Below are positions 1 to 57,336 of a stretch of 57,336 bases of DNA, in pieces (positions within the stretch are counted from its first letter, which is position 1; each line of letters starts with the position of its first letter). Source of the DNA: Sedimentisphaerales bacterium (lineage in GTDB: Bacteria > Planctomycetota > Phycisphaerae > Sedimentisphaerales > Anaerohalosphaeraceae); contig JAFGPC010000017.1 of the NCBI GenBank assembly GCA_016926155.1, positions 1 to 57,336 of the forward strand. Direction: 5' to 3'. The translations under genes were made by a program, and so were the position numbers. The notes under the pieces were generated by a model that saw only the letters and a program-made list of their open reading frames with translations, was not told the DNA's origin and made no database searches.

Positions 1-140
1 GCCGTTTTATTGACTTTTTGCCCGCCGGGACCACTGCTGCGAATAAAGTTCTCCTTCAGATCGTCCTCCTTCAGTCCACATGCTTCCATTCGCTCGTTCA
101 GGGTCTGGGCTTTTTGAGGCGTCACTCCAAAATCCAGCAT
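1..140 (-). CDS. Peptide chain release factor-like (GGQ) protein, partial
   Basis: The reading frame is open to the left window edge, so only about 46 N-terminal residues are visible. They contain IRSSGPGGQKVNKT, the GGQ signature of the RF-1 catalytic domain, in which the glutamine helps hydrolyse peptidyl-tRNA at the ribosome. The GGQ lies near residue 40 of a frame that starts close by, which fits the small codon-independent release-factor-like or rescue proteins better than full RF1/RF2, whose GGQ lies beyond residue 200. The start is the ATG at 140, chosen because the other nearby ATG (151) is out of frame. No strong ribosome binding site is seen. It lies 12 bp after the upstream hydrolase gene on the same strand, so the two are probably co-transcribed. 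The class is fairly secure; the exact subfamily is not. Confidence 0.75.
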   Translation of the reverse strand, partial: MLDFGVTPQKAQTLNERMEACGLKEDDLKENFIRSSGPGGQKVNKT

Positions 141-152
141 AAAATACCATAC

Positions 153-956
153 CTATTCTGCAATGATTACCGTCTCGGATGGCTCTCTAAGCGGCGCAGC
201 AAGCAATGGGAAATCCAGATCCAGTTCCATTTCAGCAAAGGCTCGGCGTGTCTCCTCCAATGCGATGGATGCCCGATTCCTCTGGGAGCTGATATGGCCC
301 AGCATAACCGTTTCAAACGGTCGGATACTTTGTCTCCGGGCCTCGCATAACAGTCGGGCTGTCTCGGGATTGGGCATGTGAAATCGACTGTTTGGATTGT
401 AATATATCTCCAATAGCTCCAGATCGTGGTTGCTCTCGATAAATACGAAATCCGCATCCGCAAGCTGCCTCACTACATCCTGCCACTGACAAAAATCAGT
501 AATCGTTACTACCTTGTACTGGCGATGAGCCGTTTGATAATGAATCACAAATCCAAACGTAGGATACCATGGATGATGTACAACTTCGATCGGCTCAACA
601 ATAAATTGACCAACTGAAAATGCATCTTTATCAAACGTCTGCAGGTTCAATCCGGTAAAATTATTCCCATTGAAATGTTTATCTCGCAATAAAGCGACAC
701 TGCCATTGTGGACATATACCGGTATTCTCATTTCTTCCAGTACACGAAGGGGATAATAACTGATGTGATCACTGTGCACATGGGAGAGCAGGACTGCTTG
801 ATGATCGACAGGATTGTTCATATGCTCTCGAAAGGCTGTCCGGCACCGTTTCATGCTGCCAAAACCGCAATCGATCATAATCCGCGTCTTGTCGCTCCAT
901 AGCACAATACTGTTGCCACTGCTGCTACTGCACAAGCTCTTGAAATACAGACCCAC
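153..956 (-). CDS. Metallo-beta-lactamase-fold hydrolase (YycJ/WalJ-like)
   Basis: A 267-residue protein with no signal peptide, probably cytoplasmic. The metal-binding motif HVHSDH (HxHxDH, residues 59-64) is intact. An N-terminal GNS segment (residues 14-16), a following strand with IDCG, and later ESNHD and GHIS motifs match small single-domain MBL-fold proteins of the YycJ/WalJ group, which are thought to act as phosphodiesterases or nucleases with two metal ions. The substrate cannot be read from sequence. It sits 37 bp after the secreted glycosidase-like gene and 12 bp before the release-factor-like gene, all on the minus strand. An ordinary MBL hydrolase is the alternative. Confidence 0.85.
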   Translation of the reverse strand: MGLYFKSLCSSSSGNSIVLWSDKTRIMIDCGFGSMKRCRTAFREHMNNPVDHQAVLLSHVHSDHISYYPLRVLEEMRIPVYVHNGSVALLRDKHFNGNNFTGLNLQTFDKDAFSVGQFIVEPIEVVHHPWYPTFGFVIHYQTAHRQYKVVTITDFCQWQDVVRQLADADFVFIESNHDLELLEIYYNPNSRFHMPNPETARLLCEARRQSIRPFETVMLGHISSQRNRASIALEETRRAFAEMELDLDFPLLAAPLREPSETVIIAE

Positions 957-993
957 TTACAATCCTTCCACTGGTTATATCCGGACCAACCCG

Positions 994-3231
994 TTATTCA
1001 TTAAATGTCACATCCACCCGTCCCGCAATCCAGGGCAGAGGCAATTGTCCTTTATCGGTTGTAGAGGTAAACCCCTCCGCAGCGACTGCCGTCGCCTTTG
1101 TATCCTCGGGCAACATCAAAACAAATCCTCTGGGAGGTCGGGCGGAATTCCCAAATGACAATGTTGCTCCATTTGAAGTAAGCCGATACTGGAGGTCCAA
1201 TCGCCCATAATGCGTCGGCAGATTCCGTATCTCCATTCCTTCGCCGTTTAAAAGCCATTGTGGATCGACGCCGGCAAATAAAATCAATCGTCCCTGATGC
1301 TCATATACTAAACTGTCCCTTATCAGAAGAAACAACTCCGCGATCGCCCATCCATGGGGCATAGCAACATTGCCATTCCATGTCGTTCGCAGCCGTCCCC
1401 AACCACCTGAACCGCTCTTTCCACCTTCGTCAAACGCATACCAGCCCTGCATCTGTTCATGGTCCAGGTGCAGGCTGATCGTGCCATATCCCGCCTGGCG
1501 ATTACCGGCCAGGAGCCCTTGATGTGCTCGCGCCAAGGCAAAATAGCGCCACTCGGACGGAGTTTGGGCGCCGATATTCTTGCATTGCTCCCATGCCTTG
1601 CCGCTCTGAAAATCATACAGTCGACAAGGCCAGAGAACACAGTAACTTCCATATTCATTTGTCAATCGTTTCCCAAAACGTCCGTCATACTGTTCGAACA
1701 GATCGTTTGCCAATCGTTTGTATTTGTCCACATCTTCACCAAATCCTACGGTTCCGGCCAGAATCGCCATCGACCGAATTCCAGCCAGATCGAATGCCTC
1801 GGTGTATTCTGGATGATGTCCATCGCACCGTCCCGGTTCCAGTTTTCTGCGTTTTTCCTGGGGCACATCTTCGCCAAAAACGAGAGCGTCCATTTGTACC
1901 CAGTGTGGCGGCGGAGTTGTGCGATAATAATGAATCATATTGGCCAGTTTTCGTGCGGAAGGATACACCTCCTTCAGCCAGCTTCGATCATGCGTGAATC
2001 GCCATTGCTGTTCCATCGCCCAAAGGATCTGTCCCGGATTGTCCGCTTCCGGATAGGATCGTCCATTGAAAGGATACGAAAGGAAATAATCGATCGCTTC
2101 GGCGGCTAGTTCATACTGCCCTGCCTTTTGCAAGATATTGGCTACATACACACCGTCCCGATTAAACACATTATAATTCACTACAGCCACATCCGGCGCC
2201 CCTTCGTTCATACTAAGAGTGACATGTCCGATGATTGCTCCAAAGGCTTCTGTCCAGCGCCGGTCGGGAAGTTGCAGATATACCCGACCTGCTATATCCT
2301 CCCAATATCGGCGTGCCTGTACAAACAAGTCGTGGATATCCAACTTGCGGTAAAAGTCCAGTCCGGGATCTGGTTGAAGTTTTCCTCCCATTTCCGGATT
2401 CAGTTGAGCCTGATCAAACTGGGCCCACTTATCTATTCCATCCCACTGGTGTCCTGCCGCCCTTCTTCCGGCCAGAACAGGGCAAAGAAACTCTACCGTT
2501 ACGCCCTGACCAGCCTCGAATCGAAGATCATATTGCAACGCACCTGAACTGTTACCCGTGTTTGACTGAACTTCCATTTCGTCCGGCAAGTCATCCTGAA
2601 AAGCATAGTCACCGATTCGATCTTCTCCGATTACTCCCGCATCAGTCGGGCTTGACAGGCTTACCACAGCCGGATGTCCTTCCACCAGGAGAGCATCTTT
2701 TGCAGAACCGACACCGATCTGATATACATCAAAACCGGCCGGCCCAATAGGTCGGAGAGCTATGTAGAGTTGAATTCGATTGGGCATTTGAGATCGATTC
2801 CTAAGATGGACACGTCCAGCCACAATATGCGTTAGCCCCCCAGGGCAAGATTTAGCCACTTGGCATATTTCAAGTTTCACAGTGGTCTTTCCTGCCTGGA
2901 ATCGAATCCATGGGAGGAGTTTGCCCGCCTCCCCAAGACCTCGTTCACAAACAATCTCCGGCATGGTCGGAGCATAAAGTTTTTTTTGGGATTCGTCGTA
3001 AATCCAGCAGTAAATTCCATAGCTGCCCACACCGGGTGAAAAGCAGCCCTCTGCCTCCACAAAAGTCTTTAGTGTGTCCAGGGTATTGGCCAGACCAATG
3101 GGGATATGCATTTTGCCCACGGGATCGAGACCTTCATTGCTCCAGCTTGCCCCGACGTATAAAAAACACAAACTGATCGATAATACCAGTGCTTTGCATA
3201 TTGGTATGAATTGATGGGAAGAATCATCCAT
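994..3231 (-). CDS. Secreted six-hairpin glycosidase-like protein
   Basis: A 745-residue protein with a hydrophobic N-terminal export signal (about residues 10-32, ending near ASWS), so periplasmic or extracellular. The first 270 residues look beta-rich. From about residue 330 onward, alternating helices with aromatic-rich patches (FNRDGVYVANIL, DNPGQILWAMEQQWRFT, EWRYFALARAHQGLLAG, then a Gly-rich GGWGRLRTTWNGNVAMPHGWA) suggest an (alpha/alpha)6 toroid like those of GH63, GH78, GH95 and similar families. A short beta domain ends the protein. I cannot name the family or assign catalytic acids with confidence. The ATG is preceded by AGGGG at 7-nt spacing. The gene is divergent from the kinase gene across about 290 bp. 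Confidence 0.6.
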   Translation of the reverse strand: MDDSSHQFIPICKALVLSISLCFLYVGASWSNEGLDPVGKMHIPIGLANTLDTLKTFVEAEGCFSPGVGSYGIYCWIYDESQKKLYAPTMPEIVCERGLGEAGKLLPWIRFQAGKTTVKLEICQVAKSCPGGLTHIVAGRVHLRNRSQMPNRIQLYIALRPIGPAGFDVYQIGVGSAKDALLVEGHPAVVSLSSPTDAGVIGEDRIGDYAFQDDLPDEMEVQSNTGNSSGALQYDLRFEAGQGVTVEFLCPVLAGRRAAGHQWDGIDKWAQFDQAQLNPEMGGKLQPDPGLDFYRKLDIHDLFVQARRYWEDIAGRVYLQLPDRRWTEAFGAIIGHVTLSMNEGAPDVAVVNYNVFNRDGVYVANILQKAGQYELAAEAIDYFLSYPFNGRSYPEADNPGQILWAMEQQWRFTHDRSWLKEVYPSARKLANMIHYYRTTPPPHWVQMDALVFGEDVPQEKRRKLEPGRCDGHHPEYTEAFDLAGIRSMAILAGTVGFGEDVDKYKRLANDLFEQYDGRFGKRLTNEYGSYCVLWPCRLYDFQSGKAWEQCKNIGAQTPSEWRYFALARAHQGLLAGNRQAGYGTISLHLDHEQMQGWYAFDEGGKSGSGGWGRLRTTWNGNVAMPHGWAIAELFLLIRDSLVYEHQGRLILFAGVDPQWLLNGEGMEIRNLPTHYGRLDLQYRLTSNGATLSFGNSARPPRGFVLMLPEDTKATAVAAEGFTSTTDKGQLPLPWIAGRVDVTFNE

Positions 3232-3525
3232 GAAATACCCCTGCTTGTTCCCTCAGTCCGCAAAGTACGCCATATCATAACGAAGATTTACAATAGTCGG
3301 TGGTGACGCTGCTGTCAACGCTTTCCGCCTTATAAATTTCCTGGTAATTCCATCAGAATAAAACCGGTTAGTAATTGTCGTGTATGCTCTGGAATACAAT
3401 GAACCAACCTTTATCGGACTGCATGGAGAAGTGTCGAATTACCCATGAAAATAGTATCCTGAAACATGTATTCTGACCGATAAAAACAACTAGATCAGTC
3501 AAGGAAGACGAAAGGAAAACTACAG
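3232..3525. other. Divergent intergenic region
   Basis: This region of almost 300 bp separates the glycosidase-like gene (minus) from the histidine kinase gene (plus), so it must hold both promoters. I see a ribosome binding site (AAAGGA, about 10 nt before the ATG at 3526) but no convincing -35/-10 pair, hairpin or extra gene. Confidence 0.5.
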
Positions 3526-6500
3526 ATGGATCGTTCTCATAAGTCGGCCGCCGAACTCCAAAGAAAAGTAGTCAAATCTCTTGTCGAGCCGTTGCGAAGG
3601 GCCGGTTCCGGTTCTTCTGTTAAACCCAAGGTAATCGAATGCCTTCGTTCTACGCAGCAGGAACTGGACCAAGTGCAGAAAAACTATTCGGCTGTATTTG
3701 ATCTGGCTCCGGTAGGATATATTGCCGTCTATGAAGATAGCGCCGTCAAGGAGATCAATTCTACCGCCGCTTGTATGCTTGGCCATCATCGTCTGGATAT
3801 ATTGGGTAATCCCTTAGTTATCTATGTTCAACCCCAGGGACGAGATACCTTGCGGAAACATTTCCAGAAGGTATTTGCCGGAAACGAAGACACGATCGAA
3901 CTGATTTTTGACCGGAATAACAGCAAGTCCTTTATCGGCAGATTGCATAGCAGTATAATCCAGGATGAATCACCTCATCGATGTTGTTTATGCACTCTTA
4001 CAGATATGAGTGAGAAAATTACCGCCCAGCGACAACTCCATGAACGACAGGATCAGCTTCGGCAAATCGAACAACGAAGCAAAGAACTGGAATATGCTCG
4101 AGCCGAACTGGAAAACGAGGTTCATAAGCGATCGCACGCGCTGGATTTGTCTCAGCAACAGATTGAACAACTCAACGTCGAACTGCAACAACAACATATT
4201 AAGCACAGACAAATCGAATCACAGCTTAAACAACAACAATCCGAACTCGAAATCAGAAAAATACAACAACAAGAAGAACTTGAAAAACTCAAGAAAAAAC
4301 TCAGTCAGAAGGATGATGAATACACACGCCAACTCCAGGACAAAGATAAACAGATCCAAGATAGACAGGAGGCATGCCGTCGTCTGGAAAAAGCATTAGA
4401 TCTGGAACGAAAACGCCTCATTGAAGCAGAAACCAGACAAGCTCATGAATTGCGACAACTCCAGGAAAAACGGGCTCAACAGCAGGTCGAGCAAGAGAAA
4501 GTCCAACAGGAACTTCAGGCTCGCCGTCAACAATCCCTCACAACACAAGACGGACGAACACAGCAATTGCAAGAAACCAACACGGAATTGCAAAAGCGAC
4601 TGGCCGAGATGCGCATCACAGAACAAAAATTACAACGACGTGTCGAGCAATTTCATAAATATGTTCGATTTCGTACACAGCGGCTGAATGAAGCCTCTGC
4701 CCATCTACAACAACTGCAGCGAAGAAATGAACGCCTTAGCAATTGTCTTTCCGATCAGCAAAAGCGGTATTCTATCGGCATACGACAGAAGAGTGAAGAA
4801 TTTGATACCCTGCGATTCGAACTTCACAAAGCAAAGGAACAGCACAAAGGGCAAACTGACCGGCTTCGCCATCAACTTGCCAGACTCACAACCATAGTGC
4901 AAGCCAAAAAAAATCAACTACAAAAGCTCTCGGAGAAAAAGAAGGAACAACGTACAGCCGGACAACAAGTTTTGCATGATCTCCGCGCAGAACGGCGTAA
5001 CCTGGGGCGACGAGTTCGACAGGCCGAAAACCGCATCAAGCAACTCCAAAACAGACTCCACGAACAAACACAATCCAGCCGGAACATGCAACGCCTTCTA
5101 CACGAATCGGAACAAATGCTTGAAACGACATGCCGGCTGGCCCAAATCGGACGATGGACATTAGATTTAACAAATGACCACTTCAGCACTTCACAACAGT
5201 TCCAAAGGCTCTTAGGTCTTAAATCATCCGATGATATATTGGATCTCAATGGTTTTTTACACATCCTCCCCCCTGATGAGCAAAAAAGTGTAAATCGTAT
5301 TTTTCGCGAACCACCCTTTAAACGAAAAAGTTTTCAATTTGAACACCGCGTGGAGACCGGCAACGGCATCCAACGAGTTCTGCTTCACTGTGCCAAGTGC
5401 ATTAAAACCAAAGAGGCTTCTCTTTTGATTGGTGTCTGCCGGGACATAACCGACTGGCGTAACCAAGAGACCAAGATGAAGGAACGGGCCGTTTTACTCG
5501 AACAGTCCGTCATGCAATACAAACAACGAATTGAGACTTTAGAAAAGGAAATCCGGCAACGGGCAATGCAATATCGCACCCTGGAAACCAAGCTTCTTCG
5601 GCAACACGACTCTTTACATGCTCAATTGAAACATACCGAACAGAAGCTTAGAACAAGCATAAATGATTTCCAGACAATCTGTAACCGGCATGAGCAAGAG
5701 GATTCTCAAGCCCGGGAACACATAGAAGCTCTTCGGTCTAATATCAAAGCGAAATCTGAACAACTTGAAGAAAACGAGAAAAAACTGGAAATCCAACAGG
5801 CCAGAATTGAGCAATTACAGAATGACTGGGCATCGCGACAACGGCAATTCGAACATGTCAACGCCGAAAGTGCTCGCCAATTTCGCAGTATTACCGAGGC
5901 GTTGCGTGAACGAGTTTTTCGCCATGCCCGTAAACGTCGAACCATCGAACAGCAACGTGATGAAATGCAGCAGTCACTTGAAGCACTGGGGCAACAGCTT
6001 GCCCAAACCAAGGATCGTTTTGCCAAGCAAATCATGGATCATAAACGCATTCAACAACAACTGACAAACGAGCGACAGGTATTGCAGAAGCAACTCGAAA
6101 GCCACACTCAGGAAATGGAACATCTCAACAGCGAAATGGAAAGACAGCAAAAGGATCATTGTTCCCAAACACAACGCCTTACTGAACAGATTACATCGCT
6201 CCGAACGGAATTACAGATGGCTCTTCAAAGCCGCTCTGACCGGAACGATTCACAGATGAAAGAGCAGATAACCGATCTGCAAATTCTGCTGGCCGAACGA
6301 ACCGACGACCTTGAAAACGTGCTCCAGACCGCTTCCATGGGCCTGCATCAGCCATTGGCCGATCTGGCCCGCTGTGCGGATCGGTTGGAGGAGTTGTGTC
6401 ATCGGCATCATCTCGTCGAATCCCGCCCCACCCTGGAATGCATCTTCGATCGTCTTGGTGAAGCAGGTAATTTCATACAGGCTTTAAGTCAGTTAAGTGA

Positions 6501-6957
6501 CGCTGTTGTCGAGGAATTGGACGAGATCAATGTCAATCTGATTATTGAAGACATTCTAAAAGAGAATACTCATTTCTCTCGAAACAACATTACTTTCCAT
6601 GTCGACAAACTCCCCCCTTGTCGTGCTGACGCTCTGCAGTTGAAAAAAGTCTTTACTCAACTCATTGACAACGCCGTTAAATTCCAAAAGACCGGAACCG
6701 ATCATTGTGTCTGGATTGACGGGCGAACAGAAGGTAGAACCTCCATCTATTGTGTGGAGGACAATGGTATCGGAATGCAGCCGGAAAAACTCGACCACGC
6801 TTTCGGAATGTTCACACAGATCGATCCGGCAAGTACGCCGGGCTGGGGGATCGGGCTGGCCGTTATAAAACGAATTATCGAAAGCCACGGGGGACAAATC
6901 ACTGTCGAAACACAGCCTGACATCGGTTCCAAATTCTTTGTTACCCTGCCTCGGTGA
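3526..6957 (+). CDS. PAS-domain histidine kinase with two giant coiled coils
   Basis: A 1143-residue protein with no membrane segment, so probably a cytoplasmic sensor. Order: PAS 1 (about 50-165, APVGYIAVYEDS core), a Gln/Glu/Lys/Arg-rich coiled coil (about 165-520), PAS 2 (about 525-650, AQIGRWTLD to a C-terminal CRDITDW), a second coiled coil (about 650-930), a HisKA-like helix, and a HATPase_c domain. The ATPase motifs are intact: N-box LIDNAVKF (N1049), G1 box EDNGIGM (about 1078-1084), F-box, and G2 box GWGIGLAV (1106-1113). In the H-box the sequence is SMGLHQPLADL. Aligned on the conserved PL, Met938 lies where the phospho-acceptor His normally is, and His941 lies three residues later. 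No receiver gene adjoins it. Whether it autophosphorylates is open; the domain assignments are secure. Confidence 0.88.
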   Translation: MDRSHKSAAELQRKVVKSLVEPLRRAGSGSSVKPKVIECLRSTQQELDQVQKNYSAVFDLAPVGYIAVYEDSAVKEINSTAACMLGHHRLDILGNPLVIYVQPQGRDTLRKHFQKVFAGNEDTIELIFDRNNSKSFIGRLHSSIIQDESPHRCCLCTLTDMSEKITAQRQLHERQDQLRQIEQRSKELEYARAELENEVHKRSHALDLSQQQIEQLNVELQQQHIKHRQIESQLKQQQSELEIRKIQQQEELEKLKKKLSQKDDEYTRQLQDKDKQIQDRQEACRRLEKALDLERKRLIEAETRQAHELRQLQEKRAQQQVEQEKVQQELQARRQQSLTTQDGRTQQLQETNTELQKRLAEMRITEQKLQRRVEQFHKYVRFRTQRLNEASAHLQQLQRRNERLSNCLSDQQKRYSIGIRQKSEEFDTLRFELHKAKEQHKGQTDRLRHQLARLTTIVQAKKNQLQKLSEKKKEQRTAGQQVLHDLRAERRNLGRRVRQAENRIKQLQNRLHEQTQSSRNMQRLLHESEQMLETTCRLAQIGRWTLDLTNDHFSTSQQFQRLLGLKSSDDILDLNGFLHILPPDEQKSVNRIFREPPFKRKSFQFEHRVETGNGIQRVLLHCAKCIKTKEASLLIGVCRDITDWRNQETKMKERAVLLEQSVMQYKQRIETLEKEIRQRAMQYRTLETKLLRQHDSLHAQLKHTEQKLRTSINDFQTICNRHEQEDSQAREHIEALRSNIKAKSEQLEENEKKLEIQQARIEQLQNDWASRQRQFEHVNAESARQFRSITEALRERVFRHARKRRTIEQQRDEMQQSLEALGQQLAQTKDRFAKQIMDHKRIQQQLTNERQVLQKQLESHTQEMEHLNSEMERQQKDHCSQTQRLTEQITSLRTELQMALQSRSDRNDSQMKEQITDLQILLAERTDDLENVLQTASMGLHQPLADLARCADRLEELCHRHHLVESRPTLECIFDRLGEAGNFIQALSQLSDAVVEELDEINVNLIIEDILKENTHFSRNNITFHVDKLPPCRADALQLKKVFTQLIDNAVKFQKTGTDHCVWIDGRTEGRTSIYCVEDNGIGMQPEKLDHAFGMFTQIDPASTPGWGIGLAVIKRIIESHGGQITVETQPDIGSKFFVTLPR

Positions 6958-6975
6958 TGACACTCCGTGAATGAC

Positions 6976-7929
6976 TCAGGAAAAGGCGTTTCGTAAAACA
7001 GCCAAGCTCTTGGGAATAGCCGTGCGCGGATCTTCCTGACCCTCAAATTCCAGAGAAACATATCCCGAAAATCCATGCTTTTTGAAAATACCTCCGATCC
7101 TCGGATAGTCCAGGTCCAGGGTATACCAAGTCCCCCCACCGTAATACGTCTTGGCCTGAATGAAGACCGTTTTCGGAGCCAGTATTTCCAGCCTGTCGTA
7201 GGGATCTTCAAGGAAATTTCCCGTATCAGCCAGTACTTGCAGCCAGGGAGAGTCGATGGCATTAACGATTCTAAGAACACCTTGCGGTGTCAAGCCCAGG
7301 CCCCAATGGTTTTCCAGCCCTAGTACAACACCGCATTTTTCTGCCGTTGGCAGACATTTCTCAAGACTCTCAATCACCCAGGGGAATGCATCTTCATCGG
7401 TATATCCCGGTAATGATTCCTCAATGCCGCGATTGGCCATCAGTTCGTCAAAACTTTTAGTTGTCCCCCACCGCCCTGTATTTACACGCATACAGGGAAT
7501 GCCCATTTCGTAGGCCAACTCAATACAATGGATCGTCTTGTCAATATTTTCCTGGCGCTTTTCCTGATCCGGTGATACAAATCCCTGATGTGTTGAAAAA
7601 CCGCACAAATCCAGACCATTGATCATCGCCTGTCTTTTCAAGCCCTGTAAATATCCTTTTGATTCATTGGACATTTGAATGTGCAGGATATCCACCCCGT
7701 CAAATCCCATTTCACCGGCCAGTTCGATACAATCTTCCACCGGTATCTTTGAGTCCTCCTTATATCGCCAGAACGAATAGGTAGACACCGCGATGGGATT
7801 AGGGCGTTTTGGGGTGGCAAGTTTGCCTTTCTTTAGTTCAGCCTGACCGTTCCCACAGGAAGAGAGTAACGTTGATGAAGCAACGGCAAAAGTACCTGCC
7901 AGGAACTGTCTTCTTCCTATTTGATCCAT
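6976..7929 (-). CDS. Tat-exported sugar phosphate isomerase/epimerase-like protein
   Basis: A 317-residue protein of the AP-endonuclease-2/xylose-isomerase TIM-barrel family. The N-terminus has a twin-arginine signal (GRRQFLAG) and a lipobox-like LSSC with Cys25, so it is probably exported folded and lipid-anchored. Barrel landmarks are the strand AVSTYSFWR, GVDILHIQ, the metal-ligand-type GLENHWGL, VLADTGNFLEDP and a C-terminal GYVSLEFEGQEDP. The start is the ATG at 7929 (MDQIG), which has AAGGAG 7-8 nt upstream; a GTG seven codons earlier (7950) is less likely. It converges with the kinase gene (18 bp gap). Such proteins often accompany Gfo/Idh oxidoreductases in sugar or inositol-like catabolism, and one lies just upstream. 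The substrate is unknown. Confidence 0.85.
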   Translation of the reverse strand: MDQIGRRQFLAGTFAVASSTLLSSCGNGQAELKKGKLATPKRPNPIAVSTYSFWRYKEDSKIPVEDCIELAGEMGFDGVDILHIQMSNESKGYLQGLKRQAMINGLDLCGFSTHQGFVSPDQEKRQENIDKTIHCIELAYEMGIPCMRVNTGRWGTTKSFDELMANRGIEESLPGYTDEDAFPWVIESLEKCLPTAEKCGVVLGLENHWGLGLTPQGVLRIVNAIDSPWLQVLADTGNFLEDPYDRLEILAPKTVFIQAKTYYGGGTWYTLDLDYPRIGGIFKKHGFSGYVSLEFEGQEDPRTAIPKSLAVLRNAFS

Positions 7930-8049
7930 AGAATTCTCCTTCTCGTCCACACAAATTACCGCTTAAATATCGAAAACGTATTCTCTTTCAAAGGTCGCTT
8001 GATTCCGTTTCCAATGCATACTTTAATTCGTATTTTACTACGGCTGTCA

Positions 8050-8091
8050 GAAAAAGAAAAGGACCAACAGGAGGATTCTCTGTCAGTCCTT
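8050..8091 (-). terminator. Rho-independent terminator of the Gfo/Idh gene
   Basis: Read on the minus strand, a 12-bp stem (AAGGACTGACAG pairing with CTGTTGGTCCTT, two G-U pairs) with a 9-nt loop is followed by TTTTCTTTTT. It lies about 20 bp beyond the stop codon at 8112, so it should end transcription of that gene and separate it from the isomerase gene. Confidence 0.8.
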
Positions 8092-8111
8092 GGATTAAAC
8101 TTAAGGCAAGT

Positions 8112-9284
8112 TTATTTCTTGAATTTGGTCCATTTTTGCTTGCTCTTGGCACTGGCCAGTAAAGTTTCAAGGAACTGCATACCACGCAGTCCATCTTGTA
8201 CTTTCGGAAAGTCATTGACTATTGGATCGACTTTCGTCCGAGTAAGCTTGCAGCGAATTGTATCCGTGAAGTTTCGATAATTGTTGGCAAAGGCTTCAAG
8301 GAAGGCTTCCGGATGTCCCGAAGGTAGTCGGGTGCCACGAGCCGCGGCCGGACTGAGTTTGCCGATATAGTCATTGCCTCGTTTATAAACATGCTCCGGC
8401 TTGCCCATTTCACGAACATACAGATAATTTGGATGCTCCTGATGCCATTCCAGACTGCCTGTTTCACAGTGTACGTAAATCGTAAGATTATTTTCTTCGC
8501 CAACGCTGATCTGACTGGCATGCAAAATACCTTTAGCGCCCCCGGAGAATTTGAGCAGGCAGTTAACGTCATCATCGAGTTTGCGTCCTTTGACGAAGGA
8601 AGTTAAATCGGAACACATATCGGTGATCTTCAGGCCGGTAATGTATTCGGCCAGATTCTCCGCATGGGTGCCGATGTCGCCGCCGCAGCCGGAACCGCCG
8701 CTCTGTTTGGGATCCGTTCGCCACGCCGCCTGCATCTGTCCGGTCTTTTCCAGAGCCGTAGCCAACCAGCCCTGCGGATATTTCACGACAATCTTACGGA
8801 CCTTCCCGTATTTTCCGCTACGGACCATGTCTCTGGCCAGTTTGACCATCGGGTATCCGGTATAATTGTGCATCAGCCCAAAAACGCATTTACTTTTCTT
8901 GACGATTTGCACCAGCGCTTTCGCTTCTGCCACATTAATCGTCATGGGTTTTTCACACATAACGTGAAAACCCGCTTCGAGCAATGCCTTGGCGATGGGA
9001 AAATGCCAATTGTTGGGCGTGGTCACAGCGACAAAATCCACACGTTCACCCACCGGCAGTTTTAATTCCTTCTCGATCATTTCCGTATATGTTCCATAAC
9101 AGCGTTTCTTGTCGAGAATGAGTTCCTTTGCCATTTGTTTGGATTTCCGGGGATTGATGTCGAATGCTCCTCCGACCAGTTCAACTCCGCCATCCATTCG
9201 AGATGCTTTACGATGAACTTCGCCGATAAACGCGCCGGGGCCGCCTCCCACCATTCCCATTTTGAGTGTTCGGTCCAGATTCAT
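8112..9284 (-). CDS. Gfo/Idh/MocA family oxidoreductase
   Basis: A 390-residue NAD(P)-dependent sugar or inositol dehydrogenase-like protein. The Rossmann segment MGMVGGGPGAFIG is at residues 9-21, the family signature CEKPMT (EKP 111-113) is intact, and an IGTHAENLAEY motif in the C-terminal domain supplies the usual histidine. I place the start at the ATG at 9284 (MNLDR) because AAAGGAA precedes it at suitable spacing; the frame is open 14 codons further upstream (to 9326) but with no such site. There is no signal peptide, unlike the second family member at 49538. It is followed by a terminator. Substrate unknown; family secure. Confidence 0.9.
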   Translation of the reverse strand: MNLDRTLKMGMVGGGPGAFIGEVHRKASRMDGGVELVGGAFDINPRKSKQMAKELILDKKRCYGTYTEMIEKELKLPVGERVDFVAVTTPNNWHFPIAKALLEAGFHVMCEKPMTINVAEAKALVQIVKKSKCVFGLMHNYTGYPMVKLARDMVRSGKYGKVRKIVVKYPQGWLATALEKTGQMQAAWRTDPKQSGGSGCGGDIGTHAENLAEYITGLKITDMCSDLTSFVKGRKLDDDVNCLLKFSGGAKGILHASQISVGEENNLTIYVHCETGSLEWHQEHPNYLYVREMGKPEHVYKRGNDYIGKLSPAAARGTRLPSGHPEAFLEAFANNYRNFTDTIRCKLTRTKVDPIVNDFPKVQDGLRGMQFLETLLASAKSKQKWTKFKK

Positions 9285-9427
9285 ACTCGTTCCTTTCATT
9301 CCTTCGAACTGTGTTTTCCCTTCCATTTTTATGGCTCACCGACGCGCTCGCCGGTCGTCCGCTTTCCGGTGATACATAGCCTTTCGAGCCAGCATCCCGC
9401 AGAATATATCCCATTTGCAAAAATGTG

Positions 9428-10408
9428 TCAACCGTTGGATTCCGGTATGGAATTTTGTATAGACCCTTCTTGAGATTCGGACTGCCGCCGCCATAATTCA
9501 ACCAGGATCGAGGCGGTAATGATACAGACAAAGACAAAAAAAGCCGGAGCAATCATTGCATCATCGCCAAATTGCCTGGCCAGGATCACACCCAGCCCGG
9601 CATTTTGCATGCCGATCTCTATGGCGAGAGTGCGCCGTCGAGATGAAGTCATTCGAAACAGCATACCCACTCCATATCCGGCTGCCATTCCATACAGGTT
9701 GAGTATAATCACCGCAGAGATAGCCGCCATAAACATGCTTCGTAATGTCTTATCATTAAAAAGCGCTTTATTAAGAGCAATGACCATTGCACAGATCAGG
9801 ATGATAAACGTAACCGAAAAAGCGGGGAAAACCGCCTGAATCCGTTGAATGGTATTTTTCCAGAAATGACGCACAGCAAAACCGGTCCACAGTGGAAGCA
9901 CGACCGTCCATAAGAGAGTCAGAAATTGTTGCCAGAAGGAAACTTCGACCGATTTTCCAGCCAGTATTTTGGTCAAGAGAGGCGTTAGAACAGGACACAG
10001 CAATGTCGATACGGTGGTGAGTGAGACGGAATAGGCCGTGTCGGCTTTTGCGATATAACACATGACATTGCTGCTCATCGCCCCCGGAGCACTGCCGGCG
10101 ATAATTAAACCCACGGCCAATATATCCGGCAATCGAAATATGCGGGCCAGAAAAAATGCCCCCAAGGGCATAATCAGAAACTGGGCCGTCGAACCTATGG
10201 CGACAATTCCCGGCCTCTCGGCAATGCGCCGAAAATCAGCTACTTCCAGGACAGCGCCGATGCCAAACATGGTCAGTGCAAAAAAAAACGTATTATACGG
10301 TTTAAGCCATGTAAAAAGAGGCGGATAGAAATAAGCAAGAATGCCGGCGATAACTACCCAAATGGCAAAATACTTTGTATACCATGCAAGGACTTTATTC
10401 CACATCAC
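9428..10408 (-). CDS. Bile acid:sodium symporter (BASS) family transporter
   Basis: A 326-residue integral membrane protein with about nine or ten hydrophobic segments. Family landmarks are TMFGIGAVLEVADFRR near residue 50, GLIIAGSAPGAMSSNVMCYIAKAD in the middle, and a late IGMQNAGLGVILARQF, matching the two discontinuous helices that form the sodium and substrate sites in this fold. Members carry bile acids, pyruvate, pantoate or other organic anions with sodium; the substrate here cannot be told. The frame starts with GTG at 10408, immediately followed by ATG at 10405, which may be the true start. It is 71 bp after the PhoD-like gene on the same strand. Confidence 0.88.
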   Translation of the reverse strand: MMWNKVLAWYTKYFAIWVVIAGILAYFYPPLFTWLKPYNTFFFALTMFGIGAVLEVADFRRIAERPGIVAIGSTAQFLIMPLGAFFLARIFRLPDILAVGLIIAGSAPGAMSSNVMCYIAKADTAYSVSLTTVSTLLCPVLTPLLTKILAGKSVEVSFWQQFLTLLWTVVLPLWTGFAVRHFWKNTIQRIQAVFPAFSVTFIILICAMVIALNKALFNDKTLRSMFMAAISAVIILNLYGMAAGYGVGMLFRMTSSRRRTLAIEIGMQNAGLGVILARQFGDDAMIAPAFFVFVCIITASILVELWRRQSESQEGSIQNSIPESNG

Positions 10409-10479
10409 TTTTTGATCTCAGCAGATTGAAACCGAAGTAATAAGGAGCATTGGAAAAACATTTTTTCCACCCCATATCT

Positions 10480-12312
10480 CTACAGTTCGACTTCAAGTAC
10501 TTGTTTGTCATCAATACTGATCGAAGGTATACCTGTCAGAGTTTTCCGACTCGATCCTTCTCCGACGTGAATCGTGTAATATCCTTTATGAAAGACCTTG
10601 GGGCGAAAGGTGTTTCCTTTGATTCGGATGGTATAGACGATTTCGTCAAATCCCTCATCTACAATCTGAATAACGGGATTGGCCGGGCTTTTTATCCGGA
10701 ACATGGGTAAAGCAGCAATGGGTTTTCGCCCATAATTATCGGTTTGATCTAGCGTATATGGCCAACCGGGGTACTGATGGGCGGATGGATCGGTAACATC
10801 CACGTTACGAGGCCAGCATTCGAGGATGATTTTACGCGTTTTAGTATCGAAACGGACAATCCCAAAACCTGCTGCTCGAGTCGTCAGCTTACTGCCACCA
10901 TTGGGCTCCCTGGAAGGATTAGCCACGGCAAAACAGGTAAGTTTGTTACCAAAACCGTCAAAGTGGCGGCCGGTATATTCAGGCGCTCCCGGCAAACGAT
11001 TCTGGCCAGGCTCCAGTGGATCCCACCAGCGCAGATACAGGTTGGCAATCGAAGGAACACAGAAAGAATAACACGCATCCTCCCAGTCATTGATGCCATG
11101 ATGAAAGATCGTTGCAAGATGCTGATCACCTGCAATATGAATGGCAAAACAGCGGCGAAATTCAGCCAGCGCCCTGTCCCGGCCGGACTGTGGCCAACCA
11201 TTGGAATCCATATCCGCCAGAAGTCGTCCCCCTATCTTGCCGTGCACATGTGCCCCGCCGCAAAAGATCGTCTGACTCAGTACGGCTTTCATATTGCAAT
11301 CATGCCAGTCAGTCCCCCATTCGCGCAGGAACTTGATCTGACGCGGACCCAGCAGCCGGGCTTCAGGGATGTCGATTGCCCGGCGGTCATAATCAGGATT
11401 GTTGATATGATCGGGACGTGGCCCCATCTGTGGGACAACACCTTCGGGGCCGGTCTTGAATTTGCGGTCTTCGATAATCGCAAAGCTGACCTGCCCAATC
11501 GTTAGGTCGGTATAATACACGCTGATGCCACGCTGGACAGGCGTAGGATCGTACGGATCGGGCAGGTGACTGGTCTGGGCACGATGCACCTGCTGAACAT
11601 ATTCAACGGGCATGAAATAACCGCCGTCATGACCCGCGGCGGTGTTGGATTTTCGTCCTTCCTCACCCCAGAGATTACCCTGACCAATATCGTGATCGTC
11701 GGGAATGGTAACTGTTGGGATGTTGCGGATAATCTCGCCAAAGTCCCGTCCAAAGTTGAGCCAGTAGGCATAATGGTGGGTGTGATCGTACACTTGGTCC
11801 CCTGAAAAGAACAGCAGGTCCGGCTTGATTTTCTTGATATTCTCGACAATATCGGTTTTAGGAATGTCTCCGCCATGGCCAGGGTAGATGCTGTTGCCCG
11901 TAAAGGCGGCGACCACAATTTGTTCCTTTTCTACCGGATTGTGTCTGATCATTCCGGTATAAATCGCGTCCTTGTCATATACTACCCGATACTCGATATC
12001 TTTGGCCATATCCCATTTTTCCACACGAAATGTCGCCGTCCAGCCGTCTTCAATGATGTCAGATTGAGCGATTGGAAGCCATTTCCCTCCTTGATTTACT
12101 TCAAGTTGTGTGGTCCGGCTCTTGTAAGCATCCAACGGATAGAATTGCGCGGTCAGCTTGAGCACATTATCCTGGGTTGTATACAGGGCAAAACAGATGA
12201 CCTGATCTTTGGAAACCTCGGGAATCGCCAGCAGATCATTTCGGTTTTGTGCAGGACAAACCACGACTATCAGAGCGGTCATGAAAACCAAACTCGGCAT
12301 AATCCTGAACAT
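10480..12312 (-). CDS. PhoD-like metallophosphatase (alkaline phosphatase D family)
   Basis: A 610-residue exported protein with a short hydrophobic signal (about residues 5-20). An N-terminal beta-sandwich (about 35-125) precedes a calcineurin-like phosphoesterase core: FTGNS, GDQVYD (171-176), PDDHD (204-208), later GGAHVHGKIG, and GDQHLATIFHHG. These cover the expected metal ligands, so phosphomono- or phosphodiesterase activity is likely. A C-terminal beta region (about 500-610) follows. The ligand pattern resembles PhoD, but the long C-terminal part and Tat-free signal suggest a divergent subgroup. It starts 32 bp after the thioesterase gene, suggesting one transcript. Confidence 0.8.
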   Translation of the reverse strand: MFRIMPSLVFMTALIVVVCPAQNRNDLLAIPEVSKDQVICFALYTTQDNVLKLTAQFYPLDAYKSRTTQLEVNQGGKWLPIAQSDIIEDGWTATFRVEKWDMAKDIEYRVVYDKDAIYTGMIRHNPVEKEQIVVAAFTGNSIYPGHGGDIPKTDIVENIKKIKPDLLFFSGDQVYDHTHHYAYWLNFGRDFGEIIRNIPTVTIPDDHDIGQGNLWGEEGRKSNTAAGHDGGYFMPVEYVQQVHRAQTSHLPDPYDPTPVQRGISVYYTDLTIGQVSFAIIEDRKFKTGPEGVVPQMGPRPDHINNPDYDRRAIDIPEARLLGPRQIKFLREWGTDWHDCNMKAVLSQTIFCGGAHVHGKIGGRLLADMDSNGWPQSGRDRALAEFRRCFAIHIAGDQHLATIFHHGINDWEDACYSFCVPSIANLYLRWWDPLEPGQNRLPGAPEYTGRHFDGFGNKLTCFAVANPSREPNGGSKLTTRAAGFGIVRFDTKTRKIILECWPRNVDVTDPSAHQYPGWPYTLDQTDNYGRKPIAALPMFRIKSPANPVIQIVDEGFDEIVYTIRIKGNTFRPKVFHKGYYTIHVGEGSSRKTLTGIPSISIDDKQVLEVEL

Positions 12313-12344
12313 CTTTTCCGTTTCCTTAAATCTTATTTACTCTT

Positions 12345-12731
12345 TCATTGTTTCTTTCGATAGACCAGTCCTTCAAAAACCGCAACGATCTGGTCCTCCT
12401 GATCGGTGACATCGACACGATAACTGCCGATCTTTTTGTCGGGATTGATCTCCGTAGCGCGAGCCGTAAGAATGCCTTCTGTAACACCGCGGAGATAACT
12501 GATATTGATATTAATGGCGACAGCGATCCGGCCTTCGGAGTTGGAAGCGGCGGCAAAGGCGGCATCCGCCAGGGCGAAAATGGCCCCTCCGTGTACGACT
12601 CCTACACCGTTAAGGTGCTTCTGGTCGATGGTCATTCGAGTGACGGATCCTCCGCCTCCTGACTCGATCAACTCGATACCACAATGGTGGGAAAATGTAT
12701 CCTTGGCAAAAAACTCGCTGAACTGGTCCAT
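12345..12731 (-). CDS. PaaI-type hotdog-fold thioesterase
   Basis: A 128-residue single hotdog domain, the normal size for the family. The core motif GVVHGGAIFALADAAFA (about residues 43-59) is the HGG-x-D-type active-site helix of PaaI/YbgC-like acyl-CoA thioesterases. Hydrolysis of a small or aromatic acyl-CoA in the cytoplasm is likely; the substrate is not visible. The ATG has GAGAGG about 7 nt upstream. It is the first gene of a probable minus-strand unit leading into the PhoD-like gene and is divergent from yjbQ. Confidence 0.88.
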   Translation of the reverse strand: MDQFSEFFAKDTFSHHCGIELIESGGGGSVTRMTIDQKHLNGVGVVHGGAIFALADAAFAAASNSEGRIAVAININISYLRGVTEGILTARATEINPDKKIGSYRVDVTDQEDQIVAVFEGLVYRKKQ

Positions 12732-12905
12732 GATTCATCCTCTCGTTTGTTTTAATACTGCCCATTTAGACATCAGTATAAGCAAAATCAATCGTATGAA
12801 AAGAGGTTTCTCCCTCCGACACAAAATACTTAAAATTGCTTTTCTCTAAAACAGATCGAGGCTACACTGTCATACAAATTTATTGAATTAAAAGGAAATT
12901 GAGTC

Positions 12906-13322
12906 ATGAAGAGCTATCGTAAAGAACTTTGGTTTCAGACGCGCAGTCGTCGTGAATTCATCAATATTACCCCCGATGTGGACCAGTGTCTAACCGAAAG
13001 CGGCATACAGGAAGGGTTCGTCTTGGTCAATGCCATGCATATTACAGCCAGTGTGTTTATTAATGACAACGAATCGGGCCTGCATCAGGATTTTGAGGTC
13101 TGGCTGGAAAAACTCGCCCCGGAAAAACCCTACTCGCAATATCGGCATAACGGTTATGAAGACAATGCCGACGCCCATCTGAAACGTTCCGTGATGGGGC
13201 GGGAAGTCGTCGTAGCCGTGACCGAGGGCAAGCTGGATTTCGGGCCTTGGGAGCAGATTTTCTACGGGGAATTTGACGGCAAACGCAAGAAAAGAGTCCT
13301 GGTCAAAATTATCGGGGAATAA
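12906..13322 (+). CDS. YjbQ family protein (UPF0047)
   Basis: A 138-residue protein that aligns end to end with the YjbQ family, which has a trimeric beta-rich fold. It shows the conserved ITPDVDQ start, [12 protein letters not shown], a central Y-H-N[16 protein letters not shown] stretch, and the C-terminal [16 protein letters not shown]. YjbQ members have weak thiamine phosphate synthase-like activity, and their true role is unsettled. The histidine-rich centre suggests a metal site. AAGGA lies about 11 nt before the ATG. It heads a tight plus-strand group with the LysE-type exporter 14 bp downstream. Confidence 0.9.
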
Positions 13323-13336
13323 TAGGTAGCTAGCAT

Positions 13337-13960
13337 ATGGAATTGTTCCTGTTTCTAATTAAAACCGTAGGCATTTCTCTGTCCGGAGTAATGGCCCCCG
13401 GCGCTGTAACCACGGCAACAATAGCTCAAGGTTCCCGCAATCGTTGGGCTGGTGTGCTGATCTCTATCGGGCATGGGATTATAGAAATTCCCCTGATATT
13501 TCTGATCATGTTCGGGCTTGGAATATTGTTCAAAGCAGAATGGTTTAAGATTGTGGTTGGATTGATTGGCGGGGGTTTTTTGATCTGGATGGGAATCGGT
13601 ATGCTGCGCGAGATCAACAAGGTCGATTCTTTACAAAAAAACAAGTATACAACAGGGCCGACAATGACAGGGATCATTTTATCCGTCAGCAATCCATACT
13701 TTCTCTTATGGTGGGCTTCCGTCGGATTAAATCTGACGTTACAGGCCAAGCAACTTGGCTGGTTGGCATTCATTCTATTTTCTTTGGTTCACTGGTCCTG
13801 TGATCTGATCTGGTTGACGATTTTGTCATTCGGCAGTTTTCATGGAACCAACTTGTTGGGACCACGGAGTCAGAAGATCATTCTTCAAATCTGCTCTGTG
13901 GCTCTGATTGGTTTTGGGATTCATTTTATATACAAAGCCGCAGCTCTTTGGTTGGGATGA
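13337..13960 (+). CDS. LysE family transporter
   Basis: A 207-residue membrane protein with about six hydrophobic segments, the typical LysE/RhtB size. The N-terminal helix carries SGVMAPGAVTTATIAQG, the family's conserved proline/glycine entry, and the fourth region carries ILSVSNPYFLLWWASVG, the family's NPxxxxWW-like motif. LysE proteins export amino acids or small polar metabolites; the cargo here is unknown. It lies 14 bp after yjbQ and 16 bp before the DUF1294 gene, so all three are probably one operon. Confidence 0.88.
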   Translation: MELFLFLIKTVGISLSGVMAPGAVTTATIAQGSRNRWAGVLISIGHGIIEIPLIFLIMFGLGILFKAEWFKIVVGLIGGGFLIWMGIGMLREINKVDSLQKNKYTTGPTMTGIILSVSNPYFLLWWASVGLNLTLQAKQLGWLAFILFSLVHWSCDLIWLTILSFGSFHGTNLLGPRSQKIILQICSVALIGFGIHFIYKAAALWLG

Positions 13961-13976
13961 AGATTCAGGTAAATCC

Positions 13977-14339
13977 ATGCATTTCCATCATTCCAAACGT
14001 GCTTTTCTGATCCTGGCCGGTATCCTCTTGATAAGCCTTCTGACAGGATTTGTGTACTGGACCAACCTGGGCCTGCTCTGGGCTTATTTAATCAGTGTCA
14101 GTTTCGTTACATTTGGAGCATATGGGTACGACAAGCGACAATCCAGAAAAGGTCGAGGACGTATACCAGAGGCTGTATTACATATCCTGGCATTGGCCGG
14201 GGGAACGCCAGGAGCGGCGATAGGGCAATTCGTATTTCGGCATAAAACACGAAAGCTGCGATTTCGAGTCGTTTTCTTTTTGATCGTTTTATTGCAACTT
14301 GGCATAGTGATTCTTTATCACTTGCATGTAAGTGTATAA
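13977..14339 (+). CDS. DUF1294 membrane protein
   Basis: A 120-residue protein with two or three N-terminal hydrophobic stretches, then AYGYDKRQSRKGRGRIPE, LALAGGTPGAAIGQFVFRHKTRK, and a final hydrophobic helix. The D-K-x-x-A/S and GG-x-x-GA-x-x-G-x-x-x-F-x-H-K-T motifs define DUF1294, a small membrane family of unknown function sometimes fused to cold-shock domains. Here it stands alone. I use the ATG at 13977, preceded by CAGGT; the frame is open 23 codons further upstream but that overlaps the LysE gene. Function unknown. Confidence 0.85.
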   Translation: MHFHHSKRAFLILAGILLISLLTGFVYWTNLGLLWAYLISVSFVTFGAYGYDKRQSRKGRGRIPEAVLHILALAGGTPGAAIGQFVFRHKTRKLRFRVVFFLIVLLQLGIVILYHLHVSV

Positions 14340-14353
14340 CGAGGAGCACGGCA

Positions 14354-15313
14354 ATGGACAAAGGGTTGGCATATCTGACAGAACTGACATGGGCCTATCG
14401 GGCCGCCCGGGTTTTGCATGCAGCCAACGAATTTGGTGTTTTTTCGTTGCTAGAAGCACAGCCTATGACGGCAGCACAAATTGCCGAAAAGACCGGAACC
14501 GATACGATCATGCTGGAGAAGCTGCTGATTGCCTGTTGCGGAATGGGTCTTTTAAACCGGCAGGAAGACAGATATGAGAACAGCAAGACAGCGGATCTAT
14601 ACCTGGTACGGGATCGCCCTTTCTATCAGGGAGACATTATCGCCCATGCGGCAAGTGTCTGGAATTTCTGGCATACTCTTCCGGATACAGTTCAAAATGG
14701 TCCGAGGCGTTCCGAATGGACACCCGAACAGCATCGCCATTTCATCCTGGGAATGCACAATATCACAATGGCCGGACGAGGTGATTTATTTCTTCATCAC
14801 ATTGACTTGTCTGGAAGAAAACACATGTTCGATGTTGGAGGCGGACCCGGCACCTATTCGATCCTGGCATGCAGGAAATATCCAAAATTGACAGCAACCG
14901 TGTTCGATCTGCCCGAAACGATAGAAATCGCCAAGCAGATAATCCTCCAAGAAGGATTACAGGACCGTATCCGCACTCAGGCGGGAAGCTGGCACACGAA
15001 TGAATTCGGAAGCGAAAATGATGTTGTTCTATTCTCTAACGTCTTACACGGACCATCCAGCAATGCATCTATGAAACTTGGAAAAGCCTATTACTCTATG
15101 GTCCCTGATGCATTACTGGTAGTTCAAGAATTCGTCCTTGACAATGATAAAAACGGTCCTCTTGTGCCGGCCTTATTTAATCTTATGTTGGGAGCCTATT
15201 CTTCAGGTGAACTCATGGAAGCAATCCGGGAAACCGGTTTTATGAATCCAAGGATAATCGCTGTCGATGAATCATTGGGCAGCACTTGGATAACAGCGAT
15301 ACGCCCTGTATAG
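14354..15313 (+). CDS. SAM-dependent O-methyltransferase with dimerisation domain
   Basis: A 319-residue protein of the acetylserotonin/hydroxyindole O-methyltransferase type. A winged-helix dimerisation domain (residues 10-90, with FGVFSLL, TAAQIAEKTG and LLIACCGMGLL) precedes a Rossmann SAM-binding domain. The SAM loop DVGGGPGTYS is at 160-169, an acidic DLPETI at 185-190, and SNVLHG places His232 where the family's catalytic base lies. The small-molecule acceptor is not known. GAGGAG lies 8 nt before the ATG. It follows the DUF1294 gene by 14 bp and ends the operon; a hairpin terminator begins about 23 bp after the stop. Confidence 0.87.
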   Translation: MDKGLAYLTELTWAYRAARVLHAANEFGVFSLLEAQPMTAAQIAEKTGTDTIMLEKLLIACCGMGLLNRQEDRYENSKTADLYLVRDRPFYQGDIIAHAASVWNFWHTLPDTVQNGPRRSEWTPEQHRHFILGMHNITMAGRGDLFLHHIDLSGRKHMFDVGGGPGTYSILACRKYPKLTATVFDLPETIEIAKQIILQEGLQDRIRTQAGSWHTNEFGSENDVVLFSNVLHGPSSNASMKLGKAYYSMVPDALLVVQEFVLDNDKNGPLVPALFNLMLGAYSSGELMEAIRETGFMNPRIIAVDESLGSTWITAIRPV

Positions 15314-15330
15314 CAATCCCTATATTGGTA

Positions 15331-15368
15331 GAAAAAAAGAGGCCTTCCCGAAAGAAGGCCTCTTGATT
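15331..15368. terminator. Bidirectional hairpin terminator
   Basis: A perfect 11-bp stem, AAGAGGCCTTC (15337-15347) and GAAGGCCTCTT (15354-15364), with a 6-nt loop. The minus-strand reading has a run of T after the stem (complement of the A run at 15332-15338), and the plus strand has GATTTTG. It lies between the convergent methyltransferase and LamG genes and can serve both, better for the minus-strand gene. Confidence 0.85.
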
Positions 15369-15397
15369 TTGTATATGCCAGGTTAGATTCCGGAACA

Positions 15398-18220
15398 TTA
15401 CGGATACATCTGCTCGCTGAGCCAGTATTCGGCCAAGACGGCAAAATCTGCCAGGTTGATGGATTGTTCGCCCTCCGGCTCATTGTTTGAGAGATTAGCC
15501 TTCGACGCAACAGGTACGTGAAGCTGGCCATCTCCAGGCGTCAGATCGGCCAGGTAAGCAACTTCTTCAGCACTCAAAGCCCGATTGTAAATCTGGACTT
15601 CATCGATATCGCCTTCAAAGACCTCTCCATTCTCGGCGCCGTGTGTGCAACCGATTCCCATGGCGGCATCCGGTTTGTCGGCCAATGCAAACGGACCGGA
15701 TATGACTTCAACTCCATTCAAATATATTACGGCCGTTGTACCGTCGAAAGTGACGGCTACATGGGCCCATTCACCCACGAACGGATCCAATACACCTTCA
15801 GGAGAATACATATCGACAGCCGCTTCCCAATACTGGCGGAATGCCAAACGCCCAAGAGGATCGGTTTCCAGGAACCATCGCATGGCATCCGTCGCCGCCC
15901 AGCCATCGCGTTTCCCAATGATGCCCTGATGTTCAACCGTTCGGTTGCCCGCCCAGCGGATCCATACGGAAAGAGTTAACTGTCCGGTGCCCTCGGACGG
16001 ATCCCAAGTGCCGATATTGATGCGGCTGTTTGGCGTCCCGTTAACATGAACCGCACTGCCGGTTCCATCATATCCGGGCGAAATCCAAGTGACACCATTG
16101 TATAACGTTCCCGGTTCAATGCCATTGGCATCCGATGCAGCTTGATCTCCTTGCCCCTCATTGAGCTTGTAATGAGCAACTAAACCACCGATTTCGTTTG
16201 GATCAGCCTCGCTCGTGGTCATAACTTGATCCTTCAAAAGCCAGTCATTGACCATGATCATCATCTCGGTGTCATTCACCCAGCAATCGCCGCCCGGAAT
16301 CCCAAGGGGAGCAAAGTCGATCATGGCGAAGGTTTCCGTACGTTTATCCAGCAAGCAACGACCCTGGTAAAGACGGACGTCATCAAAATAAACTTCACCC
16401 TTACCACCCGCAGCAGGATTGAGAGGATCGCCAAAACCAATAGTCATAGTTACGATGTTGCTCAAATCGACTCCGGTGAAATTTCGCAGGGGTATCTGCC
16501 AGTAATTCCACTGTTCCAGAGTAAGATTTTCCAATGCTCCGTCATAGAACACGACGGATTCATTCGTGTCTCCATCCACCAAATGAATATACATCGCTTC
16601 AAGAATATTGTTGGGATCGCCATGGAAATAGAGATCGAGTGAACCCAGATTCTGCTGAGTCCAATCTATTAACTGATCTGGTAAAGTATAACTGGCCTTT
16701 GAAATGAAAGGGGAATCCGTATTGTCATACACCACTTTCATGCATTGAACGCCAGACTGTGCAATCTCAGTCTCAATATTGTTCGCATCAATCCACGCCG
16801 TCATCAACTCGGTCAGATCCGCATAGGATTCGAAGTCATCGATGACCATATAATCTGCCACTGTGAAGCTCCAGACACGTCCAACATGCATATCCAGAAT
16901 CTCACCCGTAAGGGAATTAGCGTCTACCGCATCCACACGCCAATAATAGGGAGTGCTAAGACTCAAAATTCCCGGCTCAAATTGGGTGTCCTCCTTCAAT
17001 GCATAAAGAACATCCGGATACTGGTCCAGGTTATCTCTATTGACATCGGCCAGGGAGTCAGGATTCGTGCCGAAGTAAACATCATGTTGATTGGCCCCAG
17101 CACCGCCGATCCAGCTTAATTGAGGGATGTATTCTACACTTGTCGCTCCATCAACCGGATCCGGATATTCAGCAGTTTGGGGTTGATAAAGCCATATGTT
17201 ATCGACATAGATTCGGGTTGAAGTGGCATCGTTATTCGTCACAATCATCAGTTCGAACCACCCCCCGGGATCCACGGTTGCAATCGTCTCGATCAGATCG
17301 GACGGCAGGATCCAGGTGTATGTATGGGGTGAACCGTCGCGGATCAGATCCTGCGCAGTAAGCGGATTCCAGCCGGCGTTCTCCCCGTTGATAACGGCTT
17401 GAGCATTCATCCATGTTCCATCCATATCCTCGTCAAAGACGGTTATATCCATAACGATACGTGCGCCCTGGGAAAGTAACTCACCATAGGGATTGGCATC
17501 GAGTCTGCCGTGGATATGCCAGCCGCCTTCCGCAATATCACTTTGCAGAGCCCAATCCCCGCGCGTTACCCCGGTATCACTCTGGGTGAAGGTGGCATCG
17601 TTGGTCAACCAGCCGTCTAGGTCTTCCTCTTCAAAGTCACCGACCAACTCACCGAACGGATAATCGGTTACAGGAGACGTAGCCTCCAGAATCTGGACGT
17701 TGTCTACGTAGAAACGTCGGGTCTCGGCATCCGTGTTGGTGATGATGAACAGTTCAAACCAGCCCCCGGGTTCCGTATCTGCAATCGTCTGGATCAGATC
17801 GGCCGAAGGAGTCCAGATGTATGTATGAGGCTCACCATCGCGGATCAGATCCAGCCCGCCGAGCGGATTCCAGCCGGCGTTTTCCCCGTTAATGACGATT
17901 TCTGCATTCATCCACGTTCCGGTGAACTCGCCGGGTGATACTGTAACGTCCATGGAGAGGCTTACTCCAGGCACGCCAAGCAGGGAATGGTATGCTCTTG
18001 CATCGATGATGGCACAAGTCTGCCAGTCGGCAACAGAGACGTCAATCTGCATCGCGCCGGTGCCGCTGGTAGCCCCGGTCGTAGTCGCCGACAGGGTGGC
18101 ATTACCGCCCGGCGTCCAGGACCCCACACCCCCTTCGAAATCATCAACGACAGCGCCAAATACAAGGGTGACGAAAGCGGGGATCGCAAGAAATGGTAAG
18201 TACATTCGTTCTTTCATCAT
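15398..18220 (-). CDS. Secreted multi-domain LamG/dockerin-like protein with tandem CBM-like repeats
   Basis: A 940-residue exported protein (signal peptide about residues 1-22). It starts with two similar modules of about 160 residues each (about 23-180 and 190-350), both with FE, TWMNA, VINGENAGWNPL, DLIRDG-PHTY, GGWFEL and YVDN. An Fn3-like stretch (about 355-450, LSTPYYWRVDAVD) and a third beta-sandwich (about 455-625, IDDFESY to YFDDVRLY) follow. A single dockerin-like helix (GGDCWVNDTEMMIMVNDWLL) comes next, then a LamG domain (about 685-893, ending DIDEVQIYNRALS), and a C-terminal dockerin-like helix (INLADFAVLAEYWL). It probably binds carbohydrate outside the cell; no catalytic motif is seen. 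AGGAG precedes the ATG. Confidence 0.82.
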   Translation of the reverse strand: MMKERMYLPFLAIPAFVTLVFGAVVDDFEGGVGSWTPGGNATLSATTTGATSGTGAMQIDVSVADWQTCAIIDARAYHSLLGVPGVSLSMDVTVSPGEFTGTWMNAEIVINGENAGWNPLGGLDLIRDGEPHTYIWTPSADLIQTIADTEPGGWFELFIITNTDAETRRFYVDNVQILEATSPVTDYPFGELVGDFEEEDLDGWLTNDATFTQSDTGVTRGDWALQSDIAEGGWHIHGRLDANPYGELLSQGARIVMDITVFDEDMDGTWMNAQAVINGENAGWNPLTAQDLIRDGSPHTYTWILPSDLIETIATVDPGGWFELMIVTNNDATSTRIYVDNIWLYQPQTAEYPDPVDGATSVEYIPQLSWIGGAGANQHDVYFGTNPDSLADVNRDNLDQYPDVLYALKEDTQFEPGILSLSTPYYWRVDAVDANSLTGEILDMHVGRVWSFTVADYMVIDDFESYADLTELMTAWIDANNIETEIAQSGVQCMKVVYDNTDSPFISKASYTLPDQLIDWTQQNLGSLDLYFHGDPNNILEAMYIHLVDGDTNESVVFYDGALENLTLEQWNYWQIPLRNFTGVDLSNIVTMTIGFGDPLNPAAGGKGEVYFDDVRLYQGRCLLDKRTETFAMIDFAPLGIPGGDCWVNDTEMMIMVNDWLLKDQVMTTSEADPNEIGGLVAHYKLNEGQGDQAASDANGIEPGTLYNGVTWISPGYDGTGSAVHVNGTPNSRINIGTWDPSEGTGQLTLSVWIRWAGNRTVEHQGIIGKRDGWAATDAMRWFLETDPLGRLAFRQYWEAAVDMYSPEGVLDPFVGEWAHVAVTFDGTTAVIYLNGVEVISGPFALADKPDAAMGIGCTHGAENGEVFEGDIDEVQIYNRALSAEEVAYLADLTPGDGQLHVPVASKANLSNNEPEGEQSINLADFAVLAEYWLSEQMYP
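17170..18160 (-). repeat. Tandem intragenic module duplication
   Basis: Two copies of a roughly 160-residue beta-sandwich module lie head to tail in the N-terminal part of the LamG protein (approximately 17680-18160 and 17170-17650). Similarity is visible in DNA as well as protein (for example the segments around 17250-17400 and 17745-17900), so the duplication is fairly recent or conserved by selection. Confidence 0.75.
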
Positions 18221-18545
18221 GCTCTCCTTTCCTGAAAACTGTACAATCTATCCTGAATTTATAGATTTATATAAAACAGCTATTGGTTTCTTTTTCATTG
18301 AGACAACTACAAAAAGAAGACCAATAGTAAACAGCTTTTTCAAGAAATGAAAAGACAGTTGAAAGCGGATAAGCCTCCTTCCATGTAGTGCATCCTGGTG
18401 TTACTGATAGAATCTCACCCGGCATTTCAAAATCCTCTCGCCGAAATATCACTATCACCAAAACTGAATATATTATATACCCGTATGGATCAGGTTTCAA
18501 TAAAAAAGCTTTCGGTGCCAAACATGTAAATTCATGGGAACTCTA
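18221..18545. other. Intergenic region with no gene
   Basis: About 325 bp between the start of the LamG gene and the end of the apgM-like gene, both minus strand. It is AT-rich and holds one strong imperfect inverted repeat (18280-18327, listed separately). No coding frame with family resemblance was seen. Confidence 0.5.
18280..18327. repeat. Inverted repeat, 16-bp stem with one bulge
   Basis: CTATTGGTTTCTTTTT (18280-18295) pairs with AAAAAGAAGACCAATAG (18311-18327), leaving one bulged G and a 15-nt loop. It lies 60 bp upstream of the LamG gene start, in its likely 5' leader, and about 220 bp beyond the apgM-like stop. It could be a leader structure, an operator or a distant terminator; the minus-strand side has no clean T run. 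Confidence 0.6.
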
Positions 18546-19739
18546 TCATATTTTGAGGAAGTATTCCATTAATTCGTGACCTTGTTCCACCCGAAAGCCG
18601 GCTTCAAAGGCGTTTTCCTCGCAGAAAGGCTTATGAAGTACTCCATGAACATTGGTCCCGGCCATGGCAAACGGCACTGGGTCCGGGGTATGACCGCGAA
18701 TCTCAATCGGGGTAGGATGATCAGGAAGAACTAGTATACGGTATTGGTCATATTGTTTTAGTGCTTCATAGACCGGTCCGACAATATATTTGTCGATCTG
18801 CTCTATCGAATACTTCTTCTGTTCGGCGTTTCCCGCATGACCGGCCTCATCCGGGGCTTCAATGTGTACAAAAACCAAGTCATGATCTTCCAAGGCCTGG
18901 ATCGCAGCCTGCCCCTTTCCATGATAGTTGGTGTTGGCAAAGCCAGTAGCCCCGTCTACTTCAATGATATCGAAATGCAAAAGCCTCGCTATTCCGCGAA
19001 CCAGATCCACAGCGGTAATGGCAGCGCCGATTTTGCCGTATTTCTTTCGGAATCCATCCAACAACGCCCTTTGCCCCTGGCCCCAGAGCCATACGCTGGA
19101 AACAGGATTTTCACCGAGGTCTCTTCGAACGCGGTTAATGTCATGTTTCGAGAAGAGTTCTTCCGAACGAGCCATAATTTCTCGCAATAGATTGGAATTC
19201 TTCCCCTTGGGGAGAATGCGTGAAACTTTCTCATCAATATGATCATGCGGGGGTTCAGTTTTTACTTTGCTAAAATCTACACCATTGAATACACACAAAT
19301 GCCGGTAGCTGACACCGGTATGAAACTGGATGTTTTCCTTATGGACATCCGTCGCCAGATCAGCAAGCAGGCGAGAAGCTTCATCCGTGGAAATATGACC
19401 GGCGCTATGGTCGGCCATACACCCGTCGGCATAGGTAACCATATTACACCGAAAAACCCAATCCTCCGGACCAAGATGAATCCCTTTGGCAGCCGCTTCC
19501 AGGGGCGCACGCCCGGTGTAATAGCGACGGGGATCATAGCCTAGAAGGCACATCTGAGCTACATCGCTGCCGGCCGGCATACCCTTGGGAATGGTATATA
19601 CAACACCCTGCTGGCCGGAGGTGCTGATCCGATCCATATTGGGAGTTTTGGCGGCTTGTAAAGGAGTCTGGTTGCTGAAAACTTCCAGGGGTTCGTCAGC
19701 AGCTCCATCCGGAACGATTATCGCGTATTTTGTGGTCAA
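18546..19739 (-). CDS. apgM-like phosphoglycerate mutase family enzyme, likely homoserine kinase
   Basis: A 397-residue alkaline-phosphatase-superfamily protein of the archaeal-type cofactor-independent phosphoglycerate mutase (apgM) family. Asp11 in VPDGAADEP and Ser58 in PAGSDVAQMCLLGYDP match the metal and catalytic Ser sites; later motifs are HIEAPDEAGHAG and LPDHPTP. I start it at the TTG at 19739, which has GGAGG 7 nt upstream; the frame continues upstream as MYSHYGYSG but without support. The start overlaps the hom stop by 4 bp, which implies translational coupling. One subfamily has been annotated as a proposed homoserine kinase because of such threonine-gene linkage. Given the context I favour homoserine kinase; true mutase activity is not excluded. 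Confidence 0.85.
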   Translation of the reverse strand: MTTKYAIIVPDGAADEPLEVFSNQTPLQAAKTPNMDRISTSGQQGVVYTIPKGMPAGSDVAQMCLLGYDPRRYYTGRAPLEAAAKGIHLGPEDWVFRCNMVTYADGCMADHSAGHISTDEASRLLADLATDVHKENIQFHTGVSYRHLCVFNGVDFSKVKTEPPHDHIDEKVSRILPKGKNSNLLREIMARSEELFSKHDINRVRRDLGENPVSSVWLWGQGQRALLDGFRKKYGKIGAAITAVDLVRGIARLLHFDIIEVDGATGFANTNYHGKGQAAIQALEDHDLVFVHIEAPDEAGHAGNAEQKKYSIEQIDKYIVGPVYEALKQYDQYRILVLPDHPTPIEIRGHTPDPVPFAMAGTNVHGVLHKPFCEENAFEAGFRVEQGHELMEYFLKI

Positions 19740-21055
19740 TCCTGATCCTCCGGAATATCCATAATGCGAATACAAACCGGTTCACCACTAACCACATCGG
19801 TTCTTTGTAACGCTTCGAGAGCGGCCGTCATATTGGCCTGCCGGGTTGGATGCGTAGTGATAATTACCGGGACCGTATTATACGGTCCTTTTCCCTCGTG
19901 CTGCAAAGCGCCGGAGATGCTGATATTGTGGTCTCCCAGTATTTTACCATAGGTGGCCACGACTCCAGGCTGGTCCTTGGCCATCACGCGAATGTAAAAG
20001 CGGCTGATAATGTTACCGATATCCTCGATAGCATCTCTTGCCTGTTCGACAGGCCTGAGGGCAAGATTATTAAAAATTTTAAGGCTGTTACCCAACACGA
20101 TTTCGACAACATCTGCAACGACGGCCGAAGCGGTTGGCATCATACCTGCTCCCCTGCCATAATAGATCGTATTTCCTACAGCATGTCCAAAAATACTGAT
20201 CGCGTTAAAGGGACCGTTAACCTGCGCCAATAGAGAATCCTCGTGGATAAAACACGGATGCACACGGAGCGAGATTTTGTGGTCCTCCTTGACGCCGATC
20301 GCGAGCAATTTGATTACATATCCCATCTCCAATCCGCATCGTATATCGTCCACACTGATCTGTTCAATACCTTCCACATAAATGGCATCATAAGGAATTT
20401 CGTACCCGAAAGCCAGTGAGCCTAGAATGGCCAGTTTGTGGGCCGTATCCGAGCCATTGATATCCAGTGTGGGATCGGCTTCGGCATACCCTTTTTCCTT
20501 TGCCTGGTCCAGAGCGGTTTGGAAATCCTCGTTTCGGGCCGTCATATTGGACAGAATATAATTACAGGTTCCGTTGAGGATTCCATAAAGAGCGGAAATA
20601 TTATTAGCCACCAGACCGGAACGAATCGCGGAAATGATCGGAATTCCACCGGCGCAGCTTGCTTCAAAAGCAATACACTTCCCGACAGCCCGGGCGGCAA
20701 CAAACAACTCAGGACCGTGCTCTGCAAGAAGGGCTTTGTTTGCTGTTACTACATGTTTGCCAGCCTGAAGCATTTTATGCTGAACTTCCTTGGCAGCAGT
20801 CGTACCTCCGATAAGCTCGATTGCAATAGGGATCGAATTATCATTGAGTAACCGGCTTAAATCGTCAGTAAGAAGACCTTCAGGTAATAAGATCGAGCGC
20901 GGGGAGGTAGTATCTAAATCAACAACACAAGCCAATTCCAGATTTACACCCGTTCGGGCTCGAATGCTGTCTCCATTTTCAAGAAACAGTCTGGCCACAC
21001 CGCTACCGACAGTACCAAAGCCAACCAATCCAACTCGAACCGGTTTTTCGTTCAT
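19736..21055 (-). CDS. hom: Homoserine dehydrogenase
   Basis: A 439-residue enzyme of normal length that reduces aspartate semialdehyde to homoserine for threonine and methionine synthesis. The Rossmann motif is VGLVGFGTVGSGVARLF (about residues 8-24). The catalytic domain has ANKALLAEHG, FEASCAGGIPII, LNGTCNYILSNM and the family signature AKEKGYAEADPTLDINGSDTAHKL. A C-terminal ACT domain (from about residue 355, KDQPGVVATYGKILGDHNISI) suggests feedback control by an amino acid, probably threonine. GAGG lies 8 nt before the ATG. It is coupled to the apgM-like gene by a 4-bp overlap. Aspartokinase is encoded about 26 kb away in the same window. Confidence 0.96.
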   Translation of the reverse strand: MNEKPVRVGLVGFGTVGSGVARLFLENGDSIRARTGVNLELACVVDLDTTSPRSILLPEGLLTDDLSRLLNDNSIPIAIELIGGTTAAKEVQHKMLQAGKHVVTANKALLAEHGPELFVAARAVGKCIAFEASCAGGIPIISAIRSGLVANNISALYGILNGTCNYILSNMTARNEDFQTALDQAKEKGYAEADPTLDINGSDTAHKLAILGSLAFGYEIPYDAIYVEGIEQISVDDIRCGLEMGYVIKLLAIGVKEDHKISLRVHPCFIHEDSLLAQVNGPFNAISIFGHAVGNTIYYGRGAGMMPTASAVVADVVEIVLGNSLKIFNNLALRPVEQARDAIEDIGNIISRFYIRVMAKDQPGVVATYGKILGDHNISISGALQHEGKGPYNTVPVIITTHPTRQANMTAALEALQRTDVVSGEPVCIRIMDIPEDQD

Positions 21056-21211
21056 ATCGCCTACCTCATTACTACCCTGTTAACCCTCGTTATTTATTCC
21101 TGTAAATAATGGTTTATTGATGCGCAACTATACAGAAATCACAACTACAAGGTCAAGAGGAAAGCCCGCTGTCTTGTAGAAGAAAATACCGGGGATAAGG
21201 AGCAGGGGAAA

Positions 21212-21649
21212 TTATTTTCCGTAGGCCTTTCCCGGATCGTATACCGGTTCAGCAATAAACTCCAATCGATCCATTGTCCCGTTTGATACAGCCCGGTAGA
21301 AACAGGATTGATACCCCACATGACATTGCCCCTGATCAACCTGTACTTTCAGGATTAAACAGTCCTGATCACAATCGACCAGAATCTGGCGGATTTTTTG
21401 AATGTGTCCGGATTGTTCCCCCTTTTTCCAGAGTTTCTTCCGGGACCGGCTATAAAAAACGGCATTTCCAGTTTCCAATGTTAACTGCAAGGCCTGGTCA
21501 TTCATATAGGCAACCATAAGAATCTGACCGGATTCGGCATCCTGGCTGATAGCCGTAATCAAGCCATCTTTGTCAAACTTGGGCTTAAATTGCTTACCCT
21601 GTTCAATTTCTTTTGCTGCTCCCACAAAAATACTCCCGTTTTCTATCAT
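21212..21649 (-). CDS. hisI: Phosphoribosyl-AMP cyclohydrolase
   Basis: A 145-residue stand-alone HisI, which opens the purine ring of phosphoribosyl-AMP in histidine synthesis. Seen motifs: LMVAYMNDQALQLTLETG, FYSRSRKKLWKKGEQSGH, the metal-binding DCDQDCLI, and HVGYQSCFYR with the Zn cysteines. There is no fused HisE pyrophosphohydrolase domain, so that activity must be encoded elsewhere. The ATG at 21649 is used; a TTG codon directly precedes it. About 20 extra N-terminal residues precede the usual core. It is divergent from the flippase-like gene and about 155 bp upstream of hom on the same strand. Confidence 0.95.
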   Translation of the reverse strand: MIENGSIFVGAAKEIEQGKQFKPKFDKDGLITAISQDAESGQILMVAYMNDQALQLTLETGNAVFYSRSRKKLWKKGEQSGHIQKIRQILVDCDQDCLILKVQVDQGQCHVGYQSCFYRAVSNGTMDRLEFIAEPVYDPGKAYGK

Positions 21650-21754
21650 CAAGTTCTTTTATTGAATACCCCGATAACATATTGTCGGACGATAATATAT
21701 TGTCAGAGGGAAGCTTACAAGCTATGATCTGAGAAAAAGATCCTATACGAGGCA

Positions 21755-22813
21755 ATGGGATTGATAGAAAATAAAACCAAAAAGAGCAGACATATAGGTT
21801 GGATAATTCGCCTTTGCATTGCCGTAGGGGCAGTTGGATTGTTTGTTTTATGGGTTGTGCATCATTGGGAGGGTGTAGCCGATGCTTTCCGGCGTCTGGA
21901 TTTTCTGTCTCTCGCTGCCGCCATATTGTTATTCATGTTGGCCGGAGTATTGATTGGAGTACGCTGGTATTTTCTCCTGCGAGCCCAAAAAACGCAGGTT
22001 TCATTGGGGGCCTGTATCCGTATTACCTTCCTTGGCATGTTTTATAACAATGTTCTTGTTGGCTCCGTGGGGGGGGATTTTCTTCGAATGTGGTATGTTG
22101 CGCAACATACTCTCAGGCGATTGGAGGCCGTGACCAGCGTGCTGGTTGACAGGATTCTGGGATTAGGAGTTCTGGTTTTGATTGCTCTGGGAAGTTGGCA
22201 TTATTTTCCCGAACAATCCGAAAACGGTGTTTCTTTGGAAATCAGCCCACAATTACGGATGGCATTTTTTCGTTTTTGGCCATTGGGGATTCTCGTGCTC
22301 GGTTTTGTATGTCTTGGCCTGACAGGTCTCATAGTATGGCCTCGGACACGGCAGCGAGCCAGGCAAATCGTATCTCATTTTATATTACGTATACGCCGCT
22401 TTCGAGCCGCTCTGATAGTCTATGCCCATCATCCAGGATATGTCTTTCTTGCATCCGGACTTACAGTATTTTGCCAGAGTCTTTCAATAGTAGGCATGTT
22501 TCTAGTAGGTTCTTCCATGGGAATTGACTTGGCGATCCGCTATTATTTCGTCTTTTTACCAATCAGTTGGGTCCTCGGTGCAATTCCTATCAGCATTGGA
22601 GGCGCCGGTGTGCTGGAAGGAGGACTGGTCTGGCTGTTTGCCCATGTCGGGGGTATTGATACAGGATCTGCCGCCGCTCTGGCTATTTGTCAGCGATTTG
22701 TACTTTTATTGGGTTCATTGCCGGGAATCGGTGTACACATTACAGGGGGGCATCTGCCGAATGCATCTGAACGGCAGGAGTTTTTTGTTGACTCCGATGA
22801 CAATTTGGGATAA
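21755..22813 (+). CDS. Lysylphosphatidylglycerol synthase-type flippase-like membrane protein
   Basis: A 352-residue integral membrane protein with about eight hydrophobic segments. It has YNNVLVGSVGGDFLRMWYV, RLEAVTSVLVDRILGL and a late SIGGAGVLEGGLVWLF, all marks of the UPF0104/LPG_synthase_TM domain. There is no C-terminal aminoacyl transferase (DUF2156) domain, so this is the membrane part only, the class thought to flip or hand over lipids. The substrate is unknown. GAGG lies very close to the ATG, and the nearby TTG at 21764 could be the true start. It precedes the DUF502 membrane gene by about 90 bp. Confidence 0.85.
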   Translation: MGLIENKTKKSRHIGWIIRLCIAVGAVGLFVLWVVHHWEGVADAFRRLDFLSLAAAILLFMLAGVLIGVRWYFLLRAQKTQVSLGACIRITFLGMFYNNVLVGSVGGDFLRMWYVAQHTLRRLEAVTSVLVDRILGLGVLVLIALGSWHYFPEQSENGVSLEISPQLRMAFFRFWPLGILVLGFVCLGLTGLIVWPRTRQRARQIVSHFILRIRRFRAALIVYAHHPGYVFLASGLTVFCQSLSIVGMFLVGSSMGIDLAIRYYFVFLPISWVLGAIPISIGGAGVLEGGLVWLFAHVGGIDTGSAAALAICQRFVLLLGSLPGIGVHITGGHLPNASERQEFFVDSDDNLG

Positions 22814-22906
22814 TTTCCATGGTTAGAGTTTTGGAAAATCGAGAAAGAAGCACGCTGGAGCGTGATTTAGAGAAATTTACAGCCTAGGAGACTGTGGTAC
22901 GCAGTT

Positions 22907-23605
22907 ATGCAGGCTTTGAGAAATTTCAGGATCTATTTTTTGCGGGGGTTGGCTGCTCTTCTGCCCACAATTGTCACTATTTGGATATTCGTTCAATCTT
23001 ATATCTTTATACAAGACAAAATAAGTGTCTATATCAATCTGGCTTTGGTAAAATTGATTTTATGGAATACAGACCGATGGTCGGAGAAATTTCTGGTCGA
23101 TTTCTGGGTGTATGGCAAGGGAAAAATGGCCGGTTTATTCCTGGCGATCATTGGAGTATGCTTTATCGGCGCTTTTGTCGCCAGTGTGATGGGCCGTACC
23201 TTGTATCATTTCTTCGAAAAGGCATTAATGCGAGCCCCATTGATAAAGAAAGTCTATCCTTATATCAAACAAATCACCGATTTTCTATTGGCCAACCGTC
23301 AGATCTCGTTTACCAAAGTCGTAGCCCTGCAATATCCCCGAAAAGGAACCTGGTCGGTCGGATTGGTGACCGGATCCGGCTTAAAGAGAATTATAGACTC
23401 GGTGGAAAAAGATTTTCTCACAGTGTTTGTCCCCACATCGCCCACACCCTTTACGGGATATGTGATTATGACTCCAAAGGAAGATACGATTGAATTGGAT
23501 ATGACGATCGAAGAGGCGCTGCGATTTACAATTAGTGGCGGAGTCATTACGCCGGCCCAGCACGAGGCGTTTCAGGCTCTGACGAACAAGGAATCCGGGG
23601 AATGA
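22907..23605 (+). CDS. DUF502 membrane protein
   Basis: A 232-residue protein with two N-terminal membrane segments (about residues 12-35 and 70-95) and a soluble C-terminal domain. The pattern YFLRGLAALLPTIVTIWIF, PLIKKVYPYIKQITDFLL, VALQYPRKGTWSVGLVTG and FVPTSPTPFTGYVIMTPKED is characteristic of DUF502, a widespread family of unknown function. There is no strong ribosome binding site close to the ATG (GGAG lies about 15 nt away), so the start is uncertain. It lies 43 bp before the hibernation factor gene and may head the phosphotransferase operon. Confidence 0.85.
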   Translation: MQALRNFRIYFLRGLAALLPTIVTIWIFVQSYIFIQDKISVYINLALVKLILWNTDRWSEKFLVDFWVYGKGKMAGLFLAIIGVCFIGAFVASVMGRTLYHFFEKALMRAPLIKKVYPYIKQITDFLLANRQISFTKVVALQYPRKGTWSVGLVTGSGLKRIIDSVEKDFLTVFVPTSPTPFTGYVIMTPKEDTIELDMTIEEALRFTISGGVITPAQHEAFQALTNKESGE

Positions 23606-23648
23606 ATAATTAGGGATGATAATATCGTATTTGCGAAGGGAGTGACCG

Positions 23649-24014
23649 ATGCTTTTTACGATCACCGGTAAACATGTGGAAATCACTGATGCGATCCGTG
23701 TCCATGCCATGGATAAAGTAGAAAAATTTCCCCGTTATTACGACGGGCTTAGTCAGGTTGAAGTGGTCATTGAGGGTAGCGAAGGGGGAAATCCCTCCGT
23801 AGAAATCATTGCCCGCGGGGAACACAGTGTCTTTTTCGTCGCGAAGGAAACCGGGGAAGACTTATATGCCTGTATCGATCTGGCGGCTCATAAAATGGAA
23901 CGCCAGCTTCGACGAAAAAAGGAAAAACAACGAAACAATAAACACCTAAGCACCAGTGAGGGATCGGAGTTAGGCCTGGTAACCGAAGAAGATCGCAAGG
24001 AAGATGTTGCCTAG
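23649..24014 (+). CDS. hpf: Ribosome hibernation promoting factor, short form
   Basis: A 121-residue HPF/YfiA-type protein that binds the 30S decoding region in slow growth. It shows ITGKHVEITDAIRVHAMDKVEKF (helix 1) and LYACIDLAAHKMERQLRRKKEKQ (helix 2) around a four-strand sheet. It lacks the C-terminal dimerisation domain of long HPF, so it is the short form. GGGAG lies 7 nt before the ATG. Directly upstream of ptsN, the arrangement echoes the rpoN-hpf-ptsN cluster of proteobacteria, but no rpoN is present. Confidence 0.9.
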   Translation: MLFTITGKHVEITDAIRVHAMDKVEKFPRYYDGLSQVEVVIEGSEGGNPSVEIIARGEHSVFFVAKETGEDLYACIDLAAHKMERQLRRKKEKQRNNKHLSTSEGSELGLVTEEDRKEDVA

Positions 24015-24092
24015 CGATCCGGATCAGACCTGGCCGGATTTTCATGAGACAGGCGGTCCTGTCGGATCTGATTCGCTCTGGAAGGAGACCGT

Positions 24093-24566
24093 ATGAAACT
24101 TGCTGATATTGTTTGTTTTGATGCACTGCTTCCTCAATTAAAAGCGTCAACACGAGATGAGGCGATTGCCGAACTAGTGGAAGCTCTGCAGCATGCAGGT
24201 CGACTTGGCAAAGCGCAATCCAAGGATATTGTCAAAGCTGTGATCAAACGGGAAAATGAAGCCAGTACGGGAATCGGCAAAGGCGTCGCCGTACCTCATG
24301 TTAAACATTCGTCCATCCAGGAACTTGTGGCGGCGGTAGGGCGTTCTGAAACAGGAATTGATTTTGTCTCCTTGGATAAACAACCGGTTTTTTCCATCAT
24401 TCTGTTGTTAAGTCCAACGAACAATGCCGACAAACATCTTCAAGCCATGGAAACCATTTTCGAAAACCTGAACAAGGAGGATTTTCGACGGTTTTTACGG
24501 CATTCCCAGACAATCGATCAGATTCAAGAAACGATCCTCGACGCTGATGATGGGATTGGCGGATAA
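24093..24566 (+). CDS. ptsN: PTS EIIA-type (nitrogen-related) phosphocarrier
   Basis: A 157-residue single EIIA domain of the fructose/mannitol/Ntr class. The phospho-accepting histidine is His69 in GIGKGVAVPHVKH, matching the conserved G-x-A-x-PH motif. No EIIB or EIIC domain is fused or nearby, so a regulatory role rather than sugar import is likely. AAGGAG lies 5 nt before the ATG. It follows hpf by 78 bp and precedes ptsH by 76 bp, so HPr and Enzyme I encoded next should phosphorylate it. Its target is unknown. Confidence 0.9.
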   Translation: MKLADIVCFDALLPQLKASTRDEAIAELVEALQHAGRLGKAQSKDIVKAVIKRENEASTGIGKGVAVPHVKHSSIQELVAAVGRSETGIDFVSLDKQPVFSIILLLSPTNNADKHLQAMETIFENLNKEDFRRFLRHSQTIDQIQETILDADDGIGG

Positions 24567-24642
24567 TAACAATGATGTCTTACCACAATAGGTCGGTTGT
24601 CGATCGAAGAGGATATAGCTCGTCGTCAGGGAGTAGACGTGA

Positions 24643-24957
24643 TTGGCTGAACGAATGCATGAATTGAAGGTGCAGATTAAAAATGCCGACGGGCTGCACA
24701 TGCGTCCAGCAATGCAATTTGTTGACTTGGCCAGCACCTTTGAGTCGGATATTCATGTCAGCAATGGAGAAACTACCGTGGACGCAAAAAGTATCATGCA
24801 AATGACAATGCTGGCCGCTACCTGCGGTTCTACTTTGACCATACGGGCAGAAGGACAGGATGCCAAACAGGCTGTCGAAGCGCTGCAAACCCTGGTAGAA
24901 CGCGATTTGTTCGGAAAAGCAGCCAAGGCGACAGGTGATATAAGAGAGGATGGATAG
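24643..24957 (+). CDS. ptsH: HPr phosphocarrier protein
   Basis: A 104-residue HPr, slightly longer than usual (85-90) at both ends. The phospho-histidine is His19 in ADGLHMRPAMQFV. The regulatory serine equivalent to Ser46 is Ser50 in DAKSIMQMTMLAA, the site phosphorylated by HPr kinase in organisms that have it. The frame begins with TTG at 24643, with GGGAG about 10 nt upstream; the ATG at 24655 is a possible alternative start. The gene overlaps the ptsI frame by 8 bp. The retained serine suggests an HprK exists elsewhere, because none is here. Confidence 0.92.
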   Translation: MAERMHELKVQIKNADGLHMRPAMQFVDLASTFESDIHVSNGETTVDAKSIMQMTMLAATCGSTLTIRAEGQDAKQAVEALQTLVERDLFGKAAKATGDIREDG

Positions 24958-26701
24958 AACGTCCATGGAGATACGCAAGGGAATCGCCGTATCACCGGGA
25001 ATTGCTTTTGCACGAGCGATAGTGATTGACAGCAAAGACTATCGCATCCCACGACGTGCCATTTTACCATCCCAGGTAGCCGATGAGGTACATCGTGTAG
25101 ATGAAGCGTTCAGCGGAGCAGTACATCAGTTATCTGTACTCGAAAGTCGTCAGAGTGTAGATGAAAGCTCTCTCAAGGATATTTTCGCGGTTCATCGACG
25201 TTTTTTACAAGATGAGAGCTTCCGTAAACGTATCATCGACGTTATTCAACAGGAAATGGTTACAGCCGAATTCGCCGTCTCGACAATCCTTCATGAGATT
25301 GCAGTTCATCTTTCTTCTGTAGAAGATCTTTATATTAGCGAACGAGCCGCCGACATTTACGACATCCAGAAACGTCTGCTTACCGAACTCCTAGGAAATG
25401 TAACGGAAAGTGTGGACCATCTCAGCGAGGAAGTCGTCGTCATTGCTCATAACCTGACTCCAACCCAGACAGCCGGTTTTAACAAAACGTATGTCAGGGG
25501 ATTTGCAACAGAAGCGGGAGGACGAACAAGCCATACGGCCATCCTAGCCCGTTCCCTAGGAATACCGGCTGTGGTAGCGATGGAGGATATTACCGCTCAG
25601 GTAACCGCTTCCAGCAAAGTGATTATTGACGGTAATCGCGGTGTGGTTGTGATTGATCCGGATGAGGCAACCATTGAAGAATATCGCGAATATGCCGAGA
25701 GTCTACACAAATTCGAAACCCGGCTGGGTTCTCTGCGCGACAAACCGGCTGAAACCCGGGACGGAGTGCGTATCACGTTATTGGGCAATATAGAATTTCC
25801 AGATGAAGCGGTTCTTGTCAAAAACAAAGGCGGTGACGGAATTGGATTGTATCGTACGGAATTTCTTTATCTCTACAGCGGCTCAGAACCTACCGAACAG
25901 GATCATTACGAAGCGTACGCTGAAACCGTTCGGGCCTTTCAGGGAAAACCTGTGGTAATTCGGACAATGGATCTGGGCGCCGATAAGTTGCCGACCACGC
26001 AGGGTCATCCCCCGGAAGCCAATCCGGTGTTGGGTTTGCGCTCGATTCGATATTGCCTTGAACATCTGTCCCTGTTTAAAACCCAACTGCGAGCGATTCT
26101 TCGGGCGTCCGTGCTGGGTGACGTCCGAATTATGTTTCCCCTAATTACCAATTTGCAGGAGTTGCGCCAAGCACGAATGATTCTTCGGGATGTTATGGAA
26201 GACCTGGACGAGTATGCGGCACCATATAATCCCATGATCCAGGTCGGGATCATGATAGAAACACCCAGCGCTGCACTGACATCGTCTTTACTGGCGATAG
26301 ACAGTGATTTTTTCAGTATCGGAACCAATGATCTAATCCAGTATACGCTCGCAGTGGATCGGGGCAATGAACATGTCTCCTCCTTGTACGCGTTTGCCGA
26401 TCCGGCCATACTCAGCTTGATCCGCAGTGTGATCCATGACGCCAATAAAGCCAAAATTGGTTTGAGTGTCTGTGGTGAGATCGCCTCAGAACCTGAGTAT
26501 ATTATGTTATTGCTAGGTATGGGAATTCGTACGCTGTCGCTGGCGCCGCCTATGATCCCGGAAGTCAAGCAGATTATCCGTTCAGTAAGCACCAAAGAGT
26601 GCAATCATCTGGCTCGCAAGGTAGCGACAATGGATGCTCCCAGACAAATAAAAAATTATGTGCGCGACGCCGCGATGAAAATCATGCCGGAAGCATTTTA
26701 A
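24950..26701 (+). CDS. ptsI: Phosphoenolpyruvate-protein phosphotransferase (Enzyme I)
   Basis: A 583-residue Enzyme I of normal length, which moves phosphate from PEP to HPr. The N-terminal HPr-binding helices are followed by the swivelling domain with its active His195 in GGRTSHTAILARS, then the TIM barrel with GDGIGLYRTEFLYL, RTMDLGADK, GIMIETPSAA, FFSIGTNDLIQYTLAVDR and the catalytic Cys in SVCGEIAS. The ATG at 24950 overlaps the ptsH end by 8 bp; a second ATG at 24965 begins the usual family start (MEIRKGIAVSPGIA) and may be the real one. The DUF2344 gene follows immediately. Confidence 0.95.
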   Translation: MDRTSMEIRKGIAVSPGIAFARAIVIDSKDYRIPRRAILPSQVADEVHRVDEAFSGAVHQLSVLESRQSVDESSLKDIFAVHRRFLQDESFRKRIIDVIQQEMVTAEFAVSTILHEIAVHLSSVEDLYISERAADIYDIQKRLLTELLGNVTESVDHLSEEVVVIAHNLTPTQTAGFNKTYVRGFATEAGGRTSHTAILARSLGIPAVVAMEDITAQVTASSKVIIDGNRGVVVIDPDEATIEEYREYAESLHKFETRLGSLRDKPAETRDGVRITLLGNIEFPDEAVLVKNKGGDGIGLYRTEFLYLYSGSEPTEQDHYEAYAETVRAFQGKPVVIRTMDLGADKLPTTQGHPPEANPVLGLRSIRYCLEHLSLFKTQLRAILRASVLGDVRIMFPLITNLQELRQARMILRDVMEDLDEYAAPYNPMIQVGIMIETPSAALTSSLLAIDSDFFSIGTNDLIQYTLAVDRGNEHVSSLYAFADPAILSLIRSVIHDANKAKIGLSVCGEIASEPEYIMLLLGMGIRTLSLAPPMIPEVKQIIRSVSTKECNHLARKVATMDAPRQIKNYVRDAAMKIMPEAF

Positions 26702-26702
26702 C

Positions 26703-27386
26703 ATGAATAATACATGTTTCAATCCAAACCAGAGAACGAACACACTAGTGGTTCGTTTTCGCATCAGCGGTCGGCTAGTATGGCTAAGTCATCTGGAAAC
26801 TGCTTCCATGTTACAGCGGGTACTGATCCGAGCTTGCGTACCGATCTGTTATAGCCAGGGTTTTAATCCTCATCCCCGAATGAGTCTGCCCTTGCCTCGT
26901 TCTGTAGGTCTGGCATCCGACGATGAACTGGTGAGCGTCCAGATATCCGATCCGCAAACTCGCTCCGCCAATTCACTTTTAAATATTCTTCGTATCCAGA
27001 CTCCCATGGATTGCGAATTGTATCATGCCGAATTGTTTCCGGATCGGACTGCCTTCGAAGCCGTAGAAGCCGATTATGTCATTTCTCTGGATAGTCGGAA
27101 GGCATTTCATCGGACCCAATGCAGTATTCAAAAGCTGGATAAAAAATTACAGGATAACGAACCGATTTTCATTATGCGACAAAGAAAAAACGGGCAGCAG
27201 CAATCTCGAAACATGGCTCGATTTCTGAAATCGGTTACATGGCGAAATGAACAGGTGGTCGCCCAGTGTCGAATCAGCCCGGAAGGCACTATTCGTCTGG
27301 ATGAATTGTTGAACCTCTTGAAATTGACCCCAACCGACCTGGCCTGCCCTATTCTTCGTAAACGTGTAGAATGGATTCGTAAATAA
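26703..27386 (+). CDS. DUF2344 (TIGR03936) radical-SAM-linked protein
   Basis: A 227-residue protein with VVRFRISGRLVWLSHLETASML near the N-terminus and CYSQGFNPHPRMSLPLPRSVGLASDDE, the defining motifs of DUF2344. In many bacteria this domain is fused to, or next to, a B12-binding radical SAM protein and lies before the RNase E/G gene. Here the RNase gene follows by 23 bp but the radical SAM partner is absent. The function is unproven, with a link to RNA or ribosome modification suggested by neighbours. The start almost abuts the ptsI stop. Confidence 0.88.
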   Translation: MNNTCFNPNQRTNTLVVRFRISGRLVWLSHLETASMLQRVLIRACVPICYSQGFNPHPRMSLPLPRSVGLASDDELVSVQISDPQTRSANSLLNILRIQTPMDCELYHAELFPDRTAFEAVEADYVISLDSRKAFHRTQCSIQKLDKKLQDNEPIFIMRQRKNGQQQSRNMARFLKSVTWRNEQVVAQCRISPEGTIRLDELLNLLKLTPTDLACPILRKRVEWIRK

Positions 27387-27409
27387 ATTTGAAATTGTTA
27401 CGGTAAAAT

Positions 27410-28933
27410 ATGTCACAAGAAATGTTGGTCAATGTGTCCGAGGATCAGGAATGCCGCGTTGCTGTGGTCGAAAATGGTTCTCTGGAAGAATTGTATATTG
27501 AACGTGCCAGCTTGGTAAGCCATGTCGGCAATATTTATAAAGGGAAGGTTGTCAATATCGAGCCGGGAATACAAGCGGCATTCGTCGATTTCGGATTGAA
27601 TAAAAACGGCTTTTTACATATCAGCGACCTGCATCCGAGGTATTTTCGCGGAAAAAAGGAAACCGCCGAGAAAATTGGACGACGAAAAAGTGTCAACCAG
27701 CGTCCGCAAATCCAAAAGGTTTTATCCAAAGGCCAGGACATCATCGTTCAGGTAACAAAAGAGGGTATCAATACCAAGGGCCCGACCCTGACAACCTATA
27801 TTTCTCTCCCGGGCAAGTATCTGGTACTCATGCCCTGGATGGCCAAGATGGGCGTTTCTCAGAAAATTGAGGATGAGGAAGAACGAAAACGTCTGCGCGA
27901 GATGATGGATGATTTCGATGTACCGGAAAATTGCGGTCTGATTATTCGTACAGCGGCACAAGGCGCAACAAAACGAGAATTGCAAAACGATGCGGCATAT
28001 CTGAAACGGCTATGGAGCGCCATCCGTAAACGGCTGGACAAGACGGCCGCGCCGTGTGAAATCTACCAGGAGTCCGACCTGGTGATCCGTACCGTGCGGG
28101 ATGTGTTCAGCACAAAGATTCGTAAGATCGTTTGTGACAGCGAGCAGGTGACCAAACGTATTCGTGATTTTCTGGGTATTGTACAGCCAAGACTTAAACG
28201 TCGAGCGACTCACTATGACGGCAAAACGCCACTGTTTCATAAATACAAAATTGAAGAGGAAATCGAAAAAATCCAAGGCAGTCACGTCGCCCTGAAAAGC
28301 GGAGGTTCCCTGGTCATTGAGCCAACCGAAGCGCTGGTGGCGATCGATGTCAATAGTGGACGATATCGTAAGCAGGACAATGCCGAACAGACCGCCTTGA
28401 AAATTAACCTCGAAGCCGCCAAAGAGATCGTTCGGCAACTCAAGCTTCGCGATCTTGGGGGATTGATTATTTGCGATTTTATCGATATGCGTGAGGTAAA
28501 AAATCGACGCGAAGTGGAAAAAGTCTTTCGAGATGAACTACGCAAGGATCGGGCCCGATCGAGAGCTTTACGTATGAGCGCCTTTGGCCTGATCGAACTG
28601 ACTCGTCAGCGTGTCGGACCCAGTTTGCAATCCAGCACATATTTGGAATGTCCGCACTGCGGAGGCTCCGGTGTAATTAAGAGCATGGAAAGCCAATCTA
28701 TTGAGATCATACGCCTGCTCAATGTTGCAGCGGCTCGAAACGATGTGAAACAGGTGGAAATTACAGTGGCCCCCCCCGTGGCGGATTTTCTGCAGAATAA
28801 ACGACGTGCTTTATTAGCTTCCTTGGAAGTGCAATCGGACAAGAGCATTGAAATTCGGGCGGACCAGAATAAAATTGCCCATAACTGGGAGCTGGTTTGC
28901 TACAACAAGCGAGGCAGCCTGATCAAACTGTGA
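27410..28933 (+). CDS. rng: Ribonuclease E/G family endoribonuclease
   Basis: A 507-residue RNase G-length enzyme, without the long C-terminal scaffold of E. coli RNase E. The N-terminal S1 domain (about 35-130, GNIYKGKVVNIEPGIQAAFVDFG) is followed by the catalytic region with AIDVNSGRY and IICDFIDMR, which give the two magnesium-binding aspartates. The Zn-link CPHCGGSG lies near residue 415. It cleaves single-stranded RNA with a 5' monophosphate in rRNA processing and mRNA decay. Its place after a DUF2344 gene is a common arrangement, and a promoter for the next operon starts about 20 bp beyond its stop. Confidence 0.94.
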   Translation: MSQEMLVNVSEDQECRVAVVENGSLEELYIERASLVSHVGNIYKGKVVNIEPGIQAAFVDFGLNKNGFLHISDLHPRYFRGKKETAEKIGRRKSVNQRPQIQKVLSKGQDIIVQVTKEGINTKGPTLTTYISLPGKYLVLMPWMAKMGVSQKIEDEEERKRLREMMDDFDVPENCGLIIRTAAQGATKRELQNDAAYLKRLWSAIRKRLDKTAAPCEIYQESDLVIRTVRDVFSTKIRKIVCDSEQVTKRIRDFLGIVQPRLKRRATHYDGKTPLFHKYKIEEEIEKIQGSHVALKSGGSLVIEPTEALVAIDVNSGRYRKQDNAEQTALKINLEAAKEIVRQLKLRDLGGLIICDFIDMREVKNRREVEKVFRDELRKDRARSRALRMSAFGLIELTRQRVGPSLQSSTYLECPHCGGSGVIKSMESQSIEIIRLLNVAAARNDVKQVEITVAPPVADFLQNKRRALLASLEVQSDKSIEIRADQNKIAHNWELVCYNKRGSLIKL

Positions 28934-28953
28934 GGTTTCAAACCGTTTGCCGG

Positions 28954-28982
28954 TTGACGGAAGCCGGAGAATTCTGCATACT
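28954..28982 (+). promoter_or_regulatory. Sigma-70-like promoter for the kdsD-kdsC-lpt genes
   Basis: TTGACG (28954-28959), a 17-bp spacer and CATACT (28977-28982) match the consensus -35 and -10 at 5/6 and 4/6 positions. It lies between the rng stop and the kdsD start, about 80 bp before the ATG at 29062, a suitable place to start an independent kds transcript. Confidence 0.5.
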
Positions 28983-29061
28983 ACATCTGAATGTGCTCCT
29001 TAGAATAGGATGAGATAGTTTGCGCATTACAGCAAAATTCGAACGAAAGAAAGTTTTTAAC

Positions 29062-30057
29062 ATGAGTAATCAAACCAGACAGAACTTTGATCTGGATTTT
29101 GCAAGACAGGTGATTGTCAGTGAAGCTGAAGCAATTCATGCTTTGAGTGACCGCTTAGATGAGAATTTCTCTTCTGCGGTCGCAATGCTTTATGAAAATA
29201 CCGGCTCGACCATTGTGACCGGCATTGGCAAGGCGGGGATTATTGGGGCCAAGATCAGCGGAACGCTGGCTTCAACAGGAACACCAAGCCATTTTCTACA
29301 TCCTGCGGAAGCTGTTCACGGTGACTTGGGACGAATCCAGGAAAATGACATTCTATTGGCATTGAGCCATAGCGGTGAAAGCGATGAGATTATCCGCCTC
29401 ATCGGTCCCATAAAGCAGCGACAAATCAAGCTGATCGCCATGACCGGCAATCCCCAATCCCGCCTGGCCAGATACAGTGATGTGGTGTTGGACATCGGCA
29501 GGGTGGTGGAAGCCTGCCCTCTTGGGATTGCCCCGAGTGTATCTACAACCTGTATGCTGGCACTGGGTGACGCCCTGGCTTTGACAGTAATGAAAGCCCG
29601 GAAATTCGGACCTGAGGATTATGCCCGATTTCATCCGGGGGGGGCACTTGGAGCCAGCCTGATCACCGTGGGCCAATCGATGATGTTCCAGTCGGGGGAA
29701 CTGTTGCCATTAGCCACAACAAAGGATACGGTACAGCAAATGCTAGACAAGACCGAAAATCTTAAACGCCGCGGCGCCGTTATGATCGTGGATGAGCAGG
29801 GAAAACTGTCTGGAATTATTACCGATGCGGATCTGCGTCGGGCCCTCAATCGGTATGGACCGCAAGTCATGGAAGTGAAAACCGTTCAAATCATGACCGC
29901 CCAATGTAAACGCGTCACAGAAGAAACACTGGCGGCTGAAGCGATGGCAATTTTCCATAAATATCGAATCGACGAACTTCCTGTAGTAGACGGCAAGGAC
30001 CGACCGGTAGGCATGATTGACGTACAAGACATCGTGGCAATCAAAATTGTGGGATAA
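29062..30057 (+). CDS. kdsD: Arabinose-5-phosphate isomerase (KdsD/KpsF family)
   Basis: A 331-residue enzyme that converts ribulose-5-phosphate to arabinose-5-phosphate, the first step to Kdo. The SIS domain (about 35-180) has TIVTGIGKAGIIGAKISGTL, the FLHPAEAVHGDLG loop, and ALSHSGESDEI; two CBS domains follow (about 205-330). Length and order match the full-size family. The ATG at 29062 (MSNQT) is chosen; a TTG at 29020 in frame is less typical. It is followed by kdsC after 3 bp, so the two are surely co-transcribed. Sugar-phosphate specificity is inferred from family and neighbour. Confidence 0.93.
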   Translation: MSNQTRQNFDLDFARQVIVSEAEAIHALSDRLDENFSSAVAMLYENTGSTIVTGIGKAGIIGAKISGTLASTGTPSHFLHPAEAVHGDLGRIQENDILLALSHSGESDEIIRLIGPIKQRQIKLIAMTGNPQSRLARYSDVVLDIGRVVEACPLGIAPSVSTTCMLALGDALALTVMKARKFGPEDYARFHPGGALGASLITVGQSMMFQSGELLPLATTKDTVQQMLDKTENLKRRGAVMIVDEQGKLSGIITDADLRRALNRYGPQVMEVKTVQIMTAQCKRVTEETLAAEAMAIFHKYRIDELPVVDGKDRPVGMIDVQDIVAIKIVG

Positions 30058-30060
30058 GTC

Positions 30061-30591
30061 ATGCACAGAAACCTTGAATCCATAGATTTTTTTCAAATCA
30101 GGCTTTTAATTCTTGATTTGGATGGCGTTCTGACTGATGGGAGCATTTTTCTCCATGCCGATGGTTCCGAAAGCAAGCGGTTTCATGTACAGGATGGACA
30201 CGGGATCAAGATGTGGCAAAGAGCGGGTCTGGAAGTGGCTATTATCAGTGGTCGGGAGGCGAAAGTAACCGATCTTCGAGCGGAGCAATTGGGAATTCAA
30301 CATGTTTTGCAGGGACGCAAGAAGAAACTCCCGACCTTCGAGTCACTTTTGTCCGAGTTGTGCCTTCGCCAGGAGCAAGTGGCTTATATCGGTGACGATT
30401 TGCTGGATATTCCTCTGATACGGCGCGCTGGTTTCGGCGTAGCGGTAGCCAACGCCGTGAATGAAGTGAAAGATGCAGCTGACTATGTAACACAATTAAA
30501 TGGGGGCCGGGGGGCGGTCCGTGAAGTGATCGAATACATTCTAAAACGGAGCGATCGATGGCAGGAACTGATGGATCCATACCTTGTTTAA
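30061..30591 (+). CDS. kdsC: KdsC-type 3-deoxy-manno-octulosonate-8-phosphatase
   Basis: A 176-residue HAD phosphatase (subclass IIIA, no cap domain). The nucleophile motif is LDLDGVLTDG with Asp19 and Asp21; motif II is IISGRE, the lysine follows in QGRKKK, and motif III is YIGDDLLDIPLI. GVAVANA and the GGRGAVREVIEYIL tail are typical of KdsC, which removes phosphate from Kdo-8-phosphate. It lies between kdsD and the LptC/LptA-like gene, the same order as E. coli kdsD-kdsC-lptC. Confidence 0.93.
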   Translation: MHRNLESIDFFQIRLLILDLDGVLTDGSIFLHADGSESKRFHVQDGHGIKMWQRAGLEVAIISGREAKVTDLRAEQLGIQHVLQGRKKKLPTFESLLSELCLRQEQVAYIGDDLLDIPLIRRAGFGVAVANAVNEVKDAADYVTQLNGGRGAVREVIEYILKRSDRWQELMDPYLV

Positions 30592-30607
30592 CGGACGGGA
30601 TAAAACG

Positions 30608-33463
30608 ATGACAGCGTTACGAAGGATTGCAATTGGCGTGACGGCCCTGATCGCCGTCCTATTGTTGTTTGCTGCCTATAATTACTGGTCGCAGACTCCA
30701 TCCATTGAGCATCCGAAAACGGATTCAGGACAAACGATTGCCCCTCCGGAAATGGGCCGGACGCGACCGGAAATGGGGCAAGTTCGCCCCGGCCCGACGG
30801 AAATGGCCAAGTTTACAGTTCGAGATCCACTCACTAAGAAACTCAAACGGATGTTCGGATTTTATCGCCTGCTGAATCCGAATGAGGATACCATGCGCTG
30901 GCGTCTTTCCGAGCCGTACATGAATATTTATGAGGATAACTTCTTCTGTCGGATCACATCGGATAAAGGAACTGTGTTGGTGGAAAAGGTGGAGGGCAAC
31001 TATACGCCTCGAGATGCAGAGTTATCTGAAAACGTGCGGATTTATCTCAAATCGCTCAACCCTGAAGATCCGGTTGAATGTGTGATCTATATGGATGATT
31101 TGAGCTATAGCTCGGAACGCTCCCTGTTTTCAACGGCCGGTCCCGTTCGTTTGATCAGCAGCGAGGCGGAACTGGCCGGCACGGGAATGGAGCTGATTTA
31201 CAATGCAGGTAAAGCAAGAATTGAATTGTTACGAATAGCCGACTTGGATCATATGCGTGTACGAGATCTGGTGGAGCAACAACAGACAAAGCAGGCAAAA
31301 AGCCTGCCGGGAGAATACAAAACAGAACAACCTTCTATCGAGAAATCATCGCCAGAATCAAGTACTGTGGCGGATGTCGGAAAAACAACAACAGCTTCCG
31401 GCGATGTACAAGCCACTCAGGAAGAAACACCGGAATACTATTTCTGCAGGTTGAGGAAAAATGTGGTAATCTGGTATGGACGCAAGCTAAAACTGAGCGG
31501 AGGCGATCAGGTCAATGTAACCAATATTCTCTGGTCCAGTCGAGCGACAAAAACGACATCAGAACCTGCTGTTCAAAAAACGCCTTCCTCCAAAGAGGGG
31601 ACGGATATAAGTCAAATACAAGCCGACACAACGATTCCCGGTTCGACAGTGGCTTCCGCCATCCCGGAAGATGCCGGTGACACATTTACTCCACCGCAAG
31701 TGCAGGATAATGACGAAACCGATGTGGTAATTCAATGTGACGGCGAGGTGCTTATTCGCCCAATGGAATTTTTTAATGAAGTCATTACTTCGAAAAGCAA
31801 GCAGCTCATTCAAATGGCGGGTATGCCGCTTCATATCGAGCAAGCCAATCAAATCCATACGCAACAGATGAATACGCTGGCGCAATGTGGTCAACTGCAG
31901 TATGAGGTCGATACACAGAATTTAATGATTAGCCAAGGAGGCTGGCCGGAAGAAACTGTACTGAATTTCGGCCAGGACAAGGGACAATTGTTTACACCCG
32001 GGCTAATTCATTATGACCGTCTTGGCTGCCGGGCCAATATAACCGGGCCGGGCCGATTGGTTCTTCACAATACCGATGAGACAACGAATGAAACAAATCG
32101 CTCCACAGAACTTGTTTTTAATGGAATGATGCACTTGTTGTTTGCCGAGATAAATCCCAAAGAACCTACACAGGAACTGATTCTCAAGTCAGCTAATCTT
32201 ACGGGGGGTATCAAGGCCAAAATAGCCTCCGATAGTGAATCTACCCTTCGTGCAGACGCAGCCCGGTTTCATTTTGATCGGACCAATTCGCCTCTGGATG
32301 CCGATTTGCAGGGAACCGTGCAATTTGCCTCTTCACAAGGCATGTTGCTTTCCCAGAAGGCCCGGCTCTTTTTTGTGACGGATGAACAAGGACAATCCCG
32401 GATCAATAAAGTGCAGACTGAAGGCACTGCCACGCTCGTATCTTCTTCGAATGGCTCCGTGACTGCCGCCGATAAACCCGCCCGTTTTATCGGCAGAAAT
32501 ATGCTGTACGATGTATCCACCGGCAATGCCGTAGCACAGGGACCGATTGAATTTACCTTTTATGTGGATCCTCCCGACCCGAACCGCCCCGGTGCTGAGC
32601 CGATCCCTGCAGTGATTACTGCAACCCGGAAAACAGAATATATCGCTGCGACAAATCAGATTACATTCTTTGGAAATGTTGTGGGTGTGCATGAGATGAT
32701 TATACCACAATATACACAAAAAAGTGTTTTCGAGGGGGATCAACTTATCGTACAGTTATTTGAGAATGAGACGATCCAATCACAGATGCAGATCAAGCAG
32801 GTTACTTTACAGGGAGGCAATGTTAACATCGATTCCGTCCGAAGCGAGGAAGGCAAAACTATCAGCCATGTTCGGTTACTCTGTGAACACTTGAATTATT
32901 TTGCCGAAGGAGAAATCATTGAAGCAATCGGACCGGGTAAAATTGAGCTGGACAACGGCAACGTGCCTCCCCTGGCATCACAGGACCGCCGAAAAGGCGT
33001 TGATTTGCGTGGGCCGTGCTACGGCGTCATGCAGGGTTACCAATCTCTGCGATGGTATATGAGCGCCAATCGAATCGTCGCCGATGGTGGCGGCGATACA
33101 GTGCATGTGGCCTATCAACCTATTGAAAACGGACAATTCGGAAAACGGCTGTGGGCGGCAGCACCGTATATTGAAGCTGCCTATGCGGAAACTCCGGAAG
33201 GCCGTAATGAATTGAGCTTCCTTGATGCAAGAGGGGACGTATTTTATTATGAAGAAGACGGGAACATTTTTATGGGTACCGAATCGCTCCATTACGATAC
33301 CGTCACGTCTTTGATGACGGTCTCCTGTCGACCAGAAGATCCGTGCCTGGTAAATGGAGCCATGGTTTCGGGAATCGAATATGACCTGACAACCGGACGA
33401 ATTCAATCCGAAATGGAAGGCAGCATCGGGATTATCCCATTCGCTTCCGAACCCGACCAATAG
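30608..33463 (+). CDS. Giant LptC/LptA-like (OstA-fold) protein
   Basis: A 951-residue protein, about five times the usual length of LptC or LptA. One N-terminal membrane anchor (about residues 5-25) is followed by a Pro-rich linker and an LptC-like stretch (about 75-220: MRWRLSEPYMNIYEDN, then YTPRDAELSENVRIYLK, ISSEAELAGTGMELIYN). Two polar Thr/Ser/Gln/Glu linkers (about 230-275 and 310-370) separate it from several more beta-rich OstA-like segments, such as FCRLRKNVVIWYGRKLKLSG, ATNQITFFGNVVGV, LCEHLNYFAEGEIIEAIG and a C-terminal LDARGDVFYYEEDGNIFMG. I start at the ATG at 30608; a TTG at 30584 would overlap kdsC. It follows kdsC by 16 bp, where lptC lies in E. coli. It probably reaches into the periplasm and handles lipid. 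Confidence 0.72.
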   Translation: MTALRRIAIGVTALIAVLLLFAAYNYWSQTPSIEHPKTDSGQTIAPPEMGRTRPEMGQVRPGPTEMAKFTVRDPLTKKLKRMFGFYRLLNPNEDTMRWRLSEPYMNIYEDNFFCRITSDKGTVLVEKVEGNYTPRDAELSENVRIYLKSLNPEDPVECVIYMDDLSYSSERSLFSTAGPVRLISSEAELAGTGMELIYNAGKARIELLRIADLDHMRVRDLVEQQQTKQAKSLPGEYKTEQPSIEKSSPESSTVADVGKTTTASGDVQATQEETPEYYFCRLRKNVVIWYGRKLKLSGGDQVNVTNILWSSRATKTTSEPAVQKTPSSKEGTDISQIQADTTIPGSTVASAIPEDAGDTFTPPQVQDNDETDVVIQCDGEVLIRPMEFFNEVITSKSKQLIQMAGMPLHIEQANQIHTQQMNTLAQCGQLQYEVDTQNLMISQGGWPEETVLNFGQDKGQLFTPGLIHYDRLGCRANITGPGRLVLHNTDETTNETNRSTELVFNGMMHLLFAEINPKEPTQELILKSANLTGGIKAKIASDSESTLRADAARFHFDRTNSPLDADLQGTVQFASSQGMLLSQKARLFFVTDEQGQSRINKVQTEGTATLVSSSNGSVTAADKPARFIGRNMLYDVSTGNAVAQGPIEFTFYVDPPDPNRPGAEPIPAVITATRKTEYIAATNQITFFGNVVGVHEMIIPQYTQKSVFEGDQLIVQLFENETIQSQMQIKQVTLQGGNVNIDSVRSEEGKTISHVRLLCEHLNYFAEGEIIEAIGPGKIELDNGNVPPLASQDRRKGVDLRGPCYGVMQGYQSLRWYMSANRIVADGGGDTVHVAYQPIENGQFGKRLWAAAPYIEAAYAETPEGRNELSFLDARGDVFYYEEDGNIFMGTESLHYDTVTSLMTVSCRPEDPCLVNGAMVSGIEYDLTTGRIQSEMEGSIGIIPFASEPDQ

Positions 33464-33516
33464 AACGGCTGCAATCATAACGAACCACTGTCGATACAGG
33501 CTGGAAAGGAGAGGCC

Positions 33517-35331
33517 ATGAAACACGGAATGGGAAAGGCAAACTGGATCGGGAGTCTGGTTCTGTTGGGTGCAAGCCTGGCGGTTGCCAACGGTCCATAT
33601 GAGGCCAAATGGGAATCGCTGGATAAACGTCCTACCCCACCATGGTTTCAAGATGCAAAATTCGGCATCTTTATTCACTGGGGCGTCTATTCAGTGCCTG
33701 CCTGGGGAGAAAAGACCAAATATGCCGAATGGTATTGGAACAGCCTTAAGAAAGAAGACTCCCCCACCGAACAATTTCACAATCGTGTTTATGGGTCGGA
33801 TTTTCAGTACTCCCAGTTCGCCGACCTTTTTAAACCGCTCCTGTTCGATCCGGATCAGTGGGCCGACCTGTTTGTCCGTAGTGGGGCCCGATATATTGTA
33901 TTAACCAGTAAACACCATGATGGCTATTGTCTGTGGCCCAGCAAAGAAGCCAATAAGACCTGGGGCCGGCCCTGGAATGCCGTGGATACCGCACCTGGTC
34001 GGGATCTGCTGGGAGAACTGACCGCTGCAGTCAACAAACGACCGGAATTGAAGATGGGTTTCTACTATTCCCTCTACGAATGGTACAATCCTCTGTACAA
34101 TCAAGATGTAAACAAATATGTCGATCAGCATATGCTCCCACAAATGGTAGATTTAATTAACACATATAAACCCCATGTTTTATGGACAGATGGGGAATGG
34201 GACCATCCCAGCAGTACTTGGGAGAGCGAGCAATTCCTGGCTTGGCTTTACAACGAATCTCCCGTCAAAGAATTCGTGGCCGTCAACGACCGCTGGGGAA
34301 ACGAATGCCGTCATGTCCATGGTGGGTATTACACCACAGAATACGGTAGTGGTGTCGAAGGGGGACATCCGTGGGAAGAGTGTCGCGGAATGGGACATTC
34401 TTTCGGGTATAATCGAAACGAAACTACCGACGAGTATCGCTCTACAAAATCGATTATTCATACATTGGTTGAACTGGTCAGCAAGGGTGGATGTCTGCTT
34501 CTGGATATCGGCCCTACCGGTGACGGTCGTATTCCAGTGATTATGCAGCAGCGACTCATCGATATCGGCGACTGGCTCGCTGTCAACGGCCAGGCTATTT
34601 ATGGAACTCGACCATGGAAGATTAACGGCATCGAAAAAACGTTTGTCGTGGAACGTATCGATCCCAGGATTGATTTTGACTGGCATCGCGGTTCTCCGGA
34701 TGAAAAAATCTCCGGGGATTTTTTCACGACAGAATGGACAGGCTGGATACAGCCCGCTTATTCGGAAGAATATACCTTTGAACTGACTGCCGATACCCGG
34801 GGGGGACTCTGGATTGATAATAAACTTATCATCGATGATCTGCAGGAATATCGCAAATGGGGCGGCACAGGAACCGCCAAAGTCATACTGGAAGCCGGAA
34901 AGAAGATACCGATTCGGGTACGACTTGTGGAAGAGGACCGTAATGCTCACATTCAATTGTGTTGGTCAAGTCCCAGTCAAAGTAAGGAAATCGTGCCAAC
35001 CCGTTGCCTCTTTACAGATACTAATGTTACTGAAGGTATTGGCCTGAAAGCCGTCTATAGCAGCAAAGGAAATGTCGCCTGTTACACCTGTAAAGGGGAT
35101 ATCGTTTACGCCGTTAGTCTGGGCTGGCCGGAAAACGATTGCTTTGTCGTTGACGTCGTAGCGCCATCCGCTCCCACAGCGACAACCAAAGTGGAATTGC
35201 TCGGTACGGAAGGAACGTTGCCTTGGAGCTATCGAGACGGAAAAGTCTGTATCGATGTCTCGGATGTGGCTATTGATGATCTGGCCTGTGAGCATGCCTT
35301 CGTCTTCAAGTTCATCGGCTTTGAGCAATAA
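33517..35331 (+). CDS. GH29 alpha-L-fucosidase with inserted PA14 domain
   Basis: A 604-residue exported enzyme (signal peptide about 1-25). The GH29 barrel runs from about 30 to 365: PWFQDAKFGIFIHWGVYSVPAW, YIVLTSKHHDGYCLWPS, and VLWTDGEWD with Asp225 as the likely nucleophile. A conserved C-R-G-M-G-HSFGYNR segment follows. Between the barrel and the C-terminal beta-sandwich lies a PA14-like domain (about 385-505: GDFFTTEWTGWIQPAYSEEY, DTRGGLWIDNKLIID), a carbohydrate-binding fold not usual in simple fucosidases. AGGAGAGG precedes the ATG. It probably releases alpha-fucose outside the cytoplasm. A paralogue lies 33 bp downstream. Confidence 0.92.
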   Translation: MKHGMGKANWIGSLVLLGASLAVANGPYEAKWESLDKRPTPPWFQDAKFGIFIHWGVYSVPAWGEKTKYAEWYWNSLKKEDSPTEQFHNRVYGSDFQYSQFADLFKPLLFDPDQWADLFVRSGARYIVLTSKHHDGYCLWPSKEANKTWGRPWNAVDTAPGRDLLGELTAAVNKRPELKMGFYYSLYEWYNPLYNQDVNKYVDQHMLPQMVDLINTYKPHVLWTDGEWDHPSSTWESEQFLAWLYNESPVKEFVAVNDRWGNECRHVHGGYYTTEYGSGVEGGHPWEECRGMGHSFGYNRNETTDEYRSTKSIIHTLVELVSKGGCLLLDIGPTGDGRIPVIMQQRLIDIGDWLAVNGQAIYGTRPWKINGIEKTFVVERIDPRIDFDWHRGSPDEKISGDFFTTEWTGWIQPAYSEEYTFELTADTRGGLWIDNKLIIDDLQEYRKWGGTGTAKVILEAGKKIPIRVRLVEEDRNAHIQLCWSSPSQSKEIVPTRCLFTDTNVTEGIGLKAVYSSKGNVACYTCKGDIVYAVSLGWPENDCFVVDVVAPSAPTATTKVELLGTEGTLPWSYRDGKVCIDVSDVAIDDLACEHAFVFKFIGFEQ

Positions 35332-35364
35332 GCACTTCAGAGGAACGTTTGAGGAGAATAAACC

Positions 35365-37056
35365 ATGAAAAAAACTGACTTTTTCATCCTTTATCTGGCA
35401 GCATTTGTTACTATTGGATTCGTTCTTTTCCACGGTTGCGCGAGTGAAGAGCAAAAAGTCAAAGAGGCCGCCACAAAAGTCAAACCCGTTGAGGCGCAAT
35501 TTGATCCAGTTGCAGGAACAGCCAAGGCAGTGGAGGATGTGACTACGGAAACTGTCAAAACCGTTGAACAGATGGCTTCGGAAGTTGCCAAAACAGTTGG
35601 AGGAGCAGCCTCAGAAATCGCCAGGACTGTTGAAGGGACTATACAACAAAAGTACGAGGTAAAATGGGATTCGCTTGATAAACGTCCCACACCAAAATGG
35701 TTCGATGACGCCAAATTCGGAATTTTCATCCATTGGGGAGTTTACTCGGTGCCTGCATGGGGACCTAAAGGTCAATATGCCGAGTGGTACTGGCGACGAA
35801 CATTTGATGATAAGCAAAATCTGCAAGACAATGAATGGAGTACGTTCCACAAAGAATACTATGGTTCTGATTTTGCCTATAAAGACTTTGCCAAGATGTT
35901 TACGTGTGAGATGTACGATCCCGACCAATGGGCCGATATTTTTTATCGCAGTGGGGCAAAATATATTGTGTTAACCAGCAAGCATCATGAGGGATTTTGC
36001 TTGTGGCCCAATGAACAGGCCAGCAAGACATGGGGGCGTCCCTGGAACGCAGTCGAAACAGGCCCCAAACGCGATATCCTTGGCGACCTGACAGTCGCCG
36101 TTCGCAAACGTGGGATCAGAATGGGTTATTATTTCTCGCTGTACGAATGGTTCAATCCCCTATGGCTTGACCAGAGCAAACGACAGCAGTATGTCAATGA
36201 GCACATGCTGCCCCAGGTCAAGGATCTTGTTACGCGTTACAATCCGGATATTTTATGGAGCGACGGGGAATGGGATATGACTTCGGACAAATGGCGAAGC
36301 GAAGAATTACTCGCCTGGCTCTTTAATGAAAGTGTTGTGAAAGACACCATTGCCATCAACGACCGCTGGGGCAAAGAATGCCGTCACAACCACGGTGGAT
36401 ATTACACAACCGAATACGGCGCCGGCTTGGCCGGAGCCACCCATCCCTGGGAAGAATGTCGGGGAATGGGGCATTCGTTCGGATATAACCGCAATGAGGG
36501 AATTGACGATTATAAATCCGCACGCGAGATGATTCTGATCCTGATTGATCTGACCAGCCGCGGCGGATGTCTTCTACTCGATATTGGTCCTACTGCCGAT
36601 GGCCGCATTCCGGTCATCATGCAGCAGCGATTGATTGAAATTGGAGACTGGTTGAAGATCAACGGCGAGGCCATTTATGCCACTCGAACATGGAAAAACA
36701 CCTGTCAGTGGAGCGACGGCGAAAAGCCCGAACAGGAGTACAAGGAATACAAAGCCAAATACAATGTTCTGGATATAATTGGGAGTGGCCCGAAAGAGGG
36801 CAAAGCCGTCAAAGAAGCTTTCTTCACAATGAAAGAAAATGCAATATATGCTATCCTGCCGGCCTGGCCGGGGACAGAACTCATACTTAAGGATGTTAAT
36901 CCTGCGAAAGACGCCATGGTGACAATGCTTGGATACAATGGTGCGTTACCCTGGAAACGAAGTTTGGAAGGAATGACTATCGATCTATCCGAAGTGAAAG
37001 TCCGCGACCTGCCCTGCAAATACGCATGGACGATCAAAATCCAGGAAACACAATAG
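35365..37056 (+). CDS. GH29 alpha-L-fucosidase lipoprotein
   Basis: A 563-residue GH29 enzyme close to its upstream neighbour. The N-terminus has a hydrophobic signal and lipobox FHGC (Cys27), so it is probably lipid-anchored. Residues about 35-95 form an amphipathic, Thr/Val/Glu/Lys-rich helical spacer with repeats of the ETVKTVEQMASEVAKTV type, before the barrel (KWFDDAKFGIFIHWGVYSVPAW). The nucleophile is Asp300 in ILWSDGEWD, and the HSFGYNR motif is kept. It lacks the PA14 insertion of its paralogue. GAGGAG lies 8 nt before the ATG. Tandem copies differ in anchoring and accessory domain, which suggests different places of action. Confidence 0.92.
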   Translation: MKKTDFFILYLAAFVTIGFVLFHGCASEEQKVKEAATKVKPVEAQFDPVAGTAKAVEDVTTETVKTVEQMASEVAKTVGGAASEIARTVEGTIQQKYEVKWDSLDKRPTPKWFDDAKFGIFIHWGVYSVPAWGPKGQYAEWYWRRTFDDKQNLQDNEWSTFHKEYYGSDFAYKDFAKMFTCEMYDPDQWADIFYRSGAKYIVLTSKHHEGFCLWPNEQASKTWGRPWNAVETGPKRDILGDLTVAVRKRGIRMGYYFSLYEWFNPLWLDQSKRQQYVNEHMLPQVKDLVTRYNPDILWSDGEWDMTSDKWRSEELLAWLFNESVVKDTIAINDRWGKECRHNHGGYYTTEYGAGLAGATHPWEECRGMGHSFGYNRNEGIDDYKSAREMILILIDLTSRGGCLLLDIGPTADGRIPVIMQQRLIEIGDWLKINGEAIYATRTWKNTCQWSDGEKPEQEYKEYKAKYNVLDIIGSGPKEGKAVKEAFFTMKENAIYAILPAWPGTELILKDVNPAKDAMVTMLGYNGALPWKRSLEGMTIDLSEVKVRDLPCKYAWTIKIQETQ

Positions 37057-37255
37057 AAACTCTATCATCCATGGCTTTTTGTAACATGGCAGATAATTTA
37101 CTATTTCTATATCGTTTGGAACGGATTACTATAAGGAACTACGGCAAAGAAAATGAACAGTGGAATGATCCAATACGCAGTGCAGATTCAAACCGTTAAA
37201 ATTTTCCATACCAAACAAAAACTGCATTCGTCTTGTACTCAGGGGATTTTAATTC

Positions 37256-38221
37256 ATGCAGAACAATCTTTTTAAGCGACATAAAAAAAAGACTTTCTGC
37301 GTAATACATCTGATATTGACTGTATTACTGATCGTCCTGGCGGAAATCATTTTGCGACTGGCAGGTTTAGGCAAGCCAATCCTTTATGATTCCAATCCTT
37401 TTTACGGCTTTCGTCCTCTTCCCAATCACACCTATATTCGTTTTGGCGGCTCCCGTGTGGCATTTAACAACCTGGGATTACGTACAGATACAGAATGGGA
37501 TGATCAGCGAAACAACAAGATTCTATTCCTGGGCGATTCCGTTACCTATGGAGGTTCGTATATCGACAATACAGAACTATTCACATCTCTGATTGAGCAG
37601 GAATTACTCGGTTATCAATGCGCAAATGGCGGAGTTAATGCATGGGGAATTGAAAATATATATGGCCTGGTTATGGAATCGGAATTTATGCCCGCCCAGG
37701 TGTACGTCACCGTTGTGCCGGAAGGCGATTTTTACCGCGGTTTGACCCGTTGCCAGGGAATGCCCTTTTTCAATCGTTCACCGGGATCGGCACTGGAGGA
37801 ATTGTGGCGTTATTTTTGCTGGAAACAAAATAATAGACGATATAAAGTCTGGACCGCTTTTGCAAACGAGGAAGAAACTTACAAGGTAATTGATAAGGCT
37901 GTACGAAAACTCAAGGAAATGGATTCCGTTCTAGCCGAAAAGGGATATCGACATTTTGTATTCATCTCTCCCGATCAAGGGCATATGAACGGCACACACC
38001 CGAAGAATCCTTTGTTAATGAAATCGCTGCAACAGCATGATTTACAGGTAACCTACCTACAGGATTTATTTAAACAAACGCCCCACGCAATTCAAGATAT
38101 CCCATCTCTCTTTCATGATGGCTTACATTTGAGTAAAAAAGGACATGCGGCTTGGGGACGTGTTTTAGCCGGAGAACTTAAAAAACGCCTGTCTCAGACG
38201 AGTTCAATTGAAAAAAATTAG
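37256..38221 (+). CDS. Membrane-anchored SGNH/GDSL hydrolase
   Basis: A 321-residue protein with an N-terminal membrane segment (about 14-36) and a periplasmic SGNH fold. The nucleophile is Ser95 in FLGDSVTYGG; the Asp/His pair is seen in HDGLHLSKKGH near residue 290, and a Gly/Asn block is suggested by ANGGVNAWGIEN. Such enzymes are carbohydrate O-acetyl esterases, lipases or, rarely, sulfate esterases; here deacylation of the polysaccharide is the likely role because an agarase-like hydrolase gene follows by 9 bp. AGGGG lies about 10 nt before the ATG. Confidence 0.82.
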   Translation: MQNNLFKRHKKKTFCVIHLILTVLLIVLAEIILRLAGLGKPILYDSNPFYGFRPLPNHTYIRFGGSRVAFNNLGLRTDTEWDDQRNNKILFLGDSVTYGGSYIDNTELFTSLIEQELLGYQCANGGVNAWGIENIYGLVMESEFMPAQVYVTVVPEGDFYRGLTRCQGMPFFNRSPGSALEELWRYFCWKQNNRRYKVWTAFANEEETYKVIDKAVRKLKEMDSVLAEKGYRHFVFISPDQGHMNGTHPKNPLLMKSLQQHDLQVTYLQDLFKQTPHAIQDIPSLFHDGLHLSKKGHAAWGRVLAGELKKRLSQTSSIEKN

Positions 38222-38230
38222 ATATAAATC

Positions 38231-40036
38231 ATGAAATATAATACTATATTGTTTTCTATTTTATATATTATCCTTTTCAGCTTCATATATTGTAGTGCAA
38301 AAGAGATTCCGCTTCCTGTAACACCGGATAACTGGCAGCAGATCCTCTTCCTGGATGAATCAATTGAGGATGTCTTTGCTCAACAGGCTGCTGTTTTTGA
38401 TTTTATTGAAGAAGGCCCACAAGATAAAATTCTGCGAGTCGGTCCTTGGAACGCGGGAAAATGGGCCGCAAGGCTGCAATATAAAAAACGCATTCCCTGG
38501 TCACGGGCTACCATTCGCGGAATGTACAAAACCTCTAATCTTCTTCCTTTTCAGGCCCAGATTACCGTCTCTTTTTATAAAAACAAGGAACGTCTCAGCA
38601 AAATCACCTATGACCTGGCCCCTGCGCCACTCTGGCGATCCTTTGAATTTGCCCTTCGAAATCCTCCTCCCCAAGCAGACTCTTTTGTCCCCGCCTTCGG
38701 ACTGGGTGACAAGTCAGCCGGACATGTTCTTTTCAAGGATTTGTCTGTCTTCGATGAAATTTTCGAAACAAAGCCTGAAAATGTCGGGTGGCCACGCCGT
38801 ATGGCTCCTTTCAAGACATTTGCCCCCTCGAAATATTATCGACTGCAAAAGGATGGTCAAACCTGGTGGCTGATTTCTCCAGAAGGAAAATGCTTCTATT
38901 CAATTGGAACAGTGGGGCCAACCTGGGTAGCCTCAGTTGGCACGGTCTCGAAAGGAATTCAGACGGCAAAAACAATACGAGAATACGGCTTTAACTCTCT
39001 GGCCGGCTGGACGGATCTTAAAGTATGTCTTGATATTAACCAATCTCTGGAGGCCAACGAGCACCCCCCCCTTCCCCTGTTTTGTGTTATCCAGAGCAAT
39101 ACTCTCCAGGATAAGTTCGATTTTCTCATCGATGCCCTTGGTAATACGGGTCCATCCGGCCATTCATTTCCCGATCCGTTTGATCCGGCGTTCGAAAAGG
39201 CCTATATGAATGAGGTTCAAAAAATCCATGGCCAGGTTGGAGGCAAGATATGGTTTATCGGCTGGTTTGCAGACAACGAACTATCTCATGAGGATTTGTA
39301 TCGATTTGTTTATTCCGAGCATTGCGGAAAAGCTTTTCTGGAATATATTCAAAAACGCTATCCACAAATTGAATTTCTCAACGACACATGGAAAACCAAC
39401 CTGTCATCCTTTAAAGATCTGCTCGTTCATAAGCCGTCTCCTTCTCTGCCTGCCGGTCCCATGGCTTCCGATTTTCTAGCTTTCGAGCGTCGTATCGTTC
39501 AACAGTACATTGAAGTTACACTGCGAAGTATCCACAATATTGATCCCGAACGTTTGGTTTTTTCCAATCGCTTTATGGTTTCCGATACCGGCGCCTATAC
39601 TCGTGTCCTAGACCTGTATGATCGTTATGACGGTATCGGAGTTAATCTTTATCCCTCCAATCAATCTGTAGGACTAAATGAGAATGAAACTGCTTACCTG
39701 TACATGTTCCACGCTTTTACGCAGAAACCTGTTCTGGTAAGCGAATGGTCGGTACCGGCTATGGATTCCGGCCTCTATGATTCAGCCTCCGCCGTTCCAT
39801 TGGATTGGTCCTATAATGAAGTGGTTACAACCCAGATCCAACGAGCTCGCCAGGCAGCACATGTTGCTTTAGATTTCTACGATCTTCCTTTTATGGTTGG
39901 TTCACATTGGTTCACATGGCAAGATATCGATAATGAAAACCGTCGAGCCAATCGCGGATTATTTACTGCTGACAACCAGCCTTGGACAGACCTCCTGGAT
40001 GAGTTTCAACAGATTCATCGGAAAATCAATCGTTAA
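38231..40036 (+). CDS. Clan GH-A glycoside hydrolase, agarase/beta-galactosidase-like
   Basis: A 601-residue exported protein (signal about 1-23). An N-terminal beta-sandwich (about 30-185) precedes a TIM barrel. The acid/base is probably Glu350 in the Asn-Glu pair of GWFADNELS, and the nucleophile Glu505 in VSEWSVPAMDSG, the spacing and motifs of clan GH-A. The DGIGVNLYPSNQS and SHWFTWQDIDNENRRANRGL segments and overall shape resemble GH50/GH86 beta-agarases. The exact family is not certain. No ribosome binding site is seen before the ATG, which lies 9 bp after the SGNH gene, so translational coupling is possible. It would cut beta-galactoside-type chains outside the cell. Confidence 0.78.
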   Translation: MKYNTILFSILYIILFSFIYCSAKEIPLPVTPDNWQQILFLDESIEDVFAQQAAVFDFIEEGPQDKILRVGPWNAGKWAARLQYKKRIPWSRATIRGMYKTSNLLPFQAQITVSFYKNKERLSKITYDLAPAPLWRSFEFALRNPPPQADSFVPAFGLGDKSAGHVLFKDLSVFDEIFETKPENVGWPRRMAPFKTFAPSKYYRLQKDGQTWWLISPEGKCFYSIGTVGPTWVASVGTVSKGIQTAKTIREYGFNSLAGWTDLKVCLDINQSLEANEHPPLPLFCVIQSNTLQDKFDFLIDALGNTGPSGHSFPDPFDPAFEKAYMNEVQKIHGQVGGKIWFIGWFADNELSHEDLYRFVYSEHCGKAFLEYIQKRYPQIEFLNDTWKTNLSSFKDLLVHKPSPSLPAGPMASDFLAFERRIVQQYIEVTLRSIHNIDPERLVFSNRFMVSDTGAYTRVLDLYDRYDGIGVNLYPSNQSVGLNENETAYLYMFHAFTQKPVLVSEWSVPAMDSGLYDSASAVPLDWSYNEVVTTQIQRARQAAHVALDFYDLPFMVGSHWFTWQDIDNENRRANRGLFTADNQPWTDLLDEFQQIHRKINR

Positions 40037-40068
40037 TAGCCAGCGGAAATGAGTAGCAAAGGTTCATC

Positions 40069-41985
40069 ATGATACGGATTCTGTTTTTACTATTTAGTTT
40101 CGTAGCCTCTTTTTCAATGGCGGCTGATTATCCGAGTGATCCAGGTTCCAGAGGTGTTGACTGGACTCTGGTAAAACAAAAAGTGAATGACTATACATGG
40201 GCACGTAGTATTGTCAATGATCTGCGAAAGGAAGTTCAGCGGACTCAAAATCAGTTCCAACACCCCCCTTTCGGTAAAACCGGGTGGTGGCATAATTACT
40301 ACTGCAGTGAGGATGCACATCGCCTGGATTTCCATCCGGAGAAGCCGCACGAGCATATCTGTCCATCCTGTAAAAAAGTCTATTCAGGCCCTCCCTATGA
40401 TGACTGCTGGAATTCAATCGTTCATGTTTACATGGTTCGAGCTTCCGAGTATGCCGCCATTCTTTACCGTCTCACGGGGGAATCTCAATATCTGGATTAC
40501 ACACGAAATCTCTTGCTGTGGTATGCCGATCATTATGATGAGTTTGAAGTGCATGGCGAACATGCAGGCAAGGGCCGTATCCGCTCTCAGTCTCTCGACG
40601 AAGCCACACAACTGGTATCCATGGTTCGTGCATATTGGGAAATCTGCCCGATGCTTACCCCACAGCAACGCACTCATATCCTGGAAGATTACTTTCTGCC
40701 GGATGCCGAATTCATACTTTCTCAGACACGAGCCATTCATAATATTCATAGTTGGCACAATGCGGCTGTCGGTCTGGTCGGTTTTGTCTCCGACCGGAAT
40801 GATTTGATCGAAAAGGCAATTGATGGTCCCTATGGTCTAAAACAACAGATTGCAAAGGGGATCCAGGAAGACGGTTTCTGGTATGAAGGTTCGATCGGAT
40901 ATCATTTTTACACCATTCGTTCCCTGGAGCCGCTTTACCTTGCCGCGAGAGCCAAAAAGTATGATCTATCCGAGATGGGAAAATTCCTTCAGATGTATAC
41001 GGCACCTTTGTCCTTTTCTTTTGGTAACGGGGAATTTCCGTCGACCAATGATGGATGGCCCGGAACGAATATTCGTGAAATGACTGCATATTATGAAATC
41101 GCCGCCCATCTTATGCCCGATAGCGAAATCCCCGGTTACCTGGCGAACATGTATCAGGATCGATCCCGCTCCACTCTCGATGCCCTGCTTTACGGTCCAA
41201 CTGAACTACCGGCCCCAAAACCATTTCCTTCAGAAAGCGTCCTCTTTGAAAAGTCCGGCATTGCTATCCTGAAAAATGAAAACATAAACACATATATGAA
41301 ATATGGACCCTACGGCGGCGGACATGACCATAAAGATCGTCTCAACATGATCTTTTATGCCAACGGTCATGTTCTACTGCCGGACTTGGGAACCAGCGGT
41401 TACGGGATTCCCCTGAATAGTAAATGGTTTCGGGCGCCGGCCTCGCACAATATGCTTATCGTAGATGGGAAATATCAGGCTGCGTGTAGCGGTGATTTGG
41501 TCGGCTTCGGACCATCCCATGTCCATGCGCAAGTCACAAAAGCCTATACGGGTGTCACTATAGAACGGTATTTGTCTCTGCATTCAAACTCCTTATCGGA
41601 TCATATAAAAGCCGCTTCGCAGGAAGAACATATATATGACCTGTTTTATCATATTCGAGGGCGTCTTATTGACTGTTCCGTCCCATTACAATCCGTCCCC
41701 TGTTTAACATCCGGTCAAGGTTACGATATGCTTTCCGATTTACAAAAAGCTGAGATAAAAAACTCTGTTAGGCTTGTCTTTGATTTAAGAGATACTACTA
41801 GTCAACTTGTCATGATGTGTCAAAACCCGGCTCCTTTTGTCCTTTACACCGGTACTTGTCCGGATAATCCCGCCGATCGAAAAATGGACTTTTTTTTTCT
41901 GAGGAATACATCCAAGTCCTGTCAATGGACAAACAATATCACCATTTCCGGGGGAAAACCAGATGACACAAGTGCCGTCCGATAA
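40069..41985 (+). CDS. Heparinase II/III-like polysaccharide lyase
   Basis: A 638-residue exported protein (signal about 1-18) with an (alpha/alpha) toroid (about 50-380) then a beta-sandwich. A cysteine pair region HEHICPSCKKVYSG (about 95-108) may bind zinc. The toroid has NIHSWHNAAVGLVGF and FWYEGSIGYHFYTI, with the Asn/His/Tyr residues typical of the beta-elimination site. The sandwich starts with GGGHDHKDRLNMIFYANG (His419, His421), the Hepar_II_III signature. It should cleave uronic-acid-containing polysaccharide such as alginate, ulvan or glycosaminoglycan. AAGG lies 6 nt before the ATG, 32 bp after the agarase-like gene. Confidence 0.85.
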   Translation: MIRILFLLFSFVASFSMAADYPSDPGSRGVDWTLVKQKVNDYTWARSIVNDLRKEVQRTQNQFQHPPFGKTGWWHNYYCSEDAHRLDFHPEKPHEHICPSCKKVYSGPPYDDCWNSIVHVYMVRASEYAAILYRLTGESQYLDYTRNLLLWYADHYDEFEVHGEHAGKGRIRSQSLDEATQLVSMVRAYWEICPMLTPQQRTHILEDYFLPDAEFILSQTRAIHNIHSWHNAAVGLVGFVSDRNDLIEKAIDGPYGLKQQIAKGIQEDGFWYEGSIGYHFYTIRSLEPLYLAARAKKYDLSEMGKFLQMYTAPLSFSFGNGEFPSTNDGWPGTNIREMTAYYEIAAHLMPDSEIPGYLANMYQDRSRSTLDALLYGPTELPAPKPFPSESVLFEKSGIAILKNENINTYMKYGPYGGGHDHKDRLNMIFYANGHVLLPDLGTSGYGIPLNSKWFRAPASHNMLIVDGKYQAACSGDLVGFGPSHVHAQVTKAYTGVTIERYLSLHSNSLSDHIKAASQEEHIYDLFYHIRGRLIDCSVPLQSVPCLTSGQGYDMLSDLQKAEIKNSVRLVFDLRDTTSQLVMMCQNPAPFVLYTGTCPDNPADRKMDFFFLRNTSKSCQWTNNITISGGKPDDTSAVR

Positions 41986-42159
41986 CTCCAGTGAGATGTG
42001 TTTATTGTACATCAATTTTACTAGGCATACAGCGACGAGCAAATCATCTCAATAAATCCTACAAGAATCCTTATTTTCCGGGTAAACCGTTTATCTCCCT
42101 ATTCCTTTGAACCGATACAAGTCATGATGTTACGTTTTATTCAAAAAGAGGGTAGTAAC

Positions 42160-42543
42160 ATGATAACAGGCTCTTCGGAGAGGCCAAAGGTATTGGTGGC
42201 GGAAGATCAGCCCCCCAGCCAGAAGCTTATTTGCATTCATCTCGAGAAACTTGGTTTTGATGTCACGGCTGTCTCAGATGGCCAGGAAGCGGTGGATACG
42301 GCGCTGGCTCAGCCATTTGATGTAATCATCCTTGACATGCAGATGCCCAAAGTCAGTGGATATGAAGCCGCCTCTCTTATGCGAAAAAACGGGATCGATA
42401 CGCCTATACTGGCTCTTACTGCTCATGCAATGTCCGGCGACAAAGAAAAGTGCATGACCGCCGGTTGTAATGGTTATCTGGCCAAACCATTTCGCCAGGA
42501 AGATCTTCAGGCAACTCTGGCTCAGCTTACTCCTGTCGGATAG
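42160..42543 (+). CDS. Single-domain response regulator receiver
   Basis: A 127-residue REC domain with no output domain. Residues Glu15 and Asp16 (acidic pocket), phospho-accepting Asp59 in VIILDMQMP, Thr87, and Lys109 in GYLAKPF are all present, so it should be phosphorylated. It resembles receivers of hybrid kinases rather than CheY, with LTAHAM and AGCNGYLAKPF. The start at 42160 has GAGGG 7 nt upstream; an ATG at 42124 is less likely. No kinase adjoins it. It converges with the aminotransferase gene. Confidence 0.9.
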   Translation: MITGSSERPKVLVAEDQPPSQKLICIHLEKLGFDVTAVSDGQEAVDTALAQPFDVIILDMQMPKVSGYEAASLMRKNGIDTPILALTAHAMSGDKEKCMTAGCNGYLAKPFRQEDLQATLAQLTPVG

Positions 42544-42553
42544 GCCTCCGTTT

Positions 42554-43420
42554 TCAAGCGGACAATTCAGATTTCTGGCTTCGGCGGACCATAACAGCAA
42601 AACGATCTATCAATATTTTTGTCAGCAGTCCCGGCATCCCATCTCCGATTAATCGCCCATCAAATCGGACAACCGGAACAATATCCTTGGTCGTTACCGC
42701 CAGGAATAACTCATCTGTCTGTACCGCATCAGCAGGCGTTATCGCACGTTCGACAACTTTTAATTCCGTTCCCTCGGCTACTCGGATGACATGTTGCCGG
42801 GTAATCGAGGGAAGGATTTCATGTCCCAGGGGACGGGTGATCAGTTCTTTTCGTTTTGCGTCTATCGCAAAAAATGCACTCCCGGAACCTTCGGTAATTT
42901 CGCCCGAATCATCCACCAGAATGGCCTCGGCACAGTTCTTTTTTACTGCATTCATCCGCGCCAGCACATTGGGTAATAAATTCAGGGATTTAATATCGCA
43001 TCGCTTCCATCGCCAGTCGGGGAACGTTGAAACAGAAACACCCTGTTCTTTGTCTTGTGATGAGTCCGGCGCAGAACCAATCGTTAAAAAAAAGTTGGGT
43101 TTTAAACCTTCTTTTGCTGTATGATTTCGCGGCTCAGATCCGCGTGTGACATGAAAATAAATCTTGGCATTTGGTAAATCTGCCTCCATAAAAGCTCGGA
43201 ATACTCTGGTTCGCACTTCCTTGATTGTCAGTCCTTGGATTCCAATCTCCTGCATGGAACGGGCAAAACGAGCCAGATGGTCTTCCAGGGCAAAAATGTG
43301 GCCATCATAGCTGCGAATTACTTCATAGACTCCGTCCCCGAAAAAAGTCCCCCGATCCAGATACTCCGGTCCCAGTTCCTCAAATTTGACGATCCGTTTC
43401 CCAATCATTGCCAAATCCAT
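42554..43420 (-). CDS. Class IV (D-amino acid/branched-chain) aminotransferase
   Basis: A 288-residue PLP fold-type IV enzyme. The PLP lysine is Lys144 in CDIKSLNLLPNVLA, followed by EAILVDDSGEITEGSGSAFFAI, and the C-terminal phosphate site is DELFLAVTTKDIVPV. The N-terminal DRGTFFGDGVYEVIRSYDG is usual. The DIKSLN lysine context and RGSEPRNH loop resemble D-alanine aminotransferase (Dat) more than BCAT, so D-glutamate or D-alanine formation for peptidoglycan is possible. No operon partner is nearby. Confidence 0.88.
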   Translation of the reverse strand: MDLAMIGKRIVKFEELGPEYLDRGTFFGDGVYEVIRSYDGHIFALEDHLARFARSMQEIGIQGLTIKEVRTRVFRAFMEADLPNAKIYFHVTRGSEPRNHTAKEGLKPNFFLTIGSAPDSSQDKEQGVSVSTFPDWRWKRCDIKSLNLLPNVLARMNAVKKNCAEAILVDDSGEITEGSGSAFFAIDAKRKELITRPLGHEILPSITRQHVIRVAEGTELKVVERAITPADAVQTDELFLAVTTKDIVPVVRFDGRLIGDGMPGLLTKILIDRFAVMVRRSQKSELSA

Positions 43421-43530
43421 TGCCTGTTTTCCTGTAAGTCAAGGTATAGTAAAGGAACGAGCATTTTCACATTTTGGCGCGGTTTTTGCAATGTTTTGCC
43501 CTAAAAATCCATATTTATCCAATAAAACTC

Positions 43531-43559
43531 TTTACAAATTTATATATGCATCGTACTCT
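43531..43559 (+). promoter_or_regulatory. Candidate promoter of rplU
   Basis: TTTACA (43531-43536), 17 bp and TACTCT (43554-43559) in an AT-rich stretch 54 bp before the rplU start. The -35 matches 5/6, the -10 only 3/6. Position and AT content favour it; the match alone is modest. Confidence 0.4.
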
Positions 43560-43612
43560 ATTGGGCTAATTATTGGATATAAGTGGTCCTATTTTTGTGC
43601 AGGGAGTTTAGG

Positions 43613-43942
43613 ATGTATGCTGTAATCGAACAGGGTGGGAAACAATATAAAGTTTCACAGGGCGATACGATCAATATCGAATTGGCTGAAGTGGCGCCCG
43701 ATGCCAAGAGTATTGAAATCGAAAAGGTTCTGTTCGTCAGCGACGGCAAACAGATCAAAGTTGGCACCCCTTATCTGGACGGCGCCAAAGTGATCGCGAC
43801 GTTTAAAACCGAGGCCCAGGATGCCGTCGTAAACGGTCCAAAACTGTACCCAACCCATTTTCGCCGCCGCAAGAACAGCAGCCGAAGGACCGGCCACCGC
43901 CAAAAATATCTACAGATCACAATAGACGCTATTGAGGCCTGA
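43613..43942 (+). CDS. rplU: 50S ribosomal protein L21
   Basis: A 109-residue L21, normal length, binding 23S rRNA in the large subunit. It shows MYAVIEQGGKQYKVSQGD, IEIEKVLFVSDG, and a basic loop with FRRRKNSSRRTGHRQKYLQITI, close to the usual YKRRKNYRRRQGHRQ. The start at 43613 has GGGAG upstream; ten more codons are open but unlike any L21. L27 (rpmA), which normally follows, is absent; instead a minus-strand deacetylase gene comes next. A terminator lies about 40 bp beyond the stop. Confidence 0.96.
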   Translation: MYAVIEQGGKQYKVSQGDTINIELAEVAPDAKSIEIEKVLFVSDGKQIKVGTPYLDGAKVIATFKTEAQDAVVNGPKLYPTHFRRRKNSSRRTGHRQKYLQITIDAIEA

Positions 43943-43977
43943 GCAATATATTACATTACTTCGAGTCCCCGTTAAGG

Positions 43978-44014
43978 AAAGAGCTCGGCAACATGTCGAG
44001 CTTCTTTATTTTTT
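43978..44014 (+). terminator. Terminator of rplU
   Basis: GAGCTCG (43981-43987) and CGAGCTT (43997-44003) form a 6-7-bp stem with a 9-nt loop, followed by CTTTATTTTTT. It closes the rplU transcript 38 bp after its stop and overlaps the last bases of the convergent deacetylase gene. Confidence 0.7.
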
Positions 44015-44971
44015 CTGTGGTTTTATTAGAACATTATTCTCCATACGACAATGTCCGTGGGGAAATAGATTACAGTCATAGCGAGGCAATGCCTGCGGGC
44101 GGTTTATTAGATCTTCGGCAGTTATATCCCGATGTTCCACATTGAATGAAAACAAACAACCCGCCTGATCCAACAGGGTTTCAGTGTCGCCGGTAAACGA
44201 ATGAAAACCGCCGTAAGGATAACAAAAAGTACGAATCGAAAGCCTACCCATGGCTTGTTCGAGAAAGGCAAAAGATCCGTCAATTTCCTGTTTTTGCTCC
44301 CGGCATGTCAGTTTGCTCATTACCGGGTGATTCACTGAATGCGATCCAATGAGCATGCCCGCTTCCTGCATTTTTCGCAATTCAATTTCACTCATGTAAA
44401 ACTGACCAGCCAATGCCTTTTCCTCCGGAAAAAACCGTTCCATTAATGCATTAAGAATATCTCCACGATAAGCATAGCCGATGTAATAATTCAATGTTCG
44501 TTTGACATGAAGCGTGTAGTCATCGTTCGATTGGGCACGGTAAGTGCGGCTTCGAAAAGCTTCGACATGGTTATCTATTAGCATCTCGTCGGAGACCATT
44601 TCCTGCAGGAAATTACTAATACATTGCCCGCCCCATTTGCCCAGGAGCAGATGAATTCGATGCACATCCATCAGCCGGCCGGTCGCATATACCCCCGTCG
44701 GTATATAGAAAATGCCCCACAAACCCCGCTGTTTGAGTTCTGGTAGCACATACATATAGTGGTCTTTGAAAGCATCGTCAAAGGTGAGAATTATGGCATC
44801 ACGATACGGTTTTCCGCTGTGTATCGCTTCCAGGAACTCGACGTTTGAAATCAGATCGAAATTCGCTGAAAAATAATCCAATTGAGCTCGAAAATCGTCC
44901 CGATGCAGATGTCGAAAATACGGAAACTTCGAATCATCCGGATGAACATAATGATACATAATAGCTTTCAT
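44006..44971 (-). CDS. Polysaccharide deacetylase (NodB-fold)
   Basis: A 321-residue NodB-type deacetylase that removes N- or O-acetyl groups from polysaccharide. Motif 1 TFDDAFKDH has the catalytic/metal Asp65-Asp66, motif 2 SHSVNHPVMSKLT has the metal histidines, and later FCYPYGGFHSFT is the arginine/Pro-Tyr region. There is no signal peptide, so it may act on a lipid-linked or cytoplasmic sugar, like sugar deacetylases of polymer-assembly pathways. The start at 44971 lies 1 bp after the formyltransferase stop, so the two are translationally linked; the open frame extends upstream to 45076 but overlaps that gene. Confidence 0.87.
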   Translation of the reverse strand: MKAIMYHYVHPDDSKFPYFRHLHRDDFRAQLDYFSANFDLISNVEFLEAIHSGKPYRDAIILTFDDAFKDHYMYVLPELKQRGLWGIFYIPTGVYATGRLMDVHRIHLLLGKWGGQCISNFLQEMVSDEMLIDNHVEAFRSRTYRAQSNDDYTLHVKRTLNYYIGYAYRGDILNALMERFFPEEKALAGQFYMSEIELRKMQEAGMLIGSHSVNHPVMSKLTCREQKQEIDGSFAFLEQAMGRLSIRTFCYPYGGFHSFTGDTETLLDQAGCLFSFNVEHRDITAEDLINRPQALPRYDCNLFPHGHCRMENNVLIKPQKK

Positions 44972-44972
44972 G

Positions 44973-45827
44973 TCAGTACATCTGCAGAGAAGGATTCTCA
45001 AGGATTGGCACGGCCATACATCGGTCTTCCCGCTCAAGCAGATATCGCTCCACGAGTCCGTTTCGAAAATTCTCATAAAGAGTTGTCACTGATTCTTCCG
45101 TAAAATCTCTGCTTTTGCAAACATGGACTTGTTTCGGAAGTGGCAGCGGAGACATCCGCTCGAGTCTGTCAAATTGTTCGATAATCAGGCGATAAGTACG
45201 CGTCATATCTACGATTAATCGGTTCCCAATACTGGAAGGAGTATCTCCCCAGCACACTCGGGCACGAAGTTGATGAATAACCGGACCCGTATCGATTCCG
45301 GCATCGATATGCATAAATGTGGCGCCGATATACTCGGGCTTCGCATGGACCAGCGGCCAATAGTTGGTTCCACTGCCCCGATAATATGGCGATAAACCCA
45401 AATGCACATTCAAAAAACGCCCTGCAAAAGCATTCAGCAAAGGCTCCCGAATGAGTGAGCAACCATAGGCTACAACCAAATCCGGTTTTATTGAAAAGAT
45501 TTCATTTACGCAAGCTTCTGAATTTACTTCTCCCTTGGGAATGAATACCGGGCAGGAATGATCTGTAGTGTGCTGAATAAACAGTCCAAAAAAGTCTTCT
45601 TCCGACTGTTCTCTCGCTTGTGCATGGTTCAGACGAAGGGCATTATCCGGTTGACCGGCCAATCGTAACATCAGACTTTTTTCCAGGCCTTCACAAAACG
45701 TCCGGATAATGTTGATCTGTTCCGACAAACCTAGAAAAAGACGGAAAAAAATATGTCGTTTTTCCGATCCGGTTAGAATTACGATCCGCTTCACGGCGCC
45801 ATCCTGGCCTGACTTTTCAATAGTCAT
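44973..45827 (-). CDS. Formyltransferase-domain protein
   Basis: A 284-residue protein of the methionyl-tRNA/GART/sugar formyltransferase fold. The catalytic triad is clear: Asn140 and His142 in FLNVHLGLSPYYRG, and Asp179 in HIDAGIDTGPVIH, so transfer of a formyl group from formyl-tetrahydrofolate is likely. The first 100 residues are divergent, and the C-terminal tRNA-binding domain of Fmt is missing. This suits a sugar N-formyltransferase such as those making formamido sugars in surface polysaccharides. It precedes a deacetylase with a 1-bp gap, which could make the free amine for formylation. No strong ribosome binding site is seen. Confidence 0.82.
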   Translation of the reverse strand: MTIEKSGQDGAVKRIVILTGSEKRHIFFRLFLGLSEQINIIRTFCEGLEKSLMLRLAGQPDNALRLNHAQAREQSEEDFFGLFIQHTTDHSCPVFIPKGEVNSEACVNEIFSIKPDLVVAYGCSLIREPLLNAFAGRFLNVHLGLSPYYRGSGTNYWPLVHAKPEYIGATFMHIDAGIDTGPVIHQLRARVCWGDTPSSIGNRLIVDMTRTYRLIIEQFDRLERMSPLPLPKQVHVCKSRDFTEESVTTLYENFRNGLVERYLLEREDRCMAVPILENPSLQMY

Positions 45828-45916
45828 ATGCGACTGACTATAATTCCAAGTGGATGTTGAGTCAATCTTTCTTCCCTCATCGAATACCTTTCTACCAGAT
45901 CAAGGTCACGAAAATG

Positions 45917-46561
45917 TCATTTTAGGAAATCAGGTTTTTCTCTTTGAAACCAGCGAGGAAGCTGTTCTTGAGACACCTCCCCCCATAAACCCATTTTCCT
46001 GGAAAAAGCCTGTTCCTGGATCTGTAAATACCTTTCGTAATGACTATGTGAAAACCGCATATCGGCGTACCCATACCCATGACGAATGATGCACTCATTC
46101 AGAATGCCGCCATCAGATAAAACAACATAGGCCAGCAATCGGCCATATTTGCCTCGTACATCTCCCACCGTATCGATCAAAACTGTTACATTATGATTCA
46201 AAATCTGATCGGTCGTATATTGTGTCGCTTCCGGACCAAATACCATGGCTTCTGTTTTTTCGGTTGCTTTTTCCGGGGTATCAACTCCCAACAAACGTAC
46301 TCGCGTCGTCGGATATTTTCCGTCAGGGATATCAATGTCGAAAGTATCCCCATCCACAACGTGAACAACATGAAAGGTTTTACCATGATACTTTCGATAA
46401 TCCCCCCAATCTGGTCCCCAATGAGATATTGCGATACGAACTGGACCACCAAACCGATGATCCAAAATACCCAGCATTAGCAAACAGACCAGACCGATAG
46501 TCAGGACCTGCCTCTTGTGACGTCGACTAATGGCATACTGAGATGTTCTTTTACGCACCAT
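45917..46561 (-). CDS. Thermonuclease-family (SNase) membrane-anchored protein
   Basis: A 214-residue protein with an N-terminal hydrophobic segment (about 14-33), then an SNase domain (about 55-205). VVDGDTFDIDIPDG, RVRLLGVDTPE (Arg and Glu of the catalytic site) and GKYGRLLAYV (second Arg) are intact, so it should cut DNA or RNA with calcium, outside the cytoplasm. A final HSHYERYLQIQEQAFSRKMGLWG helix is usual. AGGA lies 7-8 nt before the ATG. It sits between lysC and the formyltransferase gene, with no obvious link. Confidence 0.9.
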   Translation of the reverse strand: MVRKRTSQYAISRRHKRQVLTIGLVCLLMLGILDHRFGGPVRIAISHWGPDWGDYRKYHGKTFHVVHVVDGDTFDIDIPDGKYPTTRVRLLGVDTPEKATEKTEAMVFGPEATQYTTDQILNHNVTVLIDTVGDVRGKYGRLLAYVVLSDGGILNECIIRHGYGYADMRFSHSHYERYLQIQEQAFSRKMGLWGEVSQEQLPRWFQREKPDFLK

Positions 46562-46656
46562 GGATCCATCCTACCCGGATCAGAACCACGTATGGTTTGA
46601 GCTATATAGAGATAAACCGCCCGGATGAGCCCGTTTGTGTCATCAGGGCGTAATTA

Positions 46657-47892
46657 TTAATAGGTGCGCTGATCCGCAGGCTTATCCAATTCGAATACTT
46701 CACAGACTGACGTCAGCGCCTTATCACCATGTCCGATATCCACAATACAACTGATTCTAATTTCACTGGTGGTAATCGAATCGATATTCACTTTGGCTTG
46801 CGCCAGCGCCTCAAACAACTTTCCGGCTACACCATAATGGCTGCGCATCCCCACTCCGACAACGGAAATCTCCGCTATATCATCACGGACAAACAGAGAC
46901 TCACAACCTACTTCCTTGCGAATGCCATCCAGAGCTTTTTTGGCATCCGTCAGATCTCCTTTGGCGATAGTAAACGACAGGTTTGCCTTCTCGGTACTCA
47001 CCTCGGTTTGAATAATGTCGTTTACAATAACACGTGCCTGAGCCAGATGAGCGAACACCCTGGCGGCGTTGCCGGGTTTGTTGTCTACTCCCACTAAGCT
47101 GATTTTGGCCAGTTCCTTTTGCATCGTCGCACCGCTGACGAGAATGCCTTCCATTTGAGCCACCTCGTGAGTTATCAAGGTTCCGGGATTATCGTTCATA
47201 CTACTGCGGACATGAATAGGCACATCGTATTTCTTGCCAAATTCGATCGATCGTCCATGCATTACGCCCGCTCCGAGACTGGCTAATTCGAGCATTTCAT
47301 CATAGCTGATATGCTCCATCTTAACCGCTTTGGGAAACTTGCGCGGGTCCGTCGTATAGATACCATCCACATCCGTATAAATTTCACAAACCCGGGCGTT
47401 CAGGGCAGCCGCCAGAGCTACAGCGCTGGTATCCGACCCCCCCCGTCCCAGGGTTGTCACATTCCCTCGTTCGTCCACCCCCTGAAAACCGGCAACAATT
47501 GCAATATAACCTTCATCCAGCCATTGCTGAATCCGAGCCGCATCAATGCTCTGGATTCGGGCCCGGGTATGAGCGTCGTCAGTCACCATCCGAATCTGGG
47601 CACCGGTAAAGCTGATGGCCTTTTGACCCATCGCATCCAAAGCCATCGCCATCAACGAGACCGTCTGTTGCTCCCCGGTACTGATAAGCTGATCCATCTC
47701 ACGACGTGGGGGATTGGGATTAACTTCCAGTGCATCGGCAATAAGCTGATCGGTCTGTTTCCCTCTGGCCGAGGCCACAACGACCACTTGATTGCCTTGC
47801 TGATGGGCATGGAGTGCACGTGTGGCGGCCCGCACAATCTTCTGGGCATCTGCCACACTAGTACCACCAAATTTCTGCACGATAATCGCCAT
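46657..47892 (-). CDS. lysC: Aspartate kinase
   Basis: A 411-residue single-function aspartokinase, the entry to lysine, threonine and methionine synthesis. KFGGTSV is at residues 7-13, ISTGEQQTVSLMA and GFQGVDERGNVTTLGRGGSDTSAVALA form the kinase sites, and CEIYTDVDGIYTTDPR follows. The last 150 residues hold two ACT domains for feedback control. The start at 47892 (MAIIVQ) has AGGAAG 7 nt upstream; eight more codons (to 47916) are open. It is far from hom and apgM, so the pathway is split. Confidence 0.95.
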   Translation of the reverse strand: MAIIVQKFGGTSVADAQKIVRAATRALHAHQQGNQVVVVASARGKQTDQLIADALEVNPNPPRREMDQLISTGEQQTVSLMAMALDAMGQKAISFTGAQIRMVTDDAHTRARIQSIDAARIQQWLDEGYIAIVAGFQGVDERGNVTTLGRGGSDTSAVALAAALNARVCEIYTDVDGIYTTDPRKFPKAVKMEHISYDEMLELASLGAGVMHGRSIEFGKKYDVPIHVRSSMNDNPGTLITHEVAQMEGILVSGATMQKELAKISLVGVDNKPGNAARVFAHLAQARVIVNDIIQTEVSTEKANLSFTIAKGDLTDAKKALDGIRKEVGCESLFVRDDIAEISVVGVGMRSHYGVAGKLFEALAQAKVNIDSITTSEIRISCIVDIGHGDKALTSVCEVFELDKPADQRTY

Positions 47893-47982
47893 ACCGATCT
47901 TCCTGTTTTTCCGCATTTACCAAACCTGCTGCCCTGATTTGGAGTGATTACTCTATGCAACACATTCCCTTTTTTCAAGAAA

Positions 47983-48005
47983 AAACTACGTTATTCCTGT
48001 AGTTT
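47983..48005. repeat. Inverted repeat in the lysC/sulfatase intergenic region
   Basis: AAACTAC (47983-47989) and GTAGTTT (47999-48005) form a perfect 7-bp dyad with a 9-nt gap, between two divergent genes. It could be an operator for either, but no regulator is near. Confidence 0.35.
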
Positions 48006-48028
48006 CACCCCGTTCTTCCATAAAATAA

Positions 48029-48057
48029 CAGACGCATTGTGCTTGTCTTGGTATAAT
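48029..48057 (+). promoter_or_regulatory. Candidate promoter of the sulfatase gene
   Basis: A perfect -10 TATAAT (48052-48057) lies 29 bp before the sulfatase ATG; the -35 at 17 bp is CAGACG, a weak 3/6 match. The -10 in this divergent intergenic space is the main support. Confidence 0.45.
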
Positions 48058-48086
48058 TCCCAGGATATATTATCAAAGGAAAAATA

Positions 48087-49541
48087 ATGATGAACCGACG
48101 CACATTCCTATCTTTGACCGGTTTGTCTTTTTCGGCGCTCTGGTCCGGGTGTGCCTCCTTAATCCGCGCTGCAAGTAGACGAAAACCCAATATTCTCTTT
48201 GTGTTTGCCGATCAATGGCGAGCTCAGGCCACAGGTTATGCGGGAGACACCAACGCTCGGACACCCGCTTTGGATGCGTTGGAAAAACAGAGTATCAACT
48301 TTACAAATACGGTTTCTGGCTGCCCTGTTTGTTCCCCCTACCGGGCCAGTCTGCTCACCGGGCAATTCCCTCTGACACATGGAGTTTTCTTAAATGATGT
48401 CCCGTTAGGGAACAAAGCCGTTTCCATTGCTCAGGCTTGTAAGTCTGCCGGCTACGAAACCGCTTATCTTGGCAAATGGCATCTGGAAGGCAATGGACGT
48501 ACCAATTACATACCCCCCCACCACCGTCAGGGATTTGATTACTGGCAGGCTCTTGAGTGTACTCATGATTATAATCATTCTTTTTATTATTCCGGCAACG
48601 ATCCCATCCGTCATACCTGGCCTGAATATGATGCCATCGCACAGACCAAGTCCGCCTGTCGCTACATCCGTGAGCATAAACAAAATCCTTTTGTGCTCTT
48701 TTTATCCTGGGGACCGCCTCATGCACCTTACTTGACCGCCCCGGAAGAATACCGTCGTCAATTCAAACCGGAGGATATTGTCCTGCGTCCCAATGTACCA
48801 GAAAGTGAATCGGCTGCTGCCAGGCGTGATCTGGCCGGATATTATGCTCATATCGCCGTCCTTGATGATTGCATAAAGATCATCCTCGAAACCATTGACA
48901 ACGCTGGAATTGAGAATGACACCATTTTCGTTTTCACAAGCGATCACGGCGATATGCTCCATTCTCGAGGCATGATGAAAAAACAACGCCCTTACGAAGA
49001 ATCCGCCTGTGTACCATTCCTACTTCGTTATCCCGTGGTTCATGGCAGGCGCGGCCGACGGATCGATATGCCTATGAACACACCGGATATTATGCCGACC
49101 TTACTGGGACTGGCAAAAATTCCGATTCCGAAAACAGTCGAAGGACAAGACTTTTCAGGTATTATCCGCAACGAACAAAAAGCATCGAATGAAGCGTCCC
49201 TGTTAAGCTGCCCTTCGCCTTTCGGTCAATGGGAACGCAGATTTGGCGGCAGAGAATATCGCGGCATTCGGACCCGCCGATATACGTATACCCGCGACCT
49301 GAACGGGCCTTGGCTATTGTATGACAACCAGAACGATCCCTATCAACAAAATAACCTGATCAACAAACCGGAATATGCAGATCTCCAAAAAAACCTTGAT
49401 TCCATTTTACATCGTAAATTGCAGGAAACAAATGACGATTTTCTGCCGGGCTCCGAATACATCAAAAAATGGGGTTGGACAGTCGACGAAAACGGCACCG
49501 TACCCTATTGGATGAAAAATAAAAACGAGTCAAATTCATGA
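48087..49541 (+). CDS. Tat-exported formylglycine-dependent sulfatase
   Basis: A 484-residue sulfatase of the alkaline-phosphatase superfamily. The signal has NRRTFL (twin arginine) and a lipobox-like WSGC (Cys22). The metal site starts with ILFVFADQWRAQ, and the active-site motif is C-S-P-Y-R at residues 82-86, with Cys82 as the residue converted to formylglycine by a maturase encoded elsewhere. FVFTSDHGDML gives the second metal pair. Length and C-terminal layout are normal for carbohydrate sulfatases; the sulfated sugar is unknown. Its last 4 bp overlap the next gene. AAAGGA precedes the ATG pair. Confidence 0.93.
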   Translation: MMNRRTFLSLTGLSFSALWSGCASLIRAASRRKPNILFVFADQWRAQATGYAGDTNARTPALDALEKQSINFTNTVSGCPVCSPYRASLLTGQFPLTHGVFLNDVPLGNKAVSIAQACKSAGYETAYLGKWHLEGNGRTNYIPPHHRQGFDYWQALECTHDYNHSFYYSGNDPIRHTWPEYDAIAQTKSACRYIREHKQNPFVLFLSWGPPHAPYLTAPEEYRRQFKPEDIVLRPNVPESESAAARRDLAGYYAHIAVLDDCIKIILETIDNAGIENDTIFVFTSDHGDMLHSRGMMKKQRPYEESACVPFLLRYPVVHGRRGRRIDMPMNTPDIMPTLLGLAKIPIPKTVEGQDFSGIIRNEQKASNEASLLSCPSPFGQWERRFGGREYRGIRTRRYTYTRDLNGPWLLYDNQNDPYQQNNLINKPEYADLQKNLDSILHRKLQETNDDFLPGSEYIKKWGWTVDENGTVPYWMKNKNESNS

Positions 49542-50860
49542 ATAGAAGACAATTTGTTAAAATTACAGGTACCGCTATTACACTGCCTATAATTGTGCCA
49601 TCGACAGTATTGTCTCAATTTCCTCCAAGTGAACGCATTACCCTGGCTTTAATTGGAGTCGGCAATCAGGGGACAAATAACCTGAAAGGATTTCTGCAAC
49701 TTAATGAAGCACAGGTCGTAGCTGTATGTGATGTCAACCGGGCCAGTTACGGCTATAAAACGGCCAGTCAGTTTCTCGGTCGTGAACCGGCATGTCAACT
49801 GGTCAATGAACATTACGCCACGCAAAATCGTAACAGTACATTTGCGGGTTGCGAAATGGCCACCGATTTTCGCGAAATCCTTGAACGTCCCGATATTGAT
49901 GCGGTTGTCATCACTGTCCCTGACCACTGGCATGCGGTTATGGCCATAGCGGCCGCTCGTGCAGGGAAAGACATCTATTGTGAAAAACCTATGACCCTAA
50001 CCATTGCCGAGGGTCGACACATGATCCATGCCGTACGCCGTCATGGTATCATCTTTCAAACCGGCAGCCATGAACGATCCAATATTAAATCCCGGTTTGT
50101 CTGTGAACTGGTCCGTAACGGCTATATTGGACAGTTGAAACGTATTGTTACAACAGTCGGTCCCAATAATAAAACCGCCCCGGAAAGCTATTGGACACCC
50201 GATCCGATCCCGGAAGGTTTTGATTATGATACGTGGCTGGGTCCGGCGCCGTATGCCCCATATCACAAAGACCGCTGTTTGTACAACTTCCGATTCGGCG
50301 AGGATTATTCCGGCGGGCAGACAACCAATTATGGAGCCCATTCCAACGACCTGGCGCAGTGGGGCAATAATACCGAATATACCGGTCCTGTTGAAGTAGA
50401 GAATATAGGCGGTATATGGCCGCAGGATGGTCTTTTTACGACCGCCACCTATGTTCACTTCCGGGCGCGATATGTCAAAGGAGTCGAACTGATTTGTCAG
50501 ACCGGTCCGGAAAATATGCAGGTTCGTTTTGAAGGCACGGAAGGCTTTATCCGTCACGGCTACAGAGGCTCCTCATGCTATCCGGAAAACCTATGGAATG
50601 TGACACTCGGCCCGAATGATATTCGCCTGGGAACCAGCACTAACCATTACCTGGACTTTCTCAATGCTGTTAAGACCCGTACTGATCCGGCAGCCCCAAT
50701 CGAGATCGGTCATTATTCGGCAACTCTCTGCCATTTGGGGAACATTGCCATGAAACGCAGAAGGAAACTTCTTTGGGATCCTGCCAAGGAATACTTTACT
50801 AACGATGAGATGGCTAACCGAATGCTTTCCAAGCCTTATCGGGCCCCCTGGCATCTATAA
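49538..50860 (+). CDS. Tat-exported Gfo/Idh/MocA oxidoreductase
   Basis: A 440-residue member with a twin-arginine-like signal (NRRQFVKITGTAI), so probably exported with bound NAD(P). The nucleotide-binding loop is LIGVGNQGTNN (about 39-49) and the EKPMT motif is at 149-153. GGQTTNYGAHSNDLAQWG carries the catalytic-type histidine. The C-terminal region matches the exported planctomycete type. The start overlaps the sulfatase stop (ATGA), so both are made from one message. The likely role is change of a sugar freed by the sulfatase, but its substrate is unknown. Confidence 0.9.
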   Translation: MNRRQFVKITGTAITLPIIVPSTVLSQFPPSERITLALIGVGNQGTNNLKGFLQLNEAQVVAVCDVNRASYGYKTASQFLGREPACQLVNEHYATQNRNSTFAGCEMATDFREILERPDIDAVVITVPDHWHAVMAIAAARAGKDIYCEKPMTLTIAEGRHMIHAVRRHGIIFQTGSHERSNIKSRFVCELVRNGYIGQLKRIVTTVGPNNKTAPESYWTPDPIPEGFDYDTWLGPAPYAPYHKDRCLYNFRFGEDYSGGQTTNYGAHSNDLAQWGNNTEYTGPVEVENIGGIWPQDGLFTTATYVHFRARYVKGVELICQTGPENMQVRFEGTEGFIRHGYRGSSCYPENLWNVTLGPNDIRLGTSTNHYLDFLNAVKTRTDPAAPIEIGHYSATLCHLGNIAMKRRRKLLWDPAKEYFTNDEMANRMLSKPYRAPWHL

Positions 50861-50884
50861 AAAAGCTGTAACCATGAATACTGT

Positions 50885-52702
50885 TCATTCCTGCCAGAAG
50901 CTCCATTTGACACGCTTATATGACTGACGATAATCCTCCTCTGTCGCTACAACAGCGATGCCTTCCTTCTCCCTGGCATCGAGAAAATACACAAAATCCA
51001 TCGGCCGGTCCTCCTTATCGAAGGTCTCGGCATACAGCCGGGCGATTTCATTGGTCGGCAGTGTTTTTCTTCCGCCTATTTCCACTAATGTAAGTTCCAG
51101 TCCGTCCTTACCTTCTCCCGGCCGCCAGCTTCGCCATACGAGTTCGGTACAGACCAATGCATGATCTGTGGCAAAATCGAAGTTGTAATCGTACGGCTTG
51201 CCCACGTGTCGGAATGCCTCAATGATGGCCTGTGCCTTGGCAACTTTACTCTTCCTGGGACGTAATGCCGCGATATAATCCCCACAGCATTGGCTTAAGG
51301 TATGTATGCACACCCCGTTTTTCACACTTTCAATTACTCTATGCGGCTCACCATCTATTTCGCAGGAATACTCCAGCCAAAGACGTGGATATATACTGGC
51401 CAGATATTCAGCTAATTTGGTCTCCTTACCTAAAAGCCCTGTCAGGTAGGTCAACACTTCTGCATCGTTAAAATATTCCTCCAACTTCGCTGGGGAACCC
51501 AGGTACAAGACGGCATGAGGCCAGAAACCGGGAAGTCCCACATTACTCATATACCAGTTCTTTCGAGTCATCAGGATATCTCCTGGCTCCAGGGAACGAT
51601 CCATCACTTCCTGTTGCTGAGGAGTCACCAGTATTTGTCCAATTCTGCGATGGACTCGCGTATCTCCCATCCACGTTGCCACTTCCTTAACTGAAGGATA
51701 CCATACGCGATTTACACCACGTTTGAAAACTTCCATATCACTGCCCACTGTCAAAGCGGTCCGTTCTCCCGGTGCGATTGCATCGATCAAAACCAGTTCT
51801 GTTTCAATCTTATCCCATAACACCGCACAACCCAATCCAGCCATTTGCGCCGTTCCATCCATCCCTTTCTCCAGGAAAAACAAATAGGCCCGGCCGCCTC
51901 CTATCCTGGCGGCATCCCGTGTACTATGTAACTCCTGTCGAAATGTGCTGAAAGTATTCTCCTCCAGATCTGTTCCCGGATGCGGTGCATCGAGAAATTT
52001 TACAGTGTTCGGATTTTGCGTTACAAGAGCGCTTAATCGTGTGGCCTTCTCATAGAGGGACAATTCCGCTGCGAATGTTAGCAGAAAACTCCTTATGTGA
52101 TATGATCGCTGCGATCGAGAAGGATCAAAGCGATACCAATCCTCATAAAACAATCGAATTCGGTCCAGCGCAAAAGCATAATCGTAGACCGTAATCCAGA
52201 CATCCCGTAACAATTGCTCCTGGCGGCTTGTCAAGGGCTGCGGATCGTCCCCTTCAAACATCTCTTTGTTCTCTTCCAGGATCGCAAGCTGGGTTTCCAA
52301 ACCCTGATCATATTCCCAGAACTGGGCCAGATCATCTTCAAATGCTTCATTGAATTGAGAGGGAGTAAGCTGGGTTAATGGAGACTTCTGGGCCATACGA
52401 CAACTGGTCAGATGAACTACAACAAGCACCATTGCCAACAACAGAGCCAGAATGATTCGTTTCCGTACCCGAATCCGTTTGCTCCTCCGATCCCATGCGG
52501 ATTCGTCCATTATTTGCCCTCCAATCCATAATACAATGGAAAATAATGCGACCAGTAAAAGTCCCTCCGCCATTGTCGGAAACCAAAGGATCCCACGATC
52601 CGCCATTTCAAACCCCAAAACCGCCCCAAACGTGCCCGTCAAGCCGACTAATCCGCATATCCGTAGCCACTTTCCTTGTGATGCTCGAATTTCTTCCGTC
52701 AT
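50885..52702 (-). CDS. YiiX/YebB-like NlpC/P60-superfamily cysteine hydrolase, membrane-anchored
   Basis: A 605-residue protein with about three N-terminal membrane segments (about 13-30, 45-62, 84-101), a helical middle part (about 110-330) and a C-terminal permuted NlpC/P60 domain. The catalytic His is in GFWPHAVLYLG, preceded by the usual LEPGDILMTR opening, and the catalytic Cys in HALVCTELVWRS. Such proteins cut amide or ester bonds, perhaps in peptidoglycan or lipids. The long middle part has no family I recognise. GAGG lies 7 nt before the ATG. It converges with the Gfo/Idh gene. Confidence 0.82.
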   Translation of the reverse strand: MTEEIRASQGKWLRICGLVGLTGTFGAVLGFEMADRGILWFPTMAEGLLLVALFSIVLWIGGQIMDESAWDRRSKRIRVRKRIILALLLAMVLVVVHLTSCRMAQKSPLTQLTPSQFNEAFEDDLAQFWEYDQGLETQLAILEENKEMFEGDDPQPLTSRQEQLLRDVWITVYDYAFALDRIRLFYEDWYRFDPSRSQRSYHIRSFLLTFAAELSLYEKATRLSALVTQNPNTVKFLDAPHPGTDLEENTFSTFRQELHSTRDAARIGGGRAYLFFLEKGMDGTAQMAGLGCAVLWDKIETELVLIDAIAPGERTALTVGSDMEVFKRGVNRVWYPSVKEVATWMGDTRVHRRIGQILVTPQQQEVMDRSLEPGDILMTRKNWYMSNVGLPGFWPHAVLYLGSPAKLEEYFNDAEVLTYLTGLLGKETKLAEYLASIYPRLWLEYSCEIDGEPHRVIESVKNGVCIHTLSQCCGDYIAALRPRKSKVAKAQAIIEAFRHVGKPYDYNFDFATDHALVCTELVWRSWRPGEGKDGLELTLVEIGGRKTLPTNEIARLYAETFDKEDRPMDFVYFLDAREKEGIAVVATEEDYRQSYKRVKWSFWQE

Positions 52703-52793
52703 ATTCGGGCCTCATGTCTATTTATAAACATTGAATAAACCAATGGATTGGCTTCTTGCTAACGGATTAAGAAGAGAAAAAAAGAAAGAATAA

Positions 52794-54104
52794 TCACTGC
52801 TCTATAGACAACGATGTGTCTACAAGCCATCGTTCGATCAGAATCGTCCAATCCTCTAATCCGACTCGTCCATCCAGACTCAGGTCGGCCAGTCCGCACC
52901 AGTCAGGCTCATGGCAGCCGGTTTCCATCCAGTGACCGCTAAAAAGGATAAGATCTTCCATATCGATCACACCGTCATCGGAATAATCACGATAAACGGC
53001 CTCATCGCACCCCATATCCACACGTCCATAGATGACGCGCGGCTGATTATCGATATCCATTTCATCCACGGATGGGATAAAATCCGGATTTCCTGTATTT
53101 TGACTGGGAGAGTGTTCCAGAAGGTGATAATCACCACCGGTTTGGTCGGCAAACATCGGCCATGTATCGATATTGCCCACACCGGTGAAGCCGCCTCGTA
53201 CATTACAATACCGAACTGTCAAGGTTGCTCCGGTAGATGCGATCTCCAGAACATCGTTCCAGAATATGCTATTCTCGACAACTACGAAAACCGAACCTGA
53301 TACAGCAAGTCCGGTTGGAACAGAACCGCCAACAGAATCGCCTCCATGCCCCGCAACAGTACAATTAGTCACTAGGATTGTATCTTGAACTGCCCCATTC
53401 AGAGAAAGCCCAAGGGGACCATTTTCATAAACCAATGTATTTCGTATCACTGCCGAACTTTCTTCTGTATGAATTCCTTGCTGGATATGTCCCCGGATTG
53501 TACATCGATCAATCAGGAAGGCGCCTCGGTAACTCCAGATCCCCCAGTCGCCAAAGGATTCGACAGAGGTACCCAGAATCTGGACGTTGTTTCCGGAAAC
53601 CTGTATTCCTCTTGATAAAGGCAGCTTCTGTTCCGAACCGCCCAGGATTCGGCAGTTCTTGATGATTACATTTTGTGTTGCAACAATTCCCACGGAAGAT
53701 GCGCCGGTAATGGTTAGACCTTCAATAGTTATCGGAAAATTACTCCCGATGACGAAACACCGTTCCAGACCAGTTGCATCGACAACACAGTTTTCGGCGC
53801 CGGACTGCCCTCGAACTGTGATCGCCTTATTGGAAATCACCAGGCCGGTAGGATACCAGTGCGACAACGAATGCGTTCCTTCCGCCAGTAAAACAATATC
53901 GCCATCCACTGCATATAGAATGGCTTCATTGATGGCGTCATATGGATGCTCTTCACTGCCATCTTCGAAAGGATCGCTAAGGTAGACATCCCCGGGCCCG
54001 GGATCCCCCGGTGCATCATCATCCACATAGATCGTAACCGCGTGGCTAACTAATCCTATAATCAGAAACAGGGAAACAATAAAGAGAAACTTTTTCAGTG
54101 ACAT
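52794..54104 (-). CDS. Secreted right-handed beta-helix protein with dockerin-like end
   Basis: A 436-residue exported protein (signal about 1-22). It starts TIYVDDDAPGD, then a run of short beta-helix coils (about 70-300) with repeated ITVRGQSG, VIIKNCRILGG, FLIDRCTIRGH, VIRNTLVYENG, ILVTNCTVAGHGG. GRVDMGCDEAVYRD ends the helix. The C-terminal part has two dockerin-like segments (DYSDDGVIDMEDLILFSGHWM and DLSLDGRVGLEDWTILIERWL), both with DxDxDG-like calcium loops. It may bind or cut carbohydrate (pectate-lyase-type fold) or serve as a surface protein; no catalytic residues are clear. AGGAGG is just before the ATG. Confidence 0.85.
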   Translation of the reverse strand: MSLKKFLFIVSLFLIIGLVSHAVTIYVDDDAPGDPGPGDVYLSDPFEDGSEEHPYDAINEAILYAVDGDIVLLAEGTHSLSHWYPTGLVISNKAITVRGQSGAENCVVDATGLERCFVIGSNFPITIEGLTITGASSVGIVATQNVIIKNCRILGGSEQKLPLSRGIQVSGNNVQILGTSVESFGDWGIWSYRGAFLIDRCTIRGHIQQGIHTEESSAVIRNTLVYENGPLGLSLNGAVQDTILVTNCTVAGHGGDSVGGSVPTGLAVSGSVFVVVENSIFWNDVLEIASTGATLTVRYCNVRGGFTGVGNIDTWPMFADQTGGDYHLLEHSPSQNTGNPDFIPSVDEMDIDNQPRVIYGRVDMGCDEAVYRDYSDDGVIDMEDLILFSGHWMETGCHEPDWCGLADLSLDGRVGLEDWTILIERWLVDTSLSIEQ

Positions 54105-54315
54105 AAGAACCTCCTGGAATCCTTCTTTCTCATCTTAACATTCCTCCGAAAAACGAAATCATTTTATCTTGGTAGGTCAGGAAAAGCAAGATAATATAAA
54201 AAAGAAAGATTTCCTATCCTGATACAGGGTATAATGATCCAACAGGGTATGACACTATTTTTGATTAGATCTAAAATCCTGCATTTCGAGGAAATATCCC
54301 CGATTCAACTCAAAC

Positions 54316-54711
54316 TCAGTAGGGGCGATAGGTGTATTGGACTCTTTTAAGGTGCTGATCGACGATAGCCATGAATTGATCAAGCTTAACCGGACGCGTC
54401 AGGAAATCATTACATCCGGCATTGTAGGCACGGTGCATTGTGGATTCGGCGGTATCGGCAGTCAGGGCGACTACCGGAGTCTTGACGCCCCGTTCCCGCA
54501 GGGCCTGGGTGGCCTCACAACCATCCACACCGGGCATACGAATATCCATAAGAATCAAATCAAAAGGCTCATCCGTGGCTCGTGCAATAGCCTCCATACC
54601 GCTATCGACCAGAACCAGTTCGATGTCCGTACGCTTATTGAAGACAGCCTGGATCAGGGCATGATTGGCCGGGCTGTCATCCACTACCAAAATACGGTAG
54701 GTCTGACTCAT
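54316..54711 (-). CDS. Single-domain response regulator with atypical Arg in the Lys position
   Basis: A 131-residue REC domain without output domain. Asp11 and Asp12, phospho-accepting Asp56 in LILMDIRMP and Thr84 in VALTADT are kept, but the usual Lys before Pro is Arg106 in DFLTRPVK. That swap can alter phosphotransfer or dephosphorylation. The start at 54711 has AGGA upstream; the frame is open to 54804. It is divergent from the small membrane protein gene. No kinase adjoins it. Confidence 0.88.
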   Translation of the reverse strand: MSQTYRILVVDDSPANHALIQAVFNKRTDIELVLVDSGMEAIARATDEPFDLILMDIRMPGVDGCEATQALRERGVKTPVVALTADTAESTMHRAYNAGCNDFLTRPVKLDQFMAIVDQHLKRVQYTYRPY

Positions 54712-54876
54712 TTTCCAATTTCCTTTAACGCGTAGATTCAATCTATTTTTTCGGCATATTTTCGTGAATACTTGAGCAGGCCAAGACCAGATGAGAGATT
54801 TCAACGGAAAACTTGGAAATTGGTTTGATTTCTCGTGAGATTAGAATGCGAAACAAAAACTCTGAAAGGAATTCGG

Positions 54877-55317
54877 ATGGGAGATCGTCGTTTTTATAGG
54901 AAATGGTCTTATACGGATACGGAGCAAGGAGAAATGCAAACGATATTGAAAAAGAAGTTTCAATGGATTTTCGCATTGTTCGGGCTAATTGCGGTCCTCT
55001 GGGCCATTTCTCAGGTTCCACAATGGCGTCGCCAGTATGCCCTCTACCGGATCGAACGAAACTTATATTGTCTGCGGCCGGGAATGAACGGGACGGAAGT
55101 AACCGCCATACTAGGACAGGCTGATTTGATTCGTACTCACCAAAGACGAGCCAGTATTACGATTATCGAGTATCCCTATGCGATTGTTATATTACGACAT
55201 GGACAACTTGTCCAGGTTGCCTTTAAAATGGGGTATCACTCCAGACCGCCTATTTACCGCCACCTCTGGAACAAGGGGAAACATTTTGTCCTGCCAGTAC
55301 GGACGCGCGCAAGCTGA
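54877..55317 (+). CDS. Small membrane-anchored SmpA/OmlA-like protein
   Basis: A 146-residue protein with one hydrophobic segment (about 27-46) and a short C-terminal domain. LRPGMNGTEVTAILGQAD is like the GMT-x-x-x-V-x-x-LLG-x-P motif of the SmpA/OmlA fold, found in outer-membrane assembly lipoproteins and many small proteins. The rest is not recognised. I take the ATG at 54877 (AAAGGA, 6-7 nt upstream), although the ATG at 54934 is also possible. It converges with the DHH phosphoesterase gene. Confidence 0.6.
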   Translation: MGDRRFYRKWSYTDTEQGEMQTILKKKFQWIFALFGLIAVLWAISQVPQWRRQYALYRIERNLYCLRPGMNGTEVTAILGQADLIRTHQRRASITIIEYPYAIVILRHGQLVQVAFKMGYHSRPPIYRHLWNKGKHFVLPVRTRAS

Positions 55318-55327
55318 GAAATTCTAG

Positions 55328-56371
55328 TCACGATTTTGAAACGGAATCAAGATCTCGCATTTGTTCGGCAATGGCGTCAAGAATGGTCTTCTTTACCTGG
55401 TCCAGATCCCCTTCCATATTGACGCCGCTGGCCATCTTGTGTCCTCCCCCGCCATACCGCTGGGCTATGGAACGGACATCAACATGGCCTTTAGAACGCA
55501 GACTGCACCGGAAGCCCGAATGCCCCCGAGACTGATCTTCGCCCAGTTCGACGAACAGGACTGCCACCTCTACCGAGCCGATCCGCTGGCATTCATCGAT
55601 AAGATTTTCGGTATCCCGCCCGGTCGCCCCGGCCCGGTCGAAGTCAGACCGAAGGATATGCTGCACGGCAACCCGGCCGTTATGGTGCAATTCCATGGAT
55701 TGCAGCATGCGGACCATGAGCTGCATACGGGCCGGGGAAAAATTCTGGTAGAGTTTTTGATAAATTATCGCCGGATTTGCCCCAGCTTCGACCAATTCAG
55801 CGGCATTGCGATACAAACGGGCGTCGGCATTGGCGAATTTGAACCAGCCGCTGTCGGTCGACAACGCGACAAAAAGGGCCTCGGCAATGCGGTTTGTCAT
55901 CGGCCAGCCGGCGTGTTTGATCAGGTCGAAAATAATCTCGCCGGCGGCGGCCGCCTCGGTATCGATCAACTCGACATCGCCAAGATTGTCACCCGTGATG
56001 TGATGATCGACGACAAGGACTTTTTTATGTGTCTCCCGGAGCCAGCGGTCGAATTCGGGCAACTGGACATAGGAATTGGTGTCAATGATCATGACCAGAT
56101 CACAGGTTTCGAATCGGCCGTTGTGAAATTGTTCGAGGGGGATATCGTCCGTCAGGACCGGCAGCGGCGTCTCGAAGAGAAACTCGTACCACGGCGCCAG
56201 CGGCGACAGCAGCAGCGGCTGAACGGTCTTGCCTAGTCCGGCCAGAACATCCACCATAGCCCGCATTGAACCTACGGCGTCGCCGTCGGGACGGGTGTGG
56301 CAGGTCATGAGGACATAGTTGGCCTGTTCGATGAGTTGTATCGCCTGCTGGAAATCCGTTTCCGTCACCAT
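55328..56371 (-). CDS. nrnA: DHH/DHHA1 phosphoesterase (NrnA-type oligoribonuclease/pAp phosphatase)
   Basis: A 347-residue DHH-DHHA1 protein. Motif 1 HTRPDGDAVGS (His25, Asp29, Asp31), motif 2 IIDTNS (Asp97), DHH at 122-124, and DHHA1 GGGGHKMASGVNM near residue 325 are all intact, so two-metal hydrolysis of short RNA, pAp or cyclic-dinucleotide products is likely. The size and lack of other domains match NrnA. The start used is the ATG at 56371; a TTG at 56395 is also in frame. NrnA versus a related DHH enzyme cannot be settled by sequence alone. Confidence 0.9.
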   Translation of the reverse strand: MVTETDFQQAIQLIEQANYVLMTCHTRPDGDAVGSMRAMVDVLAGLGKTVQPLLLSPLAPWYEFLFETPLPVLTDDIPLEQFHNGRFETCDLVMIIDTNSYVQLPEFDRWLRETHKKVLVVDHHITGDNLGDVELIDTEAAAAGEIIFDLIKHAGWPMTNRIAEALFVALSTDSGWFKFANADARLYRNAAELVEAGANPAIIYQKLYQNFSPARMQLMVRMLQSMELHHNGRVAVQHILRSDFDRAGATGRDTENLIDECQRIGSVEVAVLFVELGEDQSRGHSGFRCSLRSKGHVDVRSIAQRYGGGGHKMASGVNMEGDLDQVKKTILDAIAEQMRDLDSVSKS

Positions 56372-56557
56372 AGTTCCGTCGTTTTCCCTTTTCAAGTCTT
56401 TCGAACGCTTTATTCGCCATGCCGGACCGGCCCGGGAGCGATAGAATCACCCCGCCGATCAGGCGGAAAGTATAGCGGATTTGGTCAAAAAAGTCATGGA
56501 AAAATGATTTAACTTACGGATTCAGGCACTATCGTCCTTGTTAGCAACCGAAGGAAA

Positions 56558-57336
56558 TTAATTTCCTTCAAGCCAATTATCGATCAAAATCCCCAAGTCA
56601 AAGCCATTAATAACATGATCGTTGGGATTATAGATATCATACAAGGGATTATAATATAGATCTCCCTCTTTACTGAGCCAAACGGATGCAAATAACATAA
56701 AATCCTCTAAGTTTACATTACATCCACCGGCAAAATCTCCAAATGCTGTCCAATCAAACTCGTAAGCTCCCATGTCCACACTATCCTGATTTTGGCAGTC
56801 TCCATTTACAATCCTGTTTTTACCGTCTAAGTCCAACAAGAAATCCGGTAAGACAGCAGTATTATCTCCTGCATCAATGCATGGAGATTCAGAAGACACA
56901 CGATAGTCGTTATTATTTGGATCTGTAAATAACGGATCTGCATCAATATTATTACCAGAGAAACCTCCCTGGACATCAGAAAAAGAAACTTCTATGGACG
57001 AGGGCGATGCGAAGGCGTCCAATATTTGCTTGTTTTGAGTATCCGTATTACCCCATAAGATACTATTGTTTATTGTTAAATCTGTTGCCGAATTATATAT
57101 CCCTCCACCGTTAGTGGCTGTATTATTGCCTATAGTGCAATTGGTAAGAATCATTTGCCCGTTTTTACGATTTAATATACCACCGCCATTGCTATTTGCT
57201 GAATTACCTGCAATCAGATTACTGAACAGTAATAACTGATCGCTATCGGCACAGAAAATACCACCACCGCTGCCAAGAGCTGAATTGTTTATAATCTCAT
57301 TGATTTGAATGATACCTGATGCCGATTGCAGGAAGA
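56558..57336 (-). CDS. Right-handed beta-helix/dockerin-like secreted protein, partial
   Basis: The frame is open to the right window edge, so the N-terminal part is missing; about 258 residues are seen. They hold beta-helix coils with repeated NSANSNGGGIL and NNTATNGGGIYNSA, as in polymorphic or parallel beta-helix proteins. A DLDGKNRI to VDMGAYEF linker of the choice-of-anchor Q type follows, then two dockerin-like segments (GGCNVNLEDFMLFASVWL and HVINGFDLGILIDNWLEGN). It is exported or surface-bound by inference. It resembles the beta-helix protein at 52794 in layout but is not a close copy. Confidence 0.8.
   Translation of the reverse strand, partial: FLQSASGIIQINEIINNSALGSGGGIFCADSDQLLLFSNLIAGNSANSNGGGILNRKNGQMILTNCTIGNNTATNGGGIYNSATDLTINNSILWGNTDTQNKQILDAFASPSSIEVSFSDVQGGFSGNNIDADPLFTDPNNNDYRVSSESPCIDAGDNTAVLPDFLLDLDGKNRIVNGDCQNQDSVDMGAYEFDWTAFGDFAGGCNVNLEDFMLFASVWLSKEGDLYYNPLYDIYNPNDHVINGFDLGILIDNWLEGN

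Follow-up and report, generated by a model that had tools for sequence, protein, structure and literature searches.

Known Lpt systems and comparable lipid bridges

In E. coli, LptC and LptA are each shorter than 200 residues, and copies of the same fold stack across a periplasm of 21 nm. LptC of the E. coli and Vibrio type (PF06835, TIGR04409) consists of one N-terminal transmembrane helix and one beta-jellyroll, and its gene adjoins kdsC. LptA (PF03968, TIGR03002; LptH in Pseudomonas) is encoded next, after kdsC-lptC. The number of LptA copies that bridge the E. coli periplasm is without experimental determination (PMC5575297, Fig. 1 legend), and in other bacteria the contacts between LptC and LptA are antibiotic targets, as for thanatin (PMC7237710).

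In Planctomycetes, LptD and BamA have been shown in a study that does not treat LptA and LptC (Speth et al. 2012, PMC3422733), and the Lpt system of the group has been described as "largely reduced" (PMC8871954). For Methylacidiphilum (Verrucomicrobia), the genes listed include LptA and LptC as two distinct neighbors (PMC10542722). The long MlaD of Veillonella illustrates the principle of a single chain that replaces the shuttle or bridge parts of the periplasm and runs from the inner to the outer membrane (PMC10665443). An LptC-LptA fusion, or a planctomycete LptC, has no published description that we could find in the open-access literature, in line with the initial annotation of the locus presented here, which had likewise found no description of a one-piece bridge.

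A long LptC-like protein encoded directly after kdsC

The analyzed stretch of DNA (57,336 nucleotides from a Sedimentisphaerales bacterium, contig JAFGPC010000017.1; hereafter the window) carries an ORF at 30608–33463 (+) that translates into 951 residues plus a stop. Profiles, relatives, alignment, a structural model and fold matches all bear on its reading as a giant LptC-(LptA)n fusion protein. It follows kdsD, an arabinose-5-phosphate isomerase gene (29020–30057, +; SIS and two CBS domains, probable true start ATG 29062), and kdsC, which encodes a Kdo-8-phosphate phosphatase of the HAD family (30061–30591, +; profile match and DLDGVLTDG motif). The kdsC stop is at 30591 and the ATG of the long ORF lies 16 bp downstream. 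The lptC-lptA slot after kdsD-kdsC, including the position that lptA has in E. coli, is thus held by this single gene, which we count in favor of the fusion reading. Of 18 loci checked across the phylum, 12 have kdsC directly upstream of the frame that carries the LptC domain.

Several features of the surroundings were also recorded. The order PTS enzyme I, DUF2344-type protein, RNase E/G, kdsD, kdsC, fusion gene (window 24950–30591) is conserved in a genome of another family of the order (G003, L109). Directly 3' of the gene are two tandem GH29-type alpha-L-fucosidases (33517–35331 and 35365–37056), the first with a PA14 domain. In genomes of the planctomycete families f39 and f57 (L091, L092, L093, L094, and L110), the fusion is followed by a gene that, in the cases with a start that was read, carries the AHRG..PENT motif characteristic of glycerophosphodiester phosphodiesterases, and then by a uroporphyrinogen methyltransferase-like gene.

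The protein begins with a membrane anchor at residues ~7–25 (30626–30682, +). The best 19-residue hydropathy is 2.26, at residue 7, compared with values of at most 0.84 everywhere past residue 40, and the model has a helix at 3–27. An LptC-type jellyroll occupies residues ~59–220 (30782–31267, +) and is followed by a polar disordered insert at 222–275 (31271–31432, +; composition, and pLDDT < 50 at 222–274), a conserved strand pair at 277–308 with the invariant Cys280 (31436–31531, +; alignment, model and composition), and a second polar disordered insert at 309–372 (31532–31723, +; model and composition), after which come conserved strands at 373–385 with the invariant Cys377. In the model, the disordered inserts lie between the LptC module and the remaining chain. 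The rest contains an LptA-type unit at ~422–577 (31871–32338, +), in a region that shorter orthologues lack, a unit of LptA or LptD-N type at ~666–838 (32603–33121, +), and a C-terminal LptA-type unit at ~796–945 (32993–33442, +), whose match overlaps the preceding one.

The initial annotation, made from the sequence alone, had described a 951-residue product beside kdsC with a single N-terminal anchor, an LptC-like beta region, and several OstA-like beta segments split by polar linkers. The first three points agree with the translation, the hydropathy profile and the fold matches given below. The last holds in part: an LptA/LptD-N fold is found at three places, but the sharp polar linkers, one ahead of the LptC module (~28–64) and two soon after it (222–275 and 309–372), all lie within the first 425 residues, whereas residues 424–935 are almost unbroken beta structure in the model, such that the last ~510 residues make one continuous beta body.

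Conserved cysteines are found at residues 280, 377, 427, 759, 804, and 913. Among these, Cys280 and Cys377 are invariant across the 16 sequences of the alignment, and Cys913 is shared by every one of the 15 that extend to its position. Cys280 and Cys377 flank the insert at 309–372, and a disulfide that closes this insert is possible.

We also looked for traces of duplication within the chain. Profile self-comparison yields one internal signal, between residues ~466–593 and ~761–900 (hhalign E = 8e-5, probability 61%), which speaks for the fusion reading, and detects no resemblance of the LptC module to other parts of the chain. A search for DNA-level repeats within the gene returned only one chance-like pair of 23 nt. 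Because the single internal signal is weak and the LptC module is unlike the rest, a recent tandem duplication is unsupported.

Predicted structure and fold matches

An AlphaFold2 model was built from nine sequences, and fold matches were obtained by structural alignment. The whole model has a mean pLDDT of 67 and a pTM of 0.53, with low confidence in the N-terminal half and values of ~85–95 over most of the C-terminal half. Modeled alone, residues 366–951 reach a pLDDT of 80 and a pTM of 0.76, which suggests that they form one body.

Residues 59–220 match LptC with Z scores of 11.1–12.4 among 3my2, 6mjp_C, and 6mit_C (6mjp_C: Z 11.8, 3.5 Å/136; 3my2: Z 11.1, 3.0 Å over 123/126). The three downstream units superpose on LptA at 2.4–3.5 Å. 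Specifically, residues 422–577 align with 2r1a_C at 2.4 Å over 122/135 (Z 11.3), and with LptH (4uu4) at 2.3 Å (Z 10.6); residues 666–838 align with 2r1a_C at 2.7 Å over 129/135 (Z 10.8), and residues 796–945 with 2r19_A at 3.5 Å over 125/135 (Z 12.2). For residues 651–904, the best match is the N-terminal periplasmic domain of LptD (4q35_A, Z 13.5). The matches along the chain point to a predicted arrangement of one LptC unit with room for about three LptA-sized units.

Foldseek matches to RhsA, SF3b, IFT-A, DDB1 and similar proteins were set aside as long beta-repeat matches with probability < 0.4, and PDB sequence searches, whether by the protein itself or by the profile of its family, gave nothing meaningful.

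The family within Sedimentisphaerales

Relatives are present in 132 of 148 Sedimentisphaerales genomes, including 61 of 66 near-complete ones; the order was assigned by named relatives, which place the family in Phycisphaerae/Sedimentisphaerales, Planctomycetota. Full-length copies have ~770–1,044 residues, and 15 aligned relatives share 27–38% identity across the whole length. With this distribution and conservation, the ORF is therefore not a chance frame. Length varies mostly in a middle block, at about residues 390–620; four of the shorter orthologues in the alignment do not have this block, and some longer ones have extra repeats.

Scanned singly, the window protein matches TIGR04409 at residues 99–205 (E = 3.6e-5, 23.4 bits vs a cut-off of 38) and Pfam LptC (PF06835) at E = 0.012, below cut-off. 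No LptA/LptD-N profile matches it in the Pfam scan. At E up to 1, it has no match to the LptD family, including the barrel PF04453, and none to AsmA/TamB in the Pfam and NCBIfam sequence profiles. Orthologue profiles are more informative: LptC is recovered in 15 of 16 (best E = 2e-11) and LptA/LptD-N in 3 of 16 (best E = 4e-10), with the LptC match N-terminal and the LptA/LptD-N match in the middle of the chain. LptC exceeds its curated cut-off in 5 of 10 family members scanned singly, and two orthologues (L035, 40.4 bits; L024, 22.2 bits) exceed the LptA/LptD-N cut-off of 20.4. In automatically annotated genomes, proteins of this kind may already be named "LptC."

The rest of the Lpt machinery

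The initial annotation had proposed that a separate LptA would not be needed, and the genome, checked for the other components, agrees with it. LptB (312 bits), LptF (533 aa) and LptG (360 aa; both over cut-off), and LpxC (276 bits) are all encoded, together with a 1010-aa LptD candidate whose LptD and LptD_N matches are weak, with the Pfam families below cut-off. A separate lptA is not recognizable in this genome: OstA_2 has no match, LptD_N matches only the LptD candidate, and so does TIGR03002 (E = 0.87). The lptB gene adjoins def and fmt, not lptA. Since the assembly has 222 contigs and is 95.9% complete, the missing lptA is less certain; moreover, an LptA profile that fails to detect even the units fused in the window protein could also overlook a diverged LptA.

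LptF and LptG were also considered as one 908-codon frame, and this fusion was rejected because there are two ORFs with a stop between them. The LptF_LptG match in LptF (G000:C2, L009:12338-13939) is split into residues 1–226 and ~246–352, with extra residues between, and this enlarged periplasmic region may correspond to the enlarged LptC partner.

In 75 genomes of the order, LptA-type matches fall in frames of about 800–1060 codons, with one exception. The exception (G114:C207:12193-12438, L070) is a frame of 135 codons with a weak, sub-cut-off match, perhaps a fragment or an LptA standing alone.

Fusion architecture across Planctomycetota

Our survey of fusions covered Planctomycetota only. 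In other members of the phylum, LptC and LptD_N matches occur above cut-off in one frame. For example, a 664-aa relative has LptC at 69 bits and LptD_N at 72 bits in 3 stretches, a 635-aa relative has LptC at 60 bits and LptD_N at 93 bits in 4 stretches, and both profiles exceed cut-off in relatives of 1112 and 931 aa. Profile-profile comparison of the family in the order with the shorter fusions (probability 96%, E = 1.4e-9, 514 columns) indicates from sequence that they are homologous along their length.

At E = 0.01, the LptC profile matches in 35 of 148 genomes of the phylum scan, and our statement on the phylum is therefore limited to detected cases. The LptC domain sits in a frame of 567–1751 codons in 33 of these 35, lengths that may be affected by over-extension at the 5' end in GC-rich genomes, and the exceptions have 178 and 297 codons. 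Because the LptA profile is insensitive in the order of the window, we chose f39 lineages, where the profiles are strong, as a control. There, the fusion frame of ~650–670 codons holds LptC plus 2–4 LptA-type matches, and each LptD_N match, complete genomes included, falls either in an LptC fusion frame or in a ~930–970-codon frame that is LptD by size.

Some lineages are split. One (G170; L100, L125) has an LptC of 174 aa (178 codons) and a separate LptA-type frame of 167 aa elsewhere; another (G152, L122) has, just downstream, a separate frame of 371 codons (369 aa) in which two LptA-type stretches are found; and a third (G179; L123, L124) has a kdsC-adjacent protein of 343 aa that includes a single LptA-type unit, in addition to a separate LptA of 197 aa. 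On these sequence comparisons, fusion and separate LptA tend to be mutually exclusive, which is what the fusion hypothesis predicts. The split lineages, with a short LptC and a separate LptA-type protein, can help to date the fusion and can serve as controls in experiments.

A probable covalent bridge and its alternatives

We consider it likely that LptC and several LptA-type beta-jellyroll units are combined here in one natural fusion protein; because the units are covalently joined, a separate LptA would be unneeded and the gene would set their number. This reading, which the initial annotation had put forward as several units joined in one chain, is supported by the fold matches, the orthologue profiles, the lack of a recognizable lptA and the architecture in the phylum. 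The fusion differs from LptC, which is one jellyroll, in carrying several further jellyrolls in the same chain, and from LptA in that its units are covalently linked and tethered to the membrane, with no cleavable signal and no free protomers. Unlike LptD, it has no outer-membrane barrel and ends with an LptA-like jellyroll. It shares its principle with the long MlaD of Veillonella, which by contrast combines an MCE domain with an outer-membrane barrel and has another fold and another lipid.

By analogy with LptC, the single N-terminal helix would sit in the inner membrane, inside the LptB2FG transporter. The jellyroll units would form one continuous groove with LPS as cargo, and the chain would dock directly to the LptD candidate, spanning the whole periplasm. 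By unit count, we estimate a span of the order of the E. coli periplasm. A "fixed-length bridge" would be fixed within a species, as the length differs across species.

The protein could instead be a lengthened LptC that reaches only partway, with one or several diverged, separate LptA proteins completing the bridge to LptD. The split lineages lend this some weight, since they retain a separate LptA, in one case beside a kdsC-adjacent frame with one LptA-type unit (343 aa + 197 aa), as do the weakness of the LptA profile in this order and the 135-codon frame of G114. However, in genomes with a working profile, LptA-type matches are confined to the fusion and to LptD-sized frames, and within the order G114 stands apart from the long frames of the other genomes; we regard a partial bridge as rather unlikely.

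The remaining alternatives concern function. Planctomycete lipid A is poorly characterized, and a cargo other than LPS, such as a different glycolipid, is conceivable. This has been proposed for Treponema pallidum, where an Lpt apparatus exists without LPS (PMC8407342). Such a cargo is improbable here, given that lpxC is present and that the gene directly follows the Kdo genes. A surface or structural beta-repeat protein, whose Lpt likeness would reflect a common beta arrangement and no role in lipid transport, has in its favor the OspA single-layer beta proteins that also align (Z 7–8), but the LptC, LptA, and LptD matches are clearly higher (Z 10–13.8) and both the orthologue sequence profiles, which agree independently, and the kds operon context make it highly improbable.

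Under the fusion reading, the periplasmic bridge for LPS export in planctomycetes appears to be one long anchored protein, composed of LptC and several LptA-type modules, in place of separate stacking proteins. We give an even chance to the broader proposal that such a one-piece covalent bridge replaced the self-assembling LptA chain in Planctomycetota, with a lineage-dependent number of units that serves as a genetic ruler fitted to the width of the periplasm, and with length changes in the order arising mainly through gain and loss in the middle beta-repeat block. A natural fusion fixes the number of LptA units per species, which allows this number to be set against measured widths of the periplasm. 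An lptA hidden inside lptC may also be the reason that the Lpt systems of planctomycetes have been scored as largely reduced, and the fusion would leave no LptC-LptA protein-protein interface for disruption of the thanatin type.
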